From Clostridia bacterium (GTDB taxonomy: Bacteria > Bacillota > Clostridia > Oscillospirales > CAG-272): a stretch of 45,418 bases of DNA. Positions 1 through 45,418 of the stretch are shown piece after piece. Below the pieces are notes generated by a model that saw nothing but the letters and a program-made list of their open reading frames with translations, was not told the DNA's origin and searched no databases. Within the stretch, counting starts at the first letter, position 1; the number at the start of each line of letters is the position of its first letter. Location of the stretch: positions 1 through 45,418 of the forward strand of contig JAFQWY010000278.1 of assembly GCA_017407225.1 (NCBI GenBank), in the 5' to 3' direction. Both the position numbers and the translations under genes were made by a program.

Positions 1-2
1 AG

Positions 3-230
3 TGTGAGTTAAACATGGACACCGCCTGTGTGGAGCTGGTGTTCGATGACGGGACGGTGATTGTCATTGATACGATAGCTGGGGAGAATAAGGTGGCGGA
101 CACTCTGTATCAGCGTAGCGAGCTGGACTGGCTGATCTACAATGCGCCGCTTGAATATGCAGAGCTGGTACTGAACGGGGATCCGGAGAAGTATCTGAAG
201 GCTGTGACGGAGTATAAAAGACTTGACTGA
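3..230 (+). CDS. Small DUF6061-like protein, 5' end outside window
   Basis: The reading frame is open to the left edge and reads CELN just before the first visible methionine (base 15), so the true start probably lies upstream of the window and this is the C-terminal part of a protein of roughly 75-85 residues. The visible part is acidic, with no signal peptide or membrane segment. The run ACVELVFDDGT followed by ERSELDWLIYNAPLEYAELVL-type text (here QRSELDWLIYNAP at about residues 33-45) is, from memory, like the small Firmicutes proteins filed as DUF6061; no function is known for these. A strong terminator follows within 4 bases of the stop, so this is the last gene of its transcript and separate from the large surface-protein operon downstream. 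Confidence 0.7.
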   Translation, partial: CELNMDTACVELVFDDGTVIVIDTIAGENKVADTLYQRSELDWLIYNAPLEYAELVLNGDPEKYLKAVTEYKRLD

Positions 231-233
231 ATG

Positions 234-282
234 AAAATCGCCCGTATCGGCAGAGTGGAATCTGTCGGTACGGGCGATTTTT
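234..282 (+). terminator. Intrinsic terminator after DUF6061-like gene
   Basis: A 13-bp perfect stem (AAAATCGCCCGTA at 234-246 pairing with TACGGGCGATTTT at 269-281) with a T tract at its 3' end. It begins right after the stop codon at 230. The A-run on the 5' side means it could also work on the other strand. Confidence 0.9.
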
Positions 283-303
283 ATTCACAATTTCATAATA
301 GAA

Positions 304-332
304 TTGACAAAGAATTTATTTGGCTGTATAAT
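304..332 (+). promoter_or_regulatory. Consensus sigma-A promoter of the large surface-protein operon
   Basis: TTGACA at 304-309 and TATAAT at 327-332 with a 17-bp spacer, a 12 of 12 match to the housekeeping consensus. Transcription should start near 339, giving a leader of about 53 bases before the ATG at 392, with GGAGG at 379-383 as ribosome binding site. Confidence 0.92.
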
Positions 333-391
333 ATAAACAACAATTTTTGGCTACTCGCGCATACAAAAAATGTAATTTGGAGGAGAAATTT

Positions 392-3300
392 ATGAACAGC
401 AGAAAAAACAGATTCATCAGTGGTTTTCTGTCCTTTGCGATGGTTTTTACTCTGGTGATACAGGCATTGCCGCCGATTGAAGTTAGTGCGGCAGGCGGCG
501 GTATTACACTCAATGTTCCCTATGATAAATGGGAGGGGAATACCGGTTATATTGACATTGAAGTACTGAAACCAAATACATTTAGTATTCAATGGTCAAC
601 TTGTCCTGATGCCGAATGTTATAAACTTGCCATTCGCAATTTGGATACCGATGATCTTGTTGATGATTATGATAACATAATAATTGATAAGGATGAGTAT
701 CTCGTTACTACATCCAACGGAAAACAAAATTATAATTATACGTTAAATAGTAGTGCATTTGATTACTCTACCAGTTATAGAATCTATGTCGGTGCATATG
801 CTTCCGAAAGCGACTCATCGGCTATGGGTGATTACTGGAATACCGCTGAGTTTACAGTCTGTGATAAGTTATATATAGAACCAGCCGAAGATGAAATAAC
901 GGTAAACAGTGACAAACAATCCATTGATATAAGTGTTAATTCCAATATTACAACATGGTATATTAGTGAAGATGTTGATTGGATATACGTCGATCCTAAA
1001 AGTGGGAATTATGATGATGAATTCACAATAAATATATCAGCGAATTCAAGTACAACTAAAACACGTACAGCAGAAATTAAGTTATACTACGGAACTTACG
1101 TTGTTGAATATATTACTGTAAATCAAGAAGTTAAATCCACATTAACCCTATCGCCGGAAAGCCTCGATTTCGGTTACGAAGCTGGAGAAGAATTATGGCT
1201 ATATGTTACTGCCAATGAGGATTGGGAGATAACGGACTATCCTAGTTGGGTTTCCTGTTCGATAGATTCCTATTCAGTCTCAAGTGGAACTGTAAAAAAA
1301 GGAGTTCGTGTAACAACTACTTCTGATAATACAACAGGTCTAAAGAAAACAGGATATATAACAGTTGAAACAAATTCACGTGAGGAAGAAATAGAAGTAA
1401 CTCAAGAAAGTGATTCAATAGTTGAGATTATCACTCCTACTATTAGCTTAGATGTTCCAACAAAAATTACTCTCGGCGAAGCAATAACATGGTCAGGAAC
1501 AGTAGATGGTAACGGAGATACAATCGAGATTGTAACAGTCGGAATTCAATCTCCCAATACTGCTGTCATTTATTTCCGAAATCCTAACTTAAACCATACC
1601 ACTTATGACATATCTAATATCTATAATGGAACACTTCCAACCGGTACAGATATCATAAACTCTGATGGTACCGATGTTACTGGTTCTCAGAAACTAGAAC
1701 TAGATATGAGCGTTACTGGTGAATATTCTGTAACTGTATATGCCAAAACTACCAGCATGATTGAGAACGAGATAGAGCCGGTTATGTTAACAAAAAAAAT
1801 AGTTGTCACTAAACCTAACGATTCTATATCGATTAACCCGGATTGGAATAAAGTGACATCTCCCGCAACTGGCGGCATCGGAACGACTTTTACAGTAACG
1901 TCAAGTGGTGTATGGTATGTTGAAACCGATGTTAGTTGGATCAGTTTTAATAGAGAGTCCGGTGAGAGCGGCACTTCATTTACTCCTACTATCGCATCTA
2001 ATGCAAATGAATATCGCGAGGGGATTATAACTGTTACTTGCGGCGATGCGAGTATAGGGATTTGTGTTCAGCAGGAGGGAACTACTACAGAACCTGAAGA
2101 AGTTCCCTGTGTTACCTCGCTTTCTGTGAATCCGACAGAAGGAACATTAAATACCACATATACTTTCACCGCAAAGGCTGAAAATACAGATACTGTAGCG
2201 TTCTACGTCAGTGGATACAAAATTGGTGAAGTCACCAGCACAACTGGAACTTTCGAATGTACATACAACAAGTTTACCTCCGGTGGAGATCGCGTTATTT
2301 ATGCATACCCTTGCGATGAATATGGTAATGAGATCAAAACAGGCGGTAGTTACCTAACTGAAAAATTCACGATTACTGTTGACGGAACCCTTTCGCCGGT
2401 TAAGATTTCGACAGACTCCTATCAGACCATTGATGTAAATACTTCCTTTACTGTGGAATGGGCTGATACAGCCGCTGTTCCGAATGATGTCTCTTACAAT
2501 ATTTATGTATGGTATGACAATGAACAGGTCGCCGATATTATTAACACCAGTTCTCATAGTAAAACGATTCCTTCCTCTTATTTCACCAAAGAGGGACGAT
2601 ACATAATTGGTATATATGCGATCTCTGACACTTGGGCTGCAAGCAGCGGTGTATCTATCGTCGTTAATGCAACTGTTGATGTACCTTACATAGAAAATTT
2701 TGCGATTTCGCCTAATACAGTTTCTCTTGGAGGATCAGCAAAACTTTCCGGTATGGTTTATGGCAATGGCAGCGATATAGCGGAGATCATTATCAAGATT
2801 ACAAATAATTCTGATGGTACAGGTGGTGTTTATGAAACACTGTATCCTAATGGCTATAAACTGGATATGGCAGATACACCTGGTATTAACACATCAGATG
2901 CTATATTCACAACGCCGGGTACATATTCCGTAAAACTGTATGCTCTGAATGAAGGTGCTGTGAATGAAGTGCTGCTTGGACAGAAGACTTTACAGGTGGT
3001 TGCGGATTCAAAAATCACCTTAAATACTCCTGTATTGGGTGGAGCGTCTACAATATCCTACGGTGATGACTATACAGTCAGCTGGAACTATGATGGAAGT
3101 GTTGACTATTACTTGATCGGTATTTCCGGCTTGACCTACAGTAAAACGGTGGATGCATCGAACTCTTCCTATACAATTCCGTTTTCTGTGTTCAAACAGT
3201 ACCTTGGCTCTTCCGGCTCGAACTTTACAGTATATGTTACAGCTATGAGCAATAGTGATACATATCTGCCCAGTGCGAAGGAATCCAAGAATGTATATGT

Positions 3301-6300
3301 TTCCGGAAATGCTTCAGAAAAAGCAGTAATCAAGAGCGTTACTTTGCCTGGTCGGGATCATAATGAAGTGACTGCCGGTGAGACTGTTACTTTTGAGGTG
3401 GTTACCAGTACGGATGTAGAAGCTATCCGAATGAAAGATGGTGCAGGAACATTCATAGTCAACACATGGAATTCCGGATATACTGACTCTGGCAGTAATC
3501 GTACATGGACGGTTAAGCAGAAGGTTAGCTATGCCGGCAGCAGCGATGTTGATTATGTGAATCGTTCTCTGACGTTCTATTCCATGATTGGAAATACAGA
3601 GTACAACAAGTGCAATGTTACATTCATTTGTGTAAAGGATGCCGTAGTCGGTGCGTTTGACATTACCAAGCCGGTCAATGGTTCAGAGCAGCATCCTGAA
3701 AAGTCTCTGACTATTACATGGACAACACCTGATACCGGTGTGGATTACTATGTAGTTGATATTACTCATAATGGCGTTCGTATCGATGAAGATGTGTTCC
3801 CGTATGAAGTAAGAAATGGCAATAGTTATACATTGGACGGAAGCTATCTGATCCGTGACAACAATGCATGGAATGTTCAGGTGACCGGGTGCAAGGCAGG
3901 TATGGCGGATACAAGTGATTCTGTTCGTTTCGTCCTGAAATGTCAGCATGAAAAACTTGGTACGGCTGTGGAAAAGTATCTTTCCTATACCAATACCGGT
4001 TCGTCTTCTACGCATAGTGTTAAGACGGAGAAGACGTATCCCTGTTTGGAATGCGGTATGACTAATGCGAAGACAGAAACCGGAACCAAGGCTGTAAATC
4101 ATAATTACATTACGCTTGATGAGGGCGGAAAGGTTTGCAACCAGTGCTGGTATGTAAACAGCAACGGAAGTTATGATGTGCAGTATGATATGTCTCTTGT
4201 AACCACAAATTCCAACGGACGTGAAAATGTATATGCGAATGTTGGTGCGGACGGTAATCCTGTGAATGTTCAGAGCAACCGATATGTGGAAGTCGGAGAC
4301 AGTATAACTGTTTGGGGTGTGCTTGGAAATAGTTATTTGATTGAGTATCCTACAAGCAGTGGTACTCATAAGGGGTTTATCAAGAACACAAAAACATCAA
4401 AACCTACATACAATCCATCGCCTTCTGTGGATCTCAGTGGTCTGTGCTCAGAAGAAATAATTAATGCTGTTGATGCATTTTTTGATGTACACAAATGGAG
4501 TGAAGAAGACGAAGCTAACAATAAGTATGTTGGGGTAGGGGTGTTGTCACCTGAATATGCATTGGCACGAGACATATTGATGAATGAGACTCCTGATAAT
4601 AATTGGTTTGCTGCTTTTTTGACATATTTAGGAAAAGATCAGTTTGATAATGTTTGGTCGTTTGTTCAAGGAAACGAAGCTCTTGAAAAAGAAGAAATCA
4701 AAGCGGCTATCTATCTGGTATTGGAAAATGTAATATATGATGATGTGGATAATTTTGAAATGGCAGAGGCAGCTGAAACAATTGATGACATCGCTTCACA
4801 AGTTGGGGGTATTAAGGATACTATAAAAAGAGGAAAGCAGGCTTATGAGTTAACAACAGAAATAATTTATCAAACCAATCCTGAATTGGCAAATAAGTTT
4901 ACACAGTTGTATTTAGATATAATGAATACGGATAAGTATCCAACAAATGCACCAATCAGTAAGTTGATCTTAGATTTGCAAAACCAAAAAGCATTGGATG
5001 CAACGATAAAGTACTCGGTTCTTGCGCTGAAGATAATTGCAGATACGATGGAAATCGCATATATCAGGAATAGAACAAGCGTAGAAACGATTGCTTTGCT
5101 TAAGGAAGCTTTTGGAAATATTTCTACTGGTACAGCAGACGATTTGCGATATAAACAAATGTTACTTGATGTATTAGAAGAGATAGAGTTGGAACTTAAT
5201 AGTAATATATGGTCTACAGCTGTTTCAATAATGGATGTGTTAGGAGATCATATAGCAAAAAATACAATAAAAAATATTGCCAAAGAGACATTAAAAGCTG
5301 TTGGGAAGACGGCAGTCTTTTCAGCAGTAACTGTATATGATTTATTGAGAAGTGCTGTCTTATCATTTTCAGGTCTTGATGACTATATTAATGCTTGTAA
5401 TGAATCGTATGCTTTATTACCGATAGGAGGTGTAATTGACAGTTTATATCTGGATTACGTAATTAAATATAAACAACAAGGATTTACGGAAGAAGAGTAT
5501 TTCAAGTTTTACTGTTTACATAATATTGAACAGGGCGTACAAATATCATATAATGAAATAGCTATAAAAATGACCAACAGTTTGTATGCTCAAGAACAAT
5601 TACAAAAAGAAATTACTCACTTGGAAACCAATACACTGAAATATTGGCGTTATAATCCATATACAACAAATGGAATTGAACTGCCTGATTTTGAATGGAT
5701 ATATAACTCGACAAATACAATATTATATAAAAAACTGCTCACCAACTGGGTGGATGAAGATTCACTTGGACCAGAGATGTGGTATGATTGTAACGCAAAT
5801 GATAGATACATAGTCGCAAATGAAATTCAGAAATTGAAATCATTTTCCGAAGCAAGCATTGATAGAGTTTATGTAATAAGATCAAAGGTATTCGATACTG
5901 TCGACAGTATCTATGACGATTATTCGTTGCTCTTCCAAAATACAAATAAAGAAGGGCTTCTGGTCGAACTGTGCTGGCAAGATAATGCAGCGAATATGTA
6001 CTATTATATTACATATACTGTCCTCACTTCGGAAGAAGTAGAGGATATTATTGGTGAGAATGGAAACTATTCGAATAAAATTCCATCCAATAACATTAGA
6101 ATTTCAAATCTTCCAATTAGGCGATATAAGAATGAAATTAATTTTAATACAGATTGGTATATTGATTACTCATGCCTTGTGGGTAAAATAACAAAAACAG
6201 AATATGTTATCGAAAGTTTAATGATACCTATTGATTCTGATGATGTTAAAGTAATAGCTGATATTTGTATTGAAGAAGATTCTTGGATAACAAAAGATAA

Positions 6301-6436
6301 TTGGATGTGGAAAAGTATATGTAAAGCAATAGGTGAAATGTTTGACATAAGAATAACCGAATATGACCTGAAGTTGATACGTGAACGAATGAATTATGGT
6401 TTATACAAGAAGTATAAATGGCATGGGATTGTTTGA
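392..6436 (+). CDS. Giant secreted BACON/Ig-like multidomain protein (2014 aa)
   Basis: The start at 392 is chosen over an in-frame ATG at 347 because GGAGG lies 8 bases before it and a clear signal peptide follows (basic MNSRKNR, hydrophobic core, cut near residue 33 after VSA). Domains in order: about 160-247, 249-341 and 479-563 look like BACON domains (each ends with a V-x-Q-E/Q strand typical of the family), separated by and followed by Ig/FN3-like beta-sandwich modules to about 1180. A Cys pair CLEC (about 1218) and CNQC (about 1249) suggest a small zinc ribbon. An SH3-like stretch (about 1270-1333) follows, then some 650 residues of mostly helical sequence with no family I recognise. 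There is no LPXTG, dockerin or C-terminal membrane segment, so attachment to the cell is unclear. BACON and Ig-like modules usually bind glycans or act as spacers, so an extracellular adhesin or glycan-binding role is inferred. The gene is clearly more AT-rich than most of the window, most of all after about base 4440, hinting at modular acquisition. The dockerin gene follows 13 bases downstream in the same operon. Confidence 0.85.
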   Translation: MNSRKNRFISGFLSFAMVFTLVIQALPPIEVSAAGGGITLNVPYDKWEGNTGYIDIEVLKPNTFSIQWSTCPDAECYKLAIRNLDTDDLVDDYDNIIIDKDEYLVTTSNGKQNYNYTLNSSAFDYSTSYRIYVGAYASESDSSAMGDYWNTAEFTVCDKLYIEPAEDEITVNSDKQSIDISVNSNITTWYISEDVDWIYVDPKSGNYDDEFTINISANSSTTKTRTAEIKLYYGTYVVEYITVNQEVKSTLTLSPESLDFGYEAGEELWLYVTANEDWEITDYPSWVSCSIDSYSVSSGTVKKGVRVTTTSDNTTGLKKTGYITVETNSREEEIEVTQESDSIVEIITPTISLDVPTKITLGEAITWSGTVDGNGDTIEIVTVGIQSPNTAVIYFRNPNLNHTTYDISNIYNGTLPTGTDIINSDGTDVTGSQKLELDMSVTGEYSVTVYAKTTSMIENEIEPVMLTKKIVVTKPNDSISINPDWNKVTSPATGGIGTTFTVTSSGVWYVETDVSWISFNRESGESGTSFTPTIASNANEYREGIITVTCGDASIGICVQQEGTTTEPEEVPCVTSLSVNPTEGTLNTTYTFTAKAENTDTVAFYVSGYKIGEVTSTTGTFECTYNKFTSGGDRVIYAYPCDEYGNEIKTGGSYLTEKFTITVDGTLSPVKISTDSYQTIDVNTSFTVEWADTAAVPNDVSYNIYVWYDNEQVADIINTSSHSKTIPSSYFTKEGRYIIGIYAISDTWAASSGVSIVVNATVDVPYIENFAISPNTVSLGGSAKLSGMVYGNGSDIAEIIIKITNNSDGTGGVYETLYPNGYKLDMADTPGINTSDAIFTTPGTYSVKLYALNEGAVNEVLLGQKTLQVVADSKITLNTPVLGGASTISYGDDYTVSWNYDGSVDYYLIGISGLTYSKTVDASNSSYTIPFSVFKQYLGSSGSNFTVYVTAMSNSDTYLPSAKESKNVYVSGNASEKAVIKSVTLPGRDHNEVTAGETVTFEVVTSTDVEAIRMKDGAGTFIVNTWNSGYTDSGSNRTWTVKQKVSYAGSSDVDYVNRSLTFYSMIGNTEYNKCNVTFICVKDAVVGAFDITKPVNGSEQHPEKSLTITWTTPDTGVDYYVVDITHNGVRIDEDVFPYEVRNGNSYTLDGSYLIRDNNAWNVQVTGCKAGMADTSDSVRFVLKCQHEKLGTAVEKYLSYTNTGSSSTHSVKTEKTYPCLECGMTNAKTETGTKAVNHNYITLDEGGKVCNQCWYVNSNGSYDVQYDMSLVTTNSNGRENVYANVGADGNPVNVQSNRYVEVGDSITVWGVLGNSYLIEYPTSSGTHKGFIKNTKTSKPTYNPSPSVDLSGLCSEEIINAVDAFFDVHKWSEEDEANNKYVGVGVLSPEYALARDILMNETPDNNWFAAFLTYLGKDQFDNVWSFVQGNEALEKEEIKAAIYLVLENVIYDDVDNFEMAEAAETIDDIASQVGGIKDTIKRGKQAYELTTEIIYQTNPELANKFTQLYLDIMNTDKYPTNAPISKLILDLQNQKALDATIKYSVLALKIIADTMEIAYIRNRTSVETIALLKEAFGNISTGTADDLRYKQMLLDVLEEIELELNSNIWSTAVSIMDVLGDHIAKNTIKNIAKETLKAVGKTAVFSAVTVYDLLRSAVLSFSGLDDYINACNESYALLPIGGVIDSLYLDYVIKYKQQGFTEEEYFKFYCLHNIEQGVQISYNEIAIKMTNSLYAQEQLQKEITHLETNTLKYWRYNPYTTNGIELPDFEWIYNSTNTILYKKLLTNWVDEDSLGPEMWYDCNANDRYIVANEIQKLKSFSEASIDRVYVIRSKVFDTVDSIYDDYSLLFQNTNKEGLLVELCWQDNAANMYYYITYTVLTSEEVEDIIGENGNYSNKIPSNNIRISNLPIRRYKNEINFNTDWYIDYSCLVGKITKTEYVIESLMIPIDSDDVKVIADICIEEDSWITKDNWMWKSICKAIGEMFDIRITEYDLKLIRERMNYGLYKKYKWHGIV

Positions 6437-6449
6437 AAGGCGATAACTT

Positions 6450-9400
6450 ATGAATAGAAGAATACTGAGTTTATTACTTACATTATTGGTTACAATATCA
6501 ATCAAGCCATCTGTATACGCTGCATCGGAAGATGGCACATGGTATGACACCGCATTTACAATCACCGATTTCTACAATATCCCAGTTGTGAATTGTGATG
6601 GTGACGAAGGTCTTGTTTACAAGTTCACAGCTCCGGCAACTGCCACATATACGATTATTTCCATCAGTGATTATGATATTTTCGGCCAGCTCGAAGATTC
6701 AGATTGGGATCCAATTGTTTGGTATGGCAGCAGTTCCGATGAAGATGGGGACTTTGAACTGGTTGCGGATCTGACCAAAGGTAAGACATATTACCTTTGG
6801 ACGGATCCGGATGGAGTGGATGTAGCCAGCTACACCATGCAGATTTCCTATGAGATGAAATCCGGTTATTACACATACGATGTGTATACTAACAACTGTA
6901 TTGTTACCGCTTACAGCGGTTCCGAATCTTCGGTGGTCATTCCGTCCTCATTGGACGGAATGACCGTCACTGGAATTGACGGAGATGCTTTCTATCAGAA
7001 TACTACGCTCACTAGTTTAACTGTTCCGAAGACTGTAGAATCCATCGGTAGTGACTGCTTCTATGGTTGTACTTCTCTTAAAAATTTGGATCTTACTAAA
7101 GGACTGAAATCCATAGGTGCTGCGGCATTTGAAGGATGTACTTCTCTGACCTATCTTCATATTCCTCCAACAGTGGAGGAAATCCATACTTCTGCATTTG
7201 AAGATTGTTCCGGGCTCACGCAGATCGATCTTTGTGATGGCTTAGTGAGCATTAAGTCCAGCGCATTTGAAGGATGTTCTTCCGTGCCGGATATCACTCT
7301 TCCCAGCACTCTCAGGAACCTCGGTACTAATGCGTTCAGTAACTGTTCTTCTCTGAGCAGTATAGTAATTGCTGAAGGTCTTGAATTAGTTGATCGTTAT
7401 GCATTCAGCGGATGCAGTAAACTTACAGAAATAGTATTCCCTGAAAGTCTTCAAAAAATCAGAGCCTATGCTCTCAGAAATTGTTATGCTTTGACAGACG
7501 TAACTTTTTTGAATGCGGAGACAGTGTTTGATTCGGATGACGACATTTTTTATAACTGTTCTGATTTCACAATTAACGGTGCGAAAGGCTCTACAGCGCA
7601 GACATATGCAGAAACATATTCGATGTCGTTTGAAGCTTTCGCAGAACCTGATCCTGAACCTGAATTGAATGATCCTGGTTTTGAATCAGCGGAAGAACTT
7701 CATGTCAGCGGTGATATAATCGATCTGTCGTTGAATGGTTCCAGTAAATATTACACATTCTTCTTACAGGGAGATATGGATTTCAGTATGGAAATCATTG
7801 CAGGTTCTTCAAGTGCAATGAAATTAGAACTGTACGATGCAAATCATTCCCTTGTGGATGAAATAACTGCACCGGCTGGGAAAGCATTCAGTTCTGCTTG
7901 GTCGCCGTTATCTTGGGGTACATATTATATCAAGGTATATCCGAGCGGCAGCACTGCGGGAACAGCTCAGCTTTGTGTTATCTCAGATGCTATTGAGCCT
8001 ATTATGTACGATCCCGGCTTTACATCGGCAACACACATAACCGAAAGCGGGAAGGTATATTCATTTGATGGTTTATACGAATACATTTATTATTCGTTTG
8101 ATATAGCTGAGAATGACAATGTAAGTATAGATATCACAAATCATTCTATCGGGCATATCGAGTACGAATTATATCAAGGGCAAGATGATGTATTATTCAG
8201 ATATGATATGAGCGTTGACGGAAGCTTAGAGTATTCACCAGAGCTCCAGCCGGGCAGGTATTATATCAGAATATATACCCCGTGGAATCATGCATTCAGT
8301 GGTGAATTGAGCATCACATCGAATTCACTCGGAACTGATGATTCAACAGATACGGAAAATCAACCTGAATTTAAAGTTTATGAACCGATGTATGAATATG
8401 TTCGTCAATTTAATGGTGATTATGTTTCGGTGTATACTAATGGGGTATATTCGTTAGTGGATTCACAGAATAATAAACATTATTCATCCAATCAAGATGG
8501 TTTTGGTGATTATTCAGAAAATATTATTGCTACATATGATGCTCAAAAGAGCGAAATAACATTCAGTAATCTGGATGGCTATGCCTTTACACTTGTTGGA
8601 TATAAGTGGGCAGGTGAATTCTTAGGCGGTAAATGTGTAGTAGTAGATTCTGACGGGATGTATGGACTGATCGATACGGAAGGGAATTTCATTATAGAAT
8701 GCTTGTATGATGAGATTATTTATGACACTTCCGATACGGTTCTGTTGTGTTCCGATTCATCATGGACATCAGTAACATTGGGACAAAGCACATATTCTTT
8801 AAGATCGAGTTCAAGTGTTCCAGAACTATACAATCCGGTTCTATCTGTAACCGGCGAGCATATCATTGCATCTAATGGAACTGCATACGGAATACTGACA
8901 TCCGATAATATTCAAATCACAGATTTTCAATATGATCTTATACGAGATGCACAGAACGGTTTATTCGTAGGATATTATGGCGATTTGGTGGATTTGATTG
9001 AACTGGATGGAACAGTTACTGCTACTCTTACTGCATATTTTGTTGGAGGATATTCAGAAAACAAAATCGCAGTATTTAACGGTACAAAATTCTTCTATGT
9101 TGACAAAAATGGAACTACAATCGTTAATATGGAGGTTAAGGACATTATTTCCGCAGAAGCATTCCATGAATCATATGCTGTGATAAATGTTGATGGAAAA
9201 GGATATACATACATTGACACATCGGGCAATATAGCAGTTGATTCATACTGGGATTATGCGGCTCGTTTTGCAGAAGGCTATGCGTTAGTCATGAATTATT
9301 TCAATGACAACGATGGTAACAGCTTGAGAAAGTGGAGCATCATTGATACAGAATTCAATATAGTGATGACCTTAGAAGATGATTTATATATTGATTCGAC

Positions 9401-9713
9401 AGATGAACATTCTACAGACTTTTCAAATGGTTATGTTCGGACTATTGATCGTGATACAAACTTGATGGGATTTATTAGATTGGACACATCCAGACTTGAC
9501 AACGGTAGTAATCCGATCGGCGATATCAATGAGGACGGTCATGTTACTCAAGAAGACAGCATACTTCTTGCTCAATATTTTGCTGGATACAACATTGCTA
9601 TCTCAGAATCTATTGCTGATATAGACGCTGATGGTAACCTTACACGTAAGGATGCTATGATTCTTGCACGTCATCTTGCAGGCTGGAGTGAATACGATAA
9701 GTATTTTGAGTAA
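6450..9713 (+). CDS. Secreted LRR / PPC-like / WG-repeat-like protein with C-terminal dockerin (1087 aa)
   Basis: Signal peptide at residues 1-24 (cut after SVYA). A PPC-like beta domain (about 25-130) is followed by BspA-type leucine-rich repeats (about 137-397; repeating AFxGCSxLxxI and LPxxL units), then two more PPC-like domains that both begin DPGF (about 408-513 and 519-625). Next comes a long stretch of WG/KWG-like repeats (about 640-1015; for example DGMYGLIDTEGNFI). A type I dockerin ends the protein (about 1024-1087) with two calcium loops, DINEDGHVTQED and DIDADGNLTRKD, each followed by a LAQ/LAR-helix. Dockerins bind cohesins, so the protein is probably docked to a cohesin-bearing scaffold on the cell surface; no cohesin is encoded here. 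It starts 13 bases after the BACON gene with AAAGGCG as ribosome binding site, so the two are co-transcribed and probably act together outside the cell. AT-rich like its partner. Confidence 0.87.
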   Translation: MNRRILSLLLTLLVTISIKPSVYAASEDGTWYDTAFTITDFYNIPVVNCDGDEGLVYKFTAPATATYTIISISDYDIFGQLEDSDWDPIVWYGSSSDEDGDFELVADLTKGKTYYLWTDPDGVDVASYTMQISYEMKSGYYTYDVYTNNCIVTAYSGSESSVVIPSSLDGMTVTGIDGDAFYQNTTLTSLTVPKTVESIGSDCFYGCTSLKNLDLTKGLKSIGAAAFEGCTSLTYLHIPPTVEEIHTSAFEDCSGLTQIDLCDGLVSIKSSAFEGCSSVPDITLPSTLRNLGTNAFSNCSSLSSIVIAEGLELVDRYAFSGCSKLTEIVFPESLQKIRAYALRNCYALTDVTFLNAETVFDSDDDIFYNCSDFTINGAKGSTAQTYAETYSMSFEAFAEPDPEPELNDPGFESAEELHVSGDIIDLSLNGSSKYYTFFLQGDMDFSMEIIAGSSSAMKLELYDANHSLVDEITAPAGKAFSSAWSPLSWGTYYIKVYPSGSTAGTAQLCVISDAIEPIMYDPGFTSATHITESGKVYSFDGLYEYIYYSFDIAENDNVSIDITNHSIGHIEYELYQGQDDVLFRYDMSVDGSLEYSPELQPGRYYIRIYTPWNHAFSGELSITSNSLGTDDSTDTENQPEFKVYEPMYEYVRQFNGDYVSVYTNGVYSLVDSQNNKHYSSNQDGFGDYSENIIATYDAQKSEITFSNLDGYAFTLVGYKWAGEFLGGKCVVVDSDGMYGLIDTEGNFIIECLYDEIIYDTSDTVLLCSDSSWTSVTLGQSTYSLRSSSSVPELYNPVLSVTGEHIIASNGTAYGILTSDNIQITDFQYDLIRDAQNGLFVGYYGDLVDLIELDGTVTATLTAYFVGGYSENKIAVFNGTKFFYVDKNGTTIVNMEVKDIISAEAFHESYAVINVDGKGYTYIDTSGNIAVDSYWDYAARFAEGYALVMNYFNDNDGNSLRKWSIIDTEFNIVMTLEDDLYIDSTDEHSTDFSNGYVRTIDRDTNLMGFIRLDTSRLDNGSNPIGDINEDGHVTQEDSILLAQYFAGYNIAISESIADIDADGNLTRKDAMILARHLAGWSEYDKYFE

Positions 9714-9747
9714 TCAATTTGGATATTCATCGTATTTCGGATGGTTG

Positions 9748-9778
9748 GAAGCTGTTCGTGATTTATCCGGACAGCTTT
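9748..9778 (+). terminator. Possible weak terminator after dockerin gene
   Basis: GAAGCTGT (748-755) can pair with ACAGCTTT (771-778) 35 bases past the stop codon. The stem is short and no clean T-run follows, so this is tentative. Confidence 0.3.
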
Positions 9779-9808
9779 CGGCTCCGCTTTAAAGATGCGT
9801 ATAGTTGA

Positions 9809-9837
9809 TTGACATTTCCGGGTTCATGTGGTATAAT
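9809..9837 (+). promoter_or_regulatory. Consensus promoter with no gene behind it
   Basis: TTGACA at 9809-9814, 17-bp spacer, TATAAT at 9832-9837: a perfect consensus. Transcription would run into about 160 bases without a credible reading frame (only a 10-codon frame, MKPKSLYKIV, without a ribosome binding site) and then into the 95-bp tandem repeats at 10003. It may serve a small RNA, or be the remains of a lost gene. Confidence 0.75.
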
Positions 9838-10002
9838 ACAGATAATCCAAACCAAGCTTTACTGGCAGTGATAGCACCCGCCGATAGCTGTTTGATAGCA
9901 GAAAGTCATATACCCCATAGAATACGGATACCACACATCAAATAAAACCAAATGAAACCAAAATCCCTATACAAAATTGTTTAGAACCCGATTCCATTTG
10001 GC

Positions 10003-10205
10003 GAGTGGGAATGATCCCCAGCCGAAACTGTATGCGATCCATCCCACTCCCGAGAATTTCCCTGGCGGAAAATTCTCCAAAGTTCTGTTTTACAATTGAG
10101 TGGGAATAATCCCCAGCCGAAACTGTATGCGATCTATCCCACTCCCGAGAATTTCCCTGGCGGAAAATTCTCCAAAGTTCTGTTTTACGATTGAGTGGGA
10201 ATAAT
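10003..10205 (-). repeat. 95-bp tandem repeat, about 2.1 copies (family A, array 1)
   Basis: Units start at 10003 and 10098, each 95 bp, nearly identical, and a third starts at 10193 and stops after about 13 bases. Each unit carries an inverted repeat GAGAATTT...AAAATTCTC able to form a hairpin. The reverse complement aligns along its whole length with the 96-98-bp units at 44771-45205 (shared blocks include AATTCTCGGGAGTGGG and TACAGTTTC), so this is the same family in the opposite orientation. With the promoter at 9809 this accounts for the gene-free stretch 9714-10332. Confidence 0.9.
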
Positions 10206-10314
10206 CTGTAACCGCAATTCCCCGGCATTTCATGCAATAAAATGCAGTGCAGACCTGAGAAAAATCGACGTTTTCGAACGTCCGCGGCAGCACAAGCACA
10301 TTAATCCTGAATAA

Positions 10315-10363
10315 AAGCAAAGAGCTAACTGATTATTTGTGGTCAGTTAGCTCTTTTTGCTTA
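10315..10363 (-). terminator. Strong bidirectional hairpin terminator
   Basis: AGCAAAGAGCTAACTGA on the left arm pairs with TCAGTTAGCTCTTTTTGCT on the right arm, giving a stem of about 17 bp with A and T tracts on both sides. It overlaps the 3' end of the broken gene at 10333-10843, whose last codons read into the hairpin. Confidence 0.85.
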
Positions 10364-10843
10364 ATACAATTCTGCGGAATACTGCATTTCCGAATTGGCC
10401 CTGCAAAGTGCCCGGACGAGGAACTGCCGGATGCATCCACGTAGTACAGAGTACCCTCGTGAAAGTCCACGAATTCCGGTTCAATCTTCAGTCCAATGTT
10501 CCAGAGATCAATCGCCGCGTACTGAGTCTTTGCCGCAGGATCGATCACCTGCATTCCGGAAGCGTTCGTCCTGTCGGAGAAACCTTCCACGGAATAGATT
10601 CTGCCCTCATGGAAGCAGGCGCCCTGAATATAGTTGGAGTAGTCGGAGTCGAACCGGGACTTAATGTCTTCCTTAGTATACCGCATCGCTGCAGTTGTCC
10701 GGAACCTGCAGGATCACGCCGGTACGTTCGTTGTCCGGGCTTGTGATGGGAGTACCGATGAGGGAAAGCCCGTGACCGTGTACGCCGCAGCAGAATTCTT
10801 CCTGCATTTCGCTGAGCCTGGGCGCGGGCAGCTTTTTCTTTAT
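10333..10843 (-). pseudogene. Broken gene of unknown function (lost start, frameshift, truncated end)
   Basis: Two overlapping frames on the minus strand look like pieces of one protein. The upstream frame begins at 10843 with ATA-AAG-AAA-AAG, eight bases after an AAAGGA ribosome binding site, where an ATG would be expected. It reads 56 codons (including EEFCCGVHGHG and TSPDNERTGVILQVPDN) to a TAA at 10675-10673. The text continues in the next frame as YTKEDIKSRFDSDY through repeated FHEGRIYSVEG / FHEGTLYYVDASG blocks, which resemble blades of a beta-propeller. It then runs into the terminator at 10333. I infer start-codon loss, a one-base frameshift near 10680 and a 3' deletion. The parent family is not recognised. 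It lies head to head with another broken gene at 11042. Confidence 0.65.
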
Positions 10844-11006
10844 AGGTTAGTTCCTTTCTGTATATTAAAACAAATTTCCGGTCAAAAACAATTTCGTTTT
10901 TTGTGCAATATATTGTATATTATTTTATCATAGAATCAAAATCCTGTATAGGAGATTTCTCACAAAAAACAGGACAATCGTATTTATTGATAACGGAAAG
11001 TACATA

Positions 11007-11035
11007 TTGACAATCTTCCCGAAATATGGTATTCT
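11007..11035 (+). promoter_or_regulatory. Promoter of broken regulator gene
   Basis: TTGACA at 11007-11012, 17-bp spacer, TATTCT at 11030-11035. The expected start of transcription falls at or next to the ATG at 11042, so the message would have almost no leader. The promoter is still in good shape although the gene behind it is broken. Confidence 0.7.
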
Positions 11036-11041
11036 CAGGTT

Positions 11042-11343
11042 ATGGAAATCAGATTCAACTCAGAACGTCTGAAAGATCCTGTCATGGATCTCTGCCATTC
11101 CCTGCACATTCCCATCACCCTGTACGACCGGGAATTCCATAACATTCAGGGCTGTGTCGGTCCCAATGCCTGCTGTGATATCATCCGGGCGATACCATGG
11201 TACGGGCATACAGAAAGGTACCTGTTCTGACGGAGCGTGAGCTGCAGGCCGCCATCAATGCGGTCAACATCTGCATTCAGCACATCCGGAAGGAAAACCT
11301 GATTTTGCTGAACAAAAATATGCTTCCGGAAATACTTGCGTAA
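11042..11343 (+). pseudogene. Remnant of PocR-type sensor, probably from an AraC-family regulator
   Basis: The first frame (MEIRFNSERLKDPVMDLCHSLHIPITLYDRE at its start, written here in part) runs 62 codons and stops. The sequence then makes sense in the +2 frame as DTMVRAYRKVPVLTEREL...AVNICIQHIRKENLILLN up to the TAA at 11341. The opening (sensor strand with LYDREFHNIQG) and the closing part (ELxAAxNxVNxCxxHIRKENL helix) resemble the two ends of PocR-like ligand-sensing domains fused to AraC-type DNA-binding domains in Firmicutes. The middle of the domain and the whole helix-turn-helix are missing, so internal deletion, frameshift and truncation are inferred. It is divergent from the broken gene at 10333-10843, the usual layout of a regulator and its target. 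Confidence 0.55.
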
Positions 11344-11387
11344 ATACGGGAAATCAGACACAAAATACGATAAACCGGGAGGTTTGT

Positions 11388-14300
11388 ATGAGCAGCATAT
11401 TTATTTCCAGCACATTTCAGGATATGCAGCAGGAGCGGGACATACTGCAGAACTCCGTTTTGCCGCGAATAAAGGATCTTGCAAAGCAATACGGCAAAAA
11501 CATTGATTTATGCGATCTCAGATGGGGTATAAACTCAAGCGGAATGAGTGAGGAAGAAAGCACCGCAAAGGTACTGCAGGTCTGCTTTGACGAAATAGAT
11601 CATGCAAAACCGTTCTTTATTGCGATTCTGGGAGATCGTTACGGCTGGGTACCCAACGCCAAAGCCGCGGAGAATCTTACAATGGGCCGCAGCATCCAGA
11701 CGGGCGATCTGCTGGACAAGAGCGTTACCGAGATGGAAATCATATACGGAGCCCTGAAAAACGAAGATTCGGACGGCGTACGGTTCTATTTCCGTGAGAT
11801 CCGGAACAAACGAAAGGGTTTGTTCTCAAATCCGGATCTCCCCGGGTATTTTCTGAGCAGAACTTCCGATGACAGAAAACGGATGCGGGCTTTGAAAGAA
11901 AAGATTGAAAAACAGTTTCCCCGTCAAGTCCGTACATACTCGGTTATCTGGAACAATGACGCATCCAGGCTTGAAGGACTGGAGCAGTTTGCCGAAATGC
12001 TCTTCCGGGACATCAGAGATATGATTGTTCAGCGGTGGGGACCGGTGCCGGAGCCTTCCAAATACGAATATCAGCTTTATCAGTATCAATATGCAGTCAG
12101 CGGCGATGACTTTTTTGCGGATGAACCGGAGCCCTTATCATCGGACGGAACCCATCCCGACAACCTGGTTCTGAACGAAACAACCATGCGTACACAGAAT
12201 TATGTGCTGGTTTCGCAGGACGAACATAGTCTTGACATGCTGTTTTCATCCCTGTGCAGGAGATATGCCGCTTCGGAGTATACGGTAATCCCCTATGAGT
12301 GCAGTCAGTCCGTGCTGTCGTCTTCGACCGAAAACATGATCCGGTATTTCGTCGATATCCTGGCGCGGCACCGGAAAAACGGCGGGGAAAAGCCTGACGA
12401 TGCCGACAGAGGCAGCCTGAATGAAATCCCCGCAAAGTTCCATGCCGCTCTGGCCGCATTGGATGACGAGACGGAACGCCCGGTAATTTTGGCAATCCGG
12501 AACATTCAGTACCTGGACGGAGACAACGTGTTCGACTGGCTTCCCGTAACGAAGTTCAAACACATTCACTTTCTCCTGTCGTCGGATAAGGTACTTTCCG
12601 GACCATCCCAGTACAGAGAAAACACATCGGAGTTCTATTTCCAGGAAAACAGGATTTTCGGACGGGACCGCCTGATTAAAGCATATATGGCGCAGTATCA
12701 CAAAGAACCGGACGATGAGGTGTATTACGCCCTTATCGACAAGGCAGACAAAAAGGACGATCAGTATCTCGAACTCCTCATGCACAGACTGCTGGTTTTA
12801 ACCCGGGAGGACTATGAAGCAATCCGAAACAGCGGAGACGGCATGGAAAATATCTCCCTGTACCTTCGCAGGCTGATTGACCGATCCCCGGAGCATACAG
12901 CAGATTTTGTTCTGGAGCAGGTATCTCTTCTTGAGACCGAAACCGGTGCGGAATTCACAAAGGCGGTACTGTCCATTCTGTCAGTCCTCCCGTACGGGAT
13001 TTCCAGAAACGCCCTGAACGGTGTTTTGAACGCCGGCCATGTTCCGTTCAGTATGCTTGACATGACCCTTCTCTGCAGAAGACTTTCCGGTATTGTCAAT
13101 GTGACTCTGGACGGATATTACAGAATGATACAGACGCCGGCTGCGAAAATTATTTCCGACAGTCTGATCGGTGAAAGAGCGAAATGGAGCAGCCTGATCG
13201 AGAAATATATGTCAGCCGGAAGCAGCTCTGCGGCATCGGGCAATCCGGACAGCACTGCAGACGAACTTTACCGGTGCCAGTATCCGGAGGTGGCGTTGAG
13301 AACCCGGAAAACGACCGCGTTCAGTGAATATTTAAAGAATGTAAACTACGATGCTGCGATCGTTTCGCTGGTTCTCCGGCGTCTTGTGTCCAATCAAGCG
13401 CTGGAAAACGGGCTTGCCGCCAATTTCAGGAATCTGACATCAGCGGATATCAAATGGCTGATCACGGATTTCTATGAGTACCTTTCCGGCAGAAAACTCC
13501 TTCTCAACAAGGCTTTTGCGCTGAGACTCAGGGATCTGTGGGAAATACTGCTGTCATGCCTGCCGGAACCGGAAAAACCTTCCGAAGAAGAAAATCATAT
13601 CCGGTTCAGACTGCTCTATCAGCTGGGCGAGCTGTCGTATTTCCATGATGCCGATGATGCTGACAGATTCCTGACCGAAGCGAAGAGTGTCTCAAAGGCA
13701 AATTTCGCTCAGTACCCCAACAGAGTGTGGAAAATCGCTCACGGCATTGCATTGACCGATGAGGAAAAGCGCAGAGGATATGATGCCCTGGATATCCGTG
13801 AACCCATTGCAGACGATTCGTTTATCTTCGGATTCGACGGCGAAATAGAAGACATGGAGTTCGAGCAGTCCTGGAGCAGCATCGTCCGTATCATCAACAA
13901 TTACCTGTCGCATATCTATCGGAAACGCGGTGATATCCGGTCGGCGGAAAAACTGGAAGCGGAGTCCAAAAAGCTTACGCATATCTCCGACCCCGACCCT
14001 CAGCGCAGAGGAAACAGGGAAATCGTTCCGGGCATTACCGTTGTATGGCCCGATGATCCGGACGGCGGAAAGAGAACCGGAAAACGCCCATACAAACCGG
14101 ATCTGAGAAGAAATTCCGCAATTCAGATTGCCAGGGAAGCCCGCAGACTTCATGAGGAAGAAAAGTACGAAGAAGCCCTTGCGAAATATGCGGAATCAAA
14201 CGGGATTCTGAAAGAAATATACGAAGACGGCGAAACCGGCAGGTATTACGATCTGAAAGGCGTTGAAGACAATCCTGCCGAACTCGGGAAAAGGATTCAG

Positions 14301-16073
14301 AAGGAGTGTGCAAGAGACCTGGGGCTGAATTTCAATGATATGATTTTCTGCACTCAGTTCGGCGAAAGCGACGGGCAGCTGCGGATCTTCCTCGATGAAA
14401 TGATATCCTGGGGGCAGATCTATGATGACTACCGGAACAACAGACAGAGCAAATCGGATCTGGAACACTATTATCTGATTTCGGCGGAAGTGTACAGTAT
14501 CTTCGGCAGTGCCGCGTACTTTGACAGGATTGTGCGGGACATTGACCGGTATTTTACCTATCGTCTGGAAGCACACCTGAAAGGGGAACAGACCGATGAC
14601 ACAATCATCAGGGAGCGGGAAAGAGCCAACACAATTCTCTGTCAGGCGGTTATGCATAATCCCGGCAGCGGTCCGCAGATAACGGATCTTCTGCTGAGAC
14701 AAAGCAATGCTTCCGTAAAGGCAGACGATTTCAACGGTTTTCTGCAGCTGACATATCTTGCCGAAAATCTTCTCCGGTGGACATGGGAAAACAATCTTCA
14801 TTTCGTCGGAACGCACTGTTCCCTGGAATATATTTTCTTCAGCAACATCAGCAATCAATGTATGCTGTGGGAACAGCACCATATGGATGACCGCCTGAAG
14901 CAGGATGCCGACCGGATCGTCGGAATGCTGGGCAATGTCCGCGAATCCGGAAATGTTCTGTCGGGCGTGCAGAGTGTCATGCGTTATGCCATGCATATCT
15001 TCGGATCCGGAGACTACCGGGCCATTGTTCCGTATGCGGATGTTATGTTCGATACGGTGCGGAAAACGGATGATCTGCCGGATATTGAACTGGCAGGCAT
15101 ATACGAAAAACTGCTCGCCATATATTCGGAAGCCGAAGTGCTGGAAAAGGCGCATATCGCCGCAGGCTATAATGAAGCTTTATTGGAGAAAATGGAACAA
15201 AAAGGCTATCCCGATCAGCTGCGCCAGGCAAATATTACACCGCCGCAGTATAAAGCCTTCGTTATAACCAAAAAGATGATTGTGTACCTGAATCATGCCG
15301 TGGCGCTGTCCCGGATGGAAAAGCCGGATGACGCCGACGTCTGCCTGAGTATGGCAGAGGCGCTGGCGGCAGAGCATCCCGATATTGCCGGATCCGAATC
15401 CGGTATCATGCAGAGAATTTCGTTGTTCCGGAAAAACGGTTTGCCCGGCCCCAAACGCGGAGGGGATTCGGAAAAGGTATACCGCAGATATAAAGACGAG
15501 ATCGAAACAACTCTGAGCCGATGCCTCAGAAAAGAGCCGTACGATGCCGCCCTGCTTGAGCAGGTTGTTCAGCAGATAGAAAAAATGACGCGCATGCCGG
15601 AGCATGAAATCTACAGAAGCACCTATACCGTGGCCAAATATTATCATGTTCTGAATATGCTGTTTGCTGCAATCGGATGCAGGGACTCGGCATTTGAGAT
15701 GCTGCTGCGGGCTGCGGATCTTGCCGACAATGCCGACAAAAAGGAAGAGCTGTATGCGGAAATTTTCTCGGATCTGTGTGCGTACACCGATGATCCCGAA
15801 GCCAGACTGGAATTATCCCGGAAGGCACTGGCAATCTACGAGGATCTGCAGAAGCAGGGGAAGGAATGCTCGCTGAACTCCTATGCCATGCTGCTGTATA
15901 ATTCCGCTATTATTCTGATGGAGCAGGGGGACTGCACGAAAGCCATGGAATATGCCCGGAAAGCATCCTCTATCTGGGAAAGCATCCTGACATCGGATGA
16001 GGACGATCAGATCAAACTGTATTATTCCGAGGCGAAGAGACTGCTGGCTTTTTTGAAAACGAAAGCGGAATAA
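11388..16073 (+). CDS. DUF4062 protein with degenerate STAND-like core and TPR-like tail (1561 aa)
   Basis: Start supported by GGGAGG nine bases upstream. Residues 3-90 match the DUF4062 pattern (IFISSTFQDMQQERD, DLRWGI, FIAILGDRYGW) seen at the N-terminus of TEP1/NPHP3-like and bacterial STAND proteins. Residues about 265-600 lie where the STAND NTPase should be, but the P-loop position reads VLVSQDEHSLDMLF (273-286) in place of GxxGxGKS, and the Walker B position reads VILAIRNIQYLD (366-377) with no acidic pair after the strand. The fold may be kept without ATP hydrolysis. The rest is helical, with TPR-like hairpins around 905-940 and 1480-1555. There is no signal peptide or membrane segment, so it is cytoplasmic. 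Proteins of this architecture are often sensors in defence or signalling. It follows decayed genes and has no evident operon partner, so its role is open. Confidence 0.8.
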   Translation: MSSIFISSTFQDMQQERDILQNSVLPRIKDLAKQYGKNIDLCDLRWGINSSGMSEEESTAKVLQVCFDEIDHAKPFFIAILGDRYGWVPNAKAAENLTMGRSIQTGDLLDKSVTEMEIIYGALKNEDSDGVRFYFREIRNKRKGLFSNPDLPGYFLSRTSDDRKRMRALKEKIEKQFPRQVRTYSVIWNNDASRLEGLEQFAEMLFRDIRDMIVQRWGPVPEPSKYEYQLYQYQYAVSGDDFFADEPEPLSSDGTHPDNLVLNETTMRTQNYVLVSQDEHSLDMLFSSLCRRYAASEYTVIPYECSQSVLSSSTENMIRYFVDILARHRKNGGEKPDDADRGSLNEIPAKFHAALAALDDETERPVILAIRNIQYLDGDNVFDWLPVTKFKHIHFLLSSDKVLSGPSQYRENTSEFYFQENRIFGRDRLIKAYMAQYHKEPDDEVYYALIDKADKKDDQYLELLMHRLLVLTREDYEAIRNSGDGMENISLYLRRLIDRSPEHTADFVLEQVSLLETETGAEFTKAVLSILSVLPYGISRNALNGVLNAGHVPFSMLDMTLLCRRLSGIVNVTLDGYYRMIQTPAAKIISDSLIGERAKWSSLIEKYMSAGSSSAASGNPDSTADELYRCQYPEVALRTRKTTAFSEYLKNVNYDAAIVSLVLRRLVSNQALENGLAANFRNLTSADIKWLITDFYEYLSGRKLLLNKAFALRLRDLWEILLSCLPEPEKPSEEENHIRFRLLYQLGELSYFHDADDADRFLTEAKSVSKANFAQYPNRVWKIAHGIALTDEEKRRGYDALDIREPIADDSFIFGFDGEIEDMEFEQSWSSIVRIINNYLSHIYRKRGDIRSAEKLEAESKKLTHISDPDPQRRGNREIVPGITVVWPDDPDGGKRTGKRPYKPDLRRNSAIQIAREARRLHEEEKYEEALAKYAESNGILKEIYEDGETGRYYDLKGVEDNPAELGKRIQKECARDLGLNFNDMIFCTQFGESDGQLRIFLDEMISWGQIYDDYRNNRQSKSDLEHYYLISAEVYSIFGSAAYFDRIVRDIDRYFTYRLEAHLKGEQTDDTIIRERERANTILCQAVMHNPGSGPQITDLLLRQSNASVKADDFNGFLQLTYLAENLLRWTWENNLHFVGTHCSLEYIFFSNISNQCMLWEQHHMDDRLKQDADRIVGMLGNVRESGNVLSGVQSVMRYAMHIFGSGDYRAIVPYADVMFDTVRKTDDLPDIELAGIYEKLLAIYSEAEVLEKAHIAAGYNEALLEKMEQKGYPDQLRQANITPPQYKAFVITKKMIVYLNHAVALSRMEKPDDADVCLSMAEALAAEHPDIAGSESGIMQRISLFRKNGLPGPKRGGDSEKVYRRYKDEIETTLSRCLRKEPYDAALLEQVVQQIEKMTRMPEHEIYRSTYTVAKYYHVLNMLFAAIGCRDSAFEMLLRAADLADNADKKEELYAEIFSDLCAYTDDPEARLELSRKALAIYEDLQKQGKECSLNSYAMLLYNSAIILMEQGDCTKAMEYARKASSIWESILTSDEDDQIKLYYSEAKRLLAFLKTKAE

Positions 16074-16123
16074 CCTCTGAAAAACAAAGAAAGGCGTGCG
16101 GCAGATTCCACCCTCCGGCAAAA

Positions 16124-16249
16124 ATGCGGCATCACCGGTTTCAGCCGGAGAAGGCCTGCGAACTTCCCACGGAGGAATTCGATGTCCCCTTCCTCCTCAT
16201 GCCCGACTGCGGAAATGACGCGGCATTTGATCAGATGAAGCAATATTGA
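16124..16249 (+). pseudogene. Possible 3' remnant of a lost gene
   Basis: A 41-codon frame ending at TGA 16247-16249 reads like the C-terminus of a soluble protein (CELPTEEFDVPFLLMPDCGND). There is no ribosome binding site before the only ATG and the frame continues upstream without a start, so it is more likely a fragment than a small gene. Family not recognised. It sits just before the terminator shared with the ABC transporter. Confidence 0.3.
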
Positions 16250-16256
16250 GCACAGC

Positions 16257-16300
16257 AAAAAGAGCCGGCCGGTTTCAAAAAATCGGTCAGCTCTTTTCTG
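16257..16300 (-). terminator. Terminator of the ABC transporter (probably bidirectional)
   Basis: AAAAAGAGC on the left and GCTCTTTT on the right form the base of an imperfect hairpin (GGCCGGTTT/AATCGGTCA above it) with A/T tracts on both sides, 10 bases past the transporter's stop codon. Confidence 0.75.
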
Positions 16301-16309
16301 TTTGTTCGG

Positions 16310-19285
16310 TTATTCGCTCCGGAGGGCTTCCACGGGATCCTTCTTCGCCGCCAGACGGGAGGGAATCAGTCCTGCAATCATGGTCAGCACCATGGAAATC
16401 AGAACCAGAGCCACACCGCCCTGCCACGGGAGTCTCGCCAGACCCGAGATATCGGTCAGGTGCTTGATGATGATATTGGCCGGGATGCACAGGAGCAGGG
16501 TCACGCCGATGCCGATGGCGCCGGAGGTGAAGCCCACGATGAGGGTTTCCGCATTGAATACCCGGGAAATATCACGCTTGGATGCGCCCACCGCACGGAG
16601 AATCCCGATTTCCTTGGTTCTCTCCAGCACGGAGATATAGGTGATGATCCCGATCATAATGGAGGATACCACCAGGGAAATGGACACGAACGCGATGAGG
16701 ACATAGGAGATCACATCAATGATCGTGGAGATGGAGGACATCATCAGCGCCACATAGTCGGTGTAGTTGATGACGTCTTCCTCCCGTCCCTGATCCGCCG
16801 CATCGGCATTGTAGTCGCTGATGAAGGCGGAGATGGCATCCTTGGCTTCAAAGGTTTCGGCATAGAGCTTGATAAAGGAAGGTTCTGCCGGATCGCGCCA
16901 TCCCAGTTTTCTCAGATTCTTCTCATAGGTGGAATCGGAAATCAGGTTGGGCATATAGTCAGCGAAGGCGGATGCGATCTGCTCATCGGACATGGAATCC
17001 AGCGCCGTGTCCAGAGCCGCGGAGAGCTGATCGGTGGTCATGGCGCCAAGCTGCGCTTCGATGCCGGCGGCGTAGGTCTGTTTGATCTGCTGGGAAAGCA
17101 TCATCACCGCCATTTCCTGCTGCTCGGTGACGCTCATCTTCGCCAGATATTCCGTCAGCACCGCTGCGTCATCGGGATTGGAGGCATCCATGTTTGCCTG
17201 AGCCGCCATGGCAGTCACAAGCATCTGCTGCACCGCTTCGGGAGGCATCACGGCAAGCTGCTCCTTCGCCTGACTGACCGCATCCTCTTCGGGCATCGCG
17301 GACACGGAGTTGGTGTATGCCGCCGCACGGTCAGCCGCGGACATATTCTCAAAATTGCTCCGGATGTAGTGGGCCTTTTCACGGTCGGTCAGCTTGTCGG
17401 GGGAGTTGTCCTCGCTCTCGAATTCCAGACCGCTGAACACATCCTTTGTTTCGCTGGCAAGCTGATCGATGACCACCTGTGCCTCCGCGGTCTGTTCCAT
17501 GACATATTCGGACAGCGCGGGCAGGTATCCGATGGCCCCGTTCAGGGAAGTTGCCACAGCCTCGGGATTGGGACGGATGATGCCGGTGATCTTCAGCTTA
17601 TCCGCCTTTTCCACCGCCAGCTGCATATAGGACGCAGAGTCGCCCATGTAGTCCCAGTTTCCGTCGGCATTTCTGGAATACAGATCGGCGGGCAGAACCA
17701 GCGCAAACTCGCGGCCCAGAATTTCCTCATAGGTCCAGCTTTCGCTTTCCGCATTGAAGTGCTCGCCGCGCATCACGGCTTTCAGCATTTCCTCCAGCTC
17801 GTCGGGATCCTTGAATCCCAGCGCATACAGGAACACGTCGTTGACCCGGTAGTGCTCATCCACCACCAGAACCACTTCGTTCCATTCTTCGGGCCACTGA
17901 CCGGCGATCACATCGTACTGCTGTGCCATCAGGTCGGGGTTGTCGATCATTTCCTGCCAGATGGTCAGCCCCGTGGACATCATGCCGCCTGCCTGGGAAC
18001 CTCCCTGCATCATGGCGCCGAACATCTCGGCGGGATCGAGAGACACGGGCATGCCGTCCTCGTCCCGGTCGGAAACGGAGTACAGATCCAGAGGCAGATC
18101 GTAGCCGTAAGCCACAGCGGACACATTGCCGCCGATATTGCCGCCCTCGGATTTCTTCAGGTGTTCAATAAAGCCGTCAAGGTTGTTCTCCTGCACATCC
18201 ACGGACATCATGGTGTCCATCAGATCGTACATCATCACATTGGAGTGGACGGAGCCGTCATCCACGGGATCTTCCTTTGCCTTATCCTGCGCCGCCACCA
18301 TCGCCGTCATTACGGAAGACATATCCACCGTGGTCCGGTTGATCTGGATGGGGTACGCGGACAGAGTATCCTCCTGAATCTTGTCAATGTACAGGCTGAT
18401 GCCGTTGGACAGCGCCAGAATCAGCGCGATGCCGATGATGCCGATGGATCCGGCAAAGGCGGTGAGGAATGTCCTGGTCTTCTTGGTCATCAGGTTGTTC
18501 AGCGACAGACCCAGAGCCGTGGGGAAGGACATGGAGGTGCGCTTTCCGGATTTTTCCGGTTTTGCCCCGGGTTCGGCAGGTTCGTCATAGGTTTCCGCCA
18601 TCTCCTCCGCCTCGTCGTAGGGATTGGAGTCGGAGAGAACCCGTCCGTCCAGCACCTTGATAATTCTGGTGGAATATTCTTCGGCAAGCTCCGGGTTGTG
18701 GGTGACCATGATGATCAGCCTCGTCTTCGCAACTTCCCTGAGAATCTCCATGATCTGCACGGAAGTCTCGGAGTCCAGTGCCCCGGTGGGCTCGTCGGCA
18801 AGGAGGATATCCGGGTCATTGACCAGGGCACGGGCGATTGCCACACGCTGCATCTGGCCGCCGGACATCTGGGAGGGGCGTTTTTTCATCTGATCCGCCA
18901 GACCGACCGCGGTGAGGGCTTCTTCCGCACGGCGTCTCCGTTCGGCCTTGGAAACACCGGACAGGGTCAGCGCCAGCTCCACGTTGGCAAGCACGGACTG
19001 ATGGGGGATCAGGTTGTAGCTCTGAAAGACAAATCCGATGGAGTGATTGCGGTAGGTGTCCCAGTCACGGTCCGTGTACTTCGCCGTGGGGACGTGACGG
19101 ATATACAGCTCGCCGCCGGTATACCGGTCCAGACCGCCGATGATGTTGAGAAGGGTGGTTTTACCGCATCCGGAGGGGCCGAGAATGGATACAAACTCGC
19201 TTTTCCGGAAGCTGACGGAAACGTCGTGAAGCGCGGTGACGTTCCCGGAAGTATAGGTTTTTGATATGCCTGATAATCTGAGCAT
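16310..19285 (-). CDS. MacB-like ABC transporter, ATPase fused to FtsX-type permease (991 aa)
   Basis: Residues 1-215 form a complete ABC ATPase of the LolD/MacB class: Walker [10 protein letters not shown] (36-44), Q-loop VFQ (86-88), signature [14 protein letters not shown] (141-154), Walker B ILLADE (160-165) and switch His196. A permease half follows: one membrane helix at about 260-285, a very large extracytoplasmic domain (about 290-840, rich in helices and Gln/Met), then three helices (about 850-985) with the FtsX hallmark [19 protein letters not shown]. This is the four-helix type VII arrangement, here with the ATPase at the N-terminus as in MacB. In Firmicutes such fusions export or sense peptides and lipids or drive mechanotransmission; the substrate cannot be read. 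A dimer would be active on its own. The start has GGGAG upstream. No histidine kinase or partner permease lies nearby. Confidence 0.92.
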
Positions 19286-19430
19286 GGCTACTCCCTCAGT
19301 GAACCGGATGGTTCAAAAATTTACAGTTCAGTATAGCATTTCCTCCGGGAGTATTTCCTAAACAATGTGTAAATTATTTTAGAAATAAAGGAAACTTTTT
19401 GTATGCAACCGATTTCCGCCCGGACATACA

Positions 19431-19790
19431 GTCGTGGGATCCCCTCATTCCCAAACCGTAAGAACGCCGTGCCATGCCCGTCGGGGCTTCCCCACCTTCC
19501 CCACATACCCGACCACATCAGCGCAGCGGACGGTCGTGGGATCCCCTCATTCCCAAGCCGTAAGAACGCCGTGCCATGCCCGTCGGGGCTTCCCGACCAC
19601 ATCAGCGCAGCGGACGGTCGTGGGATACCCTCATTCCCAAACCGTAAGAACGCCGTGCCATGCCCGTCGGGGCTTCCCCACCTTCCCCACATACCCGACC
19701 ACATCAGCGCAGCGGACGGTCGTGGGATCTCTTCATTCCCAAGCCATAAGAACGCCGTGCCATGCCCGTGGGGGCTTCCCCACACAAAAA
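19431..19790. repeat. 102-bp GC-rich tandem repeat, four units (family B)
   Basis: Units begin at 19431, 19533, 19617 and 19719 with GTCGTGGGAT. The spacings are 102, 84 and 102 bp, and the last unit is cut short after about 70 bp. The 84-bp unit lacks an 18-bp block (CACCTTCCCCACATACCC) present in the long ones. Lengths divisible by three keep several frames open on both strands, but none has a ribosome binding site, so I do not call a gene. Outside the repeats, 19286-19430 is AT-rich upstream sequence of the transporter with nothing else clear, and 19791-19871 holds the promoter of the next gene. Confidence 0.92.
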
Positions 19791-19804
19791 TTCGGGATAA
19801 ACTA

Positions 19805-19833
19805 TAGACAGTTATCGGTTTTCGTGATATAAT
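19805..19833 (+). promoter_or_regulatory. Promoter of Gfo/Idh oxidoreductase gene
   Basis: TAGACA at 19805-19810, 17-bp spacer, TATAAT at 19828-19833. It begins about 15 bases after the end of the 102-bp repeats. AAAGGAG at 19857-19863 is the ribosome binding site for the ATG at 19872. Confidence 0.85.
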
Positions 19834-19871
19834 CAGGAAAAAGAAAATTATTGCTCAAAGGAGAAATTATC

Positions 19872-20960
19872 ATGGCTGAAACCAAAAAGAAGCTCCGCAT
19901 CGGTATCATCGGCACCGGCGGCATCGCACACGCTCACGCAAACGCCTACAAGCAGTTCGACGACGTGGAAGTGGTCGCGGGCGCGGATATCATCCCCGGC
20001 AAGGCTCGCGCTTTCCTGGATGAATTCGGCTGGACCGAAGCGGACGCCTACGAAACCCACGAGGAACTGTGCGCACGGAAGGACATCGACGCCGTTTCCA
20101 TCTGCACCTACAACTCCCAGCACGCCGCTCCCTGTATCTGCGCGCTCACTTCCGGCAAGAACGTCATGCTGGAAAAGCCCCTGTGCGTCACCCTCGATGA
20201 AGCCAAGGCAATCTGCGCCGTGGAAAAGGCTACCGGCAAGTTCGTTACCGTCGGTTTCCAGCCCAGATACGGCGCCAACGTAAAGAAGGTCAAGGAAGTC
20301 ATCGACTCCGGCGTTCTCGGCGACATCTACTACGTCGTGGTCGGCGGCGGACGCGTCAAGGGCATCCCCGGCCATACCTTCATCGAAAAGGACAAGGCAG
20401 CAGTCGGTGCGGTAGGTGACATCGGATGCTACGGCCTTGATTTCGCCCTCAACTCCATCGGTTACCCGAAGCCCCTCACCGTTTCCGCAAAGCAGTTCGC
20501 ACACTTCGGCAAGAACCCCAGGAAGTACGCGCAGGCTGACCGGTTCACCGTTGACGACGACTTTGCCGTTGCCATGATCCGCTGCGAAGGCGATATCGTC
20601 ATCGACTACCGCGCATCCTGGGCCATGAACATGGACACCACCGGCGACTCCCTCTTCTTCGGTACCGATGCAGGTCTGAAGGTCAAGGCTCCCGTGGGAT
20701 GCTGCTGGGACGGCGCAGCTGGCGATCTGATCCTCTACAAGGACAACGAGGACGGCAAGCAGGTCGCTACCGAGATCCCCGTGGAAGGCAATAACGTGAA
20801 GATGGGTATGTTTGAATCCAAGATCCGCGCATTCGTGGATGCCTGCTACACAAACGGTCCCGCTCCCATCCCCACCAGCCAGATTATCTACAACCAGGCC
20901 ATCATCGACGGCATCATCCGCTCCTCCCAGTGCGGTCATGAAGTGGAAATCGACCTGTAA
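19872..20960 (+). CDS. Gfo/Idh/MocA family NAD(P)-dependent oxidoreductase (362 aa)
   Basis: Cytoplasmic sugar or inositol dehydrogenase family. The N-terminal Rossmann fold has GTGGIA at residues 14-19, and the conserved EKP motif is present (LEKPL, E101-P103). The second family motif, normally D-x-G-x-H-x-x-D, reads DIGCYGLD (183-190), with Tyr187 at the position of the catalytic His; this occurs in some branches and may alter the chemistry. Length is typical. The start at 19872 is preferred over 19851 because AAAGGAG lies 8 bases before it and the Rossmann strand begins soon after. It converges with a GH51 arabinofuranosidase across a shared terminator, which suggests but does not prove a role in pentose or glycoside metabolism. 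Confidence 0.92.
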   Translation: MAETKKKLRIGIIGTGGIAHAHANAYKQFDDVEVVAGADIIPGKARAFLDEFGWTEADAYETHEELCARKDIDAVSICTYNSQHAAPCICALTSGKNVMLEKPLCVTLDEAKAICAVEKATGKFVTVGFQPRYGANVKKVKEVIDSGVLGDIYYVVVGGGRVKGIPGHTFIEKDKAAVGAVGDIGCYGLDFALNSIGYPKPLTVSAKQFAHFGKNPRKYAQADRFTVDDDFAVAMIRCEGDIVIDYRASWAMNMDTTGDSLFFGTDAGLKVKAPVGCCWDGAAGDLILYKDNEDGKQVATEIPVEGNNVKMGMFESKIRAFVDACYTNGPAPIPTSQIIYNQAIIDGIIRSSQCGHEVEIDL

Positions 20961-20993
20961 TCGATGACCGGTCCGTAATTCCCGGCAATAACC

Positions 20994-21048
20994 AAAAGAA
21001 GCTGCTGCATTCCGGATTTTTTATCCGAAGTGCGGCAGCTCTTTTCCG
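20994..21048. terminator. Bidirectional terminator between Gfo/Idh and GH51 genes
   Basis: AAGCTGCTGCATTCCGGAT (20999-21017) pairs with ATCCGAAGTGCGGCAGCT (21023-21040), flanked by AAAAG on the left and CTTTT on the right, so it serves both convergent genes. Confidence 0.9.
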
Positions 21049-21060
21049 TATGGTTTGTTT

Positions 21061-22584
21061 TTACTTCACATCCGCAGTCACGGTGACAACGGAGCAGGGG
21101 GGAACGGTGACTGCACCGTCAAAGGCACGGGTTTCACGGGTGAGGTGTACCTTTTCGGGCTCCTCGAAGGTGTTGCAGTCGTGGGGATCGGCGGAGGTGA
21201 GGGTGATGAATTCCGCGGTATCCGCAAGCTCCATGGCGTCGGGGCAGAGGGTGATTTCCGCCGCTTCGGTCATGGACAGGTTTGCGAGGGTCACGGTCAG
21301 CTTTCCGTCCTTCACGGATGCGGAGGAGGACACGTTCGGCACGGAGTAGCGGTCCCTCTCAATGGTGCCGTGGGAGCCGGAGATCCGCAGTACGGTGCCG
21401 CCCATGTGGGACTTCATCATGTCGAATACGTGGTAGGTAGGGGTGCAGATGCAGTGTTCGCCGCCGGAGAGGAAGAGGGCGTGTAGGTTGTTCACCAGCT
21501 GCGCCACAGTCGCCATCCTGATTTTTTCCGCGTGGTTGTTGAAAATGTTCAGTGTGGCAGCCGCAACCATGGCGTCCCGCATCGTGGACTGCTGTTCAAA
21601 GAGGTTTTCCACACAGTCCGGGTTATTGGGAGCGGGATCGATGCCGTATTCCTTCATGTGCGTGGAGGGACCGGTGCCGCCTCTGTGCCAGCATCCCCAT
21701 TCGTCGATGACGAGACGCGCCCATTTTTCCATCCCGTAGCCCACAACGAAGCCCCAGTTGCGCTGGATGGCTCTTTCGATATCCAGTGCCTGACGGAGCT
21801 GACGGTACCATTCTTCCTCAGTGAAGGTGAGGGGATGACCCGCCTGACCGCAGTAGAAGTGGAGGGACAGACCGGACATATGCTTTTCGGAGGGTTCCAG
21901 AATGCGGAGGGTGTCGTTGGGCCAGTGCCAGTCGGCGTGGTTTGCCCCGGAGCAGATCAGTTCCAGACCCTCTGCGGTGTTGTCCATGATGACGGAGTAT
22001 TTCCGGTATTCGTGTGCGTACATTTCCCCGGTCATGTTTCCGCCGCCGCCCCAGGTTTCGTTGCCCACGCCCCAGTACTTGACATTGAAGGGTTCCTTCG
22101 AGCCGTTCTGTTCGCGGAGCTTTGCGAGGGAGGTTGTGCCTGCGGGGGAGTTGCAGTAGTCCACCCAGTCCCGGATGTCCAGAGGCGTGGTCGCGGTGAT
22201 GTTTGCGGCAAAGTAGGGCTCTGCGCCGATGAGCTGACAGAACCGGCAGAATTCGTGGGTGCCGACGGTGTTGGGTTCGTACCGTCCGTCGTTCTTCCAC
22301 CACCAGTTGATGCGGGTGGGACGGTCTTCCACGGGACCGATGCCGTCGCGCCAGTCGTAAATTTCCGCAAAGCATCCGCCGGGCCAGCGCACAACGGGAG
22401 CGTCAATGGCGCGGAGCTTTTCGATGATTTCCTTCCGGAAGCCTTCGATATTGGGCACTTCGGAATCCTTGCCGACCCAGATGCCGTCGTAGATGACGCC
22501 GCCGATGTGTTCCGCGAAGTGGCCGTACAGCTCGGGAGCAGCGACAGCGATGGGATCGTCGCCGTGAATGTGGAGCTTGAACAT
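21061..22584 (-). CDS. GH51 alpha-L-arabinofuranosidase (507 aa)
   Basis: Removes terminal arabinofuranose from arabinan or arabinoxylan oligosaccharides. A (beta/alpha)8 barrel carries the retaining pair: acid/base Glu176 in WGVGNETWG and nucleophile Glu295 in VIDEWG, with the family block APVVRWPGGCF at 62-72. A C-terminal beta-sandwich (about 390-507) completes the usual length. There is no signal peptide, so the enzyme is intracellular and acts on imported oligosaccharides. AAGGAG lies before the ATG. It is read from a TTGACA/TACAAT promoter at 22670-22698 arranged back to back with the promoter of the GNAT gene. The gene symbol abfA is often used for this family but is not assigned here. 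Confidence 0.95.
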   Translation of the reverse strand: MFKLHIHGDDPIAVAAPELYGHFAEHIGGVIYDGIWVGKDSEVPNIEGFRKEIIEKLRAIDAPVVRWPGGCFAEIYDWRDGIGPVEDRPTRINWWWKNDGRYEPNTVGTHEFCRFCQLIGAEPYFAANITATTPLDIRDWVDYCNSPAGTTSLAKLREQNGSKEPFNVKYWGVGNETWGGGGNMTGEMYAHEYRKYSVIMDNTAEGLELICSGANHADWHWPNDTLRILEPSEKHMSGLSLHFYCGQAGHPLTFTEEEWYRQLRQALDIERAIQRNWGFVVGYGMEKWARLVIDEWGCWHRGGTGPSTHMKEYGIDPAPNNPDCVENLFEQQSTMRDAMVAAATLNIFNNHAEKIRMATVAQLVNNLHALFLSGGEHCICTPTYHVFDMMKSHMGGTVLRISGSHGTIERDRYSVPNVSSSASVKDGKLTVTLANLSMTEAAEITLCPDAMELADTAEFITLTSADPHDCNTFEEPEKVHLTRETRAFDGAVTVPPCSVVTVTADVK

Positions 22585-22669
22585 GGTTTGGAATCTCCTT
22601 TTCGGTTGATTTGGTTTATTGTTAAAGTATTTTCCGCAAAAATCTTAATCTCCGGATTTCATTTTATTC

Positions 22670-22698
22670 ATTGTATCATTCCGCGCATATTTTGTCAA
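22670..22698 (-). promoter_or_regulatory. Promoter of GH51 gene (left half of divergent module)
   Basis: On the minus strand TTGACA (complement of 22693-22698), 17-bp spacer, TACAAT (complement of 22670-22675). Its -35 box lies 15 bp from the -35 box of the divergent promoter at 22714. Together they form the inverted repeat TGTCAAT...ATTGACA. Confidence 0.8.
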
Positions 22699-22713
22699 TA
22701 CCGCCCCGGCACA

Positions 22714-22742
22714 TTGACAGGCGGAGAGGAATGTTGTATAAT
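22714..22742 (+). promoter_or_regulatory. Consensus promoter of GNAT gene (right half of divergent module)
   Basis: TTGACA at 22714-22719, 17-bp spacer, TATAAT at 22737-22742. The sequence around it (GTCAATACCGCC, then ACATTGACAG, then GTTGTATAATT) recurs almost unchanged in front of uvrB at 27082. Confidence 0.9.
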
Positions 22743-22769
22743 TTATCCAAATCACAAAGGAGGCGGATC

Positions 22770-23585
22770 ATGACACAGATCACATTCGAGGAAGCGAAAA
22801 AACATCTCTGCTCCTACGGAACCGCCGTACACTGCGAGGTGTTCCGCCAGTACAAAAAGTGGCATGACAGCGATCACTCGAAATTCTTTCTTGACCGGGG
22901 ATGCGTCATCATGGAGGACGAATACGATTACAACGGCCGTCACTACATAGATTACAAGGTTCACCAGTGCGCGCCGGACGCCGAAATTGACGCCGTTGCC
23001 GGGGAGGAAAAGCGGAAGTGTCTGGAACACGCGGCAAAGTACGAAAATCCCACCGCGTGGGTGGTGAAATTCGTTGTCTCAAAGGTTGAGCTGACCCCGG
23101 AGCAGAATCAGTTTTACGGATGGCGGAACTATGCGCGAATGGGGCACCCCGTCACGCCGGATCCCAGAGTGCGTGAGATGAACGGGGACGATATTCCCAT
23201 GGTGAAAGCTGCCTGCGAGCCGTGGCTTGAGGGGGACACAAACTGGAGCCGTCAGCTGGCGAAGGATTTTTACGACATGGACTACAAGTTTCAATCGGAA
23301 TTCCAGGAAAACTACGCTCTGTACGGGATTTTCGACGGGGACACCCTCTGCGGCATGGCGAACGCGACCTATGATCCCGATCTGGATCTGGCGTGGCTGC
23401 TGGATATCTTCGTTCTGCCGCCGCACCGTGGGAAGGGTTACGGAAAAGCCCTCGTGGAAGCGGCTCTGGCGAAATACCCGGACAAAAAGTGGCACTATCA
23501 GGCGGCGCGGGACAATGCTCCGTCAATCGCTCTGGCGAAATCCCTGGGATTCACCCTTGAGGGAGCGGGACTTTTCATTGTTTAG
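22770..23585 (+). CDS. GNAT family N-acetyltransferase with extra N-terminal region (271 aa)
   Basis: The start at 22770 follows AAAGGAGG by 5 bases; an in-frame ATG at 22671 would lie upstream of the promoter and is rejected. Residues 133-271 form a GNAT domain with the acetyl-CoA loop in LDIFVLPPHRGKGYG (211-225) and a C-terminal ALAKSLGF segment. Residues 1-130 are a Trp/Tyr-rich region (including CVIMEDEYDYNGRHY) that I do not recognise; it may be a degenerate second GNAT-like fold. Cytoplasmic; the acceptor substrate cannot be inferred. It is divergent from the GH51 gene. The metallophosphoesterase gene starts 57 bases downstream without a clear terminator between, so the two may be co-transcribed. 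Confidence 0.85.
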   Translation: MTQITFEEAKKHLCSYGTAVHCEVFRQYKKWHDSDHSKFFLDRGCVIMEDEYDYNGRHYIDYKVHQCAPDAEIDAVAGEEKRKCLEHAAKYENPTAWVVKFVVSKVELTPEQNQFYGWRNYARMGHPVTPDPRVREMNGDDIPMVKAACEPWLEGDTNWSRQLAKDFYDMDYKFQSEFQENYALYGIFDGDTLCGMANATYDPDLDLAWLLDIFVLPPHRGKGYGKALVEAALAKYPDKKWHYQAARDNAPSIALAKSLGFTLEGAGLFIV

Positions 23586-23642
23586 AGAAGAGATAAGAGA
23601 GAATAGATAATAGATAATATGCGGAGAGTGAGGTGCGGTTTG

Positions 23643-24359
23643 ATGAAGCTGGGGGTATTTTCGGATTCCCATTATTCGGATAAGGCGGTGGCTTGTGGTA
23701 CACGGAGACCGTCGATGTCGTATGGGAAGATTAAAGAAGCGATGGGGGCGTTTGCGGATGCCGGGTGTGATCTTGTGATCTGTCTCGGGGATCTGGTGGA
23801 CTGCTGTGACACCATCGAAGAGGACCGGGCGCGGCTGGATGAGGTGAATGAGATGATTTCCTCCTTTGGACTTTCCTTTTACTGCCTGATGGGAAATCAC
23901 GATTACCAGAATTTTGACCGGGCGGAGTTTGCTTCCCGTACGTCCTATCCGCCGTTTTTCCTTCGGTTCGGGGAGATTACCCTCATATTCCCCGATGCCA
24001 ATTACATGGACAACGGCACGCCGGGCGGTGTAATTTACCAAAAGGATGCCCTCGACTGGACGAACGCGTATCTGCCTGCCGATCAGTGCGCGAAACTGCG
24101 TGATGTGCTGGCGGAGGAGGATACCGTGAACGCATACGTGTTCCTCCACCAGAATCTGGATCCGGACGTGGAGCGGCACCACATCATCCGCAATGCGGCA
24201 GAGATCCGGGAAATTATCCGGCAGTCCGGGAAGGTGCGCGGCGTGTATCAGGGGCATTACCACCCGGGACACGAGAACCTCATCGACGGAATTCCCTATA
24301 TCACCCTGTCCGCCATGTGCGAGGGGGAGGGAAATTCCTACAGAATCGTTGAAATATGA
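23643..24359 (+). CDS. Calcineurin-like metallophosphoesterase (238 aa)
   Basis: Binuclear metal phosphoesterase fold with all signature blocks: SDSH (Asp8, His10), GDLVD (Asp50), GNHDY (Asn85, His86), a later FLHQ histidine, and GHYH near the C-terminus. There is no signal peptide, so it is cytoplasmic and could act on nucleotides, cyclic nucleotides or phosphodiesters; the substrate cannot be read. The ATG at 23643 is chosen because the first beta strand (KLGVFSDSH) starts at once, with GAGGTG as a weak ribosome binding site; an in-frame ATG at 23619 adds eight unlikely residues. It probably shares a transcript with the GNAT gene and ends in a strong terminator. Confidence 0.88.
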   Translation: MKLGVFSDSHYSDKAVACGTRRPSMSYGKIKEAMGAFADAGCDLVICLGDLVDCCDTIEEDRARLDEVNEMISSFGLSFYCLMGNHDYQNFDRAEFASRTSYPPFFLRFGEITLIFPDANYMDNGTPGGVIYQKDALDWTNAYLPADQCAKLRDVLAEEDTVNAYVFLHQNLDPDVERHHIIRNAAEIREIIRQSGKVRGVYQGHYHPGHENLIDGIPYITLSAMCEGEGNSYRIVEI

Positions 24360-24364
24360 CAAAG

Positions 24365-24410
24365 AAATACCCGTGAACCGATCCTCATGGACCGAACACG
24401 GGTATTTTAT
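24365..24410 (+). terminator. Terminator of metallophosphoesterase gene
   Basis: AAATACCCGTG (24365-24375) pairs with CACGGGTATTT (24397-24407) and a T-rich tail follows, five bases after the stop codon. Confidence 0.88.
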
Positions 24411-24427
24411 TTTGGAAATATTCTCTC

Positions 24428-24537
24428 CTTATCCGTCATCGCACGAACGGAAAACCAAATCGCCTTCCCCATGCAGGAACTTCATCTTTCAGCCGGACAA
24501 ACGCGGCTGGGGAAGGCGGCACGAAGGGACGGATGAG
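24428..24537. repeat. Imperfect 110-bp palindromic element
   Basis: CTTATCCGTC (24428) and GACGGATGAG (24528-24537) form outer arms, and CGCCTTCCCCA (24461-24471) and TGGGGAAGGCG (24508-24518) form perfect inner arms. It lies between the terminator of the metallophosphoesterase gene and the end of mutY (stop at 24547). It could fold into a long hairpin and act as a mutY terminator or be a small repeat element. Confidence 0.6.
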
Positions 24538-24546
24538 GCGTGCAGC

Positions 24547-25596
24547 TCACTTCGCTGTCTCCGCTGCATATTTCTTCAGTGCGGTGGGAATGGCGTAGTT
24601 TTCCCGGATCTCCCCGGCATCCGCCCACACAAAATCACGGGACTGTGCGGCAGTGTCAACGGCGTACCCGATCATGTGCCACTCCGCATGGGTGAAGATA
24701 TGCTTCGCTGTCACGGATTTTTCCACAGCCAGCGGTTCCATGCCCATTTCCCGGACGGCATCGGCGCATTCATCGGATGACAGATGTCCCATCACGGACG
24801 GAAACTCCCACATTCCGATGAGGAGTCCTTCCGTGCGCCTGCGGATGGCGTATTTTGTGCCGCACCGGATCAGGAACACCGTGCGATGTTCGATTTTCCG
24901 GGGCTTTTTCGGGGATTTGAACGGATAGTTTTCCGCCGTTCCGGTCAGGTGTCCCCGGCAGATACCGGACAGAGGACAGGATCCGCACCGCGGCGCGCCG
25001 CTCGGGATGCAGATGACCTCGCCCAGCTCCATGATGCCCTCGGTGAGACAGCGGGATTCGTCCCCCATGGGGTAGATTTCACGCAGATCGGCGGTCATGC
25101 GCTTTTTCACAGCCGGATCTGCTATGTCGCCGCCGTCGCAGAGAAGCCGTGAGACAACGCGCATCACGTTCCCGTCCACGGCAGGTTCCGGCTGACCGTG
25201 AGCGATGGATGCAATGGCGCCGGCGGTGTAGTCCCCGATTCCGGGCAGCTTTTTCAGCTCGGCGGCGGTCTCAGGCAGCTCTCCTCCATAGTTTTCCGCA
25301 ACCGCAATGGCGGCTTTTTTCAGATTCCGGGCGCGGCTGTAGTACCCGAGACCCTCCCACAGCTTCATGAGCCGGTCGTCGTCGCAGTCTGCAAGATCAC
25401 GCACCGTGGGAAAGGCATCCAGAAACCGCGCATAGTAGGGGATCACCGCCTCGATGCGGGTCTGCTGGAGCATGATTTCCGAAATCCACACATGGTACGG
25501 GGAGGGATCCTCACGCCACGGCAGGGGACGTCCGTTGTCCCGGTACCACGCGGTAATCAGGGGAACGGCGGCTTCCAGAAGGGCGGTGTCAGTCAC
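24547..25596 (-). CDS. mutY: MutY, A/G-specific adenine DNA glycosylase (349 aa)
   Basis: Removes adenine mispaired with 8-oxoguanine or G in base excision repair. The HhH-GPD domain has catalytic Glu40 in ISEIMLQQT, the hairpin LPGIGDYTAGAI (117-128) and catalytic Asp141. The [4Fe-4S] cysteines are C196, C204, C207 and C213, giving a C-x7-C-x2-C-x5-C spacing, one residue longer than in E. coli but, as I recall, common in Clostridia. The C-terminal NUDIX-like MutT domain (about 230-349, with LLIGMWEFPSV) checks for 8-oxoG. The start is GTG at 25596, overlapping the last 8 bases of the GH39-like gene (GTGACTGA), with no clear ribosome binding site, so translation is probably coupled. Confidence 0.95.
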   Translation of the reverse strand: MTDTALLEAAVPLITAWYRDNGRPLPWREDPSPYHVWISEIMLQQTRIEAVIPYYARFLDAFPTVRDLADCDDDRLMKLWEGLGYYSRARNLKKAAIAVAENYGGELPETAAELKKLPGIGDYTAGAIASIAHGQPEPAVDGNVMRVVSRLLCDGGDIADPAVKKRMTADLREIYPMGDESRCLTEGIMELGEVICIPSGAPRCGSCPLSGICRGHLTGTAENYPFKSPKKPRKIEHRTVFLIRCGTKYAIRRRTEGLLIGMWEFPSVMGHLSSDECADAVREMGMEPLAVEKSVTAKHIFTHAEWHMIGYAVDTAAQSRDFVWADAGEIRENYAIPTALKKYAAETAK

Positions 25597-26866
25597 AGAT
25601 CAGCACCAGCACGGAGTTCGCCGGGATTTCTCCGGTAAAGTCACAGTCACCGAGATTCACGCCGTCCGTGATGATCTTCGCGGATTTCACGTCCCCGATG
25701 CCGTTCAGGTTCAGCTCCGCTGCGGTTTCACCCGTATTGGCAATAACAACGGCGCAGTCTTCCCCCTTTGCGGCACAGACATACACGCCGGGGATATCGC
25801 ATACCGCTTCCGCCTGATTCTGCCGCCGGTACAGCTCATTGAACGCCATGAAGCTGTAGTACGCCGGGAACGGCTCCGCGGTCAGGGGATTGAACATGGA
25901 TCCGTATACACTGGTGCCGTAGCGGGCATCGTAGAACATGGCGCTGTCCAGGGGAGTGTCCTGCATCATGAGCATCATGGCGGTGACAAGAGCCGCGTGC
26001 CGTGCGGTGCCTCTCAGATTCACTTCCGGATTCCACTCGTTGCAGGTGGTCTCGCATTCCGTGAATCCGGCTTCGTTCAGACGGCGGCGTGCGTAGTCCG
26101 CAAACACTCTCGTCTTCTCAATGGACGCATAGGAGTGCCAGGAGAAGAAATCCATGGGCGAGCCGTGGGCTTTGATGTAGTCAAGGAACCCGTCGAAGAA
26201 GGTGATGAAATACTTTTCCCGGGAGCTTCCGCCGCCGTTTGCGATGTAGTAGAAGCCGCAGGAGGCGTATCCGCCGATCTTCAGATGGGGGAAGCAGGCT
26301 TTCAGGTGCTTTGCGGTCACGTCGTACAGCTCGTAATACTGCTCCTTGGTGCCCGTCCACATCTCATTGCGTCCGGGTTCCTCAAAGTTTTCCGGCTCAT
26401 TCCAGATCTCCCAGTAACGGATGTTGTAGGTAAAGCCGTCCGCCCAGCCTTCGGTGTAGTGACGGATCACGTGCTCGCAGATGACGGCCCACTTTTTGGG
26501 ATCCTTCGGCGGATCGATCCGGTAGGACTTGATTCTGGCGTCGTTTTCGATGGTCACGCCCAGACGGAAGAAGGGCTCAGCCCCTGCTTTCATGAGGGCA
26601 GTGATGAGAAGATCCGTAAAGGTGAAGTCGTAGGATGCGGGATCATCGGGATCGGCATCGAAATTCCGGAACAGGTTTGGGATATCCACCCACCGTCCGC
26701 CGCCGTAAGCACCGCCCACATCGTGGAGCCGGGAGAACGGGATTCCCGCTTCGGTGAGGTAATGGAACATTCCGAAATTGCTTCCGGCAAAGGGGGGCTG
26801 ACCCACGCCGTGCATGGGCTTGATTTTTCCGACGGTGTTCTGAAAATTCACAGTGATTGCTGCCAT
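25589..26866 (-). CDS. GH39-like glycoside hydrolase (425 aa)
   Basis: Clan GH-A barrel most like GH39 beta-xylosidases and related enzymes. The N-terminal strand GIPFSRLHDV (41-50) precedes acid/base Glu157 in WEIWNEPEN. FFSWHSYA (240-247) follows, then nucleophile Glu277 in TTCNEWN. A C-terminal beta domain (about 330-425) ends in VLVLICD. There is no signal peptide, so it is cytoplasmic, acting on oligosaccharides taken up by the cell; beta-xylosidase is the likely but unproven activity. The start at 26866 has AAGGAG upstream; a longer in-frame start at 26938 would cover the operator region and is rejected. The leader carries two palindromic operators at 26940-26998 behind a TTGACA/TAGAAT promoter, so expression is probably controlled by a sugar-responsive repressor. 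mutY is co-transcribed and overlaps its stop codon. Confidence 0.85.
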   Translation of the reverse strand: MAAITVNFQNTVGKIKPMHGVGQPPFAGSNFGMFHYLTEAGIPFSRLHDVGGAYGGGRWVDIPNLFRNFDADPDDPASYDFTFTDLLITALMKAGAEPFFRLGVTIENDARIKSYRIDPPKDPKKWAVICEHVIRHYTEGWADGFTYNIRYWEIWNEPENFEEPGRNEMWTGTKEQYYELYDVTAKHLKACFPHLKIGGYASCGFYYIANGGGSSREKYFITFFDGFLDYIKAHGSPMDFFSWHSYASIEKTRVFADYARRRLNEAGFTECETTCNEWNPEVNLRGTARHAALVTAMMLMMQDTPLDSAMFYDARYGTSVYGSMFNPLTAEPFPAYYSFMAFNELYRRQNQAEAVCDIPGVYVCAAKGEDCAVVIANTGETAAELNLNGIGDVKSAKIITDGVNLGDCDFTGEIPANSVLVLICD

Positions 26867-26893
26867 GGCTTTTTCTCCTTTTTCAATGGAATA

Positions 26894-27000
26894 TGGTTTA
26901 CGGATTGAAGTATTCCGTGGATTTTTCTTAATCTTCATAGTTTACCGCGTAAACCAGATCGCGTGTTTTTCTTAATCTTCATAGTTTACGGCGTAAACTA
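26894..27000 (-). promoter_or_regulatory. Two palindromic operators and direct repeats in leader of GH39-like gene
   Basis: GTTTACCGCGTAAAC at 26940-26954 and GTTTACGGCGTAAAC at 26984-26998 are 15-bp inverted repeats (GTTTAC-N3-GTAAAC) centred 44 bp apart, about four helical turns. The second extends to 19 bp. A half site GGTTTACGG lies at 26895-26903. Each palindrome is preceded by TTTTTCTTAATCTTCATA, and the TTTTTCTTAATCTTC part recurs a third time near 27010. The sites lie downstream of the -10 box, suited to a repressor that blocks elongation or loops DNA. The binding protein is not in this window. Confidence 0.75.
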
Positions 27001-27038
27001 TACCAGCGGTTTTTCTTAATCTTCGTCCGCTTTTTTTC

Positions 27039-27067
27039 ATTCTACCATCTCCCCTGTATTTTGTCAA
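27039..27067 (-). promoter_or_regulatory. Promoter of GH39-like gene and mutY
   Basis: Minus strand TTGACA (complement of 27062-27067), 17-bp spacer, TAGAAT (complement of 27039-27044). It is back to back with the uvrB promoter, -35 boxes 14 bp apart, in the same layout as the GH51/GNAT pair. Confidence 0.78.
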
Positions 27068-27081
27068 TACCGCCGGATACA

Positions 27082-27110
27082 TTGACAGAACGAATGTTTT
27101 GTTGTATAAT
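27082..27110 (+). promoter_or_regulatory. Consensus promoter of uvrB
   Basis: TTGACA at 27082-27087, 17-bp spacer, TATAAT at 27105-27110. No LexA-type box (GAAC-N4-GTTC-like) overlaps it, though ACAGAACGAATGTTTTG in the spacer loosely resembles one. Confidence 0.9.
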
Positions 27111-27159
27111 TCAGGTAAAAGCATGGAAAAGCTAAGGAAAACTCACGGAAGGACCGCTT

Positions 27160-29154
27160 ATGAAAAACACCCCATTCAAGCTGCACGCACCCTACAAGCC
27201 CACGGGGGATCAGCCGGATGCCATCGCGCAGCTGACCGCCGGACTGGATGCCGGAATGCGGTATCAGACCCTCCTCGGCGTCACGGGATCGGGCAAAACC
27301 TTCACCATGGCAAATGTCATCGCCAACTGCAACCGCCCCGCGCTGATTCTGTCCCACAACAAAACGCTGGCGGCGCAGCTGTGCACCGAGTTCCGGGAAT
27401 TCTTCCCCGAGAATGCCGTGGAATACTTTGTGTCCTACTACGATTACTATCAGCCCGAAGCCTACGTGCCCGGGAAGGATATGTACATTGAAAAAGACGC
27501 GCTCATCAACGACGAGATCGACAAGCTGCGCCACTCCGCCACCTCCGCGCTGTTTGAACGGCGGGACGTGATTATTGTGGCATCGGTGTCCTGCATCTAC
27601 TCCCTCGGACCGCCGGAGGAGTACGAAGGTCAGCACATCGGGATCCGACCGGGGCTGGAAATCTCCATGGAAGACCTCATGAAGCGCCTTGTCTCCGTCA
27701 GCTACGAGCGCAACGACGTGAATTTCGTCCGGGACAAGTTCCGGGTGCGGGGCGACACCATCGAAATCTACCCGGCAGGCTACACCGAGAGGGCGATCCG
27801 GGTGGAATTCTTCGGCGACGAGGTTGACCGGGTATCGGAAATCAATCCCCTGACCGGGCAGGTGCTGGAATACCTCACCTATGCGGCAATCTATCCGGCG
27901 ACCCACTACGTGGTGGATCCCGCCAAGCGGGAAAAGGCATTCGCGGACATTGAGGCGGAAATGGAAGAGCGCGTGGAATGGTTCCGGTCGCAGGACAAGC
28001 TCCTGGAAGCCCAGCGCATCGAGGAGAGAACCCGGTACGATCTGGAAATGATGCGCGAGGTGGGCTACTGCTCCGGGGTGGAAAACTACTCCCGGGTCTT
28101 CAGCGGACGGGATCCGGGATCCACACCCTACTGCCTCCTTGACTACTTCCCCGAGGACTACATCATCTTCATCGACGAAAGCCATGTGACCATCCCCCAG
28201 ATCCGGGGCATGAGCGGCGGCGACCGTGCGAGAAAGCAGAATCTGGTGGACTACGGATTCCGTCTGCCCTCCGCCTTCGATAACCGCCCCCTCCTGTTCC
28301 CGGAATTCGAGCAGAAGGCGGGGCAGATCGTGATGGTGTCGGCTACCCCTGCGGATTACGAAGCCGAGCACGCCGAGCAGGTAGTGGAGCAGATCATCCG
28401 ACCCACGGGTCTGGTGGATCCGGAGGTGGAAATCCGCCCGGTAGAAACCCAGGTGGACGATCTTCTCGGGGAGATCAGGCTCCGCACGGCACGGGGAGAG
28501 AGAGTCCTTGTGACCACGCTGACCAAGAAGATGGCGGAAGACCTGACGGAATTTCTGGACGAGCAGGGCGTGAAGGTCAAGTACATCCACCACAACGTGG
28601 AGACCATGGAGCGCACGGAGCTTCTCCGGAACCTCCGAATGGGTCTGTTCGATGTTCTGGTGGGGATCAACCTTCTCAGAGAGGGCATCGACCTGCCGGA
28701 GGTTACCCTTGTGGCGATTCTGGATGCGGACAAGGAAGGTCTGTTCCGCTCAGCGCGCTCCCTGATCCAGATGATCGGGCGTGCGGCAAGAAACGCGGAC
28801 GGCAAGGTCATCCTGTACGCGGATCACATGACCGACTCCATGAAGCAGGCCATTGAGGAGACCGAGCGCCGCCGCACCATTCAGCTGGAATACAACCGCG
28901 TGAACAACATCACGCCGAAGACGGTGGAAAAGAAGATCGGCGAGCTGATCCGGATCGGTGCCTCCGACGACAACGCCAAGGCAAAGAAGGCAAAGCGGGG
29001 ACGGGGTGCTGTTTCCGATGCTCCCGTGAAGGACAAGGCGGCGGAAATCGAACGTCTGATTGCGGAAATGAAGCAGGCGGCATCGGAGCTCCGGTTCGAG
29101 GAAGCCGCATATCTGCGCGACAAAATCAAAGAACTGCAGATGAAAAAGGACTGA
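27160..29154 (+). CDS. uvrB: UvrB, excinuclease ABC subunit B (664 aa)
   Basis: Damage-verifying helicase-like subunit of nucleotide excision repair; works with UvrA and UvrC on DNA. Walker A GVTGSGKT (40-47); the beta-hairpin that clamps damaged DNA ([12 protein letters not shown], about 93-104); the DESH box (IIFIDESH, about 338-345); helicase motifs V and VI in [14 protein letters not shown] and [11 protein letters not shown]-terminal UVR domain (about 625-660) binds UvrC. Length is standard. The ribosome binding site is GGAAGGA. It is read from its own consensus promoter and ended by a strong terminator, and is monocistronic; uvrA and uvrC are not nearby. Confidence 0.98.
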
Positions 29155-29171
29155 TCCGCAAAAAACAAAAC

Positions 29172-29226
29172 GGGCTGCCGCATTTCGGGAGGAAAAACTC
29201 CCCGGTGCAGCAGCCCTTATTTTTTT
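29172..29226. terminator. Bidirectional terminator between uvrB and histidine phosphatase gene
   Basis: GGGCTGCCGCA (29172-29182) pairs with TGCAGCAGCCC (29206-29216) with one mismatch, with further pairing above (GGGAG/CTCCC). A T-run follows on the plus strand and an A-rich stretch precedes it, so it can end both convergent genes. Confidence 0.88.
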
Positions 29227-29791
29227 ACATCGGATTGATCCAGCTGTGCAGACGCCATTTTCCGCCGGTGCAGTCAAAGATCCCCACCGTGCAGTTGCCG
29301 CATTTCACCCGGTCCCGGGACAGAGAAATGCCCATCACCTGATCGAGAAATTCCCTGAGCCATCCGGCATGGGTGAAGACCGCCGCGTTTTCGCAGTCCA
29401 GCCCCTCCAGCTGTTCCCGGAAAGTTCTCACACGAGCCGCAATGTCCTCGCGGGATTCGCCGCCCAGCTTTTTGTACCCGGATTCGGCGATCATTTCATT
29501 GATCTCCTTCGTCAGGCAGGACAGGGGCTGATCCGCAAGGGAACCCACATTGATCTCCCGGAGCAGGGGCGTGGTTTCCGGACAGCATCCTGGCAGCGCG
29601 GTCAGTGCCGTATTCCTCGCACGCTGCAGATCGCTGGAAAACACCCGCTCAAAGGTCACGCCGTCGAGAATTTTCCCGGCACCTCTCGCGTCTTCGTATC
29701 CCTTTTCGGTCAGGGCCGCATCAAACCACCCCGTCCAGCGCTTGTTCAGATTGTTTTCACTCTCGCCGTGGCGGACAATGTACACTCTCAC
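29225..29791 (-). CDS. Histidine phosphatase superfamily protein (188 aa)
   Basis: Small phosphoglycerate-mutase-like phosphatase. The catalytic motif is RHGES at residues 7-11 (His8 takes the phosphate). Other family residues are the SSDLQRARNTA block (about 52-62), the acid Glu in LREINVG, and the second His in VFTHAGWLREF. Cytoplasmic. Substrates of this class range from sugar phosphates to alpha-ribazole phosphate and cannot be fixed here. The start overlaps the stop of the preceding phosphodiesterase-like gene by 4 bases (ATGA), a tight two-gene operon. Confidence 0.92.
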   Translation of the reverse strand: MRVYIVRHGESENNLNKRWTGWFDAALTEKGYEDARGAGKILDGVTFERVFSSDLQRARNTALTALPGCCPETTPLLREINVGSLADQPLSCLTKEINEMIAESGYKKLGGESREDIAARVRTFREQLEGLDCENAAVFTHAGWLREFLDQVMGISLSRDRVKCGNCTVGIFDCTGGKWRLHSWINPM

Positions 29792-30603
29792 TGCGCCGCC
29801 TCCCCGTTGTATCCCCTGTACAGGTGCATGATGTTCAAATCTTCCTCCATGTCAAGGCCGTGGGAACCGCATCCGCCGTCGATTTCGTGGCAGCCGTGGT
29901 CCATGGCAAATCCGAGGAGTGTGCGGTGGTGCTTCCAGTGTTCTTCGATCAGATCGGCAATCACCCCGAAAATGTGGGCGTTCAGGCGGAGCTCCGCCAG
30001 TGCCTCGGGGCTTTCCGGGCCGTGCTTGTGCATCACGGAGTCGTAGTTTCCGTTGTAGATGAGGATGAAGTCATGCTCGTCCCGGAAAATCAGCTCCATG
30101 GCTTTTGCATTCACTTCATCGATGCCGCCCTTCGGGTAGTGGAAGTAGTCCATGTCCCGCTCCAGGTAGATCCTGCTGAGGCTGCACTGTCCGTAGGTGA
30201 TCAGCGCGCACTTCTTTCCGGCACGGAGCAGGGCATCAAAGAGAGTGTCGATGGTGATGACGGGCTTTTCGTACTTCCGGATGCCGTGAACCTCCGGCTG
30301 AGCACCCGTGTACATGGTTCCGAAGCAGACGGGCGTCACCGAGGGCATCACGGAGCACAGGGGCAGCGTCACACCGGCGCGGTTCACGGCCGAGCGGCAG
30401 AAAGCGGGATATTTCTCCATAATCCACTGTGCGGCGGCATCGGGATTGTACATCACCACACGGTCGGCTTTCTTTCCGCCGAAAATTTCGTCAATATACT
30501 GCACCAGGGTTTCGTTGGCCGGTGCGGATTCTGCGGGTGCGTCGATTCCCATGGCGTAGGCCAGTGCGGCGCAGACGGTATCCAGTGAAGTTTGATTGAG
30601 CAT
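29788..30603 (-). CDS. Alkaline phosphatase-fold / phosphodiesterase family protein (271 aa)
   Basis: The start at 30603 follows AAGGAG; a longer frame to 30642 has no such site and overlaps the promoter. Features of the alkaline phosphatase/NPP superfamily: Asp55 early, the nucleophile block SVMPSVTPVCFGTMYTG with Thr90, NGNYDSVMHKHGPES (metal Asp and His pair, about 200-212) and MDHGC (Asp-His). At 271 residues it is shorter than typical NPP enzymes but has all the metal-binding parts. No signal peptide, so probably cytoplasmic. It is the first gene of an operon with the histidine phosphatase, so two different phosphate-ester hydrolases are made together; a joint substrate is possible but unproven. 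Confidence 0.8.
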   Translation of the reverse strand: MLNQTSLDTVCAALAYAMGIDAPAESAPANETLVQYIDEIFGGKKADRVVMYNPDAAAQWIMEKYPAFCRSAVNRAGVTLPLCSVMPSVTPVCFGTMYTGAQPEVHGIRKYEKPVITIDTLFDALLRAGKKCALITYGQCSLSRIYLERDMDYFHYPKGGIDEVNAKAMELIFRDEHDFILIYNGNYDSVMHKHGPESPEALAELRLNAHIFGVIADLIEEHWKHHRTLLGFAMDHGCHEIDGGCGSHGLDMEEDLNIMHLYRGYNGEAAQ

Positions 30604-30632
30604 GATCGTTCTCCTTCCGTTTTTCTGACTCC

Positions 30633-30661
30633 AGTATAGCACGCCCGCCGGGAAAAATCAA
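30633..30661 (-). promoter_or_regulatory. Promoter of the phosphodiesterase/phosphatase operon
   Basis: Minus strand TTGATT (complement of 30656-30661), 17-bp spacer, TATACT (complement of 30633-30638), 30 bases before the ATG. Confidence 0.72.
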
Positions 30662-30773
30662 GGGGAAGTGCTGCAATACAGTTTCCGGGAAATGGCATAA
30701 ACCTCTTGCAATTTACGCGGTTTTATGATAAACTTAACACAATACAATATTACCTCCGGAGGTTCAAGTTTTT

Positions 30774-31313
30774 ATGGAAGAATCCATCAACTACGCGGAA
30801 TATACCGTGGAGAAAAAGCCCGAAGGCAAAAACCTGCAGAAGCGCATCCTCGTGATCGCCCTCTACGTCATCGCATTCGCCGCCATCTGCTTCGTCATCT
30901 CCCTGACTCAGGGTGCCGGTGCGGTATGGGGCGGCGTATTCTTCGTTCTCCTGGTCGCCCTGATCTGGTTCACCTGGCGTCTGGTCAAGGAAGAACGGAA
31001 ATACGAAGTTATCAATGCCAAGCTGAAGATTCAGGAACTGAACGGCAGCGGCAAGGGCAAGGTTGTTTTTGAAAACCTGGTTTCCGAATTCACCGTAATC
31101 GCGCCCATGACCGCCGAATACGAATCCCAGTACAAGAACGCCGACGAAATCCTCGACTTCCGCGGCGACAGCAAGAGTCCCGACTCCTACTTCGCACGTC
31201 TGGAAAAGGACGGCAAGTCCACCGTCGTCTGCTTCGAAGCCATCAACAAGATGCTCAAGGTTATGAAGTTCTACAACTCCAAGGGCACCGTTGTTACCGT
31301 TGTCCGCCACTGA
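30774..31313 (+). CDS. Membrane protein of unknown function, DUF6106-like (179 aa)
   Basis: A charged N-terminus (1-23) leads into two hydrophobic helices (about 25-44 and 49-68), followed by a cytoplasmic domain of about 110 residues beginning KEERKYEVINAKLKIQEL. The layout of two helices and a YEY/KYEV-type strand followed by a conserved mixed domain recalls the Clostridia family DUF6106; this is from memory and tentative. GGAGG lies 12 bases before the ATG inside a perfect 12-bp palindrome ACCTCCGGAGGT (30752-30763). A TTGCAA-N17-TAAACT promoter-like pair lies at 30706-30734. It appears to stand alone. Confidence 0.7.
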   Translation: MEESINYAEYTVEKKPEGKNLQKRILVIALYVIAFAAICFVISLTQGAGAVWGGVFFVLLVALIWFTWRLVKEERKYEVINAKLKIQELNGSGKGKVVFENLVSEFTVIAPMTAEYESQYKNADEILDFRGDSKSPDSYFARLEKDGKSTVVCFEAINKMLKVMKFYNSKGTVVTVVRH

Positions 31314-31384
31314 GTTCTGTCACAGCGAATCATCTCCCGCTTTTCTGCATAGAATGTGTCAATCACATTTCAGGAGAGCGGGAT

Positions 31385-31897
31385 ATGCATTTTTCTGACC
31401 GGATACCACACCGCCTCGCCGTCCTTATCACGGCGTTTGTTTTCTGTCTGAGTGCCTGTGCACAGAAGTCCGACCTGTTTGCCTACACCGGGGGAGACGC
31501 AGCGTTCACCCTGATCTTTCCCTCCGTCAGCGGAGATACGGAAAGCATCACCTGCGCCTGTGCCCGATCGTTTGTCACGGACGAAACGGCGGACTTCACC
31601 CTCACCGTCACATCTCCTCCCCGTCTTGCCGGATTCACCGTCACCCGCACGGACGGAAACACCTCGGCAGGATACGGAGAGACCATGATTCCCCTGTCTC
31701 CGGAGAGCGCGGAAAACCTGAACCGTATTTTCGATGCCCTCACCGAGACGGGAAGCGCGAAAAAATCCCCGGACGGCGCCCGTACCGTCATCCTCTCCCC
31801 ATCGGGAACGGTAACCCTGGACGAAGACCTGAACCCCATCGAACTTGAAATTCCCGGAACCACCGTACGGATTCAATGGCCCGTACGGGATCCCTGA
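31385..31897 (+). CDS. Secreted lipoprotein of unknown function (170 aa)
   Basis: A signal peptide with a lipobox, LSAC, puts the lipidated Cys at residue 25, so the protein is anchored outside the membrane. The mature part is rich in Thr and beta strands, with no family I recognise. AGGAG precedes the ATG by 9 bases. The alanine racemase gene starts 10 bases after its stop, so both are on one transcript. The pairing with alr may point to the cell envelope, but this is inference. Confidence 0.8.
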   Translation: MHFSDRIPHRLAVLITAFVFCLSACAQKSDLFAYTGGDAAFTLIFPSVSGDTESITCACARSFVTDETADFTLTVTSPPRLAGFTVTRTDGNTSAGYGETMIPLSPESAENLNRIFDALTETGSAKKSPDGARTVILSPSGTVTLDEDLNPIELEIPGTTVRIQWPVRDP

Positions 31898-31907
31898 CAA
31901 GGTACAT

Positions 31908-33203
31908 ATGAAACACAAAAATACCGCCTACATCTTCCGCGGCGCATTTGCCCGAAACTACAATCAAATACAGCTGCGCTTGCGCGAAAACTGCACGGCC
32001 ATAGGACGCACCTCCGTTCCGCGGATCATCTGCGTGGTCAAGGCGGATGCCTACGGTCACGGGATCGACACCGCAGCCGGGGCACTGGGCGACGCCGGAT
32101 GCGACTTTTTCGCCGTTTCCTCGGAAGAAGAAGCCGAAGAGCTGCGCGGCATCGAATCCGCAAACGGACGGCACCCGGATATTCTCATCCTCGGCCACAT
32201 CATGCCGGAGAACGTCATTGAAATGATCGAGGACGACATCACCTGCGCCATGATTTCCCTGGACAACGCCAAGGAGCTGTCCGAAGCAATTTCCGATTAC
32301 TACAACTCAAACTATACCCGCATGGCCGACCGGAAGCCCCTGAAAATCCACATCAAGCTGGATACGGGCATGAACCGGGTGGGCTTTGCGGCGGATCCGG
32401 AACGGCTTGCGGAAACCGTCCGGGAAATCCAGACCATCAGCGACGACGAAAACCTCCGCATCACCGGAATCTTCACCCACTTTGCCGCCGCCGACGACGA
32501 GACCCTGGACGGCAAAATCGTTCCCGGCACGGACGGATACACCCGTCTGCAGCTGGAGCGGTATCAGGCTGCCGTTGCCGCACTGGAAAACGCCGGAGTG
32601 GATGTGGGACTGAAGCACGCCGCCAATTCCGCCGCCATTCTGGGCTTCCCGGAGGCATACTTCGACGCGGTGCGTGCCGGCATCATCATCTACGGTCTCA
32701 TGCCAAACGGCGCCGTGGACGGGGGATTCCGCCCCGCCATGCAGTTTGACTCCTCCGTGACCCATATCCACAGAATCCGAACCGGGGACCGTGTCAGCTA
32801 CGGCGCCGCATTCACCGCGGATCACGACATGACCCTCGCCACCGTTGCCGCAGGATACGCCGACGGATTCGAACGCGCCTACACGGGATGCTCCGTGAAG
32901 ATCGGCGGAAATACCTGCCGTCAGGTGGGCAGAATCTGCATGGACCAGTTCATGGTGGACATCACCGATGCCCCGGAGCCCATCCGGATCGGGGATGCCG
33001 TGACCCTCTTCGGCGGAGACGACGGAACCATGGTGCGGAATCTGGCAAAACTGGCGGGAACCATCAACTACGAGGTCATCTGCAAGGTTTCCAAGCGCGT
33101 GATCCGAGAGGTTGTGACGGATACGCCCCAGCCATCCGCTCCCGGCACAAAAACCCCCACCGTCTACCGGATCGTCCAGAAGGAACGCATGAAAAAAGCA
33201 TAA
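31908..33203 (+). CDS. alr: Alanine racemase (431 aa)
   Basis: PLP enzyme making D-alanine for peptidoglycan. PLP Lys45 in VVKADAYGHG; the barrel motif HIKLDTGMNRVGF (148-160); catalytic Tyr298 of the partner subunit in RVSYGAAF; and the C-terminal beta domain block RICMDQFMVDI. At 431 residues it is longer than the usual 370-390, with an insert near 125-145 and a tail after the family's normal end. The start at 31908 is chosen because the upstream part of the frame overlaps the lipoprotein gene; the ribosome binding site AAGG is weak, in line with coupling to the gene before it. It ends in a clear terminator. Confidence 0.95.
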   Translation: MKHKNTAYIFRGAFARNYNQIQLRLRENCTAIGRTSVPRIICVVKADAYGHGIDTAAGALGDAGCDFFAVSSEEEAEELRGIESANGRHPDILILGHIMPENVIEMIEDDITCAMISLDNAKELSEAISDYYNSNYTRMADRKPLKIHIKLDTGMNRVGFAADPERLAETVREIQTISDDENLRITGIFTHFAAADDETLDGKIVPGTDGYTRLQLERYQAAVAALENAGVDVGLKHAANSAAILGFPEAYFDAVRAGIIIYGLMPNGAVDGGFRPAMQFDSSVTHIHRIRTGDRVSYGAAFTADHDMTLATVAAGYADGFERAYTGCSVKIGGNTCRQVGRICMDQFMVDITDAPEPIRIGDAVTLFGGDDGTMVRNLAKLAGTINYEVICKVSKRVIREVVTDTPQPSAPGTKTPTVYRIVQKERMKKA

Positions 33204-33208
33204 CGAAC

Positions 33209-33247
33209 AGGCAGGATTTTCTTTTTTGGGAAATTCTGCCTTTTTTG
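33209..33247 (+). terminator. Terminator of lipoprotein-alr operon
   Basis: GGCAGGATTTTC on the left pairs with GGAAATTCTGCC on the right (one bulge), followed by TTTTTT. It begins six bases after the alr stop. Confidence 0.88.
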
Positions 33248-33265
33248 TGCGCCATGCCATCCGCC

Positions 33266-33294
33266 TTGACAAAGCTTTTCCGCTTTGCTATAAT
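33266..33294 (+). promoter_or_regulatory. Consensus promoter of URO-D-like gene
   Basis: TTGACA at 33266-33271, 17-bp spacer, TATAAT at 33289-33294. AAAGGAG precedes the ATG at 33327. Confidence 0.92.
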
Positions 33295-33326
33295 AAAGGA
33301 AAAACGACCGCACAAAGGAGAACGCC

Positions 33327-34397
33327 ATGACCAGCCGTGAAAATTACATCGCAGTCGCACGCCGCACCGGATACACCGCCCTGCTGCCGGAATTCAGTAT
33401 GTGCCCCAGCCTCGCGGAACGGTTCCGGGCATACGCCGCCGAGCATGATCTCCGCATCCCGGAAGGACCCGGTTATGTGTGGGATCTGCCTGCAAAATGT
33501 GCATCCCGGGAGGAGTTTCTCACCTATTACCCCGGAAAAACCTTCAAGCCCGGCACCCACATTGACGGATGGGGCGTTGCCCACGAACCCGGATCCGCCG
33601 CGGCCTTTCACATGACCTATATGCACCATCCCATGGAGGATTTCGATTCCCCTGAGCAGATTCTGGCGTATCCCTTCCCGGTGTTCGACCCGGACGGAAA
33701 CGGCACGGAAGCGCAGGCAGATGCCGTAAAGAAGCTCCATGACGCCGGCCGTCCCGTGATCGGAAGCATGCAGTGCACGGTCTGGGAAACCGCATGGTAT
33801 ATGCGGGGCATGGAAAACCTCATGTGCGACATGATGGCGGAGGATCCCATGGCGGAGATTCTTCTGGACCGGGTGACGGATCTTGCCGTTCAGCGTGCCG
33901 TCAGCTTTGCCCGTGCGGGAGCGGATGTGATCTTCCTCGGGGACGATATCGGAATGCAGCACACCATTATGATGAGCGAAGGCCTGTACGGCGAATGGCT
34001 GAAGCCCCGTCTGAAGCGCGTCATCGATGCCGCCCGTGCCGCAAATCCCGATGTGCTGATTTTCTATCACTCCTGCGGACACGTCACCGAGCTGATCCCC
34101 CAGCTGATCGAAGCGGGCGTGGACGTTCTCGACCCCGTTCAGCCGGAGTGCATGGATTTCAGACAGATTTTTGATACCTTCGGCGACCGGCTGTCCTTCC
34201 ACGGAACCATCGGAACCCAGTCCGTGATGCCCTTCGGCACTCCGGATGAGGTACGGCGGAAGGTGTTTGAGCATCTGGATATCGCAGGTCCCTCCGGCGG
34301 CCTGTATGTCTGCCCCACCCATCTTCTGGAACCGGAAGTCCCCGTGGAAAACGTGGCGGCGTACATTCAGGCGTGCATTGACTATACCGAAAGATAA
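33327..34397 (+). CDS. URO-D superfamily protein, probably methyltransferase-like (356 aa)
   Basis: TIM-barrel protein of the uroporphyrinogen decarboxylase superfamily. It lacks the Arg-rich HemE start motif but has YHSCGHVTELIPQL (247-260) and LYVCPTH (326-332). His248, Cys250 and Cys329 give an H-x-C-x78-C pattern, very close to the zinc-binding motif of MtaA/CmuA-type corrinoid-dependent methyltransferases, so methyl transfer is more likely than haem synthesis. Other blocks are GADVIFLGDDIGM (198-210) and ECMDFRQIF (274-282). Cytoplasmic. It is monocistronic, with its own consensus promoter and terminator; no corrinoid protein lies alongside. Many Clostridia carry such stand-alone members of unknown substrate. 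Confidence 0.82.
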   Translation: MTSRENYIAVARRTGYTALLPEFSMCPSLAERFRAYAAEHDLRIPEGPGYVWDLPAKCASREEFLTYYPGKTFKPGTHIDGWGVAHEPGSAAAFHMTYMHHPMEDFDSPEQILAYPFPVFDPDGNGTEAQADAVKKLHDAGRPVIGSMQCTVWETAWYMRGMENLMCDMMAEDPMAEILLDRVTDLAVQRAVSFARAGADVIFLGDDIGMQHTIMMSEGLYGEWLKPRLKRVIDAARAANPDVLIFYHSCGHVTELIPQLIEAGVDVLDPVQPECMDFRQIFDTFGDRLSFHGTIGTQSVMPFGTPDEVRRKVFEHLDIAGPSGGLYVCPTHLLEPEVPVENVAAYIQACIDYTER

Positions 34398-34400
34398 CAG

Positions 34401-34444
34401 AAAAGGCAGGCTTCCCTGGGCAATCGGGGAGAACCTGCCTTTTG
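34401..34444 (+). terminator. Terminator of URO-D-like gene
   Basis: AAAAGGCAGGCTTCCC pairs with GGGGAGAACCTGCCTTTT across a short loop, four bases after the stop, ending in a T-run. Confidence 0.9.
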
Positions 34445-34476
34445 TGCGCTCGGACAGCCAGTTCTTGGGCATATTC

Positions 34477-34505
34477 TTGACAAAATATGCCACAGATGTT
34501 ATAAT
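34477..34505 (+). promoter_or_regulatory. Consensus promoter of first TIR-Sel1 gene
   Basis: TTGACA at 34477-34482, 17-bp spacer, TATAAT at 34500-34505. The promoter and the leader (AGGCAATACTGTCGAAAAAC and on) recur at 36141 with few changes. GAGGAG precedes the ATG at 34555. Confidence 0.92.
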
Positions 34506-34554
34506 ATAGGCAATACTGTCGAAAAACACGGATAAAACGAGGAGAAACACAGAA

Positions 34555-36012
34555 ATGTCTATGCTGGAACAGATTCTGCCCTGTAACCTGAACAAACCCT
34601 ACATCTTTATCAGCTACAGCTCCAAGGACCGCGAACGGGTTCTGGAGGATGTGCTGGAGTTTCAGCGCCGCGGCTACAATGTGTGGCTGGACGACCTGAA
34701 TCTTGATAAAACCAATCCTTCCTGGAAGGTGGATGCCCTGAAGGCGATCGAAAGCTACTACTGCCAGCTGGTCGTGTTCTATGTAAGCAGATGGTCCCTG
34801 ACCAGTGACAACTGCTACGAAGAGCTCTGCCATACCCGTCATGAGGATACGATTGCCTATCACAACGAGGAAGTGAAGTACATCGCCGTGGAGCTGGAAT
34901 CCATCGGGAACATCGTATCCTATAAAAACAGGGTTTTTGACGAACTGATGGAAGACGAAACGGTTTCCCTGAAAGAGCGTCAGGATCGCGCCAAGGTTCT
35001 GCACAATTTTATCCGGGATTTCTTCAACACCAACAATGAAAAGGTGCGTGTGCATCCCCGGGACGAAGCAAACCGGAAAATGGATTACTACACCGACGTG
35101 ACGGCCGCTTTCCCGGACAAAACAAGGATCCTTACAGGGATGCCAGCTGACCCGACCAAGAAACCTGTGAATACGGTCACTTCCGTTCCTGGAATCCAGA
35201 CTGAAACATATACAGAAAAAAGTTCTGTGGAAAAGTGGTATGCTGAAGCTCAAGGGTACTATGAGCTCGGAGAATACTCTCGCGCCATACAGATATGGAA
35301 AAGATTTGCCGAACAGGGAGTTGCACATGCCCAGTACAAGCTAGGTATGTGTTATCGTACGGGTCGCGGCATAAACAGAAATTCTAAAGAAGCGGCAAAG
35401 TGGTACCACAAAGCCGCAGAGCAGGGAGATGCGGGTGCACAGTATTATCTGGGCTTGTGTTACGATGAAGGCACCGGAGTACCACAGGATTACAACGAAG
35501 CGGTAAAATGGTACCACAAAGCTGCGGAACAGGGGCATGCGGATGCACAATTCAAGCTGGGCTGGTGTTACAGTGGTGGATACGGTGTGCTGCAGGATTA
35601 TTCGGAAGGAATAAAATGGTATCGCAAAGCCGCAGAGCAGGGGAATGTATATGCCCAGTATAGTCTGGGAGTATTTTATCATTACGGTAGGGACGTACCT
35701 CAGAATTACGATGAAGCAGTCAAATGGTACCGCAAAGCTGCAGAACAAGGTGATGCATCAGCCCAGTGTCATCTGGGATGGTGTTACGAAAAAGGATACA
35801 GAAACTACGATGAAGCGGTAAAGTGGTTCCTCAAAGCCGCAGAACAAGGAAATGCAGATGCCCAGTACAAAATGGGATGGTGTTGCCAAAAAGGCTATGG
35901 CGTACCGCAGGATTACGCTGAAGCTGTAATGTGGTACAAAAAAGCCGCAGAACAGGGAAACACAAGCGCAAAAAGCGCACTTACCCGCGAAGAACTCAAA
36001 CCCTACCTCTGA
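34555..36012 (+). CDS. TIR domain protein with Sel1 repeats, copy 1 (485 aa)
   Basis: Residues 14-165 are a TIR domain: strand and loop YIFISYSSKDRERV (16-29), YNVWLDD (41-47), and SDNCYEEL (84-91) whose C-x-x-E-L places the likely NADase glutamate at Glu90. A linker of about 60 residues (190-225) follows, then six Sel1-type repeats plus a half repeat (about 228-485; AEQGxAxAQYxLGxCYxxGxGV). TIR domains of this kind cleave NAD+ or make cyclic ADP-ribose signals; Sel1 repeats bind proteins or peptides. So this is probably a cytoplasmic sensor with a TIR output in one chain, in defence or stress signalling; this is inference. No separate effector (such as ThsA) is adjacent. The fifth Sel1 unit is four residues short. 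Confidence 0.88.
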   Translation: MSMLEQILPCNLNKPYIFISYSSKDRERVLEDVLEFQRRGYNVWLDDLNLDKTNPSWKVDALKAIESYYCQLVVFYVSRWSLTSDNCYEELCHTRHEDTIAYHNEEVKYIAVELESIGNIVSYKNRVFDELMEDETVSLKERQDRAKVLHNFIRDFFNTNNEKVRVHPRDEANRKMDYYTDVTAAFPDKTRILTGMPADPTKKPVNTVTSVPGIQTETYTEKSSVEKWYAEAQGYYELGEYSRAIQIWKRFAEQGVAHAQYKLGMCYRTGRGINRNSKEAAKWYHKAAEQGDAGAQYYLGLCYDEGTGVPQDYNEAVKWYHKAAEQGHADAQFKLGWCYSGGYGVLQDYSEGIKWYRKAAEQGNVYAQYSLGVFYHYGRDVPQNYDEAVKWYRKAAEQGDASAQCHLGWCYEKGYRNYDEAVKWFLKAAEQGNADAQYKMGWCCQKGYGVPQDYAEAVMWYKKAAEQGNTSAKSALTREELKPYL

Positions 36013-36019
36013 CCCCGCC

Positions 36020-36060
36020 GCCCGGACCGGCAGATCTGAACTGCTGATCCGGGCATTTTC
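36020..36060 (+). terminator. Terminator of first TIR-Sel1 gene
   Basis: GCCCGGACCGGCAG pairs with CTGCTGATCCGGGC, followed by ATTTTC. The stem is the same as that after the second copy, at 37438. The remaining bases to 36140 hold nothing recognisable. Confidence 0.82.
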
Positions 36061-36140
36061 GCTTTCTCCCCATCCTGCGGCGGAACAGGGCGCTTCCCGG
36101 AAAATATATTAACAGAATAAATCCGCTTTTGGATATATTG

Positions 36141-36169
36141 TTGACAAAACATACCGCAGATGTTATAAT
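36141..36169 (+). promoter_or_regulatory. Consensus promoter of second TIR-Sel1 gene
   Basis: TTGACA at 36141-36146, 17-bp spacer, TATAAT at 36164-36169; a duplicate of the promoter at 34477. The spacer differs from copy 1 at only a few bases. Confidence 0.92.
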
Positions 36170-36220
36170 ATAGGCAATACTGTCGAAAAACTACGGATGG
36201 AATGAGGAGAAACTTCAGAA

Positions 36221-37408
36221 ATGTCTATGCTGGAACAGATTCTGCCCTGTAACCTGAATAAACCCTACATTTTTATCAGCTACAGCTCCAAGGACCGCGA
36301 ACGGGTTCTGGAGGATGTACTGGAGTTTCAGCGCCGCGGCTACAATTTGTGGCTGGACGACCGCAATCTTGACAAGACCAATCCGTCCTGGAAAGTGGAT
36401 GCCCTGAAGGCAATCGAAAGTTACTACTGCAAACTGGTCGTGTTCTATGTAAGCAGATGGTCCCTGACCAGTGACAACTGCTACGAGGAGCTCTGCCATA
36501 CCCGATGCAAGAAAACGGTCGCGTATCACAACGAGGAAGTGAAGTACATCGCTGTGGAACTGGAATCCATCGGAAACATCACCACTTACAAAAACGACGT
36601 ATTTGACGAACTGATGGAAGACGAAACGGTTTCCCTGAAAGAGCGTCAGATGCGCGCCGAGGTTCTGTACGATTTTATCAATGATTTCTTCAACACCAAC
36701 AACGAGAAGGTGCGCGTGCATCCCCGGGACGAAGCAAACCGGATCATCGATTACTACACGGACGTGACGGCCGCTTTCCCGGACAAAACAAAGATCCGGA
36801 AGAGCACCCGGACGGCTGCACCCGAACCGAAAGTCCCCGTCCCCGCAGAACCCGTACCTCCCAAACCCGTGCCCGGTCAGACCGCGCCTCCGATTCCGGA
36901 AATCTTCGAGAAATACGATCCCAAACCGGAAGTTCCGCCGGAACAGTTATATGAAAAAGCACAGACTTATTATGACGCCAAGGACTATGAAGAAGCGGTA
37001 AAATGGTACCGGAAAGCCGCAGTTCTGGGGCATGTAAAAGCACAGAACAATCTGGGCTGGTGCTTCGAAAACGGCTACGGCACCGAAAAAGACTACACCG
37101 AAGCCGCAAAATGGTATCTCAGAGCCGCAGAGCAGGGGGATGCTTCGGCGCAGTGCAGTCTGGGCTGGTATTATCAATACGGCAAAGGCGTGTCCCAGGA
37201 TAACACCGAAGCGGTCAAGTGGTACCGGAAAGCCGCAGAGCAGGGGAATGCCTCGGCGCAGTGCAGTCTGGGCGAGTTCTACCAATACGGCAGCTGCGTT
37301 CCGAAGGATACCGACGAAGCGGTCAAGTGGTACCGGAAAGCCGCAGAACAGGGGAATGAAAGAGCCAAAAGAGCGCTTACCTTCCTTGAATTACAACCCT
37401 ACATCTGA
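36221..37408 (+). CDS. TIR domain protein with Sel1 repeats, copy 2 (395 aa)
   Basis: The first 191 residues match copy 1 with about 18 substitutions by my alignment and keep the TIR motifs, including Glu90. Changes cluster at 96-100 (RCKKTV for RHEDTI), 121-126 and 144-154, on the surface of the predicted domain. The linker is different, rich in proline (about 197-245, PxPxP patterns), and only three full Sel1 repeats plus a half repeat follow (about 250-395), against six in copy 1. The pattern, a conserved output domain with changing recognition repeats, fits paralogues tuned to different partners, though relaxed selection is also possible. It has its own promoter and terminator, so the two copies can be made independently. 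Confidence 0.88.
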   Translation: MSMLEQILPCNLNKPYIFISYSSKDRERVLEDVLEFQRRGYNLWLDDRNLDKTNPSWKVDALKAIESYYCKLVVFYVSRWSLTSDNCYEELCHTRCKKTVAYHNEEVKYIAVELESIGNITTYKNDVFDELMEDETVSLKERQMRAEVLYDFINDFFNTNNEKVRVHPRDEANRIIDYYTDVTAAFPDKTKIRKSTRTAAPEPKVPVPAEPVPPKPVPGQTAPPIPEIFEKYDPKPEVPPEQLYEKAQTYYDAKDYEEAVKWYRKAAVLGHVKAQNNLGWCFENGYGTEKDYTEAAKWYLRAAEQGDASAQCSLGWYYQYGKGVSQDNTEAVKWYRKAAEQGNASAQCSLGEFYQYGSCVPKDTDEAVKWYRKAAEQGNERAKRALTFLELQPYI

Positions 37409-37437
37409 TCCCTATTCCACAGAACCATACAGAAAAC

Positions 37438-37478
37438 GCCCGGACCGGCAGACCTGCTGCTGATCCGGGCAATTTTTT
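37438..37478. terminator. Terminator between second TIR-Sel1 gene and Met-gamma-lyase gene
   Basis: GCCCGGACCGGCAG (37438-37451) pairs with CTGCTGATCCGGGC (37457-37470), followed by TTTTTT. It also lies just past the stop of the convergent gene on the minus strand (stop at 37477) and has AAAA on its other side, so it may serve both. Confidence 0.85.
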
Positions 37479-38781
37479 ATTTCTTCATTCCGTCCGCGAT
37501 TTCATTCGCCGCACGCATCACGGCGAGTCTCGCGCTCTCATAGGTCAGACCGCCCTGCATGAATGCCGTATACGGTGCGCGCATGGGGCCGTCCGCGGAC
37601 AGCTCAATGGATGCGCCGCCGGTGAATGCGCCTGCCGCCATGATGACGGGATCCGCGTATCCGGGCATTTCCCACGGATAGGGGACAACGTGGGCATCGA
37701 TGGGGGACGCGGACTGGATTCCCCGGCAGAACGCCACAAGTCCGTCGCCGGTGCCGCATTCCACGGCCTGCACGATGTCGGAACGGCGTTCGTTCCAGCG
37801 GGGGCTTACCTTCAGACCCAGTTCTTCAAACATATACGCCGCCAGATGTGCGGTTTTCATGGCCTGCGCCGTGGTGTGGGGTGCGTAGAACAGCCCCTTG
37901 ATGAGGTTCCGGTTCTGTCCGAGGGAGGCACCAACGTCAAGACCCACGCCGGGGGAGGTCAGCCGGTTGCCGCACTGACGCACCGCTTCTTCGTCGCCGC
38001 AGATGTAGCCGCCGATGTCCGCCATGCCGCCGCCGGGATTCTTGATGAGGGAGCCGATGATGATATCCGCCGCGCTTTCGCCTTCTTCGTTTGCCCAGGT
38101 GGGTTCGGAGATTTCGGTGAATTCGCCGTAGCAGTTGTCCACCATCACGATGGGCTTACGGATGCCCAGCTCCCTGGCGGTGCGCCTGACGAAGTCCGCG
38201 GTGACCTTGATCTGATGGGAAGTGAGCGTGGGACGGTCGGCGTAGCCCTTGGATCTCTGGAGGTACACGATCTTCACCTGCTCGCCGTGGGTTTCAAGGA
38301 ACTGACGGATTGCGGGCAGGTCGATGGGCATGTTTTTGTCGGGGATCATCTCGGTTTTCTCGAAGCGCACGCCCCAGTCGATGAGGGAGCCTTCGCCTGC
38401 CGGAGCGGTACCGATGCCGATAACGTCCAGGAGGGTGTCATAGGGAGTGCCGGTGACGGAGCAGAGGATGTCGCCTGGTCTGAGCACACCGAACAGTGCC
38501 ACAGTGATGGTGTGGGTGCCGGAGAGGAGGGAGGGACGCATGAATCCGCTCCGTGCCCGGAAAATCTTCGCGCAGAGGATGTCGATCATGTCCCGTCCTC
38601 TGTCGCCGTAGCCGTAGCCCGTGGAGGGAGCAAACAGGGATTCGGAGACTTCGCATTCCCTGAAGCAGTCCAGGACGTGTTCGGTATTGAAGCGTGCGAT
38701 TTCGTCGATATCGGCGAAAAGATCGCGCATATCGTATTCCGCCTGAGCGGCGAGCTTTCTGATGCTGTCGGCAATAAGCAT
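37477..38781 (-). CDS. Methionine gamma-lyase family (aluminium resistance type) PLP protein (434 aa)
   Basis: Fold type I PLP enzyme of the family often annotated as aluminium resistance protein or Met_gamma_lyase (YnbB-like). PLP Lys247 lies in GSLIKNPGGG. Other family blocks are TGYGYGDRGRD (54-64), the cofactor-phosphate loop SGTHTI (87-92), VDNCYGEFTE (214-223) and YPWEMPGYADP near the C-terminus. Cytoplasmic; in vivo substrates of the family are not well defined, though C-S lyase activity is assumed. AAGGAAG precedes the ATG. Upstream (38782-38870) is AT-rich, with repeated TCTTAATCTTGAT-like words and no clear consensus promoter. In many Firmicutes this gene sits near hfq, miaA or glnR; here it does not. 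Confidence 0.92.
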   Translation of the reverse strand: MLIADSIRKLAAQAEYDMRDLFADIDEIARFNTEHVLDCFRECEVSESLFAPSTGYGYGDRGRDMIDILCAKIFRARSGFMRPSLLSGTHTITVALFGVLRPGDILCSVTGTPYDTLLDVIGIGTAPAGEGSLIDWGVRFEKTEMIPDKNMPIDLPAIRQFLETHGEQVKIVYLQRSKGYADRPTLTSHQIKVTADFVRRTARELGIRKPIVMVDNCYGEFTEISEPTWANEEGESAADIIIGSLIKNPGGGMADIGGYICGDEEAVRQCGNRLTSPGVGLDVGASLGQNRNLIKGLFYAPHTTAQAMKTAHLAAYMFEELGLKVSPRWNERRSDIVQAVECGTGDGLVAFCRGIQSASPIDAHVVPYPWEMPGYADPVIMAAGAFTGGASIELSADGPMRAPYTAFMQGGLTYESARLAVMRAANEIADGMKK

Positions 38782-38870
38782 GGTGTTTGTACTTCCTTTT
38801 ATGTTTCTCTTAATCTTGATTCTTTTATCTTGATCTTATCAAATCTATTTTTGACGATGCCCATCGTTTG

Positions 38871-39285
38871 GGGAACTCCTGCGCGGAGGGCGGACAAGGA
38901 TCCTCGAGCCGGACCCTTGTCAATCCCGGCTTTCAAGAACCGATGGTTCTTAAAAATCTCCTTTTCGCCGGCTGCAGTTGTTGTTTCTGATGCACGGCTC
39001 ACCGGGACATACGGGCGGGATTGTAACTTTGAACGCCGGGGGCGCGAAACTGTAATTTTGTCTGTCTTACAGTCTGTCAGTGCAGCGGAATTTCTCGTCT
39101 TGCCGCCGGCAGGGCTGAAAACAAAAGGGCAATCCGCATTTGCTGAAAAAATCGTTCAATCGCTGAAAATCCCGGCTGCACGCTGCGATAAAGGGAGAAT
39201 CCAAAGAACCGCAGGTTCGTGGCAGCGTGGATTCACAAGGAGGTGGCTGCGGAGCCTCCTTGTGCGCCCTCCGCGGAGGAGTCCC
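38871..39285. mobile_element. Possible MITE-like element with ~80-bp imperfect inverted ends
   Basis: The left end (38871-38951, GGAACTCCTGCGCGGAGGGCG, shown in part, through CAAGAACCGATGGTTCTT) is an imperfect inverted copy of the right end (39204-39285, AAGAACCGCAGGTTCGT through CGCCCTCCGCGGAGGAGTCC). Each end contains its own small hairpins (GACAAGG...CCTTGTC-like on the left, CACAAGGAGG...CCTCCTTGTG on the right). The 250 bases between hold no gene with a ribosome binding site and no transposase. No target-site duplication could be confirmed by eye. This covers the gene-free stretch 38782-39354. Confidence 0.5.
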
Positions 39286-39354
39286 TTCACGAAGGCTTCG
39301 TGCAAATCGGATTTGTTTCGATTTCTGAAATCGCTCCCGCACGTCAGGTGCAGA

Positions 39355-41262
39355 TTACCGCTTCATCTGCATCCAGATCAGCAGCACGGACACGTCCGCC
39401 GGGTTGACGCCGGAGATGCGCGCCGCCTGACCCACGGTTGCGGGCTTCACCTGATTGAGCTTCTGCGCCGCCTCGGTGCGGAGTCCCTTCACGGTCATGT
39501 AGTCCACGTCGTCGGGGAGGCGCGTGGTCTCGGATTTCTGCTGACGGGCAACTTCTTCCAGCTGATGTTTGATATATCCCTCGTACTTGATCTCCGTCCA
39601 GACTCTCTCCCGGAGCTTCCGGGGCAGATCGGGACGTGCCGGGTCAAATTCCGCGGTGCAGTCGTAGTCCAGACCGGGACGGCGGATGATGTCGCAGAGC
39701 GTGGTGCCCGAGGAGATGGGTGTGCTTCCTTTTTCCTCAAGAAGGCGGTTGATGCCGGAATTGGGCCCCAGATTCACATGGCGCAGTCTCTCCACTTCGT
39801 CCTGCACTGCCTGAGTACGGGCGAGAGTTTCGTTGTATCTCTCGTCGGAGAGAAGACCGGCGTAGTGCCCGTACTGCGACAGCCGTTCCTCCGCGTTGTC
39901 CTGGCGGATCAGAATCCGGTATTCGCTGCGTCCGGTCATGATCCGGTAGGGTTCGTTTGTTCCCTTGGTCACCAGATCGTCAATGAGGGTACCGATGTAG
40001 GAGGAATGTCGGGGCAGGATGATCTGCTCCATGTCCCGGAGGTACAGGGTGGCATTCATCCCGGCGAGAAGTCCCTGTGCGGCGGCTTCTTCGTACCCGG
40101 AGGTGCCGTTGAACTGTCCCGCGCCGTAGAGACCGTGGATTTTCTTGAATTCCAGCGTACCCCGCAGCTCCAGGGGATTGACGCAGTCGTACTCGATGGC
40201 GTAGGCGTAGCGCATGATCTGTGCGTGCTCGAATCCCTTCAGGGAGTGGAGCATTTTCACCTGCACATCCGCCGGGAGGGAAGAGGAGAATCCCTGCAGG
40301 TAGATCTCGTCGGTGCTGTGTCCCATGGGCTCCACGAAGAGCTGATGCCGCTCCTTGTCGGCGAACCGCACCACTTTGTCCTCAATGGACGGGCAGTAGC
40401 GGGGGCCGGTACCGTGGATTTTTCCGGAGTACAGGGGGGAACGGTGGATGTTCTCGTGGATGATCCGGTGGGTTTCTTCGTTGGTGTAAACCACGTAGCA
40501 GGAAATCTGCTCGATGGCGTTCAGTGCCTCTTCATCGGTGCGGCTGGAGAAGGGTGTGATGTATTCCTCCCCGTCCTGACGCTCCAGAACGCTGTAGTCG
40601 ATGGATCTGCGGTGGATTCTGGGGGGCGTACCGGTCTTGAACCGCATCAGGTCAATGCCCAGCTCCCGGAGTTTTCCGGTCAGTCCGGTGGCAGGCAGGG
40701 AATTGTCGGGGCCGGATGCCTTTTTCACGTCTCCCACATGGGTAGTGCCGCCCAGATAGGTTCCGGTGCAGAGAATGGCGGCGCGGCAGGCAAAATCCCC
40801 GCAGGGCTCGGTGCGTACGCCAACCACCTTGCGGAGTCCGTCGGGCGTTTCTTCGGTGAGAATTTCGGTGACCTCCGCCTGAATCACGGTGAGGTTTTCG
40901 GTCTGCTCCACGACGGATTTCATCATATCGGTGTACAGACGTCGGTCCGCCTGCACGCGCTTGGACTGAACCGCCGCACCTTTTGAGGTGTTGAGCGTCC
41001 GGGACTGCATGGTGCACCTGTCGGCGATATATCCCATTTCACCGCCCAGCGCGTCGATTTCAAAGACCAGATGTCCCTTGCCCGTGCCGCCGATGGAGGG
41101 GTTGCAGGGCATATTGGCGATGGCGTCCAGGGACAGGGAGAACAGCGCCGTATTCAGCCCATAACGGGCACCGATTCTGGCGCAGGCGAGAGCGGCTTCC
41201 ACACCGGCATGACCGGCTCCCACCACGGCAATATCAAATTCCGGTGTATTCGTGTATGACAT
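39355..41262 (-). CDS. mnmG: MnmG (GidA), tRNA U34 carboxymethylaminomethyl synthesis protein (635 aa)
   Basis: FAD protein that, with MnmE, modifies wobble uridine 34 in tRNAs. The FAD-binding GAGHAG motif is at 15-20. The family blocks NPSIGGTGKGHLVFEIDALGG (in part, about 51-70), GTYLGGTTHVG and GYEEAAAQGL are present, as is the C-terminal helical domain (RQQKSETTRLPDDVDY...) that binds MnmE and tRNA. The ATG at 41262 has GGAGG upstream; the in-frame start at 41289 is rejected because it lies before that site. It is monocistronic here, unlike the common mnmE-mnmG arrangement. Promoter at 41303-41332. Confidence 0.97.
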   Translation of the reverse strand: MSYTNTPEFDIAVVGAGHAGVEAALACARIGARYGLNTALFSLSLDAIANMPCNPSIGGTGKGHLVFEIDALGGEMGYIADRCTMQSRTLNTSKGAAVQSKRVQADRRLYTDMMKSVVEQTENLTVIQAEVTEILTEETPDGLRKVVGVRTEPCGDFACRAAILCTGTYLGGTTHVGDVKKASGPDNSLPATGLTGKLRELGIDLMRFKTGTPPRIHRRSIDYSVLERQDGEEYITPFSSRTDEEALNAIEQISCYVVYTNEETHRIIHENIHRSPLYSGKIHGTGPRYCPSIEDKVVRFADKERHQLFVEPMGHSTDEIYLQGFSSSLPADVQVKMLHSLKGFEHAQIMRYAYAIEYDCVNPLELRGTLEFKKIHGLYGAGQFNGTSGYEEAAAQGLLAGMNATLYLRDMEQIILPRHSSYIGTLIDDLVTKGTNEPYRIMTGRSEYRILIRQDNAEERLSQYGHYAGLLSDERYNETLARTQAVQDEVERLRHVNLGPNSGINRLLEEKGSTPISSGTTLCDIIRRPGLDYDCTAEFDPARPDLPRKLRERVWTEIKYEGYIKHQLEEVARQQKSETTRLPDDVDYMTVKGLRTEAAQKLNQVKPATVGQAARISGVNPADVSVLLIWMQMKR

Positions 41263-41302
41263 TGGAGATTCCTCCGTTGAAAATTGCATAATTTAACATT
41301 AT

Positions 41303-41332
41303 ATTATATCACGGACAGCGGCGGTTCGTCAA
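41303..41332 (-). promoter_or_regulatory. Promoter of mnmG
   Basis: Minus strand TTGACG (complement of 41327-41332), 18-bp spacer, TATAAT (complement of 41303-41308), about 40 bases before the ATG. Confidence 0.8.
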
Positions 41333-41343
41333 GGCTGAGAGAA

Positions 41344-41390
41344 AAAAACTGCCGCACGGCGCGGAAAATCACGCGAATGCGGCAGAATAT
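41344..41390 (-). terminator. Terminator of tcdA-ttcA-LRR operon
   Basis: CTGCCGCA (41349-41356) and TGCGGCAG (41378-41385) form an 8-bp stem with extra pairing inside. On the minus strand it is followed by a run of seven or more T. Confidence 0.88.
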
Positions 41391-41394
41391 GGAA

Positions 41395-43044
41395 TTATTG
41401 GACGGTTACTTCGTATTCCCGTGTCACATGATCCGGCTTGCTGACTTCCACAGTGTACTCGCCGGGTTCCACATCGGGAATGGAGAAGGATGCGGTGCCG
41501 GAGGTGTTTTCCACGGTGACGGTTCTGATCACCTCGCCGTCCGCGAGAAGCCTGATGGTCACGTCCGCGGTGTCTCCCCAGGATACAAGGGATCCGGTGA
41601 TGGTGCAGAGCTGTGTTCCGCCCACGGTGACAGCGATAACTTCACCTGTCACGGAAGCACTCTTCGTCCCGGATACGCCTGTGTTGGTGTTGGTGATGAC
41701 AACGGTATAGTACAGGGTACCCTCGGTTTCCGATGAAGGTCTGTATCCGGCAGAAACAGCACCTTCGATGGGTTCAAATTCCCCGTCGGGGGTATCGCTG
41801 ACGTACCACTGATAGGTGAGGGAGCCGCCGTCGGTCACGGATGCGGACACAAACAGCGCGATATCTTCCCCGGTTTCACAGGAGAAGGACGCGGTCTGGG
41901 CGAAGATTTCGGGAACTTCAGCGGCTGTACCGGATGCCACGGTGACCTTTGCGGTGCGGCTCTGTGCATCGGCGCTATGGGTTCCGTTGGTGTTGGTGAC
42001 GATGACATAGTAATACTTCACGCCTGCAGTGTCGGTAGAGGGGGTATAGGAAGCATCGGCTGCCCCCTCAATCTCGGTGAACTCCCCATCAGGGGTATCG
42101 CTGACGTACCACCGGTAGGTGAAGGTGCCTGCGGATGCCGCTTCTGCCAGCACGGTCAGGGCAGCGTCGTCCCCGGTGAAGCAGGCGATGTCCTCGGGAT
42201 CCGCGGTAATGACAGGTTCCGCCACATCGCCGAGAGAGAAGAAGGGAATGTCTTGTTTCTTGGCATAGGTTTCCGCATAGGAGCCGGTGTAGCCGTAGAT
42301 GGTGAGGTTGGGGAGGCGGTAAGAAGGATAATTATAATCACTGTCGGTGTGGAAAGCACAAGAGCCGATTGAGGTTACACTTGCCGGAATCGCAATCCCT
42401 GTAAGCGAGTAGCATCTGTTAAATGCCATGTCTCCAATAGAAGTTACACCGTTCGGAAGAGTGATACTTTTAATTCCGCCACAGTCATAAAAAGCAGATG
42501 ATCCGATGGAAGTCAGATTGTCCGGAAGATCAATGTATTTCAGCGCGTCACAGCCGTAAAAAGCAGATGTTTCGATGGAGGTTATGCTGTCAGGTAAATA
42601 TACATCCGAAAGTTTTGAACAGTTTTTGAACGTACGACTGGGGAGTTTGGCTGTGTTTTCCGGGATTCTTGCTTTCGTCAGTGATGTGCAGCCAGAGAAT
42701 GTATAAGTTCCCATATAGGAAATACTGTCCGGCAGAGAAACCGCAGTCATTTTTGTGCAGTTCTGGAACGCCTTATCCCCGATTTTTGTAATTCCGTCAT
42801 GTACGGCAACGGACGTTATGTCCGCACAGCCGTCAAACGCTTTGTTCCCGATTGCCTCAACCGGATATCCGCCGAGAGTTTCGGGAATCACAACATCCCC
42901 GGAAATCGTGGTTTCAACGTCCGTGATGGTAGCCTTGCCGTTCAGAACGATGTAGGTGTAGTCGTCCTCGCCTTCCGCGAAGACTGTGAGTGCCATCACC
43001 GCGCACATCAGAAGTGCGGCAATGAGCCAGAGTTTCTTTTTCAT
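41395..43044 (-). CDS. Secreted BspA-like LRR protein with Ig-like repeats (549 aa)
   Basis: The start at 43044 has GGAGG six bases upstream and is followed by a signal peptide (MKKKLWL, hydrophobic core, cut near residue 23 after VFA). Residues about 35-270 are BspA/LRR_5 repeats (AFxGCxxLxxIxLPDxITSI). Two near-identical Ig-like modules follow (about 272-370 and 371-465; YRWYVSDTPDGEFTEIEGA and YQWYVSDTPDGEFEPIEGA), and a carboxypeptidase-regulatory-like beta domain closes the protein (about 470-549, ending EPGEYTVEVSKPDH). No LPXTG or dockerin. LRR_5 proteins bind host or microbial surface partners. It begins 35 bases after ttcA and so is probably co-transcribed with two tRNA-modification genes, an odd grouping. 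Normal GC content, unlike the LRR gene at 6450. Confidence 0.87.
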   Translation of the reverse strand: MKKKLWLIAALLMCAVMALTVFAEGEDDYTYIVLNGKATITDVETTISGDVVIPETLGGYPVEAIGNKAFDGCADITSVAVHDGITKIGDKAFQNCTKMTAVSLPDSISYMGTYTFSGCTSLTKARIPENTAKLPSRTFKNCSKLSDVYLPDSITSIETSAFYGCDALKYIDLPDNLTSIGSSAFYDCGGIKSITLPNGVTSIGDMAFNRCYSLTGIAIPASVTSIGSCAFHTDSDYNYPSYRLPNLTIYGYTGSYAETYAKKQDIPFFSLGDVAEPVITADPEDIACFTGDDAALTVLAEAASAGTFTYRWYVSDTPDGEFTEIEGAADASYTPSTDTAGVKYYYVIVTNTNGTHSADAQSRTAKVTVASGTAAEVPEIFAQTASFSCETGEDIALFVSASVTDGGSLTYQWYVSDTPDGEFEPIEGAVSAGYRPSSETEGTLYYTVVITNTNTGVSGTKSASVTGEVIAVTVGGTQLCTITGSLVSWGDTADVTIRLLADGEVIRTVTVENTSGTASFSIPDVEPGEYTVEVSKPDHVTREYEVTVQ

Positions 43045-43079
43045 ACTGTCCTCCCAAAAGAATGATTTTTCTTCATGCA

Positions 43080-43913
43080 TCAATACCGGTCAAGAAAGCT
43101 GTGCTGTTCGCCGTCCAGCTTGTATCCCACCAGGGTGTCGGCATTTGCCCGGTGGATGGCGTTGAAGATATTCTTCTCCACGTCCGGATTGGTCTTTTTC
43201 AGCTCCCGGATCAGACGCTTGGTCTCACGCCGCTTGGAAGCCTCCTCGTCCACCGCCGCCTTTTCCGTCATCAGACACGCGCACCGGAGAAAATGCAGGT
43301 CGTTGTACCGCGCCCACGCAATGATGGCGTCCTCGTGGATCTTGTACATGGGACGGATCAGCTCCATGCCGGGGTAGTTGGTGCTGTGCAGCTTCGGGAG
43401 CATTCCCTGAATCTGGGAGCCCCACAGCATCCCCATCAGCGTGGTCTCGATCACGTCGGAGAAATGGTGTCCCAGCGCGATTTTGTTGCACCCCAGGGAC
43501 TGTGCATAGGAATACAGATGCCCCCGGCGCATTCTGGCACAGAGATAGCAGGGATTTTTCTCCTGCTTTTCCGCCACCGAGAAAATATTGGTCTCAAACA
43601 TCTTCACCGGCAGATCCAGCTTCCGGCAGTTTTCCAGAAGAAGCTCACGGTTCTCCGGATTGTACCCCGGATCCATGGCGATGAATTCCAGTTCATAGGG
43701 CACATCCGAATGCCGCTGCAGCTGCTTCAGCAGAACCCCGAGCAGAGCGGAATCCTTGCCCCCGGACATACAGACCGCGATTCTATCCCCCGCTTCGATC
43801 AGCTTATACTCCTTCAGCGCGGCGGTAAAGGGTCCCCAGATCTCCTTCCGGTACTTCTTCAGAATGCTGTTGACCGGATCCCGGTACCGGGGCGTGCTGT
43901 CCTGTTCGTTCAT
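43080..43913 (-). CDS. ttcA: TtcA-like tRNA 2-thiocytidine biosynthesis protein (277 aa)
   Basis: PP-loop ATPase that thiolates cytidine 32 of some tRNAs using an iron-sulphur cluster. PP-loop SGGKDSALL (50-58); cluster cysteines C122 and C125 in PCYLCARMRRG with a third in LRCACLM (C211 or C213); LGHHFSDVIETTLM (148-160) is the other family block. The start at 43913 has GAGG upstream; a longer frame to 43952 overlaps tcdA. tcdA ends 7 bases upstream, so these are one operon of tRNA anticodon-loop modification genes. Some Clostridial members of this family may act on other positions, so exact C32 specificity is inferred. Confidence 0.9.
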   Translation of the reverse strand: MNEQDSTPRYRDPVNSILKKYRKEIWGPFTAALKEYKLIEAGDRIAVCMSGGKDSALLGVLLKQLQRHSDVPYELEFIAMDPGYNPENRELLLENCRKLDLPVKMFETNIFSVAEKQEKNPCYLCARMRRGHLYSYAQSLGCNKIALGHHFSDVIETTLMGMLWGSQIQGMLPKLHSTNYPGMELIRPMYKIHEDAIIAWARYNDLHFLRCACLMTEKAAVDEEASKRRETKRLIRELKKTNPDVEKNIFNAIHRANADTLVGYKLDGEQHSFLDRY

Positions 43914-43920
43914 GTTTTCC

Positions 43921-44676
43921 TCACTTTCCCCTGTCCGCAAGAGAACGCTCAAGCTCCGCGGCGCAAAGATCCCGGATGATTTCTCCCGCCATGATCAGAC
44001 CGGCCGCGGCAGGCACAAAGGCACAGGAGGCAGGCGTGGATCTGCGGAAGGGCGCTCCCTCTTCCGGCACATCCCCCGGCTGGAATTCCGGCTTCAGAGC
44101 AGGCTCCCGGGAATATACCACCTTCAGACCGGATACCCCCGCCTTCCTCAGCTCACGGCGCATCACGGACGCAAGGGGACATACGGAGGTTTTGTAGATG
44201 TCCGTCACTTCAAACCGGGTGGGATCCAGCTTGTTGCCCGCACCCATGGCGGAAATCATGGGAATCTTCAGCCGGTCGCAGACCTTCGCCAGATACAGCT
44301 TGGCGGAAACGGTGTCGATGCAGTCCGCCACATAGTCGAATCCGGTGAAATCCCATGACTCCATCAGCTCCGGCAGAACGAATTCCTGACGGCAGATCAC
44401 CCGGCAGTCCGGGGCAATCTCCCGGATTCTCATGGCAGCAGCCTCCGTCTTGGGCATCCCCACCGTCTTCACCGTGGCGATGATCTGACGGTTCAGGTTG
44501 GACTGCGCCACCGTGTCCCCGTCGATGAGGGTCAGCGTTCCGATGCCGGAGCGTGCCAGCGCCTCCATGCAGTGACCGCCCACACCGCCAACACCGAATA
44601 CGGCGACATGGCAGTTCTTCAGCTTCTCCACGGACTCCCGTCCCAGCAGCATTTCCGTTCGTTCCAATACAGACAT
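43921..44676 (-). CDS. tcdA: TcdA, tRNA threonylcarbamoyladenosine dehydratase (251 aa)
   Basis: E1-like ThiF/MoeB/HesA family enzyme that converts t6A37 to its cyclic form using ATP. The nucleotide loop is GVGGVGG (28-34), then LIDGDTVAQSNLNRQ (49-63) with the conserved Asp, Asn and Arg. DCIDTVSAK and ISAMGAGNKLDPTRFEV (in part) are typical of TcdA/CsdL. Cytoplasmic. GAGG lies before the ATG. It is the first gene of an operon with ttcA and the LRR gene; both enzymes act on the anticodon loop. The promoter was not clear by eye in the repeat-rich upstream DNA. Confidence 0.93.
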   Translation of the reverse strand: MSVLERTEMLLGRESVEKLKNCHVAVFGVGGVGGHCMEALARSGIGTLTLIDGDTVAQSNLNRQIIATVKTVGMPKTEAAAMRIREIAPDCRVICRQEFVLPELMESWDFTGFDYVADCIDTVSAKLYLAKVCDRLKIPMISAMGAGNKLDPTRFEVTDIYKTSVCPLASVMRRELRKAGVSGLKVVYSREPALKPEFQPGDVPEEGAPFRRSTPASCAFVPAAAGLIMAGEIIRDLCAAELERSLADRGK

Positions 44677-44734
44677 AATAAAACCTCAAACTCCACCCTC
44701 CGCAAACACCGCAGAGGATTTTTTGTTATATTTT

Positions 44735-45205
44735 TGGGTTGTCTCCCCCATAAGCAAGTGCAGGTCTAACCCGTTGTGGCGGTTATCTTACAATTTCAGC
44801 TGAAGATTATCCCCGTCCCCCCGTAAACCTGACCTCGGAGAATTTTTCCCAAAGGAAAAATTTCAAAGAGTGGGGCGGTTATCTTACAGTTTCAGCTACA
44901 CTATATCCCCTTCTCCCCCGTAAGCCTGACCTTGGAGAATTTTTCCCAAAGGAAAAATTTCAGAGAGTGGGGCGGTTATCTTACAGTCCAAGCTGAAGCA
45001 AATCCCCGTCCCCCCGTAAGCCTGACCTCGGAGAATTTTTCCCCAAGGAAAAATTCTCGGGAGTGGGGCGGTTATCTCTACCCTTAAGCTGAAGATTATC
45101 CCCGTCTTCCCCCGTAAGCCTGACCTCGGAGAATTTTTCCCAAAGGAAAAATTCTCGGGAGTGGGGTGGTTGTCTCCCCCCTACAGCTACACTATATCCC
45201 CACTC
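44735..45205 (+). repeat. 96-98-bp tandem repeat, about five copies (family A, array 2)
   Basis: Aligned starts (GAGTGGGGCGG) lie at 44868, 44965, 45061 and 45159, with a diverged copy starting near 44771 and a fragment at 44735-44770; periods are 96-98 bp. The last copy ends at the stop codon of the RNHCP gene. Each full unit holds a hairpin GAGAATTTTTCC-(CCAA)-GGAAAAATTCTC, perfect in the unit near 45030 and partly eroded in the earlier ones. The same family occurs inverted at 10003-10205. This fills the gene-free stretch between tcdA and the RNHCP gene. Confidence 0.92.
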
Positions 45206-45418
45206 AGTGCTCCGCCGTCAGTCTGATGAGCTTGGCACGGTCGTCGTCATCGGCAGCCTTGTTCCGTCTCAGCGCACCGCATCTGCGGCATTTGTGGGTG
45301 ATGATGAACCCCTTTTTGGGATCCGGCTCCGCGGTCACGGGATCCATGACGCCGCCGCAGTCCGAGGCACGGTCCCCCGGATTCACATCCAGATGAAGAC
45401 TGCACAGACACTTGGGAC
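45204..45418 (-). CDS. RNHCP domain protein, 5' part outside window
   Basis: The frame is open to the right edge. The visible part begins CPKCLCSLHLDVNPGDRASD and continues DCGGVMDP, then FIITHKCRRCGALRRNKAADDD. This matches the C-terminal half of RNHCP zinc-ribbon proteins, small (about 90-130 aa) proteins of unknown function with paired CxxC motifs; the name-giving RNHC would lie just past the edge. Two Cys pairs (CPKC, CRRC) probably bind zinc. The gene ends at the last unit of the repeat array. Confidence 0.85.
   Translation of the reverse strand, partial: PKCLCSLHLDVNPGDRASDCGGVMDPVTAEPDPKKGFIITHKCRRCGALRRNKAADDDDRAKLIRLTAEH

Follow-up and report, generated by a model that had tools for sequence, protein, structure and literature searches.

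Two adjacent genes in the draft genome of a Clostridia bacterium encode TIR-Sel1 proteins that carry nearly the same extended TIR head on unlike tails. From their sequences, both proteins are most likely single-chain NAD-consuming sensor-effectors, perhaps acting against phage. We give a probability of about one-half to the whole reading, in which a one-chain sensor-effector works by trigger-driven TIR clustering and NAD+ loss and the pair arose by duplication and tail exchange. The two genes, a confident predicted TIR fold with its active-site residues, the mosaic structure of the genes and the presence of the same head on other tails elsewhere are shown here. The genes lie in a stretch of 45,418 nt, referred to as the window, with the following features.

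34477..34505 (+): copy a promoter, TTGACA-17-TATAAT, 12/12 consensus
34555..36012 (+): copy a, TIR-Sel1 protein P0001, 485 aa (ORF, Pfam)
34555..35130 (+): copy a extended TIR head, residues 1-192, with Asp46, Ser84 and Glu90 in the predicted active site
35131..35220 (+): copy a linker, about residues 193-222, probably flexible (pLDDT <50 at 195-223)
35221..36009 (+): copy a tail, TPR-like helices followed by Sel1 repeats (six Pfam stretches), a predicted run of helix pairs
36020..36054 (+): copy a terminator hairpin (-24.6 kcal/mol, z -4.1)
36141..36169 (+): copy b promoter, TTGACA-17-TATAAT, 12/12 consensus
36221..37408 (+): copy b, TIR-Sel1 protein P0002, 395 aa (ORF, Pfam)
36221..36796 (+): copy b extended TIR head, 91% identical to the copy a head
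36797..36937 (+): copy b proline-rich linker, about residues 193-239
36938..37405 (+): copy b tail, a TPR-like stretch followed by three Sel1 repeats, the last two alike (81% nt)
37438..37470 (+): copy b terminator hairpin followed by a T run (-25.1 kcal/mol, z -5.1)

The sequence-only reading had described two complete transcription units with 12/12 promoters, and the ORFs, promoters and both hairpins were found. Just four T residues follow the copy a hairpin, and a simple terminator scan listed neither hairpin on the + strand. Pfam TIR_2 scored 39.7 bits in copy a and 38.5 in copy b (curated cut-off, 28), and Sel1 was above its cut-off in both (241 bits over six stretches and 140 bits over three, respectively). 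The six repeats versus three, and the proline-rich linker in copy b but not copy a, agree with what had been read from the letters. Hydropathy gave no membrane-spanning stretch in either protein (highest 19-residue mean, 0.98). A 31-nt stretch comprising the -10 box and leader occurs genome-wide at copies a and b only, with ≤3 mismatches allowed. Terminators and last codons are also alike, and the whole transcription unit was therefore duplicated; strong differences are limited to the linker and repeats. The promoter was rejected as a special mark of the pair, as perfect TTGACA-17-TATAAT sites number seven across the window (0.03 expected from 30 simulated first-order Markov windows); one of them precedes the neighbouring URO-D gene.

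The copy a TIR model is confident (pLDDT 91.4), and because its residues 14-192 align with TIR structures, the extra length of the modelled head looks like insertions inside the TIR domain. Asp46, Ser84 and Glu90 align with D33, S68 and E74 of Cat1, which, together with N10, are needed for Cat1 activity, as judged from mutants (PMC12162218); Asn10 aligns with Ser23 here. Lys121 and Tyr122 of Cat1 are contributed by a second TIR (PMC12162218). Glu90 had been singled out within a C-x-x-E-L motif, and the Cat1 alignment bears this out, placing the Glu of C87-Y-E-E90-L on the active-site Glu74 of Cat1. The extended-head profile alone matched one solved structure, weakly (8btn, E 0.0017). In the full-length copy a model, the head is followed by a disordered linker (195-223) and then helix pairs, with a pTM of 0.54, at which the head/tail arrangement is not fixed by the model.

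All 22 aligned rows (20 of the 45 loci of the species-genome scan, plus copies a and b) keep Asp46, Ser84 and Glu90, and Glu90 is invariant. Scaffolding alone would need none of these residues, which argues against an alternative that we consider doubtful: that the TIR is a scaffold whose head-head contacts join the partners of the Sel1 tails into a stress, envelope or phosphosignalling complex without NAD cleavage. It is favored by the TIRs of TLR and MyD88, which score about equally well in profile and structure comparison, and by the small share of gut TIR domains, only 28 of 152, that were active in one screen (PMC9092222), which also speaks against the NADase reading. In addition, related TIRs are fused to kinase-, FHA- or membrane-like parts (by eye), one is fused to a PP2C-like part just below the Pfam cut-off, and another (L092) lies near a vWA protein gene.

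The two heads are identical at 174 of 192 residues, the 18 differences equalling the earlier estimate of about 18, and differ at 55 of 576 nt, with 21 silent and 18 residue-changing codon differences. Head dN and dS are 0.061 and 0.283 by NG86 and 0.071 and 0.209 by YN00 (dN/dS of about 0.2 and 0.34, respectively). Of the 17 bins of 40 columns between the -35 box and codon 192, 13 are 85-100% identical and four are 73-78% identical; past the head, identity is ≤45% in the linker and 55-80% in alignable repeats, and the terminators match again. Among Sel1 repeats compared between copies, all 15 equal-length pairs, which exclude the 33-residue repeat of copy a for its length, had an NG86 dS of ≥0.88 or one that was not computable (3/15), and YN00 returned values for two of the 15 only (0.621 and 1.117). 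At shared residues, both copies use the same codon in 147 of 168 cases in the TIR versus 37 of 56 cases in the repeats that match best (p 0.00095). At the head/tail junction, copy a goes from a GC3 of 0.693 to one of 0.444 (p 9e-8); the drop in copy b, 0.698 to 0.611, is not significant (p 0.073). GC3 is 0.70-0.77 in the nearby alr, URO-D, MGL, gidA and thiF genes and 0.37-0.52 in six other TIR_2 genes of the same genome.

The GC3 drop in copy a and the near-saturated silent sites of the repeats, versus unsaturated silent sites in the TIR, show that the genes are mosaics: head and tail have separate histories, at least in copy a. A plain duplication whose tail then adapted fast was rejected, as repeat silent sites are near saturation while TIR dS is 0.2-0.3. 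The suggestion that the tails had simply diverged under selection did not survive the dN/dS comparison by part; silent sites in the tails differ as much, an indication of recombination or gene conversion. The mosaic may have originated by replacement of a tail or by gene conversion of the 5' half, and a search for a close relative carrying both genes found none. Repeats b2 and b3 of copy b (81% nt identity, dS 0.36) are a younger repeat duplication.

A neutral tandem duplication with drifting repeat tails and no special role would be in keeping with the occurrence of a TIR-Sel1 pair with this head in only one of 25 genomes of the genus (this one) and with the ease with which repeat number changes, as in b2/b3. 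It is nevertheless improbable: both frames are intact, TIR dN/dS indicates purifying selection, and drift after one duplication gives no near-saturated tail dS beside a head dS of 0.28.

At E 0.001, nine of the 146 other relatives had a match to the head, in no case over its full length, and no full-length head was found in the 24 other same-genus genomes. Matches were obtained in 19 of 394 genomes sampled from the order and 11 of 391 from the class, this genome being counted in each, with a full-head match in G768 only (30%). In the species-genome scan (45 loci), the full head was present in L089, L090 and L091 (42-48%) and in L092, the G768 protein (30%). Two of the three genomes with L089-L091 hold one extra head each (L142 and L143). 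There are, in all, five further extended heads in three other genomes, two of which have two heads on unlike tails. The tails are MORN in L089, RidA/L-PSP in L142 and BspA LRR in L143, the last two cut by the locus end; no Pfam family matched the tails of L090 and L091. Thus, the proposed retention of a TIR head with a varying tail recurs in other genomes, and its restriction to Sel1 does not hold (MORN, RidA and LRR also occur). In L142, positions 1489-2502 encode a RidA/L-PSP domain (PF01042, E 1e-14) joined to the extended TIR head, a fusion of which we know of no precedent. Near the extended-head TIR gene of L090, a 478-aa protein (2397-3833) has an RyR domain exactly at the cut-off.

Tails within pairs have no more than short stretches in common, of 60 residues at 45% (L089/L142), 30 at 53% (L091/L143) and 133 at 59% (copies a and b). 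Paired heads are mutually nearest among the seven in two genomes, this one (91%) and G831 (73%); those of G833 are 51% alike, L143 being nearer to copy a (55%). This extended-head family, to which copies a and b belong, is marked by a head of about 192 residues that closes with a DYY motif and the stretch behind it; its seven heads, from four genomes, split from three other TIRs in the tree with support of 97/98. Support is 98/99 for the window pair and 91/89 for the G831 pair, the inner order is unsettled, and long branches were flagged among the three other TIRs. In the family of G833 (397 genomes), at least 14 matched at E 1e-10, with full strength in G833 only among the candidates scored (eight in some genomes).

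Near-identical heads with unlike tails here, together with relatives in which this head is joined to tails of other kinds, suggest single-protein sensors built by tail exchange. More tentatively, these proteins could form a receptor family in which a fixed extended TIR output is combined with sensor tails that can be exchanged (Sel1, MORN, BspA-LRR, RidA and others). Duplication followed by linker recombination would make new receptors, and charged changes on the C-terminal helices of the TIR would keep sister receptors from co-assembling. Fifteen of the 18 head differences fall within residues 96-192 (p 0.005, for a split chosen after seeing the data), and many of these are charge changes. 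Five a/b differences in predicted helix 139-156 lie inside a 120 degree arc, a weak pattern with a chance of about 0.06 by hand estimate.

The differences within residues 96-192, with their many charge changes, would rather keep the copies apart, which argues against a hetero-pair in which one copy binds the trigger and the other does the chemistry, as in staphylococcal Thoeris, where ThsB1 binds capsid protein and ThsB2 cyclises (PMC12578639). The copies are adjacent, share promoter and leader, and have near-identical heads that could co-assemble, but they are separate transcription units, each with its own hairpin, and neither has lost the catalytic residues. The two head copies of G831, and likewise those of G833, are on different contigs (draft genomes, in which distance is not readable). 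Such a division of labor is quite unlikely.

The host genome is a draft (375 contigs, 92% complete, 5.7% contaminated), to which the contig most likely belongs because its gidA-MGL order is common to 10 of 22 same-genus loci; gidA lies on the opposite side in one (L175). Within flanks of ≤1.5 kb, some cut by contig ends, neither a TIR nor a URO-D gene was found beside MGL in the 22 loci, nor was an exact empty site for the pair. With the full head in none of the 24 other same-genus genomes and no TIR beside MGL in these 22 loci, the idea of the two-gene layout as a fixed system is not upheld.

The expected defence-island context was not seen either. Pfam searches of 26 other window ORFs, some overlapping, found no recognised defence gene near the pair except a DUF4062 gene 18 kb away, and PADLOC gave no match at E 0.01 for the eight of these ORFs searched. 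Against both proteins, PADLOC matched the TIR part weakly (best E 0.007), and its best match overall was PtuA (E 1.7e-5), onto the Sel1 part. No ThsA was found among the scanned window ORFs, and STALD was not found in the genome by a search whose control also matched nowhere. Around L089-L092, no defence system was named among 20 of 32 neighbouring ORFs scanned, which were mostly metabolic, sensory or unknown. Phage or plasmid origin was rejected, the head having no match at E 1e-5 among records of phages or plasmids; viral contigs gave one weak match (L088). Neither the neighbourhood nor the phage records single out a phage as the trigger.

The DUF4062 domain (E 7e-12) is N-terminal in a 1,561-aa protein encoded at 11388-16073 (+). 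Two large genes (347-6436 and 6450-9713), perhaps acquired, have a GC3 near 0.32, far under that of the rest of the window, and contain BACON domains in the one and LRR_5, WG repeats and dockerin in the other.

The host genome has eight TIR_2 places, among which are a further two TIR-Sel1 genes and a pair of TIR-NB-ARC genes lying next to each other. The latter (L044, contig C280, 3917-6322 and 6332-8722) have TPR-like parts and are NLR-like. A 350-aa protein on contig C186 (L043, 4739-5791) has a C-terminal TIR and an N-terminal part that is macro-like by eye, with no such family matched. The 54 TIR ORFs counted, from 44 of the 45 loci, include seven with ≥2 Sel1 repeats and three more with one, by a model built from the window's own repeats. 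A search for tandem copies found TIR genes <1 kb apart in 8 of the 45 loci, of which one (L124) consists of overlapping frames. A tandem TIR-Sel1-like pair is present in the same-genus genome G001 (37% identity over 275 residues). Other genomes have TIR heads with long MORN-like arrays behind them (by eye), at L054 (4688-6049), L056 and L057.

L122, from Faecalitalea cylindroides, is a Sel1-TIR protein with 11 Sel1 stretches. Like the pair, it has TIR_2 and a long Sel1 array in one chain and keeps the Glu of C-x-x-E-L; unlike the pair, its Sel1 is N-terminal and its TIR is C-terminal and shorter (33% identity over 79 residues). As its genome has one TIR_2 match, one TIR is listed for the species, and DSM 3983 and ATCC 27803 are presumably one strain, L122 is probably HMPREF0367_01592. 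That TIR was reported as an NADase in PMC9092222, where the one TIR listed for E. cylindroides gave ADPR and the screened constructs, 120-143 aa long, comprised the TIR domain but no Sel1.

Other TIR systems share parts of this anatomy. TIR-TPR Group 6 proteins likewise have an N-terminal TIR and C-terminal helical repeats but are mainly actinobacterial, exceed 700 aa and contain TPR rather than Sel1 (PMC7075850); a solved TIR-TPR chain of 824 aa (9m0n) gave a profile match of E 6e-7. SpbK of Bacillus ICEBs1, set beside the pair by description, likewise combines in one chain a TIR NADase with a second domain, which binds phage portal and brings TIRs together; this sensor domain is N-terminal rather than a Sel1 tail. 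Thoeris ThsB proteins are also TIR sensor-enzymes, with two TIR genes in staphylococci (PMC12578639), but the PADLOC ThsB profile matched copy a at E 0.011 over 35 of 183 positions, copy b was unlisted at E 0.1, and Pfam ThsB_TIR matched neither protein at E 0.001. TIR-NB-ARC-TPR (bacterial NLR-like) proteins and Avs5, whose tails can contain Sel1-like repeats (PMC12931631), combine an effector head with a repeat tail as sensor. In contrast to these, a linker joins head to repeats here with no NB-ARC or STAND module, and no NTPase family was found in either protein at E 0.001. DUF4062, also unmatched in both proteins at E 0.001, is reported as a family of TIR-like NADases that includes an anti-phage system, Swarozyc, triggered by a phage protein (2026 preprint, PMC13174449). 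In the literature searched, subscription papers being outside its scope, no description of bacterial TIR-Sel1 fusions was found, nor any work combining TIR, Sel1 repeat and NADase or TIR domain, MORN and Sel1.

NAD cleavage by a TIR or TIR-like domain is turned on by a structural protein of the phage in SpbK, ThsB1/B2 and Swarozyc (PMC12578639, PMC13174449), and the anatomy of the pair fits this scheme with the repeat tail as sensor. The NADase activity, clustering, trigger and anti-phage role that we infer would be connected as follows. The Sel1 helix-pair tail would bind the trigger, for which the likeliest candidate is a protein assembly of repeating units, for instance a structural protein of a phage. 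TIR enzymes form their NAD-cleaving site between two heads. Trigger binding would cluster the heads and so build this site, and the clustered heads would drain or convert NAD+, which would either halt the cell or yield a signal. The pair would have originated by duplication of one transcription unit, after which the 5' half, from promoter to TIR end, would have been kept the same or made the same again, and the linker and repeats would have been replaced or kept from an older divergence.

The pair is real and unusual, in a little-described group, and would represent a variant of TIR sensor-effectors. A TIR already assayed in a gut species is probably linked to Sel1 architecture, on which the passages covered do not remark. 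If the proposed explanation is true, some Clostridia reuse one NAD-cleaving head and change its tails, without the ATPase module of NLR-like systems. Because its heads are 91% identical and its tails unlike, this natural pair lends itself to asking whether the trigger is set by the tail alone.
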